Both the position numbers and the translations under genes were made by a program. From Methyloceanibacter sp. (GTDB taxonomy: Bacteria; Pseudomonadota; Alphaproteobacteria; Rhizobiales; Methyloligellaceae), in contig JAGPVD010000088.1 of NCBI GenBank assembly GCA_018067145.1, forward strand, positions 1 to 45,658: a stretch of DNA of 45,658 nt, written 5' to 3'. Under the pieces are notes generated by a model that searched no databases, was not told the DNA's origin, and saw nothing but the letters and a program-made list of their open reading frames with translations. Positions within the stretch are counted from its first letter, which is position 1. Each line of letters opens with the position of its first letter. Below are positions 1 through 45,658 of this stretch, piece after piece.

Positions 1-234
1 GCTTGATTGGCGCTCTCGTGCCCATATTCCTGCGAGAGGAAAGCCGTGCCGACGCGCCCACTTGTCCAACCCCTCGCGGACCCCAGGATTTCTGACCCTG
101 TTCCAGACGACGCAGCCATCAAGGTGGAGCAGCTAGTCGTGACCGACCTTGGTTGGAAACTTTACAGAATTCTCGGTCGTTCTCGGTAGGTTTCGGCTTT
201 GTCCGGGAGTGACTGTAAAGCCTAAGCCTTTGTG

Positions 235-286
235 ATAGAGCGATAAATCTTCTTCGCTCTATGTCCTACCATTAGACGATCCCCCA
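235..286 (-). pseudogene. tRNA-Gln-like 5' half joined to a 9-bp hairpin
   Basis: Read on the minus strand from 286, the first 24 bases reproduce the acceptor 5' strand (TGGGGGA), bases 8-9 (TC) and D-arm (GTCT / AATGGTA / GGAC) expected of an alphaproteobacterial tRNA-Gln. Where the anticodon arm should follow there is instead a perfect 9-bp stem (262-254 with 243-235, ATAGAGCGA) closing a 10-base loop. Beyond it I find no T-loop (TTCRA) and no complementary TCCCCCA acceptor strand, so it cannot fold as a normal tRNA. It is most likely a broken tRNA gene or a recombination scar. A tRNA-like small RNA is a less likely alternative. The similarity to tRNA-Gln is from memory and was not checked by a covariance model. 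Confidence 0.45.
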
Positions 287-381
287 CCAGCTCCAGTTTC
301 CGAGTTTGCATGGCGGCCTTTAGAAGCCGCGAGCCGATAGGAACGCCCCCTTCTAGCCGCAGCCGCGCGGGCTTGGCAAGA

Positions 382-426
382 CTTTGGCCGAGGCAAGGCT
401 TGGGCCGAGACGAGACTTGGCCAAAG
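382..426. repeat. Imperfect tandem repeats bounded by an 8-bp inverted repeat
   Basis: CTTTGGCC at 382-389 is the exact reverse complement of GGCCAAAG at 419-426. The interval is built from roughly 17-bp imperfect direct repeats sharing a CTTGG(G)CC-GAG core, starting near 381, 399 and 416. RNA from either strand could form a long hairpin. No T-tract follows, so it is not an obvious intrinsic terminator, and I see no protein reading frame that explains it. Confidence 0.5.
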
Positions 427-491
427 ATCGGGAGCCTCCAAGTCGTCATGGGCTGTGACCTAAGGACTTCTATATCCTCAAGACGAGCACC

Positions 492-644
492 ATGGATGAA
501 GTTACCGCCTTGGGCGGTAACGAAATTCCTAAATCCCATATATCTAAGGGGACCGGTATGGAGGCGGTTTCGCCGTCCACCGGCCGGATTGAGCCAAGAC
601 AATTGAGACATGACAAAAGACAAGAGATCAGCCCTGTATCGTGA
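492..644 (+). CDS. Possible 50-residue ORF containing a perfect hairpin
   Basis: An ATG at 492 opens a 50-codon frame ending at TGA 642-644. The product is hydrophilic, and I do not recognise it. No strong Shine-Dalgarno precedes the ATG. The same frame continues without another stop from 645 to 863, through the next small ORF, to a GTGA junction with the O-antigen ligase-like gene. The TGA could therefore be a nonsense change in a formerly 123-codon gene, a sequencing error, or simply chance. It is listed because it is the only frame explaining the interval between the hairpins and the next gene. Confidence 0.22.
   Translation: MDEVTALGGNEIPKSHISKGTGMEAVSPSTGRIEPRQLRHDKRQEISPVS
501..521. 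repeat. Perfect 9-bp stem-loop
   Basis: GTTACCGCC (501-509) and its exact reverse complement GGCGGTAAC (513-521) are separated by a TTG loop. The stem is strong and G+C-rich, but no T-run follows on either strand, so it is not a standard Rho-independent terminator. It overlaps codons 4-10 of the possible small ORF starting at 492, where it could influence translation, or it may be a free-standing repeat. Confidence 0.55.
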
Positions 645-671
645 ACGCCCTCGGAGATTTTAGGGCGCGTC

Positions 672-863
672 GTGCTTGGCACCGCGTGGGCGTTGAAGCT
701 GCCTCGCCTCGGTAATCTTGTGCCGCTGTTGAGACTGGCTCGCCGGTCTCTTCACCGGAAATGGCGTTTGCCGGATGTGGCGGCGGCCTCGCGTCGCGGT
801 GGTCAAACGGAACCAAGCCCGATAGTTTTGCGCGCGAACGAGCCACCTGGGAATGTTACGTGA
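672..863 (+). CDS. Small ORF translationally coupled to the O-antigen ligase-like gene
   Basis: A GTG at 672, preceded by AGGG six bases upstream, opens a 63-codon frame ending at TGA 861-863. That stop overlaps the GTG (860-862) that best starts the downstream membrane protein, giving a 4-bp GTGA junction typical of coupled genes. The product is basic, with several Arg/Lys-rich stretches in its first half and no clear membrane segment. I recognise no family. The open frame extends upstream to 645 and, past one TGA, to 492, so this may be the surviving 3' part of a larger broken gene. The coupling is the main reason to take it seriously. Confidence 0.35.
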   Translation: MLGTAWALKLPRLGNLVPLLRLARRSLHRKWRLPDVAAASRRGGQTEPSPIVLRANEPPGNVT

Positions 864-2200
864 GCGCGGATTTGGTTGAGGGCAGTGCTGGTAATTCGGG
901 GTCTATCGGGCGGCCGCTTTTCCGGATTCAGGCTGGGCTGATCGGGTTTCTCTGCTTCTCGGCGGCGGCCTTCCCGCGGCTGCTTCCAGCCGTGTTGGGC
1001 CTGCTCGCCCTGGCTGCGGTCATCCACATTCTAAAGGTCGATCCCAAGCGGCCCTTGGCGCTGTTGCTGACGCCGGTCGGCATCGCGCTCGGGGCCTTCA
1101 TCGTTTATCTCTTCATCAATGCGGCGTTCGCCGTTAACGCAAGCGCGGCCTTCTCCAAGGCGGGCGCCGTGCTCGGACTTGTGGCATGCGCGTTCCTCAT
1201 CGCCTCGTCCTTCACGCTCCATGGCGCACGCGAGACGCGGGGTCTCGCCAAGTGGGCGCTGATCGGCCTCCTGCTCGGCGTCGCGTTTCTGCTGATTGAG
1301 ATTGTCTGGGACGAGCCGGTCAAGCTTTTCGTGACAAACAACATTGTTCAGATGTTCGACTTCAACCCCAAGAAGACGAGAGTCGTGGACGGGGAACTCA
1401 CCAAGTTGAAGGCGTTTATTCTGAACCGCAACGTCACGAGCCTGGTGCTTCTGCTGATCCCCGGATTGCTGTTCACGCGCGCATTGGCGAAAGGAACCAT
1501 CCAACATGCTGCGTTGGCGGCGTTGCTCTTGGCGGCGGCGGCCTGCGTGTTCATGTCGGAAAGCGGCACTTCAGTGGCGGCTTTTTTCGCCGGCGCTCTC
1601 GTGCTGGCATTAAGTGCGCTCTCTCTGAAGGCCGCGCGCGTGGTGCTGATGACGGCTTGGACCGTCGCCATGCTGTTTGCCGTGCCGCTCGCCGCGCTTC
1701 CCTATGACCTTGGCTGGAATCGCTGGACCTGGGTCCCTGCTTCAAGCGTCGGCGCGCGGCTCTATATCTGGAAGCACATGGCCGACGAAGTCTGGAACAA
1801 GCCTGTCACTGGCCTTGGCATTCGCGGCGCCCGTACGCTGAAACTTCAGCTTCCCGCCGATCTCAAGACGCTGCGTGCGCCGGTGACGGTGGCGGATGGC
1901 CGGCGCGTTCCGCATCCGCATAATGTCTTCCTGCAAATCTGGCTTGAGCTTGGCGCTATCGGGGCGCTCCTCGCGCTCGGTCTTGGCCTCGTCGCGCTCT
2001 GGCAAATTGGGACTTTGCCGGCATTGGTTCAGGCTGGCGCCTATGGGCTGTTCGCGGTCTCTGCGGTCGTCGGCGCCTCCGGCTTTGACCTATGGCAGAC
2101 ATGGCTCTTTGGCTCCTATGTCTTCGCCTGGGCGGCGATTCTGCTCGCCGAACGCCTAGGGGAAGTTGCGCCAAGGCCGCGTGCCGGGCCCTGCGCCTAG
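860..2200 (+). CDS. O-antigen ligase / Wzy-like polytopic membrane protein
   Basis: 446 residues with about ten to twelve hydrophobic segments, as in the O-antigen ligase/polymerase (Wzy_C, PF04932) family, which transfers or polymerises undecaprenyl-linked glycans on the periplasmic side of the inner membrane. Near residue 232 there is a Gly/Ser/Thr-rich turn (ESGTS) leading into a helix, and near residue 351 a His-containing PHN segment after a hydrophilic periplasmic loop, a placement typical of the family. An in-frame ATG exists at 761, but the GTG at 860 is preferred: it overlaps the upstream stop as GTGA, and residues before it look non-native (Cys/Trp/Arg-rich). No glycosyltransferase genes are visible nearby, so the glycan substrate is unknown. 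Confidence 0.75.
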   Translation: MSADLVEGSAGNSGSIGRPLFRIQAGLIGFLCFSAAAFPRLLPAVLGLLALAAVIHILKVDPKRPLALLLTPVGIALGAFIVYLFINAAFAVNASAAFSKAGAVLGLVACAFLIASSFTLHGARETRGLAKWALIGLLLGVAFLLIEIVWDEPVKLFVTNNIVQMFDFNPKKTRVVDGELTKLKAFILNRNVTSLVLLLIPGLLFTRALAKGTIQHAALAALLLAAAACVFMSESGTSVAAFFAGALVLALSALSLKAARVVLMTAWTVAMLFAVPLAALPYDLGWNRWTWVPASSVGARLYIWKHMADEVWNKPVTGLGIRGARTLKLQLPADLKTLRAPVTVADGRRVPHPHNVFLQIWLELGAIGALLALGLGLVALWQIGTLPALVQAGAYGLFAVSAVVGASGFDLWQTWLFGSYVFAWAAILLAERLGEVAPRPRAGPCA

Positions 2201-2320
2201 GTTTCCGAGAACCCACTTTACCTGCCTCTAGAGGTTGTTAGATTGGTGCCACAGGATCAATGCCGTAGCCGCCGACTGAGCAAAAGCGCCGGCGGCATTC
2301 GGCGATAGAGGTTAAGCATT

Positions 2321-3583
2321 GTGAATGAGCCGCGCGGCGATGCCCGCACGGCTGCCAATGCTTCGCGTGACGCTAGGGCCATGCGGAGCAAGACCGGCGA
2401 CAAAGGGGAAGGCACCCCGCCTCGGGAACGGGGGGAGGCGCTAGGAAGCGCACCGGCCGAAGGCCTCGCTGGGGCAGCCGAGGGTACGAATGTTTCCGGC
2501 GCGTCCGCGCGGTCTCCGGTTCGGTCGGTCTATGCCGCGCTCGACCTCGGCACCAATAACTGTCGCCTGCTCGTCGCCAAGCCTTCGCGGCGCGGCTTTG
2601 TCGTTATCGACGCCTTCTCCCGCATCATCCGTCTCGGCGAAGGCGTGCAAGGCTCTGGCAAGCTCTCCAAAGACGCCATGGACCGCACAATCAATGCGCT
2701 GCGGGTCTGCGCCGACAAGATGCGCCGGCGTGGCGTGACGCGGTCGCGGCTGATCGCCACCGAGGCATGCAGAATTGCCGTCAACAGCGCCGAGTTTATG
2801 GACCGCGTGCACAACGAGGCTGGGCTTAAGCTCGAGGTTGTCGGTCGGGAAACGGAGGCAAAACTTGCGGTGTCGGGTTGCGCCTCGCTGCTCGACCGCA
2901 ATTGCGATTGGGCGCTGGTGTTCGATATCGGCGGCGGCAGTTCCGAGCTGATCTGGCTCGATCTTAAGCGGCTCGGGGAGCAGTCGCGGCGCTCGGTCCA
3001 TGATCGCGCTGGCGTGCAGAACTGTATCTCCGCATGGACCTCTCTGCCTATCGGCGTGGTCACTCTTGCCGAGCGCCATGGTGGCCGTGATGTCACCGAG
3101 GATAGCTACGAGGCCATGGTGGAAGACGTCATGGTGGCGCTCAGAGGTTTTGAATCACAGCATCGCTTCGGCGAACGCATCGCTGAGGGCAGTGCTCACT
3201 TTCTTGGCACGTCCGGCACAGTGACGACGATCTCCGGCATTCATCTGAAACTTCCCTTCTATGAACGCTCCCGTGTCGATGGGTGCTGGCTATCAGAGCG
3301 CAACGTGCGCAACGTCTCCGGCGACTTGCTCGCCATGAGCTACGAAGAGCGCGTGGCTCAGCCTTGCATCGGGCAAGAGCGTGCCGATCTCGTGCTTGCC
3401 GGCTGCGCTATTCTCGAGGCTTTGCTCCGGACGTGGCCGACCCAGCGCCTGCGTGTGGCCGACAGAGGCTTGCGCGAGGGCATCCTCACCACGCTCATGG
3501 CCGAGGACGGTCACGACCGCCGTGGTTCGCCGCGACCACCACGGCGCCGGCGCGGGGGACGGCCCCAGCCAAACCGGGACTAG
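2321..3583 (+). CDS. Ppx/GppA family phosphatase (first of two in the window)
   Basis: 420 residues. The conserved ASKHA fold begins near residue 72 (ALDLGTNNCRLLVAK, phosphate 1), and the second phosphate motif DIGGGSSELIWL is near 201. The family hydrolyses polyphosphate or pppGpp. This copy has an unusually long, low-complexity Gly/Ala/Arg-rich N-terminus (about 70 residues) and an Arg/Pro-rich basic tail of about 20 residues, and it lacks the C-terminal HD-like domain present in the second copy (36471-37988). The GTG start is supported by AGAGG nine bases upstream. A 7-bp inverted repeat (2268-2274 with 2290-2296) lies in the leader. It shares orientation with rlmE, but a divergent transporter separates them. 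The exact substrate is unknown. Confidence 0.85.
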   Translation: MNEPRGDARTAANASRDARAMRSKTGDKGEGTPPRERGEALGSAPAEGLAGAAEGTNVSGASARSPVRSVYAALDLGTNNCRLLVAKPSRRGFVVIDAFSRIIRLGEGVQGSGKLSKDAMDRTINALRVCADKMRRRGVTRSRLIATEACRIAVNSAEFMDRVHNEAGLKLEVVGRETEAKLAVSGCASLLDRNCDWALVFDIGGGSSELIWLDLKRLGEQSRRSVHDRAGVQNCISAWTSLPIGVVTLAERHGGRDVTEDSYEAMVEDVMVALRGFESQHRFGERIAEGSAHFLGTSGTVTTISGIHLKLPFYERSRVDGCWLSERNVRNVSGDLLAMSYEERVAQPCIGQERADLVLAGCAILEALLRTWPTQRLRVADRGLREGILTTLMAEDGHDRRGSPRPPRRRRGGRPQPNRD

Positions 3584-3620
3584 CAGCGCAGACTTTTTCG
3601 TTTTTAGACTTGGTGGATAG

Positions 3621-5042
3621 TCAGTCTTGCCCAGCCGCATCTTTTTGGGTTTCGCCCACGGGATGCGCGCGCGTGGCGAGGCTTGACCCGGCCGTCTTCG
3701 GTAGGCGCATGAAGACGAATGCCGAGCTTGCCGCGAAGGCAGCAACGACAAGGAACGCGGCGGGGAAGTCGCTCGCCAGCACGTCTTGGGAGCCACGCCC
3801 CATGCGCTCGAATTCAAGCACCAGGGCGGCCACGGCCACACCCGCCGACATTGATAATTGTTGTCCGACGCTGGCGAAGCTCGTCGCCTTGCTCATGTCC
3901 CTGTCGCCGATGTCGGCGTAAGCGAGCGAGTTGACGGCGGTGAACTCCAACGACCTGAAGAAGCCGCCGACGAGCAGCACGGCCATGATCACCGCGCTCG
4001 GCGTGGCGGCGCTGAACAGAGACGCGGTTGCGATGAAGAGGGCGCTGATCACAGCGTTCCAAACCAGCACCCGCTTAAAGCCGACCCGGCGTAGGATGGG
4101 TGCCGCCGTGGTCTTCATGGCGATGGCTCCGACAGCCGTGGCGAAGGTGAGCATGCCCGACTGCAAAGGCGTCATGCCGAAGCCGAGTTGCAAGAACAGG
4201 GGCAGCAGGAAGGGCGAGGCACCGACGCCGATACGGAACAGGAAACCGCCGACGACGCTGGCGTAGAACGTGTCGATCCTGAGCAGGTTGAGATCGAGCA
4301 GCGGGTTGGGCGTTTTCCTGGCGTGACGCACATAGAGCCAGCAGGAGGTGATGCCGATCGCGATCAGGCCAAACACGATTTCGGTCGGGAACAGGCCCTG
4401 GCCGATCGTGGTGAAGCCGAAGACGATGCCGGAGAGCCCAATGCCAGAAAGAAAGAAGCCTTTGATGTCGAGCGGCGGCACTTCCTCTTCACGGAAATCG
4501 GCGATGTAGCGCGTGGCGAGAAGGAAGCCGAGGAGGCCGATGGGAATGTTGATCCAGAAGATCCAGCGCCAGTCGAACATCGTCGTGATGAAGCCGCCGA
4601 GTGGGGGGCCGAGCACCGGGCCCATGAGCGCCGGAATGGTGAGCCAGGCGAGCGCGGAGATCAGCTCCGCCTTCGGCACGCTGCGCAAGATGACAAGCCG
4701 CCCGACCGGCACCATCATGGCGCCGCCCATGCCTTGGACGATGCGGAACAGTACGAAGTCGAAAAGCGATTCAGCAAAGCCGCACGCCGCCGAGCCGACG
4801 GTGAAGACGACGATGGCCATGCGGAATACGGTGCGGGCGCCAAACCGGTCAGCCATCCAGCCACTCACCGGGATGAACACGGCGAGCGACAGGAGATAGG
4901 ACGTGATGGCGAGCTTAAGCGCGATGGGGTCTTCGCCGAGATCGGCGGCAATCACCGGCAACGACGTCGCGATGACGGTCGAATCCATGGTCTCCATGAA
5001 CAGGGCGACCGCAACGATCAAGGTGACGAAGTAGCGTGGCAT
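3621..5042 (-). CDS. DHA2-family MFS drug efflux transporter (EmrB/QacA type)
   Basis: 473 residues, with hydrophobic segments in the 14-helix arrangement of the DHA2 drug:proton antiporters. The first helix carries the conserved METMDSTVIATSLPVIA-type motif D1. Loop 2-3 has the MFS signature (GWMADRFGAR, residues about 61-70), and helix 5 shows the antiporter motif C (PALMGPVLGPPLGG). It should export hydrophobic or amphipathic toxic compounds across the inner membrane. No periplasmic adaptor (EmrA) or TetR regulator is adjacent. It lies antisense between the Ppx/GppA gene and rlmE, which suggests a later insertion. The ATG is the only plausible start. Confidence 0.9.
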   Translation of the reverse strand: MPRYFVTLIVAVALFMETMDSTVIATSLPVIAADLGEDPIALKLAITSYLLSLAVFIPVSGWMADRFGARTVFRMAIVVFTVGSAACGFAESLFDFVLFRIVQGMGGAMMVPVGRLVILRSVPKAELISALAWLTIPALMGPVLGPPLGGFITTMFDWRWIFWINIPIGLLGFLLATRYIADFREEEVPPLDIKGFFLSGIGLSGIVFGFTTIGQGLFPTEIVFGLIAIGITSCWLYVRHARKTPNPLLDLNLLRIDTFYASVVGGFLFRIGVGASPFLLPLFLQLGFGMTPLQSGMLTFATAVGAIAMKTTAAPILRRVGFKRVLVWNAVISALFIATASLFSAATPSAVIMAVLLVGGFFRSLEFTAVNSLAYADIGDRDMSKATSFASVGQQLSMSAGVAVAALVLEFERMGRGSQDVLASDFPAAFLVVAAFAASSAFVFMRLPKTAGSSLATRAHPVGETQKDAAGQD

Positions 5043-5096
5043 GTGGCAGGTGTTATTGGATGAATAGGGCGGCTGGCGACATTACGTGATTAGCAC

Positions 5097-5819
5097 ATGG
5101 TGAAATCAACAAAAGGTGGCGGACCTTCAGGGCGCGCGGCTGCAGGGCGCCGTGGGCTCACGGTCAAGCTGCGCACTGCTAAGGGGCGGAAGATCGCTTC
5201 GACGCGCTGGCTTCAGCGTCAACTCAACGATCCTTATGTCACCGAGGCGAAGCGCCAGGGCTATCGCAGCCGCGCGGCCTTCAAGCTCATCGAGATTGAC
5301 GACAAGAACCATCTGCTCAAGCCCGGCAAGACCGTGATCGACCTTGGCGCGGCGCCCGGCGGCTGGTGCCAGGTCGCGGCGGAGCGTGTGAAGTCGGTGA
5401 AGGGGAAGGGCACGGTGATAGCTGCCGACCTCAAGGAGATCGAGCCGATCCCCGGCGTCGAATTCATGGCGCTCGACATCAGCGACCCGGAGGCCGATGA
5501 GAAGATCAAAGCCGCGCTCGGCGGTGCCAAAGTCGATGTGGTCCTTTCCGACATGGCGGCAGCGGCAATGGGCCATAAACCGACCGACCACATCCGTGTG
5601 GTGATGCTCGCCGAAGCTGCACTCGACCTCGCCGAAGATGTGCTCGATCCCGGTGGCGCCTTCCTTGCCAAAGTGCTGCAAGGCGGCGCCAGCCATGACC
5701 TGCTGCAGCGCCTGCGGCTAGGCTTCGCCAAGGTCAGCCACGTGAAGCCTAAGGCCTCCCGCTCCGATTCCGCGGAAGTCTATGTGTTGGGGATGGGATT
5801 TCGCGGCGCGCCAAAGTGA
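5097..5819 (+). CDS. rlmE: 23S rRNA (uridine-2'-O-)methyltransferase RlmE
   Basis: 240 residues of the FtsJ/RrmJ family, which 2'-O-methylates U2552 in the A-loop of 23S rRNA during late 50S assembly. The K-D-K-E catalytic tetrad is complete: K63, D152, K192, E227, with spacing equal to the E. coli enzyme. SAM-binding motif I is [10 protein letters not shown] (81-90). An approximately 25-residue basic extension (Lys/Arg/Gly) precedes the usual start, likely aiding RNA binding. It starts 54 bp from the divergent MFS gene, so its promoter must lie in or near that short gap. Confidence 0.95.
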
Positions 5820-5937
5820 CGGTTCTCTTGCAGATAGCGTTCACAGGACTGTGCGCGGGCGAAAGCTGCCTAAGCCGAACGACTCTTGCTAGGGTGCCGC
5901 CGAGATTGACCGGACAGGACGTATAGGGAGCGACGCA

Positions 5938-6996
5938 ATGAACGTTGAGGTTGTGAAAGAGTATTACGGCAAGGTCCTCAAAGGCTCGGAGGACCTTAAG
6001 ACCTCGGCGTGTTGTGATGGCGGTGGCGTGCCGGGCTACCTCGAAGCGGCAATCGCCAACGTGCATGAAGAGGTCCGGTCCAAATATTATGGCTGCGGTA
6101 TCGTCATTCCCGCCGCGCTTGAAAGCTGCCGCGTTCTCGACCTCGGCTCGGGCTCGGGCCGCGACGTCTATCTGATCTCGCAGCTCGTGGGCGCGGATGG
6201 CGAAGTCGTCGGCGTTGACATGACTGACGAGCAATTGGCCACCGCCGAAGCCCACAAAGACTGGCACATGAAGAAATTCGGCTTTGCCAAGCCCAATGTG
6301 CGCTTCCTCAAAGGCTATCTCGAAAAGCTCGATGAGCTCGATCTGCACCCTGGGTCATTCGACGTGGTGGTGTCGAACTGCGTCATCAATCTTTGCGTCG
6401 ACAAGCTTGCAGTGCTGCGCGGCGCGCATCGGCTGCTGAAGCCGGGCGGCGAGATCTATTTCGCCGACGTTTATTGCGACCGGCGTCTCCCCGACGAAAT
6501 CCGTGCCGACCCGCTACTCTACGGCGAGTGCCTTGGCGGCGCACTTTATTGGAACGACTTTTTGCCCATGGCGAAACAGGCAGGCTTCCTTGATCCACGA
6601 CTCGTCACCAGCCGTCCGATCTCGGTGGACAATGAGGAGATGCGGCAGAAGCTCGGCCAGGCGCAGTTCTTCTCCGCCACTTATCGGCTGTTCAAGAACG
6701 ATGAGCTTGAGTCCGCGTGCGAGGATTACGGTCAGGCCGTGGTCTATCGCGGTGGCGTCCCTGAGCAGGAGCAAGCCTTCGAACTGGACGAGCACCATTT
6801 CATCGAGCGCGGCAAAGTGTTTCCGGTCTGCGGTAACACATGGCGCATGCTCGCCGAGACGCGGTTCCAGCCCTATTTCGATTTCGTTGGCGACTTCTCG
6901 AACCATTACGGGATTTTCACCGACTGCGGCACTTCGCTTCCCTTCAATGAGGCGGCGCTAGCGCAAGGGTCCGAGCCGGAATCCAGTTGCTGCTAG
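5938..6996 (+). CDS. arsM: Arsenite S-adenosylmethyltransferase ArsM
   Basis: 352 residues. It methylates As(III) stepwise with SAM to mono-, di- and trimethylated species. The Rossmann motif VLDLGSGSGRD is at 67-76. The four cysteines of the family are all placed correctly: the C25-C26 pair, C53 in YGCG, C148 in SNCVINL and C198 in ECLGGALYW; the last three form the arsenic site in characterised enzymes. The C-terminus ends in a Cys-Cys pair (351-352), also common in ArsM proteins. AGGGAG sits eight bases before the ATG. The aquaporin-type channel gene starts 24 bp downstream, forming an apparent two-gene arsenic operon. I see no arsR or recognisable ArsR operator nearby. Confidence 0.93.
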   Translation: MNVEVVKEYYGKVLKGSEDLKTSACCDGGGVPGYLEAAIANVHEEVRSKYYGCGIVIPAALESCRVLDLGSGSGRDVYLISQLVGADGEVVGVDMTDEQLATAEAHKDWHMKKFGFAKPNVRFLKGYLEKLDELDLHPGSFDVVVSNCVINLCVDKLAVLRGAHRLLKPGGEIYFADVYCDRRLPDEIRADPLLYGECLGGALYWNDFLPMAKQAGFLDPRLVTSRPISVDNEEMRQKLGQAQFFSATYRLFKNDELESACEDYGQAVVYRGGVPEQEQAFELDEHHFIERGKVFPVCGNTWRMLAETRFQPYFDFVGDFSNHYGIFTDCGTSLPFNEAALAQGSEPESSCC

Positions 6997-7020
6997 CAGG
7001 CTGAACGGGGAGGGGGCGCC

Positions 7021-7704
7021 ATGACGTTCGATCTGACACGGCGGTTCGTGGCCGAGACTCTCGGCACGTTCTTTCTCGTTATGGCCATCGTCGGCTCAGG
7101 TATCATGGCGCAGGAGCTTGCCGGCGGGAACGAGGCCCTGGCGCTTCTCTGCAACATGGCGTCGGTTGGCGCGGCGCTGTTCGTCATCATCACCATCTTC
7201 GTGTCGGTGTCGGGCGCGCATTTCAATCCGGCCGTGAGCCTGGTCATGTGGCTTCGGGGCGATCTCGATCGCCCGGAAGCCATTGCCTATATCGGCGTGC
7301 AGATCGTTGGAGGTTGCGTCGGCGCCATCGTCGCGCATCTGATGTTTGGTCTGGAGCCGGTGCAGTTCTCCCAAACGGCGCGGACCGGTATTGGTCAATG
7401 GTTCGGCGAGTTCGTCGCCACGTTCGGACTGATCGCCACCATTCTCGGCTGCGTGCGTTTCAACATGGCGATGATTGCGCCGGCGGTCGGCCTTTACATC
7501 GCGTCCGCCTATTGGTTCACGTCGTCGACGTCTTTCGCTAACCCCGCTGTTATCATCGCGCGGGCGTTCAGCGATACATTCACGGGCATCGCCCCCCAGC
7601 ACGTTCCGGCCTTTTTATTGGCGGAGGTGCTGGGCGCGATTGCGGCCGCAATGCTGTTAGGTTGGCTGTTTCGGCCGGGCGAGGCCGCAAGCAAGGCTAA
7701 GTAA
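7021..7704 (+). CDS. aqpS: AqpS-like aquaglyceroporin, probable arsenical channel
   Basis: 227 residues, six membrane segments plus two half-helices carrying the NPA motifs: HFNPAV (N69-A71) and FANPAV (N174-A176). The arginine that normally follows the second NPA in water and glycerol channels is valine here (V177), giving a wider, less polar filter. AqpS of rhizobial ars operons has the same character. Lying 24 bp after arsM, it probably conducts As(III) or methylated arsenicals down their gradient, taking the place of an ArsB/Acr3 pump. Direction and substrate are inferred from context. A plain water or glycerol role is possible but less likely given the neighbour. Confidence 0.85.
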   Translation: MTFDLTRRFVAETLGTFFLVMAIVGSGIMAQELAGGNEALALLCNMASVGAALFVIITIFVSVSGAHFNPAVSLVMWLRGDLDRPEAIAYIGVQIVGGCVGAIVAHLMFGLEPVQFSQTARTGIGQWFGEFVATFGLIATILGCVRFNMAMIAPAVGLYIASAYWFTSSTSFANPAVIIARAFSDTFTGIAPQHVPAFLLAEVLGAIAAAMLLGWLFRPGEAASKAK

Positions 7705-7715
7705 AAAAGGACGGC

Positions 7716-8321
7716 CTATTTCGCTTTGGCGAGGTCGGCGCGCAAGCGTTTGTTCTCGGCCTCAAGCGCACTGATTTGTTCGGCAAGACCGGTCGCATCC
7801 TCGGCAAACACCATGAGAGGAATGTGTTGCGGGCAATTCATGTCCCAGGCCTCGACCGTGAACAGGATCGCTGCTTCGCCACGCGCTTGGTAGTTCTTCG
7901 GCAAGAGGCTCTCCAGTAGCTCCGGGTCGTTTTCGACCACGCGTGCGCGGCCCCAAACCTTCACCCGACTGCGGGTGCGGTAATCCATCAGGAAGATCAT
8001 CGCGCGCGGATTCTCGACGAGATTTCCCGTCGAGATATATTGCCGGTTGCCGGTGAAGTCGGCGAAGGCGAGCGTGTGCTCATCGAGGACGCGCAGGAAA
8101 CCCGGCGGTCCGCCACGATGCTGGATGTAAGGCTGGCCGTCAGCGCTGGCGGTGGCGAAATAAAAGGATCGCATCCCGGCGATGAACTCGGCGAGATTGT
8201 CGTCGATGGCCGTCGTCGCGCTGCCTTTTTGCTCCATGCGCGCATAGCCTTGGCGCGAGCCGCGCCTTGTCTGCACGTCTTTGACGGCAGGCGAGAAGGC
8301 GAGGTCCATCCATGTGGTCAT
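7716..8321 (-). CDS. Pyridoxamine 5'-phosphate oxidase-like flavin-binding protein
   Basis: 201 residues with the split-barrel fold of PNPOx-like proteins: FYFATASADGQPYIQHRGGPPGF in the first half, then a strand of the type LAFADFTGNRQYISTGNL typical of FMN or F420 binders, and a regulatory-looking C-terminal coiled coil (last 25 residues, EQISALEAENKRLRADL). The upstream GST stop and this ATG share an ATGA overlap (8321-8318), which decides the start; an ATG four codons earlier is less likely. The substrate is unknown. Such proteins often reduce or bind reactive small molecules, fitting a shared role with the GST. It converges on aqpS with 11 bp between stops. Confidence 0.8.
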   Translation of the reverse strand: MTTWMDLAFSPAVKDVQTRRGSRQGYARMEQKGSATTAIDDNLAEFIAGMRSFYFATASADGQPYIQHRGGPPGFLRVLDEHTLAFADFTGNRQYISTGNLVENPRAMIFLMDYRTRSRVKVWGRARVVENDPELLESLLPKNYQARGEAAILFTVEAWDMNCPQHIPLMVFAEDATGLAEQISALEAENKRLRADLAKAK

Positions 8322-8944
8322 GGCGCGTCCCATAGGGCTGGCATGGAGATGAATCCGGGCAGCGCCTTGATGCGAGTGATCCAGGCTCGGATAGCGGGGA
8401 AGGGCTCGAGCGAGATACCGCCTTCATGACTGAGCGCCACATAGGGCATGCAGGCGATGTCGGCGATGGTCGGGCGGCCAAGCGCCAGCCAGTTATTCTT
8501 GGCGAGGTGCTCCTCCATGAGCCCAAGAATGTGGGCGGCGTTTTCGCGCGCCTGGTGGACATCCAGCTTGAAGCCGAACTTATCATGCAGGCGGGCGTCG
8601 GCCGGCCCACGGGCGATCTCATTCTCGGCGGTCATGAGCCAGGTCATGACCTCGCCCATGCCGGTGGCGTCGATCGGCAGCCAGCTCTCGTCGCCATATT
8701 TGCGCGCCAGGTAGACCAGGATGGCTTGCGAGTTGCGCAAGACCACGCCGCTGTCTTCGAGTACCGGGATCTGGCCGAAGGGGTTCTTGTCGACGAAGGG
8801 GCTTCGTTTGTGCGCGCCACCCATGAGATCGACGGGCTCAAGGTTAAGGGGGCGTCCAAGCAACGCACAGAATAGGCGGACCTTGTAACAATTCCCCGAT
8901 GGCTCCAGGTCGTGCAATTTGAGTTCGGCCACTTGATCCTCCAT
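8318..8944 (-). CDS. Glutathione S-transferase family protein
   Basis: 208 residues. A thioredoxin-like N-terminal domain (residues 1-85) has a possible catalytic Ser/Asn region (EPSGNCYK), the cis-Pro motif FGQIPVLED and the glutathione-contacting motif NSQAILVYLARKY. The all-alpha C-terminal domain contains PTIADIACMPYV, the conserved N-capping region. It conjugates or reduces electrophiles with glutathione in the cytoplasm. It is translationally coupled (ATGA) to the PNPOx-like gene, and a LysR regulator is transcribed divergently from the same 94-bp gap, so the pair is probably its regulon. Confidence 0.88.
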   Translation of the reverse strand: MEDQVAELKLHDLEPSGNCYKVRLFCALLGRPLNLEPVDLMGGAHKRSPFVDKNPFGQIPVLEDSGVVLRNSQAILVYLARKYGDESWLPIDATGMGEVMTWLMTAENEIARGPADARLHDKFGFKLDVHQARENAAHILGLMEEHLAKNNWLALGRPTIADIACMPYVALSHEGGISLEPFPAIRAWITRIKALPGFISMPALWDAP

Positions 8945-8973
8945 TCGCTTATGGTGTGGGGAGGGTTATGGCC

Positions 8974-9033
8974 TATTCCGATCAATGGCGATATGCGCTA
9001 AGTTCTCAACTTATTATCCCATTTTACGGAATA
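8974..9033. promoter_or_regulatory. Divergent control region with a 7-bp inverted repeat
   Basis: The 94-bp gap between the GST start and the LysR start must hold both promoters and the LysR-type operator. TATTCCG (8974-8980) and CGGAATA (9027-9033) are perfect inverted copies 46 bp apart. LysR proteins bind as tetramers to two sites spread over about 50-60 bp, so the spacing fits. I could not fix -35/-10 boxes with confidence. Confidence 0.4.
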
Positions 9034-9038
9034 ATCGA

Positions 9039-9992
9039 ATGGACCGCTTCAATGCCATGCGCGTGTTCGTCGCCGTTGCCGATACGGGCGGTTTATCGGC
9101 GGCGGGACGCCGGCTCGGTATGCCGCTAACCACGGTGAGCCGGCAGTTGAAGGCGCTGGAAGAGGCGCTTGATGCCCGGCTGGTCACACGTACCACGCGC
9201 CGTCTGGCTCTGACCGAGCCCGGGCGCGCTTATCTTGAGACCTGCCGCCGGGTGCTGAGCGATCTCGATGCGGCCGAGCGCCGCCTCACGGGCGAGCAGG
9301 CCGAGCCGCAAGGTGTACTGGCCCTGACGGCGCCTGTCGTGTTCGGCCGGCGGCATGTTTTGCCGGTGGTGGCAGCCTATCTCGAGGCTTACCCGCGCAT
9401 GTCGGTGCGTATGTTCTTGATGGACCGGGTCGTCGACCTGGTGGAAGAGGGGCTCGATCTCGGCATCCGTATTGGGCAACTGCCCGATTCCTCCCTGCGG
9501 GCCACGCAACTCGGCACCGTCCGCTATGTGACTTGCGCCAGCCCGTCTTATCTTTCGGAATTTGGCGTGCCTGCCACGCCAAAAGAGCTGGCGGGCCATC
9601 GCTGCATCAGCTTCAACACGTTCTCGTCTGCGGAGCGCTGGAGCTTCGCTGGCCGCAAGCCGGTGAGCGTGACGGTCGACCCCCGGCTCATCGTCAATAC
9701 AGCCGATGCGGCCATCGACGCCGCCAAAGCCGGGCTCGGCGTCGTGCGCGTGTTGTCCTATCAGGCCGATTCGAGCCTCAAGGACGATTCGCTCCGCCTG
9801 ATCCTGGAAGATTTCGAGCCGGAGGCGATCCCGATCAGCCTCATCCACCGGGAGGACCGCTTGCCGCAGGCGAAGGTCCAAAGCTTCGTAGCGCTTGCTG
9901 TGCCGCGTTTGCGTAAGCGTCTCAAGGGTGCCGAGGCGGCTGAGAAGGAGAGTAACGGGCGGCGGCAGCTTTCCAACCACGAGACAAGCTGA
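9039..9992 (+). CDS. LysR-family transcriptional regulator
   Basis: 317 residues. The N-terminal winged helix-turn-helix (about residues 1-60: [35 protein letters not shown]-type) is followed by a periplasmic-binding-protein-like effector domain (about 90-295). The ATG at 9039 is used rather than the upstream in-frame ATG at 8985, because LysR proteins begin a few residues before the helix and the upstream segment would use up the intergenic operator. It is divergent from the GST/PNPOx pair, the classical LysR arrangement, and probably responds to a substrate or product of those enzymes. The last 20 residues are charged and divergent. Confidence 0.92.
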
Positions 9993-10072
9993 TAAAGGAA
10001 GCCGCCAACCGGGTACCGCATTTTGCAGCGCGCAAAGACCGCGAGGGCCCCTTTCAAATAAGAGGTTGGCCG

Positions 10073-11590
10073 ATGCCGGACGGGCAGTCTTCCAAAGATA
10101 ATTCCCGCTTCCCAGACAGCGCCATGGCGCTGACTTTCGACGACGTGCTGATCCGCCCAGGGCCGTCCGAAGTGCTGCCGAACGACGTCCAGGTCGTCTC
10201 GCGCGTCACGCGTTCGATTTCGGTGAATATCCCCGTGCTCTCCTCGGCCATGGACACGGTGACCGAGGCGCGGCTGGCCATTGCCATGGCGCAAGCCGGC
10301 GGCTTGGGCGTCATCCATCGTAATCTCGATCCTGAGATGCAGGCCGCCGAGGTCTCCCAGGTGAAGAAATTCGAGTCCGGCATGGTGGTGAACCCGGTCA
10401 CCATCCCGCCCGACGGGACGCTGGCCGATGCGCTCCAGCTGATGGCCGAGCATCGGATCTCAGGCATCCCCGTGGTCGAGCCCGCTGTCGACGGCGGTCC
10501 GGGCGGTAAGCTGGTGGGTATTCTGAGCAACCGTGATGTGCGCTTTGCGTCCAATCCAGGCCAGCGCGTGGCCGAGCTGATGACCAAGGATGGCCTCATC
10601 ACCGTCAAGGACAATGTGGATATGGACGAGGCCAAGCGGCTTCTCCATCAGCATCGCATTGAGAAGCTGATCGTGGTCGACGACGGGTATCACTGCGTCG
10701 GGCTCATAACGGTCAAGGATATCGAGAAGGCGCGCGCTCATCCGGACGCCTGCAAAGACGAGCAGGGGCGCTTGCGGGTAGCGGCGGCGACTAGCGTCGG
10801 CGATGCCGGTTTTGCTCGGGCCGAGGAACTGATCGACGCAGGCGCCGACCTCATCGTTGTGGATACCGCCCATGGCCATTCGCGGCTGGTGCTCGATCAG
10901 GTCCGCCGCATCAAGCGGCTTTCCAATGAAGTGCAAGTGATGGCCGGCAATGTGGCCACCGGCGATGGCACCAGGGCGTTGATCGACGCTGGCGCCGACG
11001 CCATCAAGGTTGGCATCGGCCCAGGCTCCATCTGCACCACGCGCATCGTGGCGGGCGTCGGCGTGCCGCAGTTCACGGCACTGCTCGAGTCCGTCGATGT
11101 GGCGCAAAAGGCGGACGTGCCGGTAATTTCCGACGGCGGCATTCGCTATTCCGGCGATCTCGCCAAGGCGCTGGCGGCGGGCGCCGACTGCGTGATGCTC
11201 GGCTCACTGCTTGCCGGCACCGACGAGAGCCCAGGCGAGGTGTTTCTCTACCAGGGCCGCTCCTATAAGGCGTATCGGGGTATGGGTTCGATCAGCGCCA
11301 TGGCGCGGGGTTCTGCCGACCGCTATTTCCAGCAGGACATCAAGGATACGCTGAAGCTGGTGCCGGAGGGGATTGAGGGACAGGTGCCCCATAAGGGCCC
11401 AGTGGGCAGCGTGCTGCACCAGCTCATTGGCGGTTTGCGGGCCTCCATGGGCTATACCGGCTCGGCCACGGTTCCCGAATTTCAGGCTCGCACCGAGTTC
11501 ATCCGCATCTCGACGGCAAGCTTCCGCGAGAGCCACGTGCATGACGTGACCATCACGCGGGAATCGCCCAACTACCCGCGCGAAGGGTAG
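10073..11590 (+). CDS. guaB: Inosine-5'-monophosphate dehydrogenase GuaB
   Basis: 505 residues, the usual length. It oxidises IMP to XMP with NAD+, the committed step to GMP. The TIM barrel is interrupted by a pair of CBS domains (about residues 105-225). The catalytic loop [11 protein letters not shown] carries the nucleophile C321, and the phosphate-binding glycines and the flap region ([10 protein letters not shown]) are present. AAGAGG is spaced correctly before the ATG. It lies 80 bp after the LysR gene. guaA is 3.9 kb downstream in the same direction, with MAPEG and RsmB-like genes between. Confidence 0.97.
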
Positions 11591-11609
11591 GGGGCAGCAG
11601 ACAAGCCGA

Positions 11610-12434
11610 TTATTTGACGCCGAGCATGCGGACCTGCTCGAAGACGCCCGGCTCGAGTCTTTCCGCCTGCCGGAGGTCGGCGCTGCCGTCAGTGGCCTCA
11701 CCTTTGCGGCTCTTGACAAGACCGCGGCCGACAAGCGCGAGGGCATTGCTCTCCTGCAGTTTAAGCGCGGTGTCGAAATCGGCGCCGGCCTTGTCCAGGT
11801 CGTCATTCAGCACGTAAACCCAGCCGCGGTCGACATAGCCCTGGGCGACTTGCGAATCGAGCTTGATGACTTCTGAGTAGTCAGCGATCGACAAATCATA
11901 CTCTTTGCGCTTCCGGTAGATGATGCCGCGGTTCGAAAGGCCGTTGGTTGCTTTGGGATCGAGCTCGACCTTCTTGTTCAGATCGGCAAGCGCTTTATCC
12001 AGGTCGTTCGTGTGACTGTAGACGATGCCGCGCAGCATATAGTAGTCGGCATCCTTGTCGTTGATGCTGATCGCCTCGTCGAGATCGGCGATCGCCTTGG
12101 CGTAGTCCCTCTTGGCGTCGTGACCGGCGGCGCGCATGAAATAGCTATTGGCGCGCTTAGGATCGAGCTCCACGGCGAGGTCCATCTCCTTCATCGCCTT
12201 ATCGAGGCTGCCGGTGGCGGAGTAGCCGAGCGCTCGGACGCTATGTGCCCGAATGAGGAGCTTCTTGTCGTCGGACCCGCTGGCGATAAACGTTGCGCAG
12301 GCGTCGAGCACCTCTTGTACCGAGAGCTTGCCATTGAAACAGTCATCGACAGCCTTCTCGGCGGAGGCCGGGGTGGCAGTGATCAGGAGCGCGGCGGCTG
12401 CGGCGGAAATGAACGTGGGAGCGCGAAAGCGCAT
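11610..12434 (-). CDS. Secreted tetratricopeptide-repeat protein
   Basis: 274 residues with a clear signal peptide (residues 1-25, ending ATPASA before EKAV). The mature part has one Cys pair near the start (DDCFNGK ... DACATF) and then five to six TPR units with the usual A-x-G-Y and LDKA-type helices (about residues 60-260). TPR arrays bind other proteins, here in the periplasm. The Cys pair plus TPR architecture is common in uncharacterised rhizobial proteins. No enzyme domain is visible. It is convergent to guaB, with 19 bp between stops, and transcribed alone. Confidence 0.85.
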   Translation of the reverse strand: MRFRAPTFISAAAAALLITATPASAEKAVDDCFNGKLSVQEVLDACATFIASGSDDKKLLIRAHSVRALGYSATGSLDKAMKEMDLAVELDPKRANSYFMRAAGHDAKRDYAKAIADLDEAISINDKDADYYMLRGIVYSHTNDLDKALADLNKKVELDPKATNGLSNRGIIYRKRKEYDLSIADYSEVIKLDSQVAQGYVDRGWVYVLNDDLDKAGADFDTALKLQESNALALVGRGLVKSRKGEATDGSADLRQAERLEPGVFEQVRMLGVK

Positions 12435-12666
12435 GGAGATCCTCCTTAGAAACGCTTGGAACTTTGTCCTTGGGGCTAGGTTTAGAAGGACGCGCGGCCC
12501 CGCGTCAATTTAAGTTACGTTCATGATCACCAAGCATTTTGGCAATCATGTGGGGTGCTTGGCCCGATGTCCGGGGCTGGACTTGCCTTAGATTACATGA
12601 ACCGGCGAGCGCAATCGGCCGGGCCGGGCCTTGAGGCGTCCCGGAGCCAAGAGTTTTCGACGCGGC

Positions 12667-12695
12667 TCTACAGAAGCCCAGCGACAGCGTATAAG
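12667..12695 (+). promoter_or_regulatory. Candidate sigma-70 promoter for the MAPEG-rsmB operon
   Basis: TCTACA (12667-12672) and TATAAG (12690-12695) are separated by 17 bp. The -10 box is good and the -35 matches four of six positions. It lies 57 bp before the MAPEG start at 12753, within the 318-bp gap separating it from the divergent TPR gene. The rest of that gap holds no gene I can support. Confidence 0.4.
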
Positions 12696-12752
12696 GGCCC
12701 CGCGCCGGGCATTGGCCTGGTGGCGACGTCCAAGACAAGCGAAGGGATGCCC

Positions 12753-13181
12753 ATGTCGATCGAAGCCATTCTGCTGCCGATGTTCGTTCAGGTGGCGCTG
12801 ACCTTCGTCCTGCTGTTCTGGACCATCATTCTTAGGCTCGGGGCCGTTCGCCGGGGCGATGTGGGCAAGCACGAGATCGCGCTGCGCGAGGCCAATTGGC
12901 CGCCATATGTGCAGCAGGTGAGCAATGCCTTCCATAACGCCATGGAGATGCCGACGCTGTTCTATGTGGTGGTGCTGTTGGCGCTCATCACCAAGACGCT
13001 CGACGTCACGCTCTATGTCTTGATGTGGATGTTCGTGCTGTCGCGCATTTTGCACGCCATCATCCATGTGACCTCCAACCGGCTCGAGCACCGCACGCCT
13101 CTCTTCCTCATCGGCGCCATTGCGCTCGGACTGATCTGGGTGATCGTTATCGCTCGTGTCGTCCTGTTTCCGACCCTATGA
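12753..13181 (+). CDS. MAPEG family membrane protein
   Basis: 142 residues with four hydrophobic helices (about 5-25, 60-85, 90-110, 120-140). It contains the MAPEG (eicosanoid/glutathione metabolism) signatures, an N-terminal helix followed by a charged loop (RRGDVGKHEIALR) and an NAFHNAMEMPTLFY segment resembling the family's N-x-x-E-x-x-x-F motif. Bacterial members have mostly unknown substrates. The ATG at 12753 is chosen because GAAGGG lies six bases upstream; the ATG at 12747 abuts that site and is less suitable. The stop overlaps the rsmB-like ATG as ATGA, so the two are translationally coupled. Confidence 0.82.
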   Translation: MSIEAILLPMFVQVALTFVLLFWTIILRLGAVRRGDVGKHEIALREANWPPYVQQVSNAFHNAMEMPTLFYVVVLLALITKTLDVTLYVLMWMFVLSRILHAIIHVTSNRLEHRTPLFLIGAIALGLIWVIVIARVVLFPTL

Positions 13182-14473
13182 CGCCAGCGGCGCGGGCGAG
13201 CGCGGCCATTGAGGTTCTCGCCGATATCGATGCACGCAAGCGGCCCGCTTCGGAGGCGTTGAAGGGCTGGGGGCTCGGTCATCGCTTTGCAGGCTCGGGC
13301 GACCGCGCGGCGATTGGCAATCTCGTCTTCGATTGTTTGCGCAAACGCGCCTCTTGCGCTGCCGCCATGGGCAACGAGACCCCACGCTCGCTAGTGTTGC
13401 GCACCCTGGTTACGGGCTGGGGCATGACGCCGGACGAGGTCGCGAGCCTTTGCGACGCTAGCCGCTTCGCACCGCCGCCGGTGAGTGAAGCGGAACTTTC
13501 TGGCCTTAAGCGCGAACTTCCCAAAGACGCGCCGGCGCATATCCGGGGCGATTTCCCCGAATGGCTCAGCGAGGCGTTCGGGCAGGTGTTTGGCGACCGC
13601 GCGGGCGAGGAGGGGGCGGCGCTTTCAGAGCGTGCGCCGGTAGACATCCGGACGAACACGCTGAAGGCCACGCGCGAGAAGGTGCTGAAGGCGCTTCAAC
13701 GCTTCGAGGCTCAGCCAACGGGCTATTCGCCGCTCGGCGTTCGCATCGCTCATCGTCCTGGTCCGGCCCGCAGCCCGCATGTGGAAGCTGAAGGGGCCCA
13801 CGGCAAAGGCTGGTTCGAGGTGCAGGATGAGGGTTCGCAAATGGCGGCGTTGCTGAGCGGAGCAGGTCCGCGTCAGCAAGTGATGGATTTTTGTGCCGGG
13901 GCTGGCGGCAAGACCCTGGCGCTCTCCAGCCTCATGAAAAATACCGGCCAGCTCTTTGCCTATGATTCCGACCGCATGCGCCTCAGGCCCATTTTCGAGC
14001 GGCTGAAGCGGGCAGGCGCCCGCAACGTTCAGGTGCTCAACGCCGGCGAGACAGAGGCTTTGACCCCGCTTGAGGGCAAGATGGATCTGGTGGTCATCGA
14101 TGCGCCATGCACGGGCTCCGGCGTATGGCGCCGGCGGCCTGACGCCAAATGGCGGCTTTCGCCGCAGATGTTGGAGGCACGCGCTGGCGAGCAGGTCGCC
14201 GTGCTCGATTCTGGTGCGGCGCTGGTGAAGCCCGGCGGACGGCTCGCCTATATCACCTGCTCGGTGCTGCCGATTGAGAACTGCGACCAGGTCGACGCCT
14301 TCATGAGCCGCCACCCGGACTTCAAGATCGTGCCTTGGCGGATGTTGTGGGAAGCGGCGTTTCCGGTGGCCCCGCCGGCATCCGCGGATGGTTCCGACGA
14401 GGCCCTGTTGATGACGCCGCTAGGCCACGGCACGGACGGGTTCTTTGTCGCTGTGCTGGAACGGGCGCGCTAG
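13178..14473 (+). CDS. RsmB/NSUN-family rRNA cytosine-C5 methyltransferase
   Basis: 431 residues. An N-terminal NusB-like RNA-binding domain (about 1-150) precedes a SAM-dependent catalytic domain with motif I DFCAGAGGKTLAL, motif IV DAPCTGSG (catalytic-site Cys) and motif VI ITCSVLPIENCDQ (the nucleophile Cys). This is the layout of RsmB, which makes m5C967 in 16S rRNA. It could alternatively be another NSUN-family specificity. The start ATG (13178) overlaps the MAPEG stop; reading upstream in the same frame gives only a shadow of MAPEG. Confidence 0.9.
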   Translation: MTPAARASAAIEVLADIDARKRPASEALKGWGLGHRFAGSGDRAAIGNLVFDCLRKRASCAAAMGNETPRSLVLRTLVTGWGMTPDEVASLCDASRFAPPPVSEAELSGLKRELPKDAPAHIRGDFPEWLSEAFGQVFGDRAGEEGAALSERAPVDIRTNTLKATREKVLKALQRFEAQPTGYSPLGVRIAHRPGPARSPHVEAEGAHGKGWFEVQDEGSQMAALLSGAGPRQQVMDFCAGAGGKTLALSSLMKNTGQLFAYDSDRMRLRPIFERLKRAGARNVQVLNAGETEALTPLEGKMDLVVIDAPCTGSGVWRRRPDAKWRLSPQMLEARAGEQVAVLDSGAALVKPGGRLAYITCSVLPIENCDQVDAFMSRHPDFKIVPWRMLWEAAFPVAPPASADGSDEALLMTPLGHGTDGFFVAVLERAR

Positions 14474-14533
14474 GCCTGCCGCCCAATAACTGAATCGTTT
14501 GAATCGCTTGGCAGCTGGGCTTGCGTGTTTGAT

Positions 14534-15409
14534 TCAGGCGCGGCGGGCTTCAATAAGCGAGAGGCCGTCGCTGGTGACCGAGGTTTTGGTCACCGATAAG
14601 CCGGCGCTCGCCAACAGTGCTGCCATCTCCTCGCGCGTTCGTGCCCGGCCGCCCGTGATCGTCATCATGTGCAGGTCGAGCATGATTGCGGCGGGGTCAT
14701 CACTGGCCCGCTCGGGCATGAGCCGTTCGATGACGACGAGCTTCGCCGCTGGCCCCATGGCGTCGCGGCGAGCCTCCAAAATCGTCCGTGCCTGCCCATC
14801 ATCGTGCTGCTGAAGGACGGCCTTCAACAGATAGATGTCCGCTTCGCCGGGGATGGCTTCGAGACGATCGCCGCCAATGCTGGCGACAGTGGTCCCGTCT
14901 GACATCTCTAGCGCCTCGAGGATGGCGTCGCCCTGAGCGGACTCTTCCTTCGCCAGATAGCTTCTAAAGGCCGCGCCTTCTTCCGTATTCGCGCGGCGCC
15001 ATTCCGCGACAGGCAGGCCGAAGACCTTGGGGAAGGATGGCTCGCCCGTTTTCAGGCAGTGGGGGAGCTCGAGCCAGGGCTGCCAATATTGGTCAAGCAC
15101 CACCAGAGCCTTCTCGCGCAGGCTCGATTGGGCGCCCGGCGCCAAGGATTGCCCGGCGGCGGTGAGCCCGAAGCGACCGTCCGCCAGTTCCTCGCAAATC
15201 CGCATTGCGACCAGCCCGCGCAGGAAGCGGCGGAGATGGGGGGCAGACAGGCCAAGCTCACCCGCCAGGTCCTCTGAGGCTCGCGGGTCGGCGCTTAGCG
15301 CGTCCGGAATGCCTGCTTTGACCGCGGCAAAGACCAGGGCCGCCTCATGATAGGCGCCGATCTGACGGCGAAGATGGCCCTCGACTTCGGCCTGCTCGCG
15401 TTGGTCCAT
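14534..15409 (-). CDS. O-methyltransferase relative lacking the SAM-binding core
   Basis: 291 residues. The N-terminal winged-helix dimerisation domain (about 15-90) and the C-terminal half of a PF00891-type O-methyltransferase are clear. The centre is missing: TTVASIGG (173-180), the normal start of SAM motif I, runs straight into DRLEAIPGEADIYLLK, which normally follows about 50 residues later. Motif I glycines, motif II and the SAM-adenine contacts are therefore absent. The usual catalytic His of the LHDWDD block is also replaced (LQQHDD). Reading frame and length are otherwise intact, so it may be a non-enzymatic protein or a decaying gene. The ATG at 15409 follows GGGAGG; an upstream in-frame start is unnecessary. 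Confidence 0.75.
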   Translation of the reverse strand: MDQREQAEVEGHLRRQIGAYHEAALVFAAVKAGIPDALSADPRASEDLAGELGLSAPHLRRFLRGLVAMRICEELADGRFGLTAAGQSLAPGAQSSLREKALVVLDQYWQPWLELPHCLKTGEPSFPKVFGLPVAEWRRANTEEGAAFRSYLAKEESAQGDAILEALEMSDGTTVASIGGDRLEAIPGEADIYLLKAVLQQHDDGQARTILEARRDAMGPAAKLVVIERLMPERASDDPAAIMLDLHMMTITGGRARTREEMAALLASAGLSVTKTSVTSDGLSLIEARRA

Positions 15410-15502
15410 GGGCTGAACCCTCCCAAATCTCCGCTTCGCATGAGGCCGTTTCCGGCACAAGGAGCCATTGCCGACTCAAGTCTGCTGCTATAACCACCGG
15501 CA

Positions 15503-17107
15503 ATGGCGGACTTAAACGAAAACCCTACTGAAGACCCGCAAGACCCGGCGCATGACGGTTCGCAAGACCGGGTGCTGATTGTCGATTTTGGCAGCCAGGT
15601 GACCCAGCTCATCGCCAGGCGCGTGCGCGAGGCGGGCGTCTATTCCGAGATCGTGCCCTACGACAAGGCCGAAGCGGCCCTTGGGCCGGTGCTACCTAAG
15701 GCCATCATCCTATCTGGCGGGCCCGCATCAGTGCATGAGAGCGGCACGCCGCAAGCGCCGCAAGCCGTCTTTACCGCCGCCGTGCCCTTGCTCGGCATTT
15801 GCTATGGCGAGCAGATCATGGTGTCGGCGCTGGGCGGCCAGGTCGAGCCGGGCCATTCGGGCGAATTCGGCCGCGCCGAACTCCAGATCATCGATGAGAC
15901 GCCGCTGTTCCACGGCGTGTTCGACGAAGGCGAGCGCGCGCAAGTGTGGATGAGCCATGGCGACCGCGTGACCAAGCTGCCGCCGGGTTTCCGCGCGGTG
16001 GGTGTTTCCACCGGCGCACCCTTCGCGGCCATCGCCGACGATTCTCGAAAGCTGTTCGGTGTCCAGTTCCATCCCGAAGTGGTGCACACCCCGAAAGGCT
16101 CCGCCCTCATCGCCAATTTTGTGCGCGAGATCGCCGGCTGTGCAGGCAGTTGGACCATGGCCCAGTTTCGGGAAAAGGAAGTGGCGCGCATTCGGGACGA
16201 GGTGGACGAGGGCGGCGTGGTGTGCGGGCTGTCGGGCGGTGTCGATTCCGCTGTCGCGGCGCTTCTCATCCACGAGGCCATTGGCGAACAGCTCACCTGC
16301 ATCTTCGTGGACCACGGACTACTGCGCGAAGGCGAGGCGACCGAGGTCGTCGATCTGTTCCGGGGCCATTACAACATCCCGCTGATCCACGTCGATGCCA
16401 GTGAGCGCTTTTTGCGCGCGCTCGAGGGCATCTCCGATCCCGAAGCCAAGCGCAAGATCATCGGGCGCCTATTCGTGGAAGTCTTCGAAGAAGAATCCGA
16501 GAAGCTCGATGACGCCGAGTTCTTAGCCCAAGGCACGCTCTACCCCGACGTGATCGAGAGCGTGTCGGCGACGGGTGGGCCAAGCGTCACCATCAAGTCG
16601 CACCACAATGTTGGCGGCTTGCCGGAGACCATGAAGCTGAAATTGATCGAGCCGCTGCGCGCGCTGTTCAAAGACGAAGTGCGCAAGCTCGGCCGTGAGC
16701 TCGGCTTACCGGACGTCTTTGTCGGACGTCACCCCTTCCCGGGGCCGGGGCTCGCCATCCGCATCCCCGGCGAGATTACCGACGAAAAACTCGCCATCCT
16801 GCGCAAGGCCGACACCATCTATCTGGACGAGATCCGCAAGGCCGGGCTCTACGACACGATCTGGCAGGCCTTCGCCGTGTTGCTGCCGGTGCGCACCGTG
16901 GGCGTGATGGGCGATGCCCGCACCTACGACTTTGTTTGCGCCCTGCGCGCCGTCACCGCGACTGACGGCATGACGGCCGACTATTACGGCTTCTCGCACG
17001 AGTTTTTGGGGCACGCGGCGACGCGCATCATAAACGAGGTGCGCGGCATCAATCGCGTGGTCTACGACATCACCTCAAAACCGCCCGGCACGATTGAGTG
17101 GGAGTAG
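15503..17107 (+). CDS. guaA: GMP synthase (glutamine-hydrolysing) GuaA
   Basis: 534 residues. It aminates XMP to GMP using glutamine and ATP. The class I glutamine amidotransferase domain (about 25-215) has the nucleophile C100 in GICYGEQ and the His-Glu pair in FHPEV. The ATP pyrophosphatase domain has the PP-loop SGGVDS (244-249), and the GMP synthetase C-terminal dimerisation domain ends in the conserved KPPGTIEWE. Residues 1-20 are a non-conserved acidic extension ([12 protein letters not shown]). It is divergent from the defective methyltransferase gene, with 93 bp between start codons. Confidence 0.97.
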
Positions 17108-17142
17108 GGAAGCCGGGATATAGCCACAGGAGACACGATCCG

Positions 17143-18123
17143 GTGCGGGTAATATTTCTCCTTTTGACTGTCGTTTGCCTCGGCATCCTTGCCGCGTTGC
17201 CGGGGTTGCCCCGCGCGTTTGCCGCGGAGCCGCCACGGGAAATTCCGGCGGACGTTCCGCCTTGGCTGCGGCCCCATGTCGGTACAGGCGACGCGCAAAT
17301 CGCGCCCGTGGTCTTGCAGCGCGCGCGTGGGCTGTATTTGGAAAAGGTGCGCGAAGGTAAGGCCAAGAATCCCTGCTACTTCGCCAAGGACGCGACGCGT
17401 CCCGCCGGAACGGGCCGCCGGTTTTATGTGATCTGCGAAGCCGACCAGAAATTTCGCGCGATCTCGTCGGGGCACGGCAATGGCCGCAAGTTGAGGGCTG
17501 CGAATTTCGCCAACGGCATTCGCTGCGCCAAGAATTTCAGCAATGCGGAGGGTTCCAAGCTGACCACCGGCGGCGCCTATGTGACCGCCGAAACCAGACC
17601 GTCTTTCAAAGGCTATTATCGCTCGCGGGGGAAACGTGTGCCGTTGGTCCGCTCGTTCTTGCAGTTCGAAGGGGAAGGCGACACCGCAAACGCCAGGGAG
17701 CGCGCCATCGGCGGGCATCCGGCCGTGTTGTTGCGGGCGCGGTGCCGTTACAAGGATTCGAAGAGCCCCTATGCGAACAAGGAGGGCTACGTTCCCTACG
17801 GGAAGCTGGTGAACTACAGCGCCGGGCGCAGCAATGGCTGCACCAGCTGGACGCCGTCGGACTCTAAAGAAATCTTCGAGATCGTGAAGGACAAGCCGAC
17901 GACGCTCTACGTCTATCCTGAATCAGGTGACATCGACGCCGTCGCGAAAGCCGTGAAGGCCGGCAAGTCGCCGTCGCGCGCGGGACTCTACTGGAACGCG
18001 TCGTGCTTGAGGGAAATCCGCGCTCCGAAATTTTGGCCGCAAGAAACGCTCGATCCCATCATCGCCAAATACCGGAAGGATCATCCGCCACGGCCATACC
18101 GGCCGTTGCCGATTTGCAAGTGA
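17143..18123 (+). CDS. Secreted YkuD_2-like murein L,D-transpeptidase
   Basis: 326 residues with a signal peptide (1-28, cleavage after AFA). The second half matches the murein L,D-transpeptidase family (PF13645 type): an N-x-A-R-E-R-x-x-G-G-H block with the probable catalytic H192, and GRSNGC with nucleophile C233. Such enzymes form or remodel 3-3 or lipoprotein cross-links in peptidoglycan, or act as L,D-carboxypeptidases. GTG at 17143 follows AGGAGA; an upstream ATG at 17098 overlaps guaA and would bury the signal peptide, so it is rejected. It starts 35 bp after guaA. Confidence 0.75.
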   Translation: MRVIFLLLTVVCLGILAALPGLPRAFAAEPPREIPADVPPWLRPHVGTGDAQIAPVVLQRARGLYLEKVREGKAKNPCYFAKDATRPAGTGRRFYVICEADQKFRAISSGHGNGRKLRAANFANGIRCAKNFSNAEGSKLTTGGAYVTAETRPSFKGYYRSRGKRVPLVRSFLQFEGEGDTANARERAIGGHPAVLLRARCRYKDSKSPYANKEGYVPYGKLVNYSAGRSNGCTSWTPSDSKEIFEIVKDKPTTLYVYPESGDIDAVAKAVKAGKSPSRAGLYWNASCLREIRAPKFWPQETLDPIIAKYRKDHPPRPYRPLPICK

Positions 18124-18151
18124 TGGCAACATTCGTCGGAGTGGGAGTAGG

Positions 18152-19678
18152 TCAGGCTTGATCGTTGGTTGCTTCATAGCTTTCACGTAATGCGCGCCGC
18201 AGAAGCTTGCCGTTCGGTCCCTTCGGCAGTGCGTCGACGCTTGTGTAGATGCGCGGGCATTTGTAGCGGGCGAGGCGGCCTGCGACGAAGCCTTCCAGGT
18301 CGCCCGTCTCGACCGGGCTGTTGGCGACATAGAACACAGCGATCACACTGGTGTCGGCCTTGACCTCAACTTCCACGGCGGCGCTTTCGAGGATTGCGGA
18401 ATGCCCGTTCAGCGCTGTCTCGACCTCAATGGGCGAGACGCGAACGCCGCCCGCATTCATCATGTCGTCGGCGCGGCCGAGATAGGTGAGCGCGCCGTCC
18501 TCGCCCATGCTCACAAGGTCACCGGTCAGGAACCATTCGTCGATAAATCGCGCACGAGTCTCTGCCTCGGCGCCCCAATAGCCCAGCATCAGCCCCTGAT
18601 CGCGCTGCGAGACGCCGAGAATGCCGGGCTCGTGCAATCCCACCGGCCCGTCCTCGCCGAGCACGGCGACGTGGCGGCCGTCTTGCGGATAGCCCAGCGT
18701 GCCGGGCGGGGCCGGATGCGCAGGCGCGCCGGAGACGAAGGTCGAGCATTCCGACATGCCGAACGCCTCATGGACCGGGGTGCCGGTCGCGCGCTCCCAA
18801 GCGGCGCTTGTGGCATCGGGCAGTTTCTCGCCGGCAGAGAGACCGTGGCGCAAATGCTTAAGAGGCGGCAGGTCCGTTCTGAGGAGCTGGCGGTAAATCC
18901 CCGGCGCGGCGGCAAAGATCGTGGCGTCGTGCTGCTGCATGAGAAGTCCGAGCTGCTCCGGCGTGACGCCATTTCCGGGGATCAGCGCCGTGGCGCCGCG
19001 CGTCCAGGGGTCCAAGAGCCCGGTGCCGAGGGTATAGGTCCAGTTAAACGCGCCGGCATGCAGTAGGCGGTCGCTCTCGGTGAGCCCATACCAGCCCTTA
19101 AACATCATCCGGCGCGCCCAGATCGCGCGATGGGCATGGGTGACCGCACGCGGTGTGCCGGACGTGCCAGAGGTGTAGACGATATAGCCGGGGCGGTCCG
19201 CGTCGCCCATGGCGTAGGCCGCCGGGGGCAGGTCAGCCATGGTGCGCATGGCTTCCGTGCGCAGAACGGGGCAGGGCGGGCTCGCGGGACACGCGAGGCC
19301 CTCTTCCGCCACGATCAGGCGCGGTGAGATGTCCTCGGCGATGGCGGTCACCTCGGGCTCGGTCAGAAGCGATGAGGTCGGCACCGGGATGATGTCGGCG
19401 GCGAGTGCGGCGAGATAGCAAATCGGGAATTCGATCGTGTTGCCGAGCCGCATGAGCAACCGGTCGCCGGGTTGCAAGCCCTGGGACAGAAATCCGCTCG
19501 CGGTCCCCAAGACAGCCGCTTCGAGCCGGGCATAGCTCCAATGTTCGGCGCCGTCCGGCGTGATCACGGCGAGCGCGGTCTTGGGCCCAAGCACGTCCGC
19601 GCGTCCAAGCACATAGGCCGCCAGATTGAAGGGTGCCGGGCAGGGCGGCGGTGCGCCTTGGTCGAAGATCGCGTGCAT
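18152..19678 (-). CDS. Acyl/aryl-AMP ligase (ANL superfamily)
   Basis: 508 residues, typical of acyl-CoA synthetases / AMP-forming ligases. The P-loop region (YTSGTSGTPRAV, about 185-196), the adenine-contact motif EAFGMSECS, the hinge LGRADDMMNAGGVRVSP and the C-terminal catalytic Lys (PKGPNGKLLRR) are present, so it should be active in forming an acyl-adenylate and probably a CoA thioester. The resemblance is to benzoate/4-chlorobenzoate-type ligases, but the substrate cannot be deduced. The start ATG at 19678 lies eight bases after the upstream methyltransferase stop, indicating an operon. Confidence 0.9.
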   Translation of the reverse strand: MHAIFDQGAPPPCPAPFNLAAYVLGRADVLGPKTALAVITPDGAEHWSYARLEAAVLGTASGFLSQGLQPGDRLLMRLGNTIEFPICYLAALAADIIPVPTSSLLTEPEVTAIAEDISPRLIVAEEGLACPASPPCPVLRTEAMRTMADLPPAAYAMGDADRPGYIVYTSGTSGTPRAVTHAHRAIWARRMMFKGWYGLTESDRLLHAGAFNWTYTLGTGLLDPWTRGATALIPGNGVTPEQLGLLMQQHDATIFAAAPGIYRQLLRTDLPPLKHLRHGLSAGEKLPDATSAAWERATGTPVHEAFGMSECSTFVSGAPAHPAPPGTLGYPQDGRHVAVLGEDGPVGLHEPGILGVSQRDQGLMLGYWGAEAETRARFIDEWFLTGDLVSMGEDGALTYLGRADDMMNAGGVRVSPIEVETALNGHSAILESAAVEVEVKADTSVIAVFYVANSPVETGDLEGFVAGRLARYKCPRIYTSVDALPKGPNGKLLRRALRESYEATNDQA

Positions 19679-19686
19679 GGTCCCCG

Positions 19687-20517
19687 CTAAGCCGCCCGCG
19701 CGCCGGTAAAGATGTGGACGCATGCGTCCATGCGGACAACACCGTCTTGTTGATGCTCTGAAAAGCGCGCCGTCAGGGATCGATGGACCTCATTGGCCGC
19801 CTCGTCCCCTGCTTCGGCAAGCAGATCGCCGACCGAAAAAGATGCGAGCGCGAATTGCGCTGCCTCTGCCGGCGCCATCCCGCCACCGATCGGGAGCGTT
19901 CCGCGCCAGTCATGCATGTCGAGATCGCCAAATCCCGCCTGATCGAGAAGAGCGAGCAACTTGCCGTCTTCGGCATAACGGAAGGGACCGGGCGCCTCGG
20001 GGTCGGGTGGTGGTATGTCGATGACTTCGGTCGCGACCTCACGGATGGTCGACATCCACGGATTTTCGACAGGACGCCCCCAGGCCGCGAAGGCAAACCG
20101 GCCATCCGGCGTGAGCCAGCGGGCTAGGTTGGCGAAGGCACTTGGCGGGTCGTCGTAGAACATGATGCCGAAACGCGAGAGCAATCGGTCAAAGGGCTCT
20201 TCCGGCGCGGGCGCTGTTCCCACGTCCGCAAGAGCGAAGGCGCATTCGTCGGACCGAACAGCAGCCGCTTCGATCAAGGCCGGCGAGATATCGAAGCCGT
20301 GAACAACGCTACCCGCCACGGCCCGGCGCGAAATTTTCAGCGTCGTCCCGCCGCCGCCGCAACCGATATCAGCGATCCTATAAGGCGCATCGAGACGGAG
20401 CGCCCGGATCAGCGGCTCGTCGACAGGCAGGAGCATTGCTTCCATGCCAGAGAGCTGCTTGCGCCATTTCTCGCCGCGCGCGGTGGCCCAGTCGGACGCT
20501 GCGGGGTTCTCGCTCAT
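19687..20517 (-). CDS. SAM-dependent class I methyltransferase
   Basis: 276 residues. Motif I is IADIGCGGGGTTLKIS (about 48-63), followed by VHGFDISPALIEAA (motif II) and a PFDRLLSRFGIMFYDDP stretch (post-motif with the usual acidic residue). The C-terminal region ends FSEHQQDGVVRMDACVHIFTGARAA, as in UbiE/COQ5-like and cyclopropane-type small-molecule methyltransferases. The substrate is unknown. The ATG at 20517 (MSENPAAS) is preceded by AGGAAAA. It is the first gene of a two-gene unit with the AMP ligase. Confidence 0.85.
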   Translation of the reverse strand: MSENPAASDWATARGEKWRKQLSGMEAMLLPVDEPLIRALRLDAPYRIADIGCGGGGTTLKISRRAVAGSVVHGFDISPALIEAAAVRSDECAFALADVGTAPAPEEPFDRLLSRFGIMFYDDPPSAFANLARWLTPDGRFAFAAWGRPVENPWMSTIREVATEVIDIPPPDPEAPGPFRYAEDGKLLALLDQAGFGDLDMHDWRGTLPIGGGMAPAEAAQFALASFSVGDLLAEAGDEAANEVHRSLTARFSEHQQDGVVRMDACVHIFTGARAA

Positions 20518-20579
20518 TATTGACTTTTCCTGCGGTGTTTTCTTCGGCAGTGTAGCGCGACGACACATGAGATAGGCGA

Positions 20580-20744
20580 ATGCGAAATTCCGAAGACATC
20601 ATCGACGCGTTTGCCTTTGCGCGCGAAATGCAGCCCGAAGTTCGCCACCGACGTCGCCTTAGGTCTAGGTCTTCGCGGAAAGTCCCTCTGGAACAATTGC
20701 TCCACAATTTGGTATTTGCAGATTGGGAGCGACTAAAACCATGA
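20580..20744 (+). CDS. Possible 54-residue ORF coupled to nnrU
   Basis: An ATG at 20580 opens a 54-codon frame (MRNSEDIIDAFAF...ADWERLKP) whose stop TGA overlaps the nnrU ATG as ATGA (20741-20744). The ribosome site before it is weak (AGGCGA). The product has an acidic amphipathic start, a central Arg-rich stretch and no membrane segment, and I recognise no family. The precise overlap is the sole positive evidence; a chance frame of this length is common in G+C-rich DNA. Confidence 0.33.
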   Translation: MRNSEDIIDAFAFAREMQPEVRHRRRLRSRSSRKVPLEQLLHNLVFADWERLKP

Positions 20745-21313
20745 CCTTGCTCATCGTCGGCATTGTTGCGTTCCTCGGACTCCATTTTCTGCCCGCGTTT
20801 CCCCATATGCGTGAGGGACTGATCGAGCGCGTCGGCAAGAACGCATATCGCGGCGTGTTCTCGCTCCTGTCGCTGGTGAGCTTCGCTCTGCTGGTGTGGG
20901 GTTTCGCGGTGGCGCCGGTCATTCAGGTTTGGACGCCACCGCCCTGGACCCGTTGGGTCGCGATCGTGCTGATGCTCCCAGCCTTCATCCTCTTGGTGGC
21001 GGCCTATGTGCCCGGGCAGATTAAGGCGCGGGTAAAAAATCCCTTCCTGATCGCCATCAAGATTTGGGCGCTCGCCCATTTGATCGCTAACGGAGATTTG
21101 GCCTCGATCATCCTGTTCGGCTCGTTCTTGGCCTATGCCGTCTGTGACCGGATCGCGCTTAAGCACCGCCAGCCGACCGCGCTGGTCGAGACGCCAGGCG
21201 CGGGTTCGGCGCGGAATGACATGATCGCGGTGGTTTTTGGAGTGCTGATCTTTGTGGTGTTTCTCATCTGGCTCCATCCGCTCCTGATTGGGCGTGCGGT
21301 TGTGCTGTCCTAA
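20741..21313 (+). CDS. NnrU-family membrane protein
   Basis: 190 residues with five to six hydrophobic helices. The conserved segments of the NnrU family (PF07298) are visible: GLHFLPAFPHMREGLIERVG near the start and the histidine-bearing IKIWALAHLIANGDLASIILFGSFL (about 101-125). Related proteins are linked to nitric-oxide/denitrification regulons and have a heme- or sterol-transforming relative in plants (Z-ISO). The molecular role here is unknown, and no denitrification genes are nearby. The ATG at 20741 has GGGAG about ten bases upstream; a TTG at 20723 is less likely. A terminator-like hairpin overlaps the stop. Confidence 0.85.
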   Translation: MTLLIVGIVAFLGLHFLPAFPHMREGLIERVGKNAYRGVFSLLSLVSFALLVWGFAVAPVIQVWTPPPWTRWVAIVLMLPAFILLVAAYVPGQIKARVKNPFLIAIKIWALAHLIANGDLASIILFGSFLAYAVCDRIALKHRQPTALVETPGAGSARNDMIAVVFGVLIFVVFLIWLHPLLIGRAVVLS

Positions 21314-21335
21314 AGCACACTAAGCGCCCCTTTTT
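21290..21335 (+). terminator. Rho-independent terminator-like hairpin after nnrU
   Basis: A two-part stem, GGGCG/CGCCC (21290-21294 with 21325-21329) outside and TGTGCT/AGCACA (21301-21306 with 21314-21319) inside, is followed by TTTTT (21331-21335). It spans the nnrU stop codon and should separate nnrU from panB. Confidence 0.5.
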
Positions 21336-21401
21336 GCGGTGCACAAATCCGTATATTTCTGTCATAAGATCATTAGAATTCCTGACCGCGAGGCTTGGAT
21401 C

Positions 21402-22262
21402 GTGTCGCAGAGCTTTGACGTAAAGCGGGTGACCGCACCAGATATCGCCAAGCGCAAAGGCAGCGCGCCGGTCGTGGCGTTGACTGCCTATCACGCGCAT
21501 ACGGCGCGGATCGTCGATCCCCATGTCGATATCATGCTGGTGGGCGATTCCCTTGGCATGGTGATGCACGGCTATGAGACGACCGTGCCGGTGCCCCTCG
21601 ACCTCATGATCATGCATGCCCAGGCCGTGGTGCGCGGCTCGAGCCAAGCGCTGGTCGTGGTCGATATGCCCTTTGGCACTTATGAAGAGAGCCCCGAGAT
21701 CGCCTTCCGCAATGCGGCGCGGGTGCTGAAAGAGACTGGCTGCGGCGCCATCAAGCTCGAAGGCGGCGTGCATATGGCGGAAACCATCAGCTATCTCACC
21801 AGCCGCGGCGTTCCGGTGATGAGCCATATCGGACTGACGCCCCAGGCGGTGAACGTCATCGGCAGCTTCCAGCCTCAAGGGCGGTACCGCTCGGAATGGG
21901 CGGCGTTCGAGGCGGACGCCCAGGCTGTCGCCGAGGCGGGGGCTTTTGCCGTCGTGCTCGAGGCGCTGGCCGAGTTACTCGCTGCGCGCATCACCAAACA
22001 GATTTCCATTCCGACTATCGGCATCGGCGCCTCGGCGGAATGCGACGGGCAGATCCTCGTGCTTGAGGACATGCTGGGGCTGTCGCCCCGCGTGCCGAAG
22101 TTCGTGAAGGAATACGCTCAGCTCGGTGGGGCCATCGAAGCCGCCGTTAAGGCTTATTCATCGGAAGTCCGCACACGTGCCTTCCCGTCTGACGCCAACA
22201 CCTATCCGATGGTCGAAGACGACGGCGAAGCCTCGAAAAAGCCAAAAATGACAGGCAGTTAG
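21402..22262 (+). CDS. panB: 3-methyl-2-oxobutanoate hydroxymethyltransferase PanB
   Basis: 286 residues. The first committed step of pantothenate/CoA synthesis: ketopantoate from 2-ketoisovalerate and methylene-tetrahydrofolate. TIM-barrel signatures [46 protein letters not shown] and SHIGLTPQ are in the expected order, with metal and substrate ligands in place. The GTG at 21402 is chosen: GAGG sits nine bases before it and the protein then starts just before the conserved region. The upstream GTG at 21339 would add 21 non-conserved residues. It probably has its own promoter after the nnrU terminator. Confidence 0.95.
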
Positions 22263-22318
22263 CTCTTGGGGGCTGACGCGTGTTCCCAAACTTGCTGCAG
22301 TGTAGCAGGGCTTCAGCC

Positions 22319-22347
22319 TTGCGTGAGCAAGTGGCCTTCACTATACG
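22319..22347 (+). promoter_or_regulatory. Candidate sigma-70 promoter for the YfgM-like / bamB / der unit
   Basis: TTGCGT (22319-22324) and TATACG (22342-22347) are separated by exactly 17 bp. This is 79 bp before the YfgM-like start and after panB. It is the best promoter match in the panB-yfgM gap. Confidence 0.5.
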
Positions 22348-22425
22348 GCGGGGAGGAAGGGGCCGGCAGTTAGGGCCCTTGCCGCACCGTCCCTGTGTCA
22401 ACTTCAGTAAGAGCCCGCAAGCCCC

Positions 22426-23106
22426 ATGAGCGACAATAGTTTCTTTCGCGAGGTGGACGAAGCCGTCCGCCATGACAGGTTCAAGGCGCTCTGGGACAGA
22501 TACGGGGTCTACATCCTCGTCGGGGCCGCGCTCATTATTGCCGGCGTCGCCAGCTACAAAGGCTGGGTCTATTGGAGTGACCGCCAGGCGCAAGAGGCTG
22601 GCGCTGAGTTCACTCAAGCCCTGGCTCTAGAGACAGGCAGCGACGCGGAAAAGGCTCGCGACGCATTTGCATCACTGGCCGAAAGCGGCCCGAGCGGCTA
22701 CCGGGTGCTCGCGCGCTTCCAGCTTGCGGCAAACGAGGCCAAGGCCGGCGAAACCGACAAGGCCGTCGCCGCCTATGACACGCTTTCCGTCGACGGTAAG
22801 GTCGATCCAATTCTTCAAGGCCTCGCCACGGTGCGGGCCGCAGGCTTGAAGATCGACGACGCGGACTATGCGGAGATGGAGCGCCGGCTGAAGGGGCTTA
22901 TCGATACCAACAGCCCTTGGCGGTTCTCGGCGCGCGAACTGCTCGGCCTTTCGGCCTATTCGCACGGCGACTTGCCCGCGGCGCAGGAACAGTTCACCGC
23001 GCTCGTGAGTGATCAGGGAACGCCGCCAAATTTGCGGGAACGCGCCAACGTGTTGCTTGCGCTCATCGCTGGGAACATGGCGGCATCGGGCACCACGGCG
23101 AAATAG
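22426..23106 (+). CDS. YfgM-like tetratricopeptide membrane protein
   Basis: 226 residues. A short cytoplasmic N-terminus (about 1-24) precedes one membrane helix (about 27-48) and a periplasmic TPR-like domain. This is the architecture of YfgM, an accessory of the SecYEG translocon with PpiD. The order YfgM-like / bamB / der is conserved across proteobacteria and supports the call. The TPR units are degenerate, and I count three to four helical pairs. bamB starts 26 bp downstream. Confidence 0.85.
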   Translation: MSDNSFFREVDEAVRHDRFKALWDRYGVYILVGAALIIAGVASYKGWVYWSDRQAQEAGAEFTQALALETGSDAEKARDAFASLAESGPSGYRVLARFQLAANEAKAGETDKAVAAYDTLSVDGKVDPILQGLATVRAAGLKIDDADYAEMERRLKGLIDTNSPWRFSARELLGLSAYSHGDLPAAQEQFTALVSDQGTPPNLRERANVLLALIAGNMAASGTTAK

Positions 23107-23132
23107 CTGGCTAAGATATCGAAGGGTGGCTC

Positions 23133-24470
23133 GTGATCCGGGGTCAGAGACGGAGAAGAGGCAGTCGCCTTCTCGGCGCGACGCTCGCTGCCGCAATCGC
23201 CATGAGTTTTGGCGGATGCGGCGGTCCGCTTTCCGGCATCAAGAATCCGTTCGCCGAAAAGGAAGAAATTCTGCCGGGCGAGCGCATTGCCGTCATCACC
23301 GACCCCGGTCAGCTCAGCGCCGATCAAGTCTCTTCAGCACCAGTTTCGCTCCCGCCGGCGAGAGCCAATGCATCCTGGACGCAGCCTGGCGGCGTGGCGT
23401 CCAACAATCTCGGACACCTAGCGCTCAACGGCGCCTTAAGGCAGGTCTGGAGTGTCGACGCTGGCACCGGCTCCTCATCGCGCGGCCGGTTGAGTGCGGT
23501 GCCGCTCGTATCCGGGGGCAAAGTGTTCACGTTGGATGCGGCAGGGAACGTCTCGGCATTTTCCGCCGGCAGCGGCGCCAGGATCTGGAAGATAAGCCTG
23601 ACGCCCGAGGACGAGAGCAGCAAAGAAGGTTTCGGCGGCGGCTTAGCGATCGAGGGCAACCGGCTTTATGCCACCACCGGCTATGGCACCGTAGTCGCGC
23701 TCGATACGCGCAGCGGCACGGTCCAATGGAACAAGGCGCAGGGTGAGCCAATCCGCAACTCGCCCACGGTGGCGGGCGGCAAGGTCTACTTCGTTTCGAC
23801 GGACAACACGTTGCACGCTTTAGACGGGAACACCGGCCAACAGTTGTGGAAGGCGCGCGGCCTGCCACAAAGCGCGACGTTGCTCAGCAATGCGAGTCCG
23901 GCGGTCGCGAGCGGCCTTGTCGTGGCGCCATTTCCCGCCGGTGATGTTGCCGCGTTCCAAGCCGGCACTGGCAAGGCGGCGTGGAGCGACTCGCTGACCC
24001 GGACATCGGATACCTCAGCTTCCGGCATTCTCGGCGATCCGGCACGGCCCGTAATCGATCGCGGTGTCGTCTATGCCGTCAGTCACGGCGGCAGGATGAT
24101 TGCCACCTCGGCGTCCTCGGGCGCTCGCGTGTGGACGCGCAATCTCGCCAGTACGCAAATGCCGTGGGTTGCCGGGGAGAACATCTTCGTGGTCGACGTG
24201 ACCGGCAAGCTTGTGGCGCTCAACCGGAGCGACGGGAAGGTGCGCTGGATAAGAGACTTGCCGGAGAGTGCGCGCTGGAGCGGGCCGGTGTTGGCAGGTA
24301 GCCGTGTGTGGGTTGTTTCCGGGGACGGGCTGCTGGTAGGCGCCGATGCACGGACCGGAGCCCTGGGAAGTCAAATAGATCTCAATACGGACGTGTTCGT
24401 CACGCCCATTGTGGCTGGCGGCCGGATGTATATCCTAGCCGATGATGCCGACCTTATTGCTCTCAACTAA
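23133..24470 (+). CDS. bamB: Outer membrane assembly lipoprotein BamB
   Basis: 445 residues. An Arg-rich signal peptide ends in the lipobox-like SFGGC (C29), making an outer-membrane lipoprotein. The rest is an eight-bladed beta-propeller of PQQ-like repeats, recognisable as repeated G-x-x-x-A-L-D/N-x-x-x-G-x-x-x-W units, for example LYATTGYGTVVALDTRSGTVQW and VYFVSTDNTLHALDGNTGQQLW. It belongs to the BAM complex that folds beta-barrel proteins. It starts with GTG. The gene order upstream of der agrees with BamB rather than a quinoprotein enzyme. Confidence 0.92.
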   Translation: MIRGQRRRRGSRLLGATLAAAIAMSFGGCGGPLSGIKNPFAEKEEILPGERIAVITDPGQLSADQVSSAPVSLPPARANASWTQPGGVASNNLGHLALNGALRQVWSVDAGTGSSSRGRLSAVPLVSGGKVFTLDAAGNVSAFSAGSGARIWKISLTPEDESSKEGFGGGLAIEGNRLYATTGYGTVVALDTRSGTVQWNKAQGEPIRNSPTVAGGKVYFVSTDNTLHALDGNTGQQLWKARGLPQSATLLSNASPAVASGLVVAPFPAGDVAAFQAGTGKAAWSDSLTRTSDTSASGILGDPARPVIDRGVVYAVSHGGRMIATSASSGARVWTRNLASTQMPWVAGENIFVVDVTGKLVALNRSDGKVRWIRDLPESARWSGPVLAGSRVWVVSGDGLLVGADARTGALGSQIDLNTDVFVTPIVAGGRMYILADDADLIALN

Positions 24471-24525
24471 TCACGGGTGAGAGCGCGGATGGAACGTCCA
24501 TCCAATTTCCGCTCCGAATGAATTC

Positions 24526-25878
24526 ATGCCCTTCACTGTTGCCATCGTCGGACGGCCCAATGTCGGCAAGTCCACCCTGTTTAACCGGCTCGCAGGCAAG
24601 CGGCTGGCGCTTGTTGACGATCAGCCGGGGTTGACGCGGGACCGGCGGGACGTCGAGACGGAGATTGGCACATGCGCCGTCACGCTGGTCGATACCGCTG
24701 GCCTTGAGTCTGGGAGCGAAGGGCTGACGACGCGCATGCGTGAGCAGACTGAGGCAGCCGTCGAACAGGCCGATCTCATCCTCTTTCTCATCGATGCGCG
24801 GGCTGGCGTGATCGGCGCCGACAAAAGTTTTGCCGAGCTTGTGCGTAACTCCGGCAAGCCGGTCGTACTTGCAGCGAACAAGTCCGAAGGACGCGCGGCG
24901 GAAGCCGGGTTCTACGAAGCTTTCGAACTGGGACTCGGCGAGCCTTTGGCGATCTCCGCTGAACACGGCATTGGCATCGGCGAAGTGTCCGACGCCATCG
25001 AACAGGCTTGCCAGGAGAACGAGAATAATGCCGCAGGCGAGGACAACGCCGCGGAAGACGAGGGGCCCCATGCCCTACGTATCGCCATTGTCGGCCGACC
25101 GAATGTCGGCAAGTCCACGCTGGTCAACGCACTTCTCGGCGAGGAACGCATGATCACCGGGCCAGAGGCCGGGATCACGCGGGACGCCATCGCCTCGGAA
25201 GTAGAATGGGCCGGCAGGCCGTTGCGCGTATTCGATACTGCGGGGCTCAGGCGAAAAGTAAGGGTTGAGGGAAAGGCGGAGGAGCTTTCCGTCCGTGATA
25301 CGCTGAAGGCCATTCGTTTTGCCGAAGTGGTGATTTTGCTGCTCGATGCGGAGCAGCCCTTCGAGAAGCAAGACCTGCAGATTGCATCACTGATCGCCCA
25401 AGAGGGTCGGGCGCTCGTGATCGCCGTCAACAAATGGGACCTGGTGGTTGAGCGAGACAAGCGCCGCAATGAGCTGCGCGAGGCCTGCCAGCGGCTGTTG
25501 CCGCAAGTTAAAGGCGTAGCCCTGGTGCCGGCCTCTGCCGTGAGCGGCAGGGGGCTCGACAAAGTTATGAACGCGGTGCTCGCGGCCGATGAGCTATGGA
25601 ACCGACGGATACCAACCCATGCTTTGAACCAATGGCTTGCCGCTGCCACCGATGCGCATCCGCCGCCGGCGGCCTCGGGGCGCCGCGTCAGACTTCGCTA
25701 CATGACCCAAGCCAATGCCAGGCCGCCCACTTTCGTCGTGTTCTGTTCGCAGCCGAAGGCTCTGCCGGATTCCTATTCGCGCTATCTTGTGAATGGTCTG
25801 CGCGAGAGCTTCGATCTGCCTGGCGTTCCCATTCGGCTGAATATGCGTAAGGGCAAGAACCCATACGCCAAGGACTGA
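24526..25878 (+). CDS. der: Ribosome biogenesis GTPase Der (EngA)
   Basis: 450 residues with tandem GTPase domains and a KH-like domain. The first G1 is GRPNVGKST (8-16) and the second begins near residue 190. G3 motifs DTAGLE and DTAGLR and G4 motifs NKSE and NKWD are present. The first-domain NKSE deviates from the usual NKxD, a substitution seen in other alphaproteobacteria. Der acts in late 50S subunit assembly. The linker between the GTPase domains is acidic and Asn/Glu-rich (about 165-185). It starts 55 bp after bamB. Confidence 0.96.
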
Positions 25879-25889
25879 GTAAGCGAGCT

Positions 25890-26366
25890 TTGGGAATCAC
25901 AGGCGCCATAAACACCGAGACGGAAGTCTTTTTCTACCATCTAGAGAACCGCTCGCTGGAGCAGGTGCTGCCGACGCTACTTGAGCGGTCGATTGAGCGT
26001 GGCTGGCGCGCGGTGGTGCAGGCGTCGAGCAAGGAGCGCGTCGAGGCGCTCAATACGGCGCTGTGGACTTTTCGCGAAGACAGCTTTCTGCCCCACGGGG
26101 ACTCCAGCGATGGGACGGCTGCGGCGCAGCCTATCTTTCTCACTGACGAAGAAGACAATCCTAATGACGCGTCGGTTCGTTTTCTGGTCGACGGGGCGAC
26201 GCTCGAAGATGCCGCGTCTTACGCGCGCGTCGTCCATGTGTTCGACGGACATGACGAGGACGCCGTCACGCGGGCCCGCAGCGCTTGGGCCGACGCCAAA
26301 GACAAGGGCTATGGGGTGAGCTATTGGCAGCAGGACGGCGACGGGCGCTGGCAGAAGAAGGCCTAA
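25890..26366 (+). CDS. holC: DNA polymerase III chi subunit HolC
   Basis: 158 residues. The chi subunit links the clamp loader to SSB. The conserved N-terminal FYHLENRSLEQVLPTLLERSIERGWRAVV, central WTFREDSFLPHG and Trp-Gln-rich end (VSYWQQDGDGRWQKK) are typical of alphaproteobacterial HolC. The only usable start near the conserved region is TTG at 25890, with a poor ribosome site; it begins 11 bp after der and may depend on coupling. The gene is convergent to the DUF3147 gene, with 11 bp between stops. Confidence 0.85.
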   Translation: MGITGAINTETEVFFYHLENRSLEQVLPTLLERSIERGWRAVVQASSKERVEALNTALWTFREDSFLPHGDSSDGTAAAQPIFLTDEEDNPNDASVRFLVDGATLEDAASYARVVHVFDGHDEDAVTRARSAWADAKDKGYGVSYWQQDGDGRWQKKA

Positions 26367-26377
26367 ACGCCCTTCGC

Positions 26378-26728
26378 CTAGATCTCGATGCCAGCCAGGC
26401 GCAGTGTATAGACCATGGCGAAGTAAGCGGCGACCGTGAGCGCGATGGAAGCGGCGAGGCTCGCATAGAAGTCCATGCCGCTACGCAGCAGCAGGGGCAG
26501 GCTCAAAAACAGCACGAGCGACGGGAGCACCAGCCAAAAAATGCCGTTCGCAAGGCGCGCGACCTTCTCCGTATCGCCGGTGTCCACATAGAGCCAGACC
26601 ATGGCGAGCACCGAGGTGATGGGGATTGAGGCGAGGATGGCCCCGAAAAGCACGCTCCGTTTCGCCGTCTCCGAGACTGCGACCACGAGTACGCTCGTCA
26701 GTAGGACCTTTAGCGTGGCATAGAGCAT
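26378..26728 (-). CDS. DUF3147-family small membrane protein
   Basis: 116 residues, almost entirely four hydrophobic helices (about 4-22, 27-47, 60-82, 88-112), with the conserved KRSVLFGAILASIPITSVLAMVWLY stretch of DUF3147 proteins. The function is unknown. GGAGG lies nine bases before the ATG at 26728; a GTG at 26737 directly abuts that site and is therefore less likely. It is divergent from ndk with a 143-bp gap. Confidence 0.8.
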   Translation of the reverse strand: MLYATLKVLLTSVLVVAVSETAKRSVLFGAILASIPITSVLAMVWLYVDTGDTEKVARLANGIFWLVLPSLVLFLSLPLLLRSGMDFYASLAASIALTVAAYFAMVYTLRLAGIEI

Positions 26729-26806
26729 CGGCTTCACCCTCCTATGGGCTGCAGTGAACGCGCTTCAACATCCTCAAACGACTTTTAGCTGTCTACCTTG
26801 ATCGCC

Positions 26807-26835
26807 TTGTGGCTGTCACGCCCGGCGGCTATAAG
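26807..26835 (+). promoter_or_regulatory. Sigma-70 promoter for ndk
   Basis: TTGTGG (26807-26812) and TATAAG (26830-26835) have a 17-bp spacer. The -10 box lies 36 bp before the ndk ATG, leaving a leader of about 30 bases with a GAGGGA ribosome site. Confidence 0.6.
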
Positions 26836-26871
26836 CCCCGGAAAGATTCTAAAGACTAGAGGGACTTAGGT

Positions 26872-27294
<423 letters not shown>

Positions 27295-27402
27295 AGCTGC
27301 CTGCTCCCGAACGCCTCGTTTGATCTACGATAAGGCAGGCTCGCGTCTTTGATGTGAGCCTAAGTGGCTCAAGGTCAAATTCAGGCTGGAAGGACCTCGC
27401 CC

Positions 27403-28035
27403 ATGCCTCGCCCACCATCTCTTGCTTTCGCCGTTCTGATTCTCGCCGCGGCGTTCTTAGCGCCCGTGGCGGCACCTTTGGCAGAGGATGTCCCGGCGGA
27501 AGCCAATGGCGTTCCCACGGATATTCCCAAGGCTCAGGAGCCGGCGGTTGGGTGGAGCTTGCAGAATCTCGAGCCCGAGCAGCAGCAACGTGTGCTGCGT
27601 TTCTCTACCTTCGTGAACCATGGCATTCCGGACTACTATCTCAAAGCTGAGAACGGCGTCGGCTACACGACCACGGCAATCGCCGAGGGCGGGCCGCTCT
27701 ACATCGCTCATTGCAAAAAATGTCATGGTGACACGGGGCTCGGTAACGGCGACCTCGCATACGCGCTCACGCCGTCGCCGACGCTACTGGCCTACATGGT
27801 GCAGCAGCCCATCGCCGTCGACCAATATCTCCTGTGGAGCATCGCGGAGGGTGGCAAACAATTCGGTACGGCCATGCCAGCGTTCAAAAACGATCTTTCG
27901 GAAGACCAGATATGGCGGATCGTCGCTTATCTGCGCGCCGGCTTTCCCGCTGTGGATGACGGCACTGCAACGGCCAAGAGTGATGGCGCGGCCAAGACCG
28001 ACATACCGGACTTCAAGAAGCACATGATTGATTGA
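27403..28035 (+). CDS. Periplasmic monohaem c-type cytochrome
   Basis: 210 residues. A signal peptide (1-27) leads to an export form, and one CxxCH site is at C104-K-K-C107-H108. The sixth ligand is probably Met158 in GTAMPAF, followed by the DQIWRIVAYLRAG helix typical of class I cytochromes. It should carry electrons in the periplasm, but the partner enzyme is not encoded next to it. The ATG at 27403 follows GGAAGGA by nine bases; an earlier GTG at 27364 would interrupt the signal peptide. It is convergent to the P450 gene, with 11 bp between stops. Confidence 0.9.
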   Translation: MPRPPSLAFAVLILAAAFLAPVAAPLAEDVPAEANGVPTDIPKAQEPAVGWSLQNLEPEQQQRVLRFSTFVNHGIPDYYLKAENGVGYTTTAIAEGGPLYIAHCKKCHGDTGLGNGDLAYALTPSPTLLAYMVQQPIAVDQYLLWSIAEGGKQFGTAMPAFKNDLSEDQIWRIVAYLRAGFPAVDDGTATAKSDGAAKTDIPDFKKHMID

Positions 28036-28046
28036 TTAGACCGTCG

Positions 28047-29408
28047 CTAAAGTTTGCGGATGCGGAAGGGGAGGCCGCCCTTCGGGGAGAGCGTCACAGT
28101 AGCGTGGATCTTCGCCGGTACCGGCCCGGTATATTCAGGGGTGAAGCGGCGCAGCAACTGCACCAGAGCAAGCGTGTTCTCAATCTGCGATAGCGCGCCG
28201 CCGATGCAGGCCCGCTTGCCGGCCGCGAATGGCAGGTAAGAATATTTCATGCGTTTCTTCGCCCGTTCAGGCGCGAAGCGCTCCGGATCGAACTTCTCCG
28301 GGTTGTCCCAATATTTCGAACTGTGGTGGGCGATGTACGAAAGGATAACCACCTTGTCGCCGGCCTTGATCTTGTGGCCTTCGATCTCGTCGTCGCCGGC
28401 GGCGATGCGGATCAGCGCCCAGATCGGCGGGAACAGCCGCATAGTCTCTTGGATGACCATGCGCGTGTAGGAAAGCTGTTGCACCTGGTTCCAGCTGGGG
28501 TCTTCGTCGCCACACACTGCGCGCGCCTCGGTGCGGATGCGCTCCATAGCTTCGGGATGCTGGGACAAAAGATAGAGTGACCAAGCGAGCGTCAGCGCCG
28601 TGGTCTCGGTGCCGGCCCACAGATATTGCTTCAACTCATCGATCACTTGCTGGCGATCGAACTCCGGGAAGTCGGGATCGGCCTCCGCCTCAAGGATCAT
28701 GTTGAGCAGCGTCTTTTCGCGATGGTCGACGATGTTGGCGCCAATCACGGTCTCAGGGATCGAGCCCCAAATCTCCATCGCCTTCGCCGTCTCTTCTTCG
28801 GTGACCTCGGCGAGTTCGCCGCGCACGCTCTTGAGACGAATGGATTTGTGGTTCATCACGTCGGTGTAGGTTTTGACCTGCTTGAACACGAAATGCGGGT
28901 TGAACGGCATCTCCCGATCAAACAGCGCCTTGCACACCATCTCGGCGGCGAGCGTCCAGGTCTCTTCCACCATCTCGACGGTCTCGCCGGACTCGGCGTA
29001 CTCCGCCCAGCGCGCCATCTTGGTCTCGATGGCCGACATCAAATAGGGGAAGTAGTCCTCGAACATGTTGGGGTGGAAGGCGGCCTGCTGCGGCCTGCGA
29101 ATTTTCTGCCAAAGCGCGCCGTCGATCGTGATCATGCTCCGGCCAAACACGGGGCGGAGACCGTCGAAATACTTGGTGTAGTTGTCGGCGTTGGTCACGA
29201 GCACGCGCTCGGCATGGGCCGGCTCGGACAGCAGCATGATGCGCTGGGTCTTCAGATTGATCGGGATAACGCCGGAATATTTTTCGCTGAGCGCCATGAG
29301 AACCTGCATGGGGTTCTCTTGGTTCAGTAGTGGCGTGAGCTTGAACCAGATGCTCTGCTCTTCGCCGAGTCCGTGTGACGATGAATAGGCGACCGACATG
29401 TCCGCCAT
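28047..29408 (-). CDS. Cytochrome P450
   Basis: 453 residues, soluble, with no N-terminal membrane anchor. The I-helix oxygen-activation motif WAGTETT, the K-helix ExxR (ETMR), the PERF meander (DPERFAPER) and the heme-binding loop PFAAGKRACIGG with axial ligand C401 are all present, so it should be a functional monooxygenase. The overall look is closer to CYP4/102-type fatty-acid hydroxylases than to camphor-type bacterial P450s, but the substrate is unknown. No ferredoxin or reductase gene is visible alongside it. GGGGAAGG six bases before the ATG supports this start. It lies 268 bp downstream of purN in the same direction. Confidence 0.93.
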   Translation of the reverse strand: MADMSVAYSSSHGLGEEQSIWFKLTPLLNQENPMQVLMALSEKYSGVIPINLKTQRIMLLSEPAHAERVLVTNADNYTKYFDGLRPVFGRSMITIDGALWQKIRRPQQAAFHPNMFEDYFPYLMSAIETKMARWAEYAESGETVEMVEETWTLAAEMVCKALFDREMPFNPHFVFKQVKTYTDVMNHKSIRLKSVRGELAEVTEEETAKAMEIWGSIPETVIGANIVDHREKTLLNMILEAEADPDFPEFDRQQVIDELKQYLWAGTETTALTLAWSLYLLSQHPEAMERIRTEARAVCGDEDPSWNQVQQLSYTRMVIQETMRLFPPIWALIRIAAGDDEIEGHKIKAGDKVVILSYIAHHSSKYWDNPEKFDPERFAPERAKKRMKYSYLPFAAGKRACIGGALSQIENTLALVQLLRRFTPEYTGPVPAKIHATVTLSPKGGLPFRIRKL

Positions 29409-29676
29409 TTACGCCTTCCCCCTAAAGCTTCTGGTCGTTGGCCTTGGTGCCGGGTTTGAACCCCGGAGATGAAGCCGCCATGCCCGGCAAACGGTCTTCC
29501 GCATCGTTCTAAACTGGGAAATTCCAGTCTCGAAAGGCCGCTGCGAAGACTGCTTCGAGTAAGGGCCAGTTCCTAGCACCCGGCCTTCAGTATTGTCCAT
29601 GGTTGGCGGCGTCGCACTTGCGCTGCGTCAACCATTGTCGTTCAAGCCGCGATCTTACGGTGGTTGGCGCTTTCGA

Positions 29677-30342
29677 TCAAAGAGTGTCGGGCAGCGGGGG
29701 CGAAAACAGCGCGGTTTGGCCCGCTTCCGGTGCCATACCAACCACATGTTCGCCCTCGACCCGCACTGTCCCTGCGGCCACGAGCTTCAGCGCATGGGCA
29801 TAGAGTTTGTGCTCGGCCTCAAGCACCCGTGCGGCAAGGCTGTCCTCGGTGTCGTGGGGCCTCACGGTCACCGCCGCCTGGGCCACGATGGGCCCGTCAT
29901 CCATGGCCGCACGGACGAAATGGACGGTGCAGCCGGTGATCTTGGCGCCGGTCTCTAACACCCGTCTGTGGGTGTGCAGGCCCTTGAAGGCGGGCAGGAG
30001 CGAGGGGTGGATGTTGATATGGCGGTTTAGCCAGTGCCTGACGAAGCCTTCCGTGAGGAGGCGCATGAAGCCTGCGTTGCACAGAAGTTCCACACCCGCC
30101 TCGTTCAGCGCCGTCTCGAGTTCAGCCTCGAAGTCCTCACGTGAGGCGAAGTTCTTGTGGTCGATCACGCAAGTCTGAATGCCAGCTTCGGTTGCCCGAT
30201 CGAGCCCTCTCGCGCCCGGTACATTTGAGATCACCACCATCAGCTCGGCCGGATAGTCCGGGGCTTGGTTTGCGTCGATCAGCGCTTGGAGATTGCTGCC
30301 CCGGCCCGAGATGAGAACGCCGACGCGCTTCTTCGTTGTCAT
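29677..30342 (-). CDS. purN: Phosphoribosylglycinamide formyltransferase PurN
   Basis: 221 residues. Transfers formyl from 10-formyl-tetrahydrofolate to GAR, the third step of purine synthesis. The catalytic trio is N110, H112 ([12 protein letters not shown]) and D148 (MDDGPI), and the substrate loop [10 protein letters not shown] is at 12-21. It overlaps purM by ATGA (30342-30339), so translation is coupled. The usual purMN order is preserved. Confidence 0.96.
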
Positions 30343-31421
30343 GACGCCGACCAGGGCTTGCCTTCGAGGCGCACGGGCTCGCCGCCATCGCGCGCTTGAA
30401 GCGAGCCGATGATCATTGCGTCGTCACCGAGGCTCTTAAGGACGGCTTCCGCGTCGCGCTCCGCTGCGACTATCACCATGCCGACACCACAATTGAAGGT
30501 GCGCAGCATCTCGTAATCGTCGAGCCGCGCTTCAACCTGAAGCCACTCGAATACTGGAGGCAGATGGAATGCGCTTTGATCGACCATTGCGGTGAGATCA
30601 TCTGGCAGCACGCGGGGAAGATTGTCGATAAGACCACCGCCGGTGATGTGAGCAAGCGCCTTCACCACGGTGGGATTTGCGCGAATCGTATCAAGGAGCT
30701 GGCGCACATAGATGCGCGTCGGGGCGAGCAATGCAGCGCCCAAAGTGCTGCCCGGTGCAAAGGGTGCGGGGTCGTTCCAGTCGAGGCCACATTCGGAGAC
30801 CACGCGCCGCACCAAAGAAAAGCCATTGGCATGGACGCCGGAGGAAGGGAGCGCGATGAGCACGTCGCCGATGGCGAGATCCTTGCGCGGCAACAGACCG
30901 TCCCGCTCGACCGCGCCGACGGCGAAGCCAGCCAGATCGTAGTCGCCTTCGCCATAGAGCCCCGGCATCTCGGCGGTCTCGCCACCGATCAAGCCGCAGC
31001 CGGCCTCATGACAGCCTTTGGCGATGCTCTCTACCACGGCGGATGCCACGCCAACCTCAAGCTTGCCGCACGCGAAGTAGTCGAGGAAGAACAGCGGCTC
31101 GGCGCCCTGGACTACCAGATCATTGACGCTCATGGCGACGAGATCGATGCCGATGCCGTCGTGAAGCCCCGTATCGATGGCGAGCTTGAGCTTGGTGCCG
31201 ACCCCATCGGTCGCGGCGACGAGCAGCGGGTCCTCATAGCCACAAGCCTTGAGGTCGAACAAGCCGCCAAAGCCGCCAATGCTGCCGAGCACGCCGGGGC
31301 GCATCGTCTTGGCCACCAAAGGGCCAATGGCTTTTACCAAAGCGTTGCCGGCGTCGATATCGACGCCCGCGTCACGATAGGTCAGAGGCGTTTCGCCAGG
31401 AGATGAGGATTTCGGGGGCAC
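30339..31421 (-). CDS. purM: Phosphoribosylformylglycinamidine cyclo-ligase PurM
   Basis: 360 residues. Makes AIR from FGAM with ATP, the fifth purine step. The conserved start [16 protein letters not shown], the [12 protein letters not shown] and DYFACGKLE segments, and [13 protein letters not shown] are present. Length is normal if translation begins at GTG 31421. A longer in-frame reading to 31673 passes through the divergent promoter region and into the DUF2066 gene and is rejected. It is transcribed divergently from DUF2066. Confidence 0.95.
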
Positions 31422-31456
31422 TTGGCCACTCAGGGTGCAAGTTCGAAGGAATTGGC

Positions 31457-31486
31457 ATAACAATCGTGCCGGGTAAGGCCCGTCAA
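31457..31486 (-). promoter_or_regulatory. Candidate sigma-70 promoter for purMN
   Basis: On the minus strand TTGACG (31486-31481) and TGTTAT (31462-31457) are separated by 18 bp. The predicted start lies about 30 bases before the purM GTG. No purine riboswitch fold was recognised in this short leader. Confidence 0.5.
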
Positions 31487-31579
31487 GGCGGAAAGGCCGT
31501 AGGCGCGCCACATTACAACGGTTTAGGGGAGATGCTGGTGCTGTAGGCACTGGGGTCAGGGATCGCGGTAGAGTTCCAC

Positions 31580-32737
31580 ATGCGTTTTGGGCGACTAGAA
31601 TCATTGGCTCGGAGATTAAGTCTCCTTGGTTTGCTGGGGCTGACGGCGCTCGGCGGGACATTAGGCGGCGCAAACGCGGCCGAGAGCCTGTTCGACGTTG
31701 CCAAAGTCGCCGTCGATACCAAGGCCAAGAATGCCGTCGCCGCCCGGGCCAATGGCATGCTCCAGGCGGAAATGCGCGGCTTCAAAGTCGTGCTGGAGCG
31801 GATCGTGCCGCTCAACATGCAGCAGCAGTTGCCCGATTTCACCAAAGAGGAGGTCGAGCTTCTGGTCAGTGGCATTGCCGTCCGCAAGGAGCAGGCCTCG
31901 ACCACGCGCTATATCGCGCTCCTCGACGTGCGCTTCGACCCGTATGCAGTGAAGCAGCTGCTAACGAGCTACGGCATTCCTTTCAGCGAGAACCGTGCGC
32001 CAGCGGTTTCCATCCTGCCGCTGATGCTCTCGGGCGAGGGCGTGTTTGTTCAGGGGCCCGAACAGTGGCACCAGGCCTGGGAGGACCTCGATCTCTCCCA
32101 CAGCGTGACACCAGGTACGATTTTACGGCCGCAAGCCGATCTCGATGCCGCAACGGTCAGGGCCGCGGTCTCCGGCGACGGGGATGCGCTTGCCGTGCTG
32201 CAGGGCGCTTATGGCTATGGCGGACTCGTTGTCGCCGTGGGGCAGGTCAAGGACGGCCAGTTCGTGACGACCCTGGCTGGCGAGGACGGCGTGGGAATGA
32301 TCACTTTCAAGCACAGCAATCCCGTCGGCGGCGATACCAAGAAGGCTGCGCGCGTTGCTGCCGCTGCCTCGCTTGCCGCGATAGAGAGCCGTTGGAAGCT
32401 GGAGGAGGCTGGGGCGGCGACGCCCACTGAAGCGGCCTATGGGGAAAACCCGCCCGCAAGGGGGGCGGAGACCGCCCAGCCAACGGCGACCAGAGAAGTG
32501 GCCCGGAGGGCCGTCGCCCTGGTTGAGTTCTCCGGCTTGCGGGACTGGCAGCAGATCAGGTCCAAGCTGACCCAAATCGCAGGCATCCAAGGACTGGAGA
32601 TCGACTCCCTGCAGGCAAGGCGGGCGGCGATCAGTTTCGAATTTGCGGGGCCGCTGGATCGCCTGCAGGCCGCGCTCGGCCAGAGCGGATTTGTGCTCGA
32701 GGACAGAGATGGCACGTTGGTGCTCCGGTCCCAATAG
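31580..32737 (+). CDS. DUF2066-domain secreted protein
   Basis: 385 residues with a signal peptide (about 1-34, cleavage after NAA before [12 protein letters not shown]). The N-terminal half fits DUF2066 (conserved [24 protein letters not shown] and [11 protein letters not shown]). A low-complexity Thr/Ala/Pro linker (about 275-310) is followed by a small C-terminal alpha/beta region. The family is of unknown function and is found in many Hyphomicrobiales beside purM or the hdaA/CDP-alcohol transferase genes, as here. It probably acts in the envelope. It is divergent from purM. Confidence 0.8.
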
Positions 32738-32845
32738 CCCCGGACGGGTGCGGATTGGGCTCATTGGCTCTAGGATTCTGTTAGAATCTGTAGCCGACGG
32801 TCCCGCCGCGCGAGCTTGCGCAGACGGCCGCTGGGAGAGGCGCTG

Positions 32846-33490
32846 GTGAACATCCCAAATACGCTAACGCTGGCGCGGATCGTGGCCGTGCCGCTCCTGG
32901 TGTGGCTGATCATCGACCAGGAGATGCTCGCGGCCTTCCTCGTGTTCGTGCTTGCCGGTATTTCCGACGCGGCCGATGGCTTCCTCGCCAAACGCTATGG
33001 CTGGAACACGGAGCTTGGCGCCTATCTCGATCCCATCGCCGACAAGGCGCTCCTGGTCACCATCTATGTGACCCTGGGGCTTGCCGGTTATCTGCCTGTA
33101 TGGCTCGTTATTGCCGTGGTCAGCCGCGACATTCTCATTGTCGGCGCCGTGCTGCTTGCTTGGATGATGGCGCGCCCGATCATCGTGAAGCCGTTACTAG
33201 TCAGCAAGGCGAATACGCTTTCGCAGATTGTGCTCGCCGGTCTGGTTCTGGCCGAACTCGGGCTCGGCCTCGGCCTCGGACAACTTGTTTGGGTTTTGGT
33301 CTGGGTGACGGGAACCCTCACCATCGTCTCGGCGGGCGCTTATTTCTGGGCGTGGCGCAAGCACATGGCGAGCTACGAACCAGAGCCGCCGCCGCGTCCT
33401 GTCCGCCGCCGGAAGTCCGCGCCGGTGAAGCGCCAACGTTCCAAGGCCCAAGTCTCCAAGTCCCAAGTCTCCAAGGCCAACGTGTCATGA
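32846..33490 (+). CDS. CDP-alcohol phosphatidyltransferase family membrane protein
   Basis: 214 residues, with about five membrane helices. The family motif is nearly complete: DAADGFLAKR...G...DPIAD, giving D-x-x-D-G-x-x-A then K where R is usual, and D-x-x-x-D at the end. Such enzymes transfer a phosphatidyl group from CDP-diacylglycerol to an alcohol such as glycerol-3-phosphate (PgsA-like). Which lipid it makes is not clear. GTG at 32846 with GGGAGAGG upstream is preferred to an earlier ATG. The tail (from about 175) is Arg/Pro/Lys-rich and ends in a tandem SKxQV repeat. The stop overlaps the hdaA ATG as ATGA. Confidence 0.82.
   Translation: MNIPNTLTLARIVAVPLLVWLIIDQEMLAAFLVFVLAGISDAADGFLAKRYGWNTELGAYLDPIADKALLVTIYVTLGLAGYLPVWLVIAVVSRDILIVGAVLLAWMMARPIIVKPLLVSKANTLSQIVLAGLVLAELGLGLGLGQLVWVLVWVTGTLTIVSAGAYFWAWRKHMASYEPEPPPRPVRRRKSAPVKRQRSKAQVSKSQVSKANVS
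33440..33484 (+). repeat. Three tandem 15-bp repeats at the 3' end of the CDP-alcohol transferase gene
   Basis: Units TCCAAGxCCCAAGTC at 33440 and 33455 and a diverged copy at 33470 encode S-K-A/S-Q/N-V pentapeptides. The repeats are in frame and sit immediately before the hdaA start, so they extend a basic disordered tail and could vary in number by slippage. Confidence 0.7.
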
Positions 33491-34164
33491 CGCTCGCACA
33501 GCTCACCTTCGACCTTCCTCACCGCGCGGCTCTTGGCGCGGAGGATTTTCTTGTCAGCGATTGCAACGTTGCCGCTGTCAAGTTGATCGATGCTTGGCCT
33601 GAGTGGACCGATCACGTGCAAATCCTGACCGGGCCCGCGGCGAGCGGGAAGACCCATCTCGTCAGGGTGTGGCAGGAGCGCTCGGGCGCGCGGGCACTCA
33701 GTCGAGAGAATTTCGATATGGCCTTCATCGAGGACCAGCCCGAGGGAACTCCTCTCGTGGTGGAGGATGCCGACCGCGCCGGCTACGACGAAAAGGCTCT
33801 CTTCCATCTGCTCAACCTGGCGCGCGAGAAGCGCCTATTCGTGCTTCTGACCGGGCGTGATGATCCGAGCCGGTGGGGAACAGTATTGCCCGACCTGTTG
33901 TCGCGGCTGAACGGGGTGCCTGCCGTCGATATCGGCGCGCCCGACGAGGCCTTGTTGCGGACGGTGATGCTCAAGCAGTTCACGGACCGGCAGCTCGATA
34001 TTGATCCCAAAGTGCTCGAGTTTCTGGCACTCAGGGTCGAACGTTCATTGGCGGCGGCGGCCGCCGCGGTCGAAGCGGTGGACCAGGCGGCACTCGCCTC
34101 GGGCCGCAAAATCAATCGCCAGCTGGTGCTGGAAACGCTTAAGGCCACAGCGTCGGCCGAATAG
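33487..34164 (+). CDS. hdaA: HdaA-type regulator of DnaA inactivation
   Basis: 225 residues, an AAA+ domain related to DnaA domain III but lacking the DNA-binding domain. The clamp-binding element QLTFDLP is at the N-terminus (5-11), Walker A is GPAASGKTHL (about 48-57) and the Walker B-like VVEDAD follows. The protein stimulates DnaA-ATP hydrolysis at the sliding clamp after initiation. It is coupled (ATGA) to the CDP-alcohol transferase gene and followed by ppk, the order seen in many alphaproteobacteria. A G+C-rich gap of 112 bp separates it from ppk. Confidence 0.9.
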   Translation: MTLAQLTFDLPHRAALGAEDFLVSDCNVAAVKLIDAWPEWTDHVQILTGPAASGKTHLVRVWQERSGARALSRENFDMAFIEDQPEGTPLVVEDADRAGYDEKALFHLLNLAREKRLFVLLTGRDDPSRWGTVLPDLLSRLNGVPAVDIGAPDEALLRTVMLKQFTDRQLDIDPKVLEFLALRVERSLAAAAAAVEAVDQAALASGRKINRQLVLETLKATASAE

Positions 34165-34276
34165 GTCTCCGGCCTAGATTGGCATTCACTGTAACGGTAG
34201 TGATACATTTGGGAGCGTAGGGTTCCGGTATACACACTGCGGGGAGTGTTAAGAGCCGGATTTCAAGAGGTTATAG

Positions 34277-36457
34277 ATGAACTTGCCAGAAAAGGTCGAG
34301 CCGGAAGGCGCGGATGCCCGCATCGCAGCCTTCGGACCCAGCCGCTATTTCAATCGTGAGCTATCTTGGCTCAACTTCAACAAGCGCGTGCTTGAGGAGG
34401 CAGAGAACCAGCGCCATCCATTGCTGGAGCGCCTGCGCTTTCTGTCGATCTCCGCCAATAATCTCGATGAATTTTACATGGTGCGGGTCGCGGGCTTACG
34501 CGCCCAGGTCGTCGCCGGCATTGAGTCACGGAGCCAAGACGGGCTGACACCAGCCGAGCAGCTTGACCACATCAACCAGTCCGTCGGCGAACTGACCGCC
34601 GGGCAGCAGGAGAACTGGGTCACGATTGAGGCGCTGCTTGGAGAGGCCGGCATCCATGTTCTTCACGCCGATCAATTCACCGAGAAAGAGCGGGATTGGC
34701 TCGAGGGGCATTTCCTCGACCACATCTTTCCTATTCTGACGCCGATCGCTGTCGATCCGGCCCATCCATTTCCTTTCATCCCAAATTTCGGAATCACCCT
34801 CGGGCTTGAGCTGGTGCGCGAAGGCTCACTCCGCACCATGCATGCTTTGCTGCCGATTCCGCCGCAGCTTGACCGCTTCATCCGCCTGCCAAGCGATGAC
34901 GGCTCGAAGGAGTCTATTCGCTTCATCCGGCTCGAAACGGTTGTCGGCATTTTCGTGCCGCGACTGTTCCCCGGCTACCGGGTGCGGAGCCAAGGTTCGT
35001 TCCGGGTCGTGCGCGACAGCGACATCGAGGTCCAGGAAGAGTCCGAAGACTTAGTGCGTCTGTTTGAGTCGGCGCTGAAGCGGCGCAAGCGCGGTTCGGT
35101 CATCAGACTTGAGATGGATGCGACCATGCCATCGCGGCTCCAGCGCTTCGTCATTCAGGAGCTTAAAGTGTCGGAGCGCGAGAGTTTCGTGCAGAGGGGC
35201 CTGATCGGGCTCACCGATATTAGCCAGCTCATCGTTAGCGACCGCGCCGATCTCAAATTTGAGCCTTTCGTCAGCCGGTTCCCGGAGCGTATCCGCGAGC
35301 ATCACGGCGATTGCTTCGCGGCGATCGCCAAGAAGGACATCGTGGTTCATCACCCATACGAATCTTTTGACGTCGTGCTTCAATTCCTGAAGCAGGCGGC
35401 GGCGGACCCCGATGTGGTGGCCATTAAGTGGACGCTGTATCGCACCGGTAAGAATTCGCCGATCATCGAAGCGTTGAAGGACGCGGCGGATGCGGGCAAG
35501 TCGGTTACCGCCGTGGTCGAGCTAAAAGCGCGCTTCGACGAAGAGGCCAACATCAAATGGGCTCGCGATCTCGAAAGTGCGGGCGTCCAAGTGGTCTACG
35601 GCTTCATCGAGCTGAAGACCCACGCCAAGCTCAGCCTCATCGTGCGGCGTGAGCGCGGCGAGCTCGCTACCTATTGCCATGTGGGCACCGGCAATTATCA
35701 CGCGGTGACAGCAAAGATTTATACTGATTTGTCGTTCTTCACCGCCGATCGCGTTATCGGCAACGACCTTTCGCGCATCTTCAATTACGTCACGGGTTAC
35801 GCCGAGCCGGCCGAGCTAGAGGCCATGTCCGTGTCGCCATACGGCATCAAGGCGCGCATCCTCGATCATATTCGCGAGGAAATGTATCACGCCAAGGCCG
35901 GACGGCCGGCGGCGATCTGGATGAAAATGAACTCGTTGGTGGACCCAGAGATTATCGATGCGCTGTACGAAGCGAGCCAGGCGAACGTGGAGATCGACCT
36001 CGTGGTGCGCGGGATCTGCTGTCTGCGTCCGGGTGTGCCTGGGCTTTCCGAGAACATTCACGTGAAGAGCATCGTGGGGCGCTTCCTTGAGCACTCGCGT
36101 ATCTATTGCTTCGGGGCCGGTCATGGGCTTCCGCATCGCAAGGCGGTTGTCTATATCAGCTCCGCCGATATGATGCCGCGCAACCTGGACCGCCGCATGG
36201 AAGCCATGACGCCGATCAAGAATTCGACTGTGCACGAGCAGATCCTCGACCAGATCATGGTGGGCAATCTCAAGGACAACCTCCAGAGCTGGCGGCTGAT
36301 GCACGACGGCAACTCGGAGCGTCTGGAGCCCGAAGAGGGTCAGGAGCCGTTCAGCGTCCAGAAATATTTCATGACCAATCCAAGCCTGTCAGGCCGCGGC
36401 ACGACCCTCACCGGGAATATGCCGCCACGCTTCGCACGCTTGGTGGAAACCGATTAG
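34277..36457 (+). CDS. ppk: Polyphosphate kinase 1 (Ppk)
   Basis: 726 residues. Makes polyphosphate from ATP reversibly. All regions are intact: an N-terminal domain with [16 protein letters not shown], a head domain, and the phospholipase-D-like catalytic part, including [18 protein letters not shown] and the autophosphorylated-His region [10 protein letters not shown] (H468). A 5-bp inverted repeat (CACT...AGTG) lies in the leader, but no PHO box was recognised. ppx begins 13 bp after its stop, so the synthesis and hydrolysis enzymes are probably made together. Confidence 0.96.
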
Positions 36458-36470
36458 GTTCAAGCACGCG

Positions 36471-37988
36471 ATGTCTGCCAGCGACGATCGAGCCCCCGTT
36501 GCAGTCGTCGATATCGGCTCAAACTCGGTACGGCTCGTCGTCTATGACGATGTGTGCCGGGCGCCGGCACCCGTGTTCAACGAGAAGGTGCTATGCGGGC
36601 TAGGGCGCACCGTGGCCACCACCGGCAAGCTTTCCGCCGATGGCATGTCGCGGGCGCTTCGTGCGCTCCGACGATTTCGGGCGTTGATTGAACAGCTAGA
36701 AATCACGCGCGTGGAAGTCATCGCCACGGCGGCGGCGCGCGAAGCCAAGAACGGTCCTGAATTCAGCGCCAAGGCCGAGCGCGTTCTTGGCCGGAAGATC
36801 ACGGTGCTATCCGGCACCATGGAGGCGGAACTTGCGGCGCTCGGCGTTATCGCGGGTATTCACAATGCTGATGGCTTCGTCGGTGATCTCGGCGGCGGCA
36901 GCCTTGAGCTCATCGATGTGCGCGACGGCCAACTATCCCGCGCCATCACCCTGCCGCTTGGTGGTTTACGGCTGATCGATGAGTCCGGCGGCGATCTCAA
37001 AAAGGCGCGCGAGATTGTCGATGCCGAGTTCGCCAAAGTGAAATGGCTGGATAAGGGTAAGGGGCGGGACTTCTATGCCGTCGGCGGCACGTGGCGCGCG
37101 ATCGCTCGGCTGCACATGGCTCAGACCAATTATCCTTTGAGCATGATGCACAATTACCGGATGAATGGCGACGAGGCGTTGAAATTTGCGTCCTTGCTCG
37201 ATCATCAATCGCAAGGCTCGCTCGCTGGTATCCGAGATATTTCGAGTTCACGGCGCGAGACCGTGCCTTACGGGGCGCTCGTGCTCGAACGTCTGCTCAA
37301 GCAGATGAAGCCGCGCTCCATCGTGATGTCGGTTCTCGGCATCCGGGAAGGCCTAGTCTACAGCCTGTTGAGCGATGAGGAGAGGGAGAAGGACCCGCTG
37401 CTCGAAGCCTGCGTCAATCTAGCGAAGCAGCGCTCCCGTTCGCTTAAGAATGCGCACGAGCTTTGCGACTGGACCGACGCACTGTTCATTGCTCCAGGTC
37501 CGGAGGAGACGCCAGAGCAGAAGCGCTTGCGCCACGCGGCTTGTTTGCTGTCGGATATCGGCTGGCGCGCGCATCCCGACTATCGCGGCGCACAGAGCCT
37601 GAACCTCATGGCTCATGGTGACTTTGTGGGCCTCGACCATGCGGGCCGGGCTTTCCTCGCGCTCACCGCCTATTACCGCAACGAGGGGATCATCAAAGAC
37701 CAGCTCAGTCAGAAGCTCGTGGAGCTTGTCGATAAGGACACGTTGAAGCGGGCGCGCATCTTGGGTTCCGCCTTCCGCGTCGCTCACATGGTATCGGCCG
37801 CGAAGCCTGGCGTGCTGCCCAATACGCCGCTCAGCTATGATGGCAACCGCCTGACCTGGACGTTGCCCGACCCCTATTCCAACCTCGAAGGCGAGCGGGT
37901 TGAACGCCGCTTTAAGGCGCTGGCCAATCTCGTCGGCAAGGAGCCTGAAATCCGCGTTGGCGCCCCATTCCAGCTCGCGGCGGGTTAA
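36471..37988 (+). CDS. ppx: Exopolyphosphatase Ppx (Ppx/GppA family, second copy)
   Basis: 505 residues. The ASKHA phosphatase domain (VVDIGSNSVRLVVYD, about 12-26, and VGDLGGGSLELIDV, about 138-150) is followed by the C-terminal HD-like domain, so this is the full-length Ppx type, unlike the copy at 2321-3583. It releases phosphate from polyphosphate ends. It follows ppk by 13 bp, giving a ppk-ppx operon. Use on pppGpp cannot be excluded. Confidence 0.93.
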   Translation: MSASDDRAPVAVVDIGSNSVRLVVYDDVCRAPAPVFNEKVLCGLGRTVATTGKLSADGMSRALRALRRFRALIEQLEITRVEVIATAAAREAKNGPEFSAKAERVLGRKITVLSGTMEAELAALGVIAGIHNADGFVGDLGGGSLELIDVRDGQLSRAITLPLGGLRLIDESGGDLKKAREIVDAEFAKVKWLDKGKGRDFYAVGGTWRAIARLHMAQTNYPLSMMHNYRMNGDEALKFASLLDHQSQGSLAGIRDISSSRRETVPYGALVLERLLKQMKPRSIVMSVLGIREGLVYSLLSDEEREKDPLLEACVNLAKQRSRSLKNAHELCDWTDALFIAPGPEETPEQKRLRHAACLLSDIGWRAHPDYRGAQSLNLMAHGDFVGLDHAGRAFLALTAYYRNEGIIKDQLSQKLVELVDKDTLKRARILGSAFRVAHMVSAAKPGVLPNTPLSYDGNRLTWTLPDPYSNLEGERVERRFKALANLVGKEPEIRVGAPFQLAAG

Positions 37989-38137
37989 AATCCCTTGCGT
38001 TGACTTGCCTGACGGGGCGACTCTCCCCAAATCATTCTGGCTTAAGGGAATCACAGCGCCGGGCGGCGCTAGACGTCACAAGACCTCGGACCTGAAGGGC
38101 CCAAGGTTCCACTTCACTCAAAACTTTAGATTGGTCG

Positions 38138-39073
38138 ATGGCAGAGGATCTTTATTCCGTTCTTGGTGTGGCGAAGACCGCAAACGCCGATGGCATTACC
38201 AAGGCCTACCGTAAGCTCGCCAAGAAGCTGCATCCGGACCTCAATCCCGGCGATGCGGAGGCCGAGGAAAAGTTCAAGCAGGTCTCCCACGCTTATTCGA
38301 TCCTCAACGACGAGGATAAGCGCGCCCAATACGATCGGGGCGAGATCGATGCCAGCGGGCAGGAGCGTCCGCAGCAACAGCAGCAGCAGCAATATTACCG
38401 CCAATATGCCGGCGGACCCGAGGGCGCGCGCTATCATTCGGCTGCGGGCTACGAGGACATCAGCGATTTGTTTGGCGACATGTTCGCCAGAGAAGCCGCA
38501 GCCGGTGGGCGTGGAGGCGGGCGGCGCTACGCCATGCGCGGCCAGGATGCTCAATACCGGCTCGACATCAGTTTTCTCGACGCGGTGAATGGCACCAAGC
38601 AGCGCATTACATTGCCTGACGGTGGCACGCTCGACGTGGCCATCCCGCCCGGCGTGAGCGAGGGGCAGGTGCTGCGCCTAAAGGGCAAGGGCATGCCCGG
38701 CATGGGCGAGGGGCCGCCCGGAGACGCATTGGTGGAGATCAGCGTGAAGTCACATCCCGTGTTCAAGCGCGAGGGCAACGACATCACCGTCGAGCTGCCG
38801 ATTACGTTCGATGAGGCGGTTCTCGGCGGCAAGATCGAAGTGCCGACCATTGTCGGCCGCGTGTCGGTGACGGTGCCGCCAGGCTCAAATACCGGGCAGA
38901 CATTGCGCTTAAAAGGGCGCGGCGTGAAGTCGAAGGGACGTGCCGGCGACCAGATGGTTCGCCTGAACGTCATGCTGCCCGAGACCATCGACGACGACCT
39001 AAAAAGCTTCGCCAAGAAATGGCGCGAGGACCACGGTTACGATCCCCGGCGCAAGCTGAAGGAGCAGGCGTGA
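38138..39073 (+). CDS. CbpA-like DnaJ-family cochaperone
   Basis: 311 residues. The J domain (1-70) has the essential HPD (32-34), a Gln-rich and Gly-rich linker (about 75-130), and two C-terminal substrate-binding domains (DnaJ_C, about 140-305), without the zinc-finger region of true DnaJ. This is the CbpA layout: it stimulates DnaK and also binds DNA in E. coli. Its stop overlaps the start of the CbpM-like gene, the known antagonist pair. Confidence 0.93.
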   Translation: MAEDLYSVLGVAKTANADGITKAYRKLAKKLHPDLNPGDAEAEEKFKQVSHAYSILNDEDKRAQYDRGEIDASGQERPQQQQQQQYYRQYAGGPEGARYHSAAGYEDISDLFGDMFAREAAAGGRGGGRRYAMRGQDAQYRLDISFLDAVNGTKQRITLPDGGTLDVAIPPGVSEGQVLRLKGKGMPGMGEGPPGDALVEISVKSHPVFKREGNDITVELPITFDEAVLGGKIEVPTIVGRVSVTVPPGSNTGQTLRLKGRGVKSKGRAGDQMVRLNVMLPETIDDDLKSFAKKWREDHGYDPRRKLKEQA

Positions 39074-39399
39074 TGCTGACCGAGCAAGACATCGTCGCCA
39101 GGATTCACCAAGTGACCGTCACCAGGCTGCGCGTTTGGGTGACACAAGGCTACATCAAACCCGCTACCGAGACGGGGCAAGGTTTCTCCGAGGCCGATCT
39201 GGCGCGGGCGGCTTTGATCAGCAATCTTGAGGATGAGCTTGGATTTTCCGAAGACGATGTGCCGGTGCTGCTCAATTTGATCGATCAGATTCACGGGCTC
39301 CGTTCGGAGCTGCGCGGCCTGGTCGAGGCAGTCGATGATTTACCACCCGATGTCCGCACCACGGTTAGGCTGCGGATCGAACGAGGCAGGCGGGGCTAA
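39073..39399 (+). CDS. cbpM: CbpM-like MerR-type helix-turn-helix modulator
   Basis: 108 residues. An N-terminal MerR-like helix-turn-helix (LTEQDIVARIHQVTVTRLRVWVTQGYIKP) and the Glu/Asp-rich dimerisation region (EDDVPVLLNLIDQIHGLRSEL) match CbpM, which binds the CbpA J domain and blocks its action. The ATG shares one base with the TGA of the cbpA-like gene; a GTG at 39070 is also possible. DUF2905 starts three bases after its stop, so three genes form one operon. Confidence 0.88.
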   Translation: MLTEQDIVARIHQVTVTRLRVWVTQGYIKPATETGQGFSEADLARAALISNLEDELGFSEDDVPVLLNLIDQIHGLRSELRGLVEAVDDLPPDVRTTVRLRIERGRRG

Positions 39400-39402
39400 C
39401 CC

Positions 39403-39603
39403 ATGCGATCCCCCGGAACCGTCGTCTTCTATGTCTTGTTGGTTATGCTGCTGACAGGCGCCAGCGTGCAATACGGCCTCGGCCGGCTTCCGGGCGATAT
39501 CATCGTCGATGTTGCCGGTTCGGCGATCTATCTGCCGATCACGACGGCCATCATCGTCGCTGTGGTGTTAGGCGTTATCTTTTGGCTTGTCCGCCGCAGC
39601 TGA
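39403..39603 (+). CDS. DUF2905-family small membrane protein
   Basis: 66 residues with two membrane helices. The conserved connecting segment LGRLPGDIIVDVAGSAIYLPITTAIIV is the DUF2905 signature. The function is unknown. It is the last gene of the cbpA-cbpM unit (three-base spacing), and its 3' end overlaps the antisense rnd gene by 36 bp. Confidence 0.85.
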   Translation: MRSPGTVVFYVLLVMLLTGASVQYGLGRLPGDIIVDVAGSAIYLPITTAIIVAVVLGVIFWLVRRS

Positions 39604-40758
39604 CGCAGCATCAGGCGCAAGCACGGTCACGCCGTCCTTGCCGATGACGAGCGCCAGCTCGCCACGCTTCAAGGCAAGTGCATCCGCGCCGAACAGCTCT
39701 CTCCGCCAGCCGTGCAATACCGCGACATCCGCCTCGTCGGAGCGGGCGATCTGTTCGAGGTCGTCGCTGGTGGCGATCAGCTTTGGCGCCACGCCATGAC
39801 GGCCCGCGGTCGCCTTCAACAGCACGCGCAAGAGATCGACCACGGCTTGCGCTTCCGGCGGCATGGGTTCGCCGCGCTTCAGAGGCGGTACGGTCGCAGG
39901 GTCGCGCTCAAGTCCGGCTGAGACTGCGTCGAGCACGGCTTGGCCGCGCGTGGAACGGGCGAAGCCATTATGCAATGAGCGCAGCGAGCCAAGGTCTTCC
40001 GCCGACCGTGGCGTCTGGCCGGCGATGTCGTACAGCGCCTCGTCCTTCAGAATGCGGGATCGGGGCACGTCTTGAGACTGCGCTTCGCGTTCGCGCCAGG
40101 CGGCAAGCTCCATAAGCACGGCGAGGGCCTTCGGCGTCTTGATGCGCATTTTGAGCCGCCGCCAGGCATTCTCCGGATGCAGCTCATAGGTCGCGGGGTT
40201 GGTTAGCACCCGCATCTCCTCATTCAGCCAGCTGGCGCGCTCCGACTGGTCGAGCTGTGCTTTCAGCTTCGGGTAGAGGTCGCGGAGATAGGTCACGTCG
40301 CCGATGGCGTAGGTGAGCTGACGGTCGGATAGGGGACGCCGGCTCCAGTCGGTGAAGCGGGAGGATTTGTCGAGATTGTGGCCAAGCAGGCGCTTCACCA
40401 ACATCGAATAGCTCACCGCCTCGCCAAACCCACAGACCATGGCGGCGACCTGGCTATCGAAGAACGGGTGAGGGATGACGCCGGCCAGATGATGGACGAT
40501 TTCGATGTCCTGGCGGCCCGAATGAAAGACTTTCAGGACCCCCTCATCGACCATGAGGTCGAAAAAGGGCTTTAGGTCGATCTCCGGCGCCATGCTGTCG
40601 ATAAGAATTTCGGTGTCCGCCGACGCGATTTGAATGAGGCAGAGGCGCGGCCAGAAGGTCTGCTCGCGCATAAACTCGGTATCGACGGCGATAAATGGTG
40701 CTGCCGCGAGCCTGGTGCAGGCGGCGGCGAGGTCTTCGGTCGTGGTGATGAGATCCAT
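39568..40758 (-). CDS. rnd: Ribonuclease D
   Basis: 396 residues. The DEDDy exonuclease domain has D26 and E28 in VDTEF, D84 in FHSGRQDIE, and Y150 with D154 in the TYAIGDVTYL block. HRDC-like regions follow, so both tRNA 3' end trimming and structured-RNA decay are plausible. The ATG at 40758 precedes the conserved sequence with no recognisable Shine-Dalgarno, consistent with the leaderless promoter described upstream. Its 3' end overlaps the convergent DUF2905 gene by 36 bp. It is divergent from aspS. Confidence 0.93.
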   Translation of the reverse strand: MDLITTTEDLAAACTRLAAAPFIAVDTEFMREQTFWPRLCLIQIASADTEILIDSMAPEIDLKPFFDLMVDEGVLKVFHSGRQDIEIVHHLAGVIPHPFFDSQVAAMVCGFGEAVSYSMLVKRLLGHNLDKSSRFTDWSRRPLSDRQLTYAIGDVTYLRDLYPKLKAQLDQSERASWLNEEMRVLTNPATYELHPENAWRRLKMRIKTPKALAVLMELAAWREREAQSQDVPRSRILKDEALYDIAGQTPRSAEDLGSLRSLHNGFARSTRGQAVLDAVSAGLERDPATVPPLKRGEPMPPEAQAVVDLLRVLLKATAGRHGVAPKLIATSDDLEQIARSDEADVAVLHGWRRELFGADALALKRGELALVIGKDGVTVLAPDAASAAADKPKDNA

Positions 40759-40766
40759 GGTGGGCG

Positions 40767-40796
40767 GGTATAGCCCAAGGTCTGCGTCGCGGCCAA
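40767..40796 (-). promoter_or_regulatory. Candidate promoter of rnd implying a leaderless transcript
   Basis: On the minus strand TTGGCC (40796-40791) and TATACC (40772-40767) are separated by 18 bp. Only eight bases lie between the -10 box and the rnd ATG (40758), so transcription should begin at or within a base or two of the start codon. This agrees with the absence of a ribosome site. Confidence 0.5.
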
Positions 40797-40935
40797 GTCC
40801 ACAGAATGGGGCCAAGGAGGGGCTTCGGCCTTCTGTGACGCCTGAACGCAGCCTGTCTTGACAAAGCCCGGCTTCCCGTGCGGTGTTCCGCGGCACTTTA
40901 AACCCCTATTTTTCAATCAGAGTCCGCGCCAAATC

Positions 40936-42714
40936 ATGCACGCTTATCGCAGCCACACTTGCGGCCAGCTCCGCAAAGAGGATGTCGGCAAGACCGTCCG
41001 ACTATCAGGTTGGGTCCACCGTTTACGGGACCATGGCGGGCTTTTGTTCGTTGATCTTCGCGACCATTACGGCATCACGCAGATCGTTGCCGACCCCCAA
41101 TCGCCGATGTTCGCCGCCGCCGAGGCGCTGAAGCCCGAATGGGTAGTGCGGATCGACGGCGAGGTCGTGGCTCGCACGGACGAGACTATCAACCCGAACC
41201 TGCCGACGGGTGAGGTCGAAATTCAGATCGCCGGCCTCGAAGTCTTGTCAGAATCTGCTGAGTTGCCATTGCCCATCTTTGGCGAGCCCGACTATCCGGA
41301 AGAGACGCGGCTGAAATACCGCTTCCTCGATCTCCGCCGGGAGACCCTGCACCACAACATCATGAAACGGCAGGCGATCATCGGCTCGTTGCGCGATCGC
41401 ATGCGCGAAGGCGGCTTCTTTGAGTTTCAGACGCCGATCTTGACGGCGTCGTCGCCGGAAGGCGCGCGCGACTATCTCGTGCCGTCGAGAGTCCATCCCG
41501 GCAAGTTCTACGCCCTGCCGCAGGCGCCCCAGCAGTTTAAGCAGCTCATCATGATGGCGGGCTTCGATCGCTACTTCCAGATCGCGCCGTGCTTCCGCGA
41601 TGAGGACGCCCGCGCCGACCGCTCACCAGGCGAATTCTACCAGCTCGATATCGAGATGAGCTTCGTCACCCAGGACGATGTGTTCGACGCCGTCGAGCCT
41701 ATCCTGCGCGGTCTGTTCGAGGAATATGGCGACAGCCAGCCGGTGACGCAGAAATTCCCGCGCATCCCGTATGCCGAGGCCATGCGCAAATACGGCACCG
41801 ACAAGCCGGACCTGCGGAACCCCATCGAGATGGAAGACGTGACCGAGCATTTCGCTGGCTCGGGCTTCAAAGTCTTCGCCGGCATGATCGACAAGGACGT
41901 CAACACGCGCATCTGGGCGATCCCCGGTAAGGGTGGCGGCTCACGCGCGGTCTGCGACCGCATGAATTCTTGGGCGCAGGGCGAAGGCCAGCGGGGCATG
42001 GCCTATATCTTCTACCGCCAGGGCGAAGGGGCAGGGCCGGTTGCCAAGAATATTGGGCCTGAGCGCACTGAGGCGTTGCGGAAACAGCTTGGGCTTGAAG
42101 ATGGCGACGCTGTGTTCTTCGTCGCCGGGCAGCCGAGCGACTTTGCTGAATTTGCCGCGCGCGCGCGCATCAAGGTTGGCGACGAACTAAAACTTTCCGC
42201 GACCGGCCGCTTCGACTTCTGCTGGATCGTCGACTTCCCCATGTTCGAATGGAGCGAGGAGGAGAAGAAGATCGACTTCTCGCATAATCCATTCTCCATG
42301 CCCCAAGGCGGGCTCGAGGCGCTGGACACGATGAAGCCAGAGGAAATTCTGGCTTATCAATACGACATCGTCTGCAACGGTATTGAGCTGTCCTCAGGGG
42401 CAATCCGGAACCACAAGCCGGAGATCATGGAAAAGGCCTTCGCCATCGCCGGCTATCCTAAGGCCGAGCTGGAGAAGCGCTTTGGCGGCATGTTGCGCGC
42501 GTTGCAATATGGCGCTCCGCCCCATGGTGGAATCGCGCCGGGCATTGACCGCATCGTCATGCTGCTCTGTGGCGAGGAAAATCTCCGCGAGGTGGTCATG
42601 TTCCCCATGAACCAACAGGCCGAGGATCTGGTCATGGGTGCGCCGTCGGACGTCTCGCTTGGGCAGATGCAAGACCTGCATATTCGGGCCGCGCTGCCGA
42701 AGCCGAAAAGCTAG
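40936..42714 (+). CDS. aspS: Aspartyl-tRNA synthetase AspS
   Basis: 593 residues, normal for the bacterial type. The N-terminal OB-fold anticodon-binding domain (about 1-105), class II catalytic core with motif 2 ([29 protein letters not shown] near 222) and motif 3 ([12 protein letters not shown]), and the bacterial GAD insertion domain are present. In alphaproteobacteria this enzyme is usually non-discriminating, also charging tRNA-Asn for transamidation. The ATG at 40936 starts just before the conserved core. A consensus -35 (TTGACA, 40858-40863) lies upstream, but I see no matching -10. Confidence 0.96.
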
Positions 42715-42721
42715 ACTCCGC

Positions 42722-42737
42722 TTTCAGATTGCTGAAA
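42722..42737. other. Six-bp hairpin between convergent stops
   Basis: TTTCAG (42722-42727) and CTGAAA (42732-42737) form a stem with an ATTG loop, placed exactly between the aspS stop and the stop of the next, oppositely oriented gene. No T-run follows on either strand, so a bidirectional terminator role is possible but weakly supported. Confidence 0.3.
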
Positions 42738-42962
42738 CTACGGCAGGGTCACCGGCGCATCGTAGCGGCGCCAGAAGTCGACCGTGGCGTTTCGCAGCGT
42801 GTGATAGCAGTTGATGCCGCATCGGACCCAAGCCCCACCGGGAAGCCTGACCTGATCGCCTTTGACGGTTTTCGGACCCGCGTGCCCCGGCAAAATGCCG
42901 ATGGACGCCACGAGCGTCGCGGTCACCGGCACTGCGAGGGCGGTGCGACGAATTCGCTTCAT
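42738..42962 (-). CDS. Small secreted protein with a conserved Cys/Trp motif
   Basis: 74 residues. A signal peptide (about 1-29, cleavage after HAG) leads a short mature domain reading GDQVRLPGGAWVRCGINCYHTLRNATVDFWRRYD. This matches a family of uncharacterised rhizobial periplasmic proteins with a paired Cys (CGINC) and the VDFW block; the two cysteines probably form a disulphide. The function is unknown. It is convergent to aspS, and its nearest upstream neighbour is the divergent ceramidase-like gene 159 bp away, in which no other feature is clear. Confidence 0.7.
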   Translation of the reverse strand: MKRIRRTALAVPVTATLVASIGILPGHAGPKTVKGDQVRLPGGAWVRCGINCYHTLRNATVDFWRRYDAPVTLP

Positions 42963-43121
42963 TGTTACGATGAGGCTGCCTTTGATCCCGTCTCGCGTTT
43001 AACATACGCGGAGCTTAGGGATGGTGGGAAGTTACGAATACAACAATGGATGCGTCCAGCGAGGGAACCGGTGGCAAGCCAGGGCTCTTTCCTACGTGAT
43101 GGGTAAAAAGGACAAGGGAAC

Positions 43122-44297
43122 ATGACATTTGGCGAGCACGTCTTCCTCTATTGCGAGCGTGGCACCGACGCAGCGCTTTGGGCCGAGCCGATCAACACCA
43201 TCTCGAACGCTGGGTTTTTTCTGGCAGCGCTGGTGGCCTGGCAGCTTCTGTTGTGGCGCCCGCCTGCGGAGCGCAGCCCTGACCATTTCCTACTGGTGGG
43301 GCTTACCTTCCTGATTGGCTGCGGCAGCCTCGCCTTTCACGTCTACGCGGACGAGGGGACGGAGCTCGCCGACATCGTGCCCATCGGCCTGTTCATGATG
43401 GTCTATCTCGGCTTTGCCCTTAATCGCTTCCTTGCCGTTCCGCCCGGCTGGACGGTGCTGATCGTGATTGGCTTCGCGCTAATCGTTGGCGCCGCCATGC
43501 AGGTACAATGCTGGGACGGCGGTATCGGCCTGCCCGGACCGGAGGTGACTGACGCGAAGCAATGCCTCAACGGCAGCGTCGGTTATCTGGCTGCGCTGGG
43601 TGCGCTCATCATCCTTGCCATGGTGCTGACCGAGCGCCATCATCGGGTCGCGCCTTACGTCGTGTGGGCGACGATCATCTTCATTGTGTCTATCATCCTC
43701 AGGTCCATCGACATGTCGTTCTGCGACAGGGTGGTGATTGACGGGCGCAATGTCGGCACGCATTTCATCTGGCATATCCTGAATGCGGTCGTGATCTTCC
43801 TGCTGCTGCTGGCGAGCCTTCGGGCCGGGCCCGTCTTAAGTGCAGCCAAGAAGCCGCCGAGGCGCCCTGTGGCCGTTCCAGCCGAGCTAGCTTCTGTGGA
43901 AATCGTCCGTACCGAGGCAGATACTGCCGAGACAGATACTGCCGAAACGGGCTCCGCCAAGACCGTTACGGTCAAAGCGGGGCCAGACAAGTCTGAGTCC
44001 GACAAGAAGGATTCCGCCAAGGACGAACCGGCAAAAGAGGATCAAAAAAAGGAAGAGACCAAGTCCGCCAAGACCGTACTGGCCAAGACCGCTCCAGCAA
44101 AGACGGAGCCCGCCAAGGACGAACCGAAAGAGTCGTCCAAGGCGGGTTCCACCGATGAGAAGCCTGCGGCGACGGATGATGCGTCCAAAGAAGATGCCGA
44201 GGCGGAGTCTAAGCCCGGCGATGAGGCGTCCAGCGAAGGTAAAGAAGACGAGTCCGAGCCGGACAAGCCCGAAGAGGCCGAGCCCAAAATGCCTTAG
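43122..44297 (+). CDS. Alkaline ceramidase-family membrane hydrolase with a long charged tail
   Basis: 391 residues. About seven membrane helices over 1-235 match the alkaline ceramidase family (PF05875; Zn2+-dependent amide hydrolases). The human ACER3 active-site set S77/H81/D92/H217/H221 aligns with S69, H73, D84, H214 and H218 here, with the same spacing inside each block, so an intact metal site is likely. The amide substrate is unknown: ceramide, another N-acyl lipid or a different target. Residues about 240-391 are a low-complexity, Lys/Glu/Asp/Ala/Pro/Ser-rich tail with a degenerate five-residue period (A-E-T-D-T, then A-K-x-x-P), not part of the family. It is cytoplasmic or periplasmic depending on topology, which I did not resolve. 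Confidence 0.75.
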   Translation: MTFGEHVFLYCERGTDAALWAEPINTISNAGFFLAALVAWQLLLWRPPAERSPDHFLLVGLTFLIGCGSLAFHVYADEGTELADIVPIGLFMMVYLGFALNRFLAVPPGWTVLIVIGFALIVGAAMQVQCWDGGIGLPGPEVTDAKQCLNGSVGYLAALGALIILAMVLTERHHRVAPYVVWATIIFIVSIILRSIDMSFCDRVVIDGRNVGTHFIWHILNAVVIFLLLLASLRAGPVLSAAKKPPRRPVAVPAELASVEIVRTEADTAETDTAETGSAKTVTVKAGPDKSESDKKDSAKDEPAKEDQKKEETKSAKTVLAKTAPAKTEPAKDEPKESSKAGSTDEKPAATDDASKEDAEAESKPGDEASSEGKEDESEPDKPEEAEPKMP

Positions 44298-44389
44298 CCT
44301 GACAAGGCGGGCCCAACAGCAAGAGCAATCGATGGCGCCCGCGTGGCGTGTGCTTTATGCCTTCGGCTAGCATAGCGGTTCGAACAATC

Positions 44390-44478
44390 GCGGACGTGGT
44401 GGAACTGGTAGACACACAGGACTTAAAATCCTGAGGGGGGCAACCCCCGTGCGGGTTCGACTCCCGCCGTCCGCACCA
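44390..44478 (+). tRNA. tRNA-Leu (anticodon UAA)
   Basis: An 89-base gene with acceptor GCGGACG / CGTCCGC, discriminator A, encoded CCA, anticodon stem CAGGA / TCCTG, TAA anticodon, a long variable arm (AGGGGGGCAACCCCC) typical of leucine tRNA, and T-arm GCGGGTTCGACTCCCGC. It reads UUA codons, rare in this G+C-rich genome. Confidence 0.96.
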
Positions 44479-44628
44479 ACGGTTTAAAAACGCATGTCTT
44501 TTCAATTAAGAGTCGCCGGATAAAGAGGAATTGTGATGACTGCGCTCCGATGACTAGAAAAACCCGTGCGCAGGACCAGTTCATTGTCTGCACCGGTTAT
44601 CCATTGCCGGCGGGGAGAACGCGTTTAG

Positions 44629-45279
44629 ATGAGAAAGAAGCTGATGTGGTGGTTGATCGCGGCTCTAGGCGTGGTTCTGCTCGGCGCCGTGTTATGGGGC
44701 CCAATCGTGAGCAACGTTGAACAGCCAAAATACAAAGTGGTGGAAAGCGCCGGCAATATCGAGATACGCGACTATGCACCGATGATCGTCGCTGAAGCGG
44801 AAGTATCCGGGGATCGGCGCGAAGCCATTGGCAAGGGCTTTCGTATCATTGCCGATTACATCTTCGGCAATAATACCGCTTCGCAGAAAGTGCCGATGAC
44901 TGCTCCCGTCACGCAGCAGGGCAGTGAAAAGATCGCAATGACCGCGCCGGTCGTACAGCAAGGCGACGGTAGCAATTGGACGGTGCACTTTGTCATGCCA
45001 TCCAGCTACACGATGGAAACGCTGCCCAGGCCGAATAATCCGGCCGTGAAGCTGAAAGAGATCGAAGGCAAGCGCTTTGCCGTGATCCGCTTTGCCGGCA
45101 TGGGCGGGCAAGACAGTCTGAAACGCCACACCGCAGAGCTGGATGAATTCGTCAGCGCGAAAAACCTCACGCCGCAATCAGCGCCCACTTACGCTTTCTA
45201 CAATCCGCCCTGGACACTACCCTTCCTGCGCCGCAACGAAGTGATGGTCGAGGTCTCCGGGGAGGGGGCTCGGCAATAA
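44629..45279 (+). CDS. SOUL-family haem-binding protein
   Basis: 216 residues. An N-terminal membrane helix or uncleaved signal (4-27) is followed by a SOUL domain: the conserved KYKVVESAGNIEIRDYAPMIVAE start, GFRIIADYIFGNN, and two near-duplicate segments KVPMTAPVTQQ and KIAMTAPVVQQ (the M-T-A-P repeat). SOUL proteins bind haem or tetrapyrroles. Orientation of the domain (periplasm or cytoplasm) is not certain. The IS6-type element begins about eight bases after its stop. Confidence 0.88.
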   Translation: MRKKLMWWLIAALGVVLLGAVLWGPIVSNVEQPKYKVVESAGNIEIRDYAPMIVAEAEVSGDRREAIGKGFRIIADYIFGNNTASQKVPMTAPVTQQGSEKIAMTAPVVQQGDGSNWTVHFVMPSSYTMETLPRPNNPAVKLKEIEGKRFAVIRFAGMGGQDSLKRHTAELDEFVSAKNLTPQSAPTYAFYNPPWTLPFLRRNEVMVEVSGEGARQ

Positions 45280-45286
45280 GCCCGCC

Positions 45287-45658
45287 GGCATTGTCAGACA
45301 AACCTGAACGGGCCTGCGAAGGGTGCTGATCTGAGACGTTCAGGCCGCCAGTTGACGCCACTCGGCTAGGGCGGCGGCGCGGTTCTGCTTGAAGATATCG
45401 CGGCAGTTGAGGTGGCGGTCGTGGTTGAAGTGGTTGTGGATTGATGCGTGAGCGGCGGCAAATTTCTGTAGGGTCCTTACGGCCCTGAACCTCTGCATCC
45501 CTCGTTCTCGTCGTCGGAACGGCTGGTGGGAATTTTCTGCCCGGTTGTTGAGCCAGCGACCGCACTCCTGACGCTCCACAATCCCAATGACCTTTAGCGC
45601 GGCGCCGTAAGATTGAAGCCGGTCCTTCACGATTGCCTTGGGCCGGCCATAGCGTTTC
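45287..45658 (-). mobile_element. IS6-family insertion sequence, 3' part cut by the window edge
   Basis: The reading frame at 45340-45658 is a transposase and the candidate terminal inverted repeat begins at 45287 (GGCATTGTCAGACA), about 50 bp from the stop. The other end lies outside the window, so the repeat cannot be confirmed. The boundary is therefore inferred. The element abuts the SOUL gene without disrupting it. Confidence 0.5.
45340..45658 (-). CDS. IS6-family transposase, C-terminal part
   Basis: About 106 residues are visible, running out of the window at its 5' end. The KRYGRPKAIV start, the WLNNRAENSHQPFRRRERGMQRFR segment carrying the final catalytic Glu of the DDE triad, and the HNHFNHDRHLNCRDIFKQNRAAALAEWRQLAA end are characteristic of IS6/IS26-type transposases. 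The rest of the catalytic domain is outside the window, so I cannot tell whether the element is complete. Confidence 0.88.
   Translation of the reverse strand, partial: KRYGRPKAIVKDRLQSYGAALKVIGIVERQECGRWLNNRAENSHQPFRRRERGMQRFRAVRTLQKFAAAHASIHNHFNHDRHLNCRDIFKQNRAAALAEWRQLAA

What the first reader, a model, noticed from the sequence alone, without database searches (positions are those of the whole stretch)
5938..7704. Two-gene arsenic unit: methyltransferase plus AqpS-like channel
ArsM retains all the conserved arsenic-binding cysteines, and the channel has a Val in place of the Arg after the second NPA. The pair would methylate arsenite and let the product or arsenite pass through a channel rather than a pump. 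There is no ArsR, ArsC or Acr3 nearby, so expression and supply of As(III) must come from elsewhere.
Basis: partly seen in the sequence, partly recalled or inferred. Interest (0 to 1): 0.55.

Follow-up and report, generated by a model that had tools for sequence, protein, structure and literature searches.

The report
Arsenic methylase paired with arsenite-type channel
Many bacteria of the genus Methyloceanibacter carry an arsenic-methylating enzyme gene directly followed by a passive arsenite-type channel gene, and in one close relative that channel's place is taken by an arsenite pump and its regulator, which points to arsenic disposal as the shared job.

Summary
The two ORFs are exactly where stated: an ArsM whose four cysteines align with positions 44/72/174/224 of a solved ArsM, then, 24 bp on, an AqpS-type channel. 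The genome is a Methyloceanibacter. The pair occurs at one conserved site in 10 of 17 genus genomes; of the other seven, two have altered forms, two lack both genes at the site, three are cut off by contig ends. Both genes are under purifying selection and each forms one clade. The best functional evidence is natural: in M. superfactus, sister to the window in the arsM tree, the channel is absent and arsR-acr3 stands in its place; another congener keeps the channel but has lost arsM. Five congener loci read carry arsR-arsC-arsH elsewhere: the S. meliloti operon without aqpS. The Val after the second NPA is not special: all 45 AqpS-type proteins compared have it. Most likely the unit disposes of intracellular As(III) by methylation and passive exit; the Acr3 swap favours inorganic As(III) as main cargo. 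Transport, methylation and co-transcription are untested. A new arrangement of known parts.

The parts
5820..5937 (+). upstream region of arsM; holds a block (5840-5854, TTCAC..GACTGTGC type) conserved upstream of arsM in most congeners, M. superfactus included, but not in G205
   Evidence: alignments; the window's 15-mer occurs once in the 45.7-kb window at up to 3 mismatches; no sigma-70-like promoter by consensus scan; function unknown
5938..6996 (+). [quoted passage not shown]
   Evidence: dN/dS 0.035-0.166 in eight chosen genus comparisons
6997..7020 (+). 24-bp gap with a GGGGAGGGGG stretch before the aqpS start; no terminator-like site in it
7021..7704 (+). aqpS-type major intrinsic protein (channel), 227 aa; NPA at 69-71, NPAV at 174-177; V49, S162, S171, V177 at the positions that align with the ar/R filter
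   Evidence: dN/dS 0.032-0.196 in eight chosen genus comparisons
5097..5819 (+). rlmE, left anchor of the site
   Evidence: directly before arsM in 8 of 10 pair genomes
10073..11590 (+). guaB, right anchor of the site
   Evidence: named by my reading of the ORF; found by tblastn on the right in 8 of 10 pair genomes, the contigs of the other two (G201, G204) end before it

Best explanation
arsM-aqpS is one arsenic-disposal unit of Methyloceanibacter. Arsenate that enters through phosphate uptake is reduced to As(III) by an arsenate reductase encoded elsewhere (inferred; arsR-arsC-arsH is shown in congeners, not in the own assembly). ArsM methylates part of that As(III) (inferred from homology and cysteines). 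AqpS lets neutral As(OH)3, and perhaps methylated As(III), leave down its gradient (inferred from S. meliloti AqpS). In four pair-bearing species read, the arsR-arsC-arsH locus lacks the aqpS that S. meliloti has there, and the AqpS stands behind arsM; in M. superfactus arsR-acr3 has taken its place (shown in sequence).
For: Pair at one site in 10 of 17 genus genomes; each gene one clade: AqpS 100/99, ArsM 98/99. M. superfactus is sister to the window for arsM (98/94) and holds arsR-acr3 where aqpS stands in the others, so the swap looks derived. G206 keeps aqpS with only 3'-end remnants of arsM. arsR-arsC-arsH without aqpS in five of five congener loci read against arsR-aqpS-arsC-arsH in S. 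meliloti. ArsB over the cut-off in 0 of 17 genomes, Acr3 in 2 of 17; of these two families and AqpS, only AqpS was found in nine of the ten pair genomes. Purifying selection on both genes. In the order, 14 of 25 AqpS loci read have an ArsR match within 1.5 kb. MIP genes also adjoin arsM in two Gallionella-type MAGs and two other genomes. S. meliloti AqpS is reported to let internally made As(III) out (Yang 2005, as told in PMC1440775, passages).
Against: No transport, resistance or expression data. Beyond the genus no AqpS-type channel was seen next to arsM: 0 of the other 9 strong-ArsM genomes of the order draw. G204 has the pair and also acr3 with arsC and arsR on another contig (6% contamination). 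NCBIfam ArsM and MIP models are matched below their cut-offs. The arsM upstream region lacks the operator-like stretch seen before arsR in four of five arsR-arsC-arsH loci, so control by that ArsR is not supported. In AQP9 the Arg that AqpS lacks was needed for MAs(III) and As(III) (PMC1440775). In 2 of 10 pairs the gap is 135 and 152 bp and holds an inverted repeat.
Confidence: 0.68

Rival explanations
1. The genes share a site and perhaps a transcript, but act separately: AqpS only lets out inorganic As(III) made by ArsC, and ArsM methylates a part of it; no route from enzyme product to channel. (A narrower form of the best explanation, so the odds overlap with it.)
For: Acr3 (recalled to be an inorganic As(III) exporter) stands in place of aqpS in M. 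superfactus while arsM stays; G206 keeps aqpS after losing arsM; G140 and G202 have AqpS in an arsR-LMWPc-aqpS order and no long arsM.
Against: Spacing of 18-25 bp in 8 of 10 pairs and recurrence of MIP-arsM neighbours in other lineages suggest a closer link.
Confidence: 0.45
2. The unit releases toxic methylarsenite: the channel is the outlet (or As(III) inlet) by which MAs(III) made by ArsM reaches competitors.
For: The ArsM has all four cysteines; MAs(III) as a warfare product under anoxic conditions is proposed in print (PMC11653729, start of abstract in the search listing); the pore positions hold no Arg and, in the window, Val instead of Thr49.
Against: Acr3 stands in place of the channel in M. 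superfactus; the five congener loci read keep an arsH match, whose product is reported to act as methylarsenite oxidase (PMC10138600, passage).
Confidence: 0.12
3. The channel carries another small neutral solute (water, glycerol, H2O2, boric acid) and its place behind arsM is incidental.
For: MIP channels are broad (recalled); the MIPs found next to arsM outside the genus bear NPA-R and are of other MIP types; no transport data here.
Against: The protein belongs to the AqpS group, of which 14 of 25 loci read in the order have an ArsR match, 4 an ArsC and 2 an ArsH match within 1.5 kb; same-site exchange with arsR-acr3.
Confidence: 0.12

Closest known systems
Sinorhizobium meliloti AqpS arsenic operon arsR-aqpS-arsC-arsH
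   Same: AqpS-type channel, 54% identical, with Val after the second NPA; a channel instead of ArsB/Acr3; ArsC, ArsH and ArsR matches in congeners
   Different: here aqpS lies behind arsM at another locus with no arsR; arsR-arsC-arsH without aqpS lies elsewhere in five of five congener loci read; position 49 is Val, not Thr
Long-form ArsM (solved arsenite/arsenic methyltransferases 5evj, 4kw7, 4fr0)
   Same: match over nearly the full length and all four cysteine positions
   Different: nothing decisive; NCBIfam subfamily PRK11873 matched below its cut-off
SAR11 (Pelagibacter) LMWPc ArsC followed by AqpS (PMC6426599, passages)
   Same: alphaproteobacterial AqpS-type channel proposed to let out arsenicals
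   Different: there beside an arsenate reductase in cells proposed to gain energy by oxidising methylarsenicals; here beside a methylating enzyme

Membership tests
ArsM (As(III) SAM methyltransferase) | full-length similarity to a characterised ArsM | tested here: met
   5evj E 1e-104 over residues 5-339; 4kw7 E 4e-87 over 6-328
ArsM (As(III) SAM methyltransferase) | conserved As-binding cysteines (44/72/174/224 in CmArsM; recalled) | tested here: met
   C25/C53/C148/C198 aligned, invariant in 11 of 11 genus sequences
ArsM (As(III) SAM methyltransferase) | curated NCBIfam cut-off of an ArsM model | tested here: not met
   PRK11873 168 bits against 263; the other ArsM models also below. NCBI's cut-offs bound particular subfamilies, so I do not take this as decisive for ArsM in the wide sense
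ArsM (As(III) SAM methyltransferase) | methylates As(III) | not testable with these tools
   needs an assay
Major intrinsic protein | two NPA motifs and Pfam MIP over gathering score | tested here: met
   86 bits against 25; NPA at 69-71 and 174-176
AqpS (S. meliloti-type) | groups with S. meliloti AqpS and carries NPA-V | tested here: met
   54% identity; among the 45 AqpS-type proteins of the tree, V177 in 45 of 45
AqpS (S. meliloti-type) | encoded in an ars operon with arsR/arsC | tested here: not met
   partner is arsM; no HTH_5 ArsR or PF03960 ArsC match on the contig
AqpS (S. meliloti-type) | conducts As(III) | not testable with these tools
   needs a flux assay
Co-transcribed unit (operon) | same strand, short gap, conserved order, no terminator between | tested here: met
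   18-25 bp in 8 of 10 pairs, 135 and 152 bp in two; no terminator-like site in the window's gap
Co-transcribed unit (operon) | a shared transcript | not testable with these tools
   needs RT-PCR or RNA-seq

The most novel reading that the evidence does not exclude
A dedicated methylate-and-release unit: AqpS of Methyloceanibacter has become the outlet for ArsM's product, with a pore that lacks the filter Arg and, in the window species and G206, also the conserved Thr49, so that methylarsenite passes; one species has gone over to pumping As(III) by putting arsR-acr3 in the same place.
Probability: 0.2. Interest if true: 0.6.

Novelty: new variant of a known kind. Interest (0 to 1): 0.42.

Why it matters
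AqpS is a known case of a channel doing a pump's work in arsenic resistance. Here the same kind of channel stands behind a methyltransferase, away from its usual operon, and one genus offers natural versions of the locus: both genes, methylase with pump and regulator, channel with methylase remnant, and neither. That makes it directly testable whether the channel serves inorganic As(III), methylarsenicals or both. Named strains exist: M. methanicus R-67174 with the pair and M. superfactus R-67175 with the pump (record titles).

Tried and rejected
1) Val after NPA as evidence for a special channel: rejected, it is in 45 of 45 AqpS-type proteins compared. 2) A shared ArsR operator for arsM-aqpS and arsR-arsC-arsH: the AT-rich, palindrome-like stretch at the arsR start (four of five loci) has no counterpart that I could see before arsM, and the conserved arsM block has 4 to 6 mismatches at best in seven arsR upstream regions. 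3) The two HTH_5 proteins of the own assembly as arsenic regulators: one frame (C13) is 363 aa long and looks like an ArsR-methyltransferase fusion, the other (C97) stands beside a rhodanese-like gene and looks BigR-like (my reading); rejected. 4) Structure prediction of the channel gave mean pLDDT 44 and was not used. 5) G208, G207 and G199 as losses: rejected, the contigs end at or inside the site. 6) An aqpS remnant in M. superfactus: nothing convincing (best E 0.014, opposite strand). 7) Consensus promoter scan: no hit in 5700-7800. 8) The primary paper on AqpS (Yang 2005) is not held; it is cited only through passages in other papers.

Not tested: ArsP, ArsJ, ArsK and ArsI in any genome of the genus. 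For ArsR only HTH_5, not HTH_20, was searched, although the congener ArsR of arsR-arsC-arsH read in G074 is HTH_20-type and such proteins were found by HTH_5 only weakly. The own assembly is 82% complete, so absences in it are weak.

Full report
WHAT IS THERE. Two ORFs on the + strand, 5938-6996 (352 aa) and 7021-7704 (227 aa), lie 24 bp apart. The first matches solved arsenite methyltransferases over nearly its whole length (5evj E 1e-104; 4kw7 E 4e-87). By my count in the 4kw7 alignment C25, C53, C148 and C198 fall on positions 44, 72, 174 and 224, which I recall as the arsenic-binding cysteines of CmArsM; they are invariant in the 11 genus sequences aligned. NCBIfam's ArsM models are matched below their cut-offs (168 bits against 263 for PRK11873). 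The second is a major intrinsic protein (Pfam 86 bits against a cut-off of 25), 54% identical to S. meliloti AqpS; NCBIfam's MIP and AqpZ models are matched below their cut-offs.

WHOSE GENOME. The genome search gives a 2.34-Mb, 82%-complete assembly. Seven genomes of the same genus have contigs whose lengths equal those of records retrieved: Methyloceanibacter superfactus R-67175 (G209), M. methanicus R-67174 (G200), three Methyloceanibacter MAGs (G203, G204, G205) and two Hyphomicrobiaceae UBA MAGs (G031, G201). The window is therefore a Methyloceanibacter.

THE SITE IN THE GENUS. All 17 genus genomes held were searched with both proteins and regions read. Ten carry arsM directly followed by aqpS on the same strand (own, G031, G074, G109, G191, G200, G201, G203, G204, G205). 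rlmE lies directly before arsM in eight of them; in G200 about 1.07 kb with a 262-aa open frame on the other strand, and in G205 the PPOX-like gene, stand between. guaB follows on the right in eight; the contigs of G201 and G204 end before it. The arsM-aqpS gap is 18-25 bp in eight; in G203 and G205 it is 135 and 152 bp and holds an inverted repeat. G209 (M. superfactus) has arsM, but acr3 and arsR on the opposite strand lie where aqpS is in the others, between arsM and the PPOX, GST, lysR and guaB genes (Pfam SBF and HTH_5; Acr3 model 380 bits over a cut-off of 283); no remnant of aqpS was found. G206 has aqpS behind rlmE, no ArsM match in the assembly, and only a 31-nt and a 26-nt match to the 3' end of arsM in the gap. 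G140 and G202 have neither gene at the site and carry another AqpS in an arsR-LMWPc-aqpS order elsewhere. G199, G207 and G208 cannot be judged because contigs end in or at the site; in G208 the region before arsM is nearly identical to the window's up to the contig end.

DIRECTION OF CHANGE. In a tree of 44 ArsM proteins (window, 10 congeners and 33 chosen from the retrieved loci, not all) the genus is one clade (98/99) and M. superfactus is sister to the window (98/94), inside the pair-bearing species. In a tree of 45 AqpS-type proteins and one very distant outgroup row the 11 genus proteins from this site form one clade (100/99), apart from the G140/G202 type; many deeper forks are unresolved and one row (G168) has a long branch. 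So a single origin of the pair with a later pump-for-channel change is the simplest reading. dN/dS (Nei-Gojobori, own script, chosen pairs) is 0.035-0.166 for arsM and 0.032-0.196 for aqpS, eight comparisons each; dS is above 1 in three of the sixteen, which makes those rough.

THE REST OF THE PATHWAY. S. meliloti has arsR-aqpS-arsC-arsH (record annotation). In the five congener loci read (G074, G191, G200, G031, G209) matches to arsR, arsC and arsH follow each other without aqpS (families confirmed for G074); in M. superfactus the arsH match is split over two frames. In G074, G031, G191 and G200 this locus is on the same contig as the pair, 62-100 kb away by coordinates. G109 has an arsC with an ArsR-like hit beside it, not read further. 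In the own assembly no PF03960 ArsC, no Acr3, no ArsB and only two HTH_5 proteins, neither convincing as an arsenic regulator, were found; two LMWPc proteins are present, not near an HTH_5 hit, of types that also occur in many congeners. Acr3 passes its cut-off in 2 of 17 genomes (G204, G209), ArsB in 0 of 17. G204 thus has both the pair and, on another contig, acr3 with arsC and arsR (6% contamination). In the other nine pair genomes AqpS is the only one of the three searched As(III) exit types; ArsP, ArsJ and ArsK were not searched.

HOW UNUSUAL. In an even draw of 199 genomes of the order, 14 have a strong ArsM (over 250 bits; my cut on the rows). By coordinates aqpS adjoins arsM in five, all of this genus, and in none of the other nine, of which six have an AqpS-type hit on another contig. 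In a draw of 398 genomes of the phylum 38 have ArsM at E up to 1e-40; I read the 1.5-kb flanks of 29 besides the own genome, and two (L298, L299; ArsM 47-48% identical) have a MIP with NPA-R upstream on the same strand, about 250 and 30 bp away. Eight of the 38 were not read. So MIP genes next to arsM recur with different MIP types, while the AqpS type next to arsM was seen only in this genus. By a mechanical choice of downstream ORF, other neighbours among the 80 include LMWPc ArsC-like frames that begin inside the end of arsM (five loci) and phosphate-permease-like frames (six loci); one representative of each was checked by Pfam.

THE PORE. Positions 49, 162, 171 and 177 align with the four ar/R positions of AqpZ (position 49 falls on AqpZ Phe43 by my count; the others by spacing from NPA; the ar/R assignment is recalled). 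Thr49 is kept in 43 of 45 and is Val only in the window and G206. In AQP9 the Arg at the last position was needed for As(III) and MAs(III), while the position-49 equivalent could be changed (PMC1440775, passages); S. meliloti AqpS, which has Val there, is nevertheless reported to let As(III) out (same paper, citing Yang 2005). Hence pore residues do not decide the cargo. The structure model was too poor to help.

REGULATION. A block of the TTCAC..GACTGTGC type lies before arsM in most congeners, M. superfactus included, but not in G205. The window's form occurs once in the window at up to three mismatches and has no good match before arsR of the congeners. Four of five arsR-arsC-arsH upstream regions share an AT-rich, palindrome-like stretch at the arsR start that I do not see before arsM. 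This argues for control separate from that ArsR, perhaps constitutive; it is not a test.

MECHANISM. I think it most likely (0.68) that the pair disposes of As(III) formed inside the cell, by methylation and by passive exit. Shown: gene identity, pairing, conservation, arsR-acr3 in place of aqpS, loss of arsM with aqpS kept. Inferred: As(III) as cargo, methylation, direction of flux. A passive channel protects only when As(III) is higher inside than outside, which fits arsenate reduction inside the cell. Since Acr3 (recalled as an As(III) exporter) stands in place of the channel while arsM stays, inorganic As(III) is the likelier main cargo; methylarsenical exit is not excluded.

LITERATURE. 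Full-text searches for aqpS with arsM and arsenic, AqpS with Sinorhizobium, arsM with aquaglyceroporin and methylarsenite, arsM with aquaporin, AqpS with methylarsenicals, Methyloceanibacter with arsenic and arsM with aquaglyceroporin and methanotroph listed no paper whose title, abstract start or passages seen describe an arsM-aqpS pair. I saw passages of PMC6426599, PMC6205960, PMC4435449 (also the first of four parts), PMC8618186, PMC11401129, PMC1440775, PMC10138600, PMC4318275, PMC8262016 and PMC10969815, no whole paper; four of the ten papers were not opened. PMC4435449 reports 18 MIPs in 685 ars operons, none with another transporter, and does not hold the word arsM. The library lacks most subscription journals, so an earlier report may exist.

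VERDICT. Real, conserved, arsenic-related with good support, and a new arrangement of known parts. Interest is moderate: no new chemistry is shown, but the channel-for-pump difference at one site makes a clean test possible.

Noticed in passing
L147:9617-12120 (M. superfactus, G209): arsR-acr3, on the opposite strand, stands where other species of the genus have aqpS behind arsM.
   Followed up: yes
L150:4495-4692 (G206): arsM is gone; short remnants of its 3' end remain just before aqpS.
   Followed up: partly
L153 and L152, gap between arsM and aqpS (G203, G205): An inverted-repeat element lies in the 135- and 152-bp arsM-aqpS gap of these two genomes.
   Followed up: no
L155:7801-8868 (G200, M. 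methanicus): About 1.07 kb with a 262-aa open frame on the other strand lies between rlmE and arsM, unlike in the other pair genomes.
   Followed up: no
L243:4431-6169 and L248:8001-9731 (Gallionella-type MAGs): arsM directly followed by a MIP gene of another type with NPA-R; frameshifted in L248.
   Followed up: partly
L298 and L299 (G401, G241): A MIP gene with NPA-R lies upstream of a more distant ArsM, same strand.
   Followed up: partly
L064 (Ruegeria sp. YS9 plasmid): An AqpS-type MIP sits between a threonine/serine dehydratase gene and a MalY/PatB gene, with arsR and arsH near but no arsC annotated; unexplained.
   Followed up: no
L195, L198, L202, L235, L238: An ArsC-like LMWPc frame begins inside the end of arsM in these loci; Pfam check on L195 only.
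   Followed up: partly
L212, L219, L226, L247, L253, L254: A phosphate-permease-like (PHO4) frame follows arsM; Pfam check on L212 only.
   Followed up: partly
L158:7573-8206 (M. superfactus): The arsH match is split over two frames, so the gene may be frameshifted.
   Followed up: no
window 3621-5042 (-): EmrB-type DHA2 efflux MFS gene, found beside rlmE in nine of the ten pair genomes (the contig of G204 is too short to show it).
   Followed up: no
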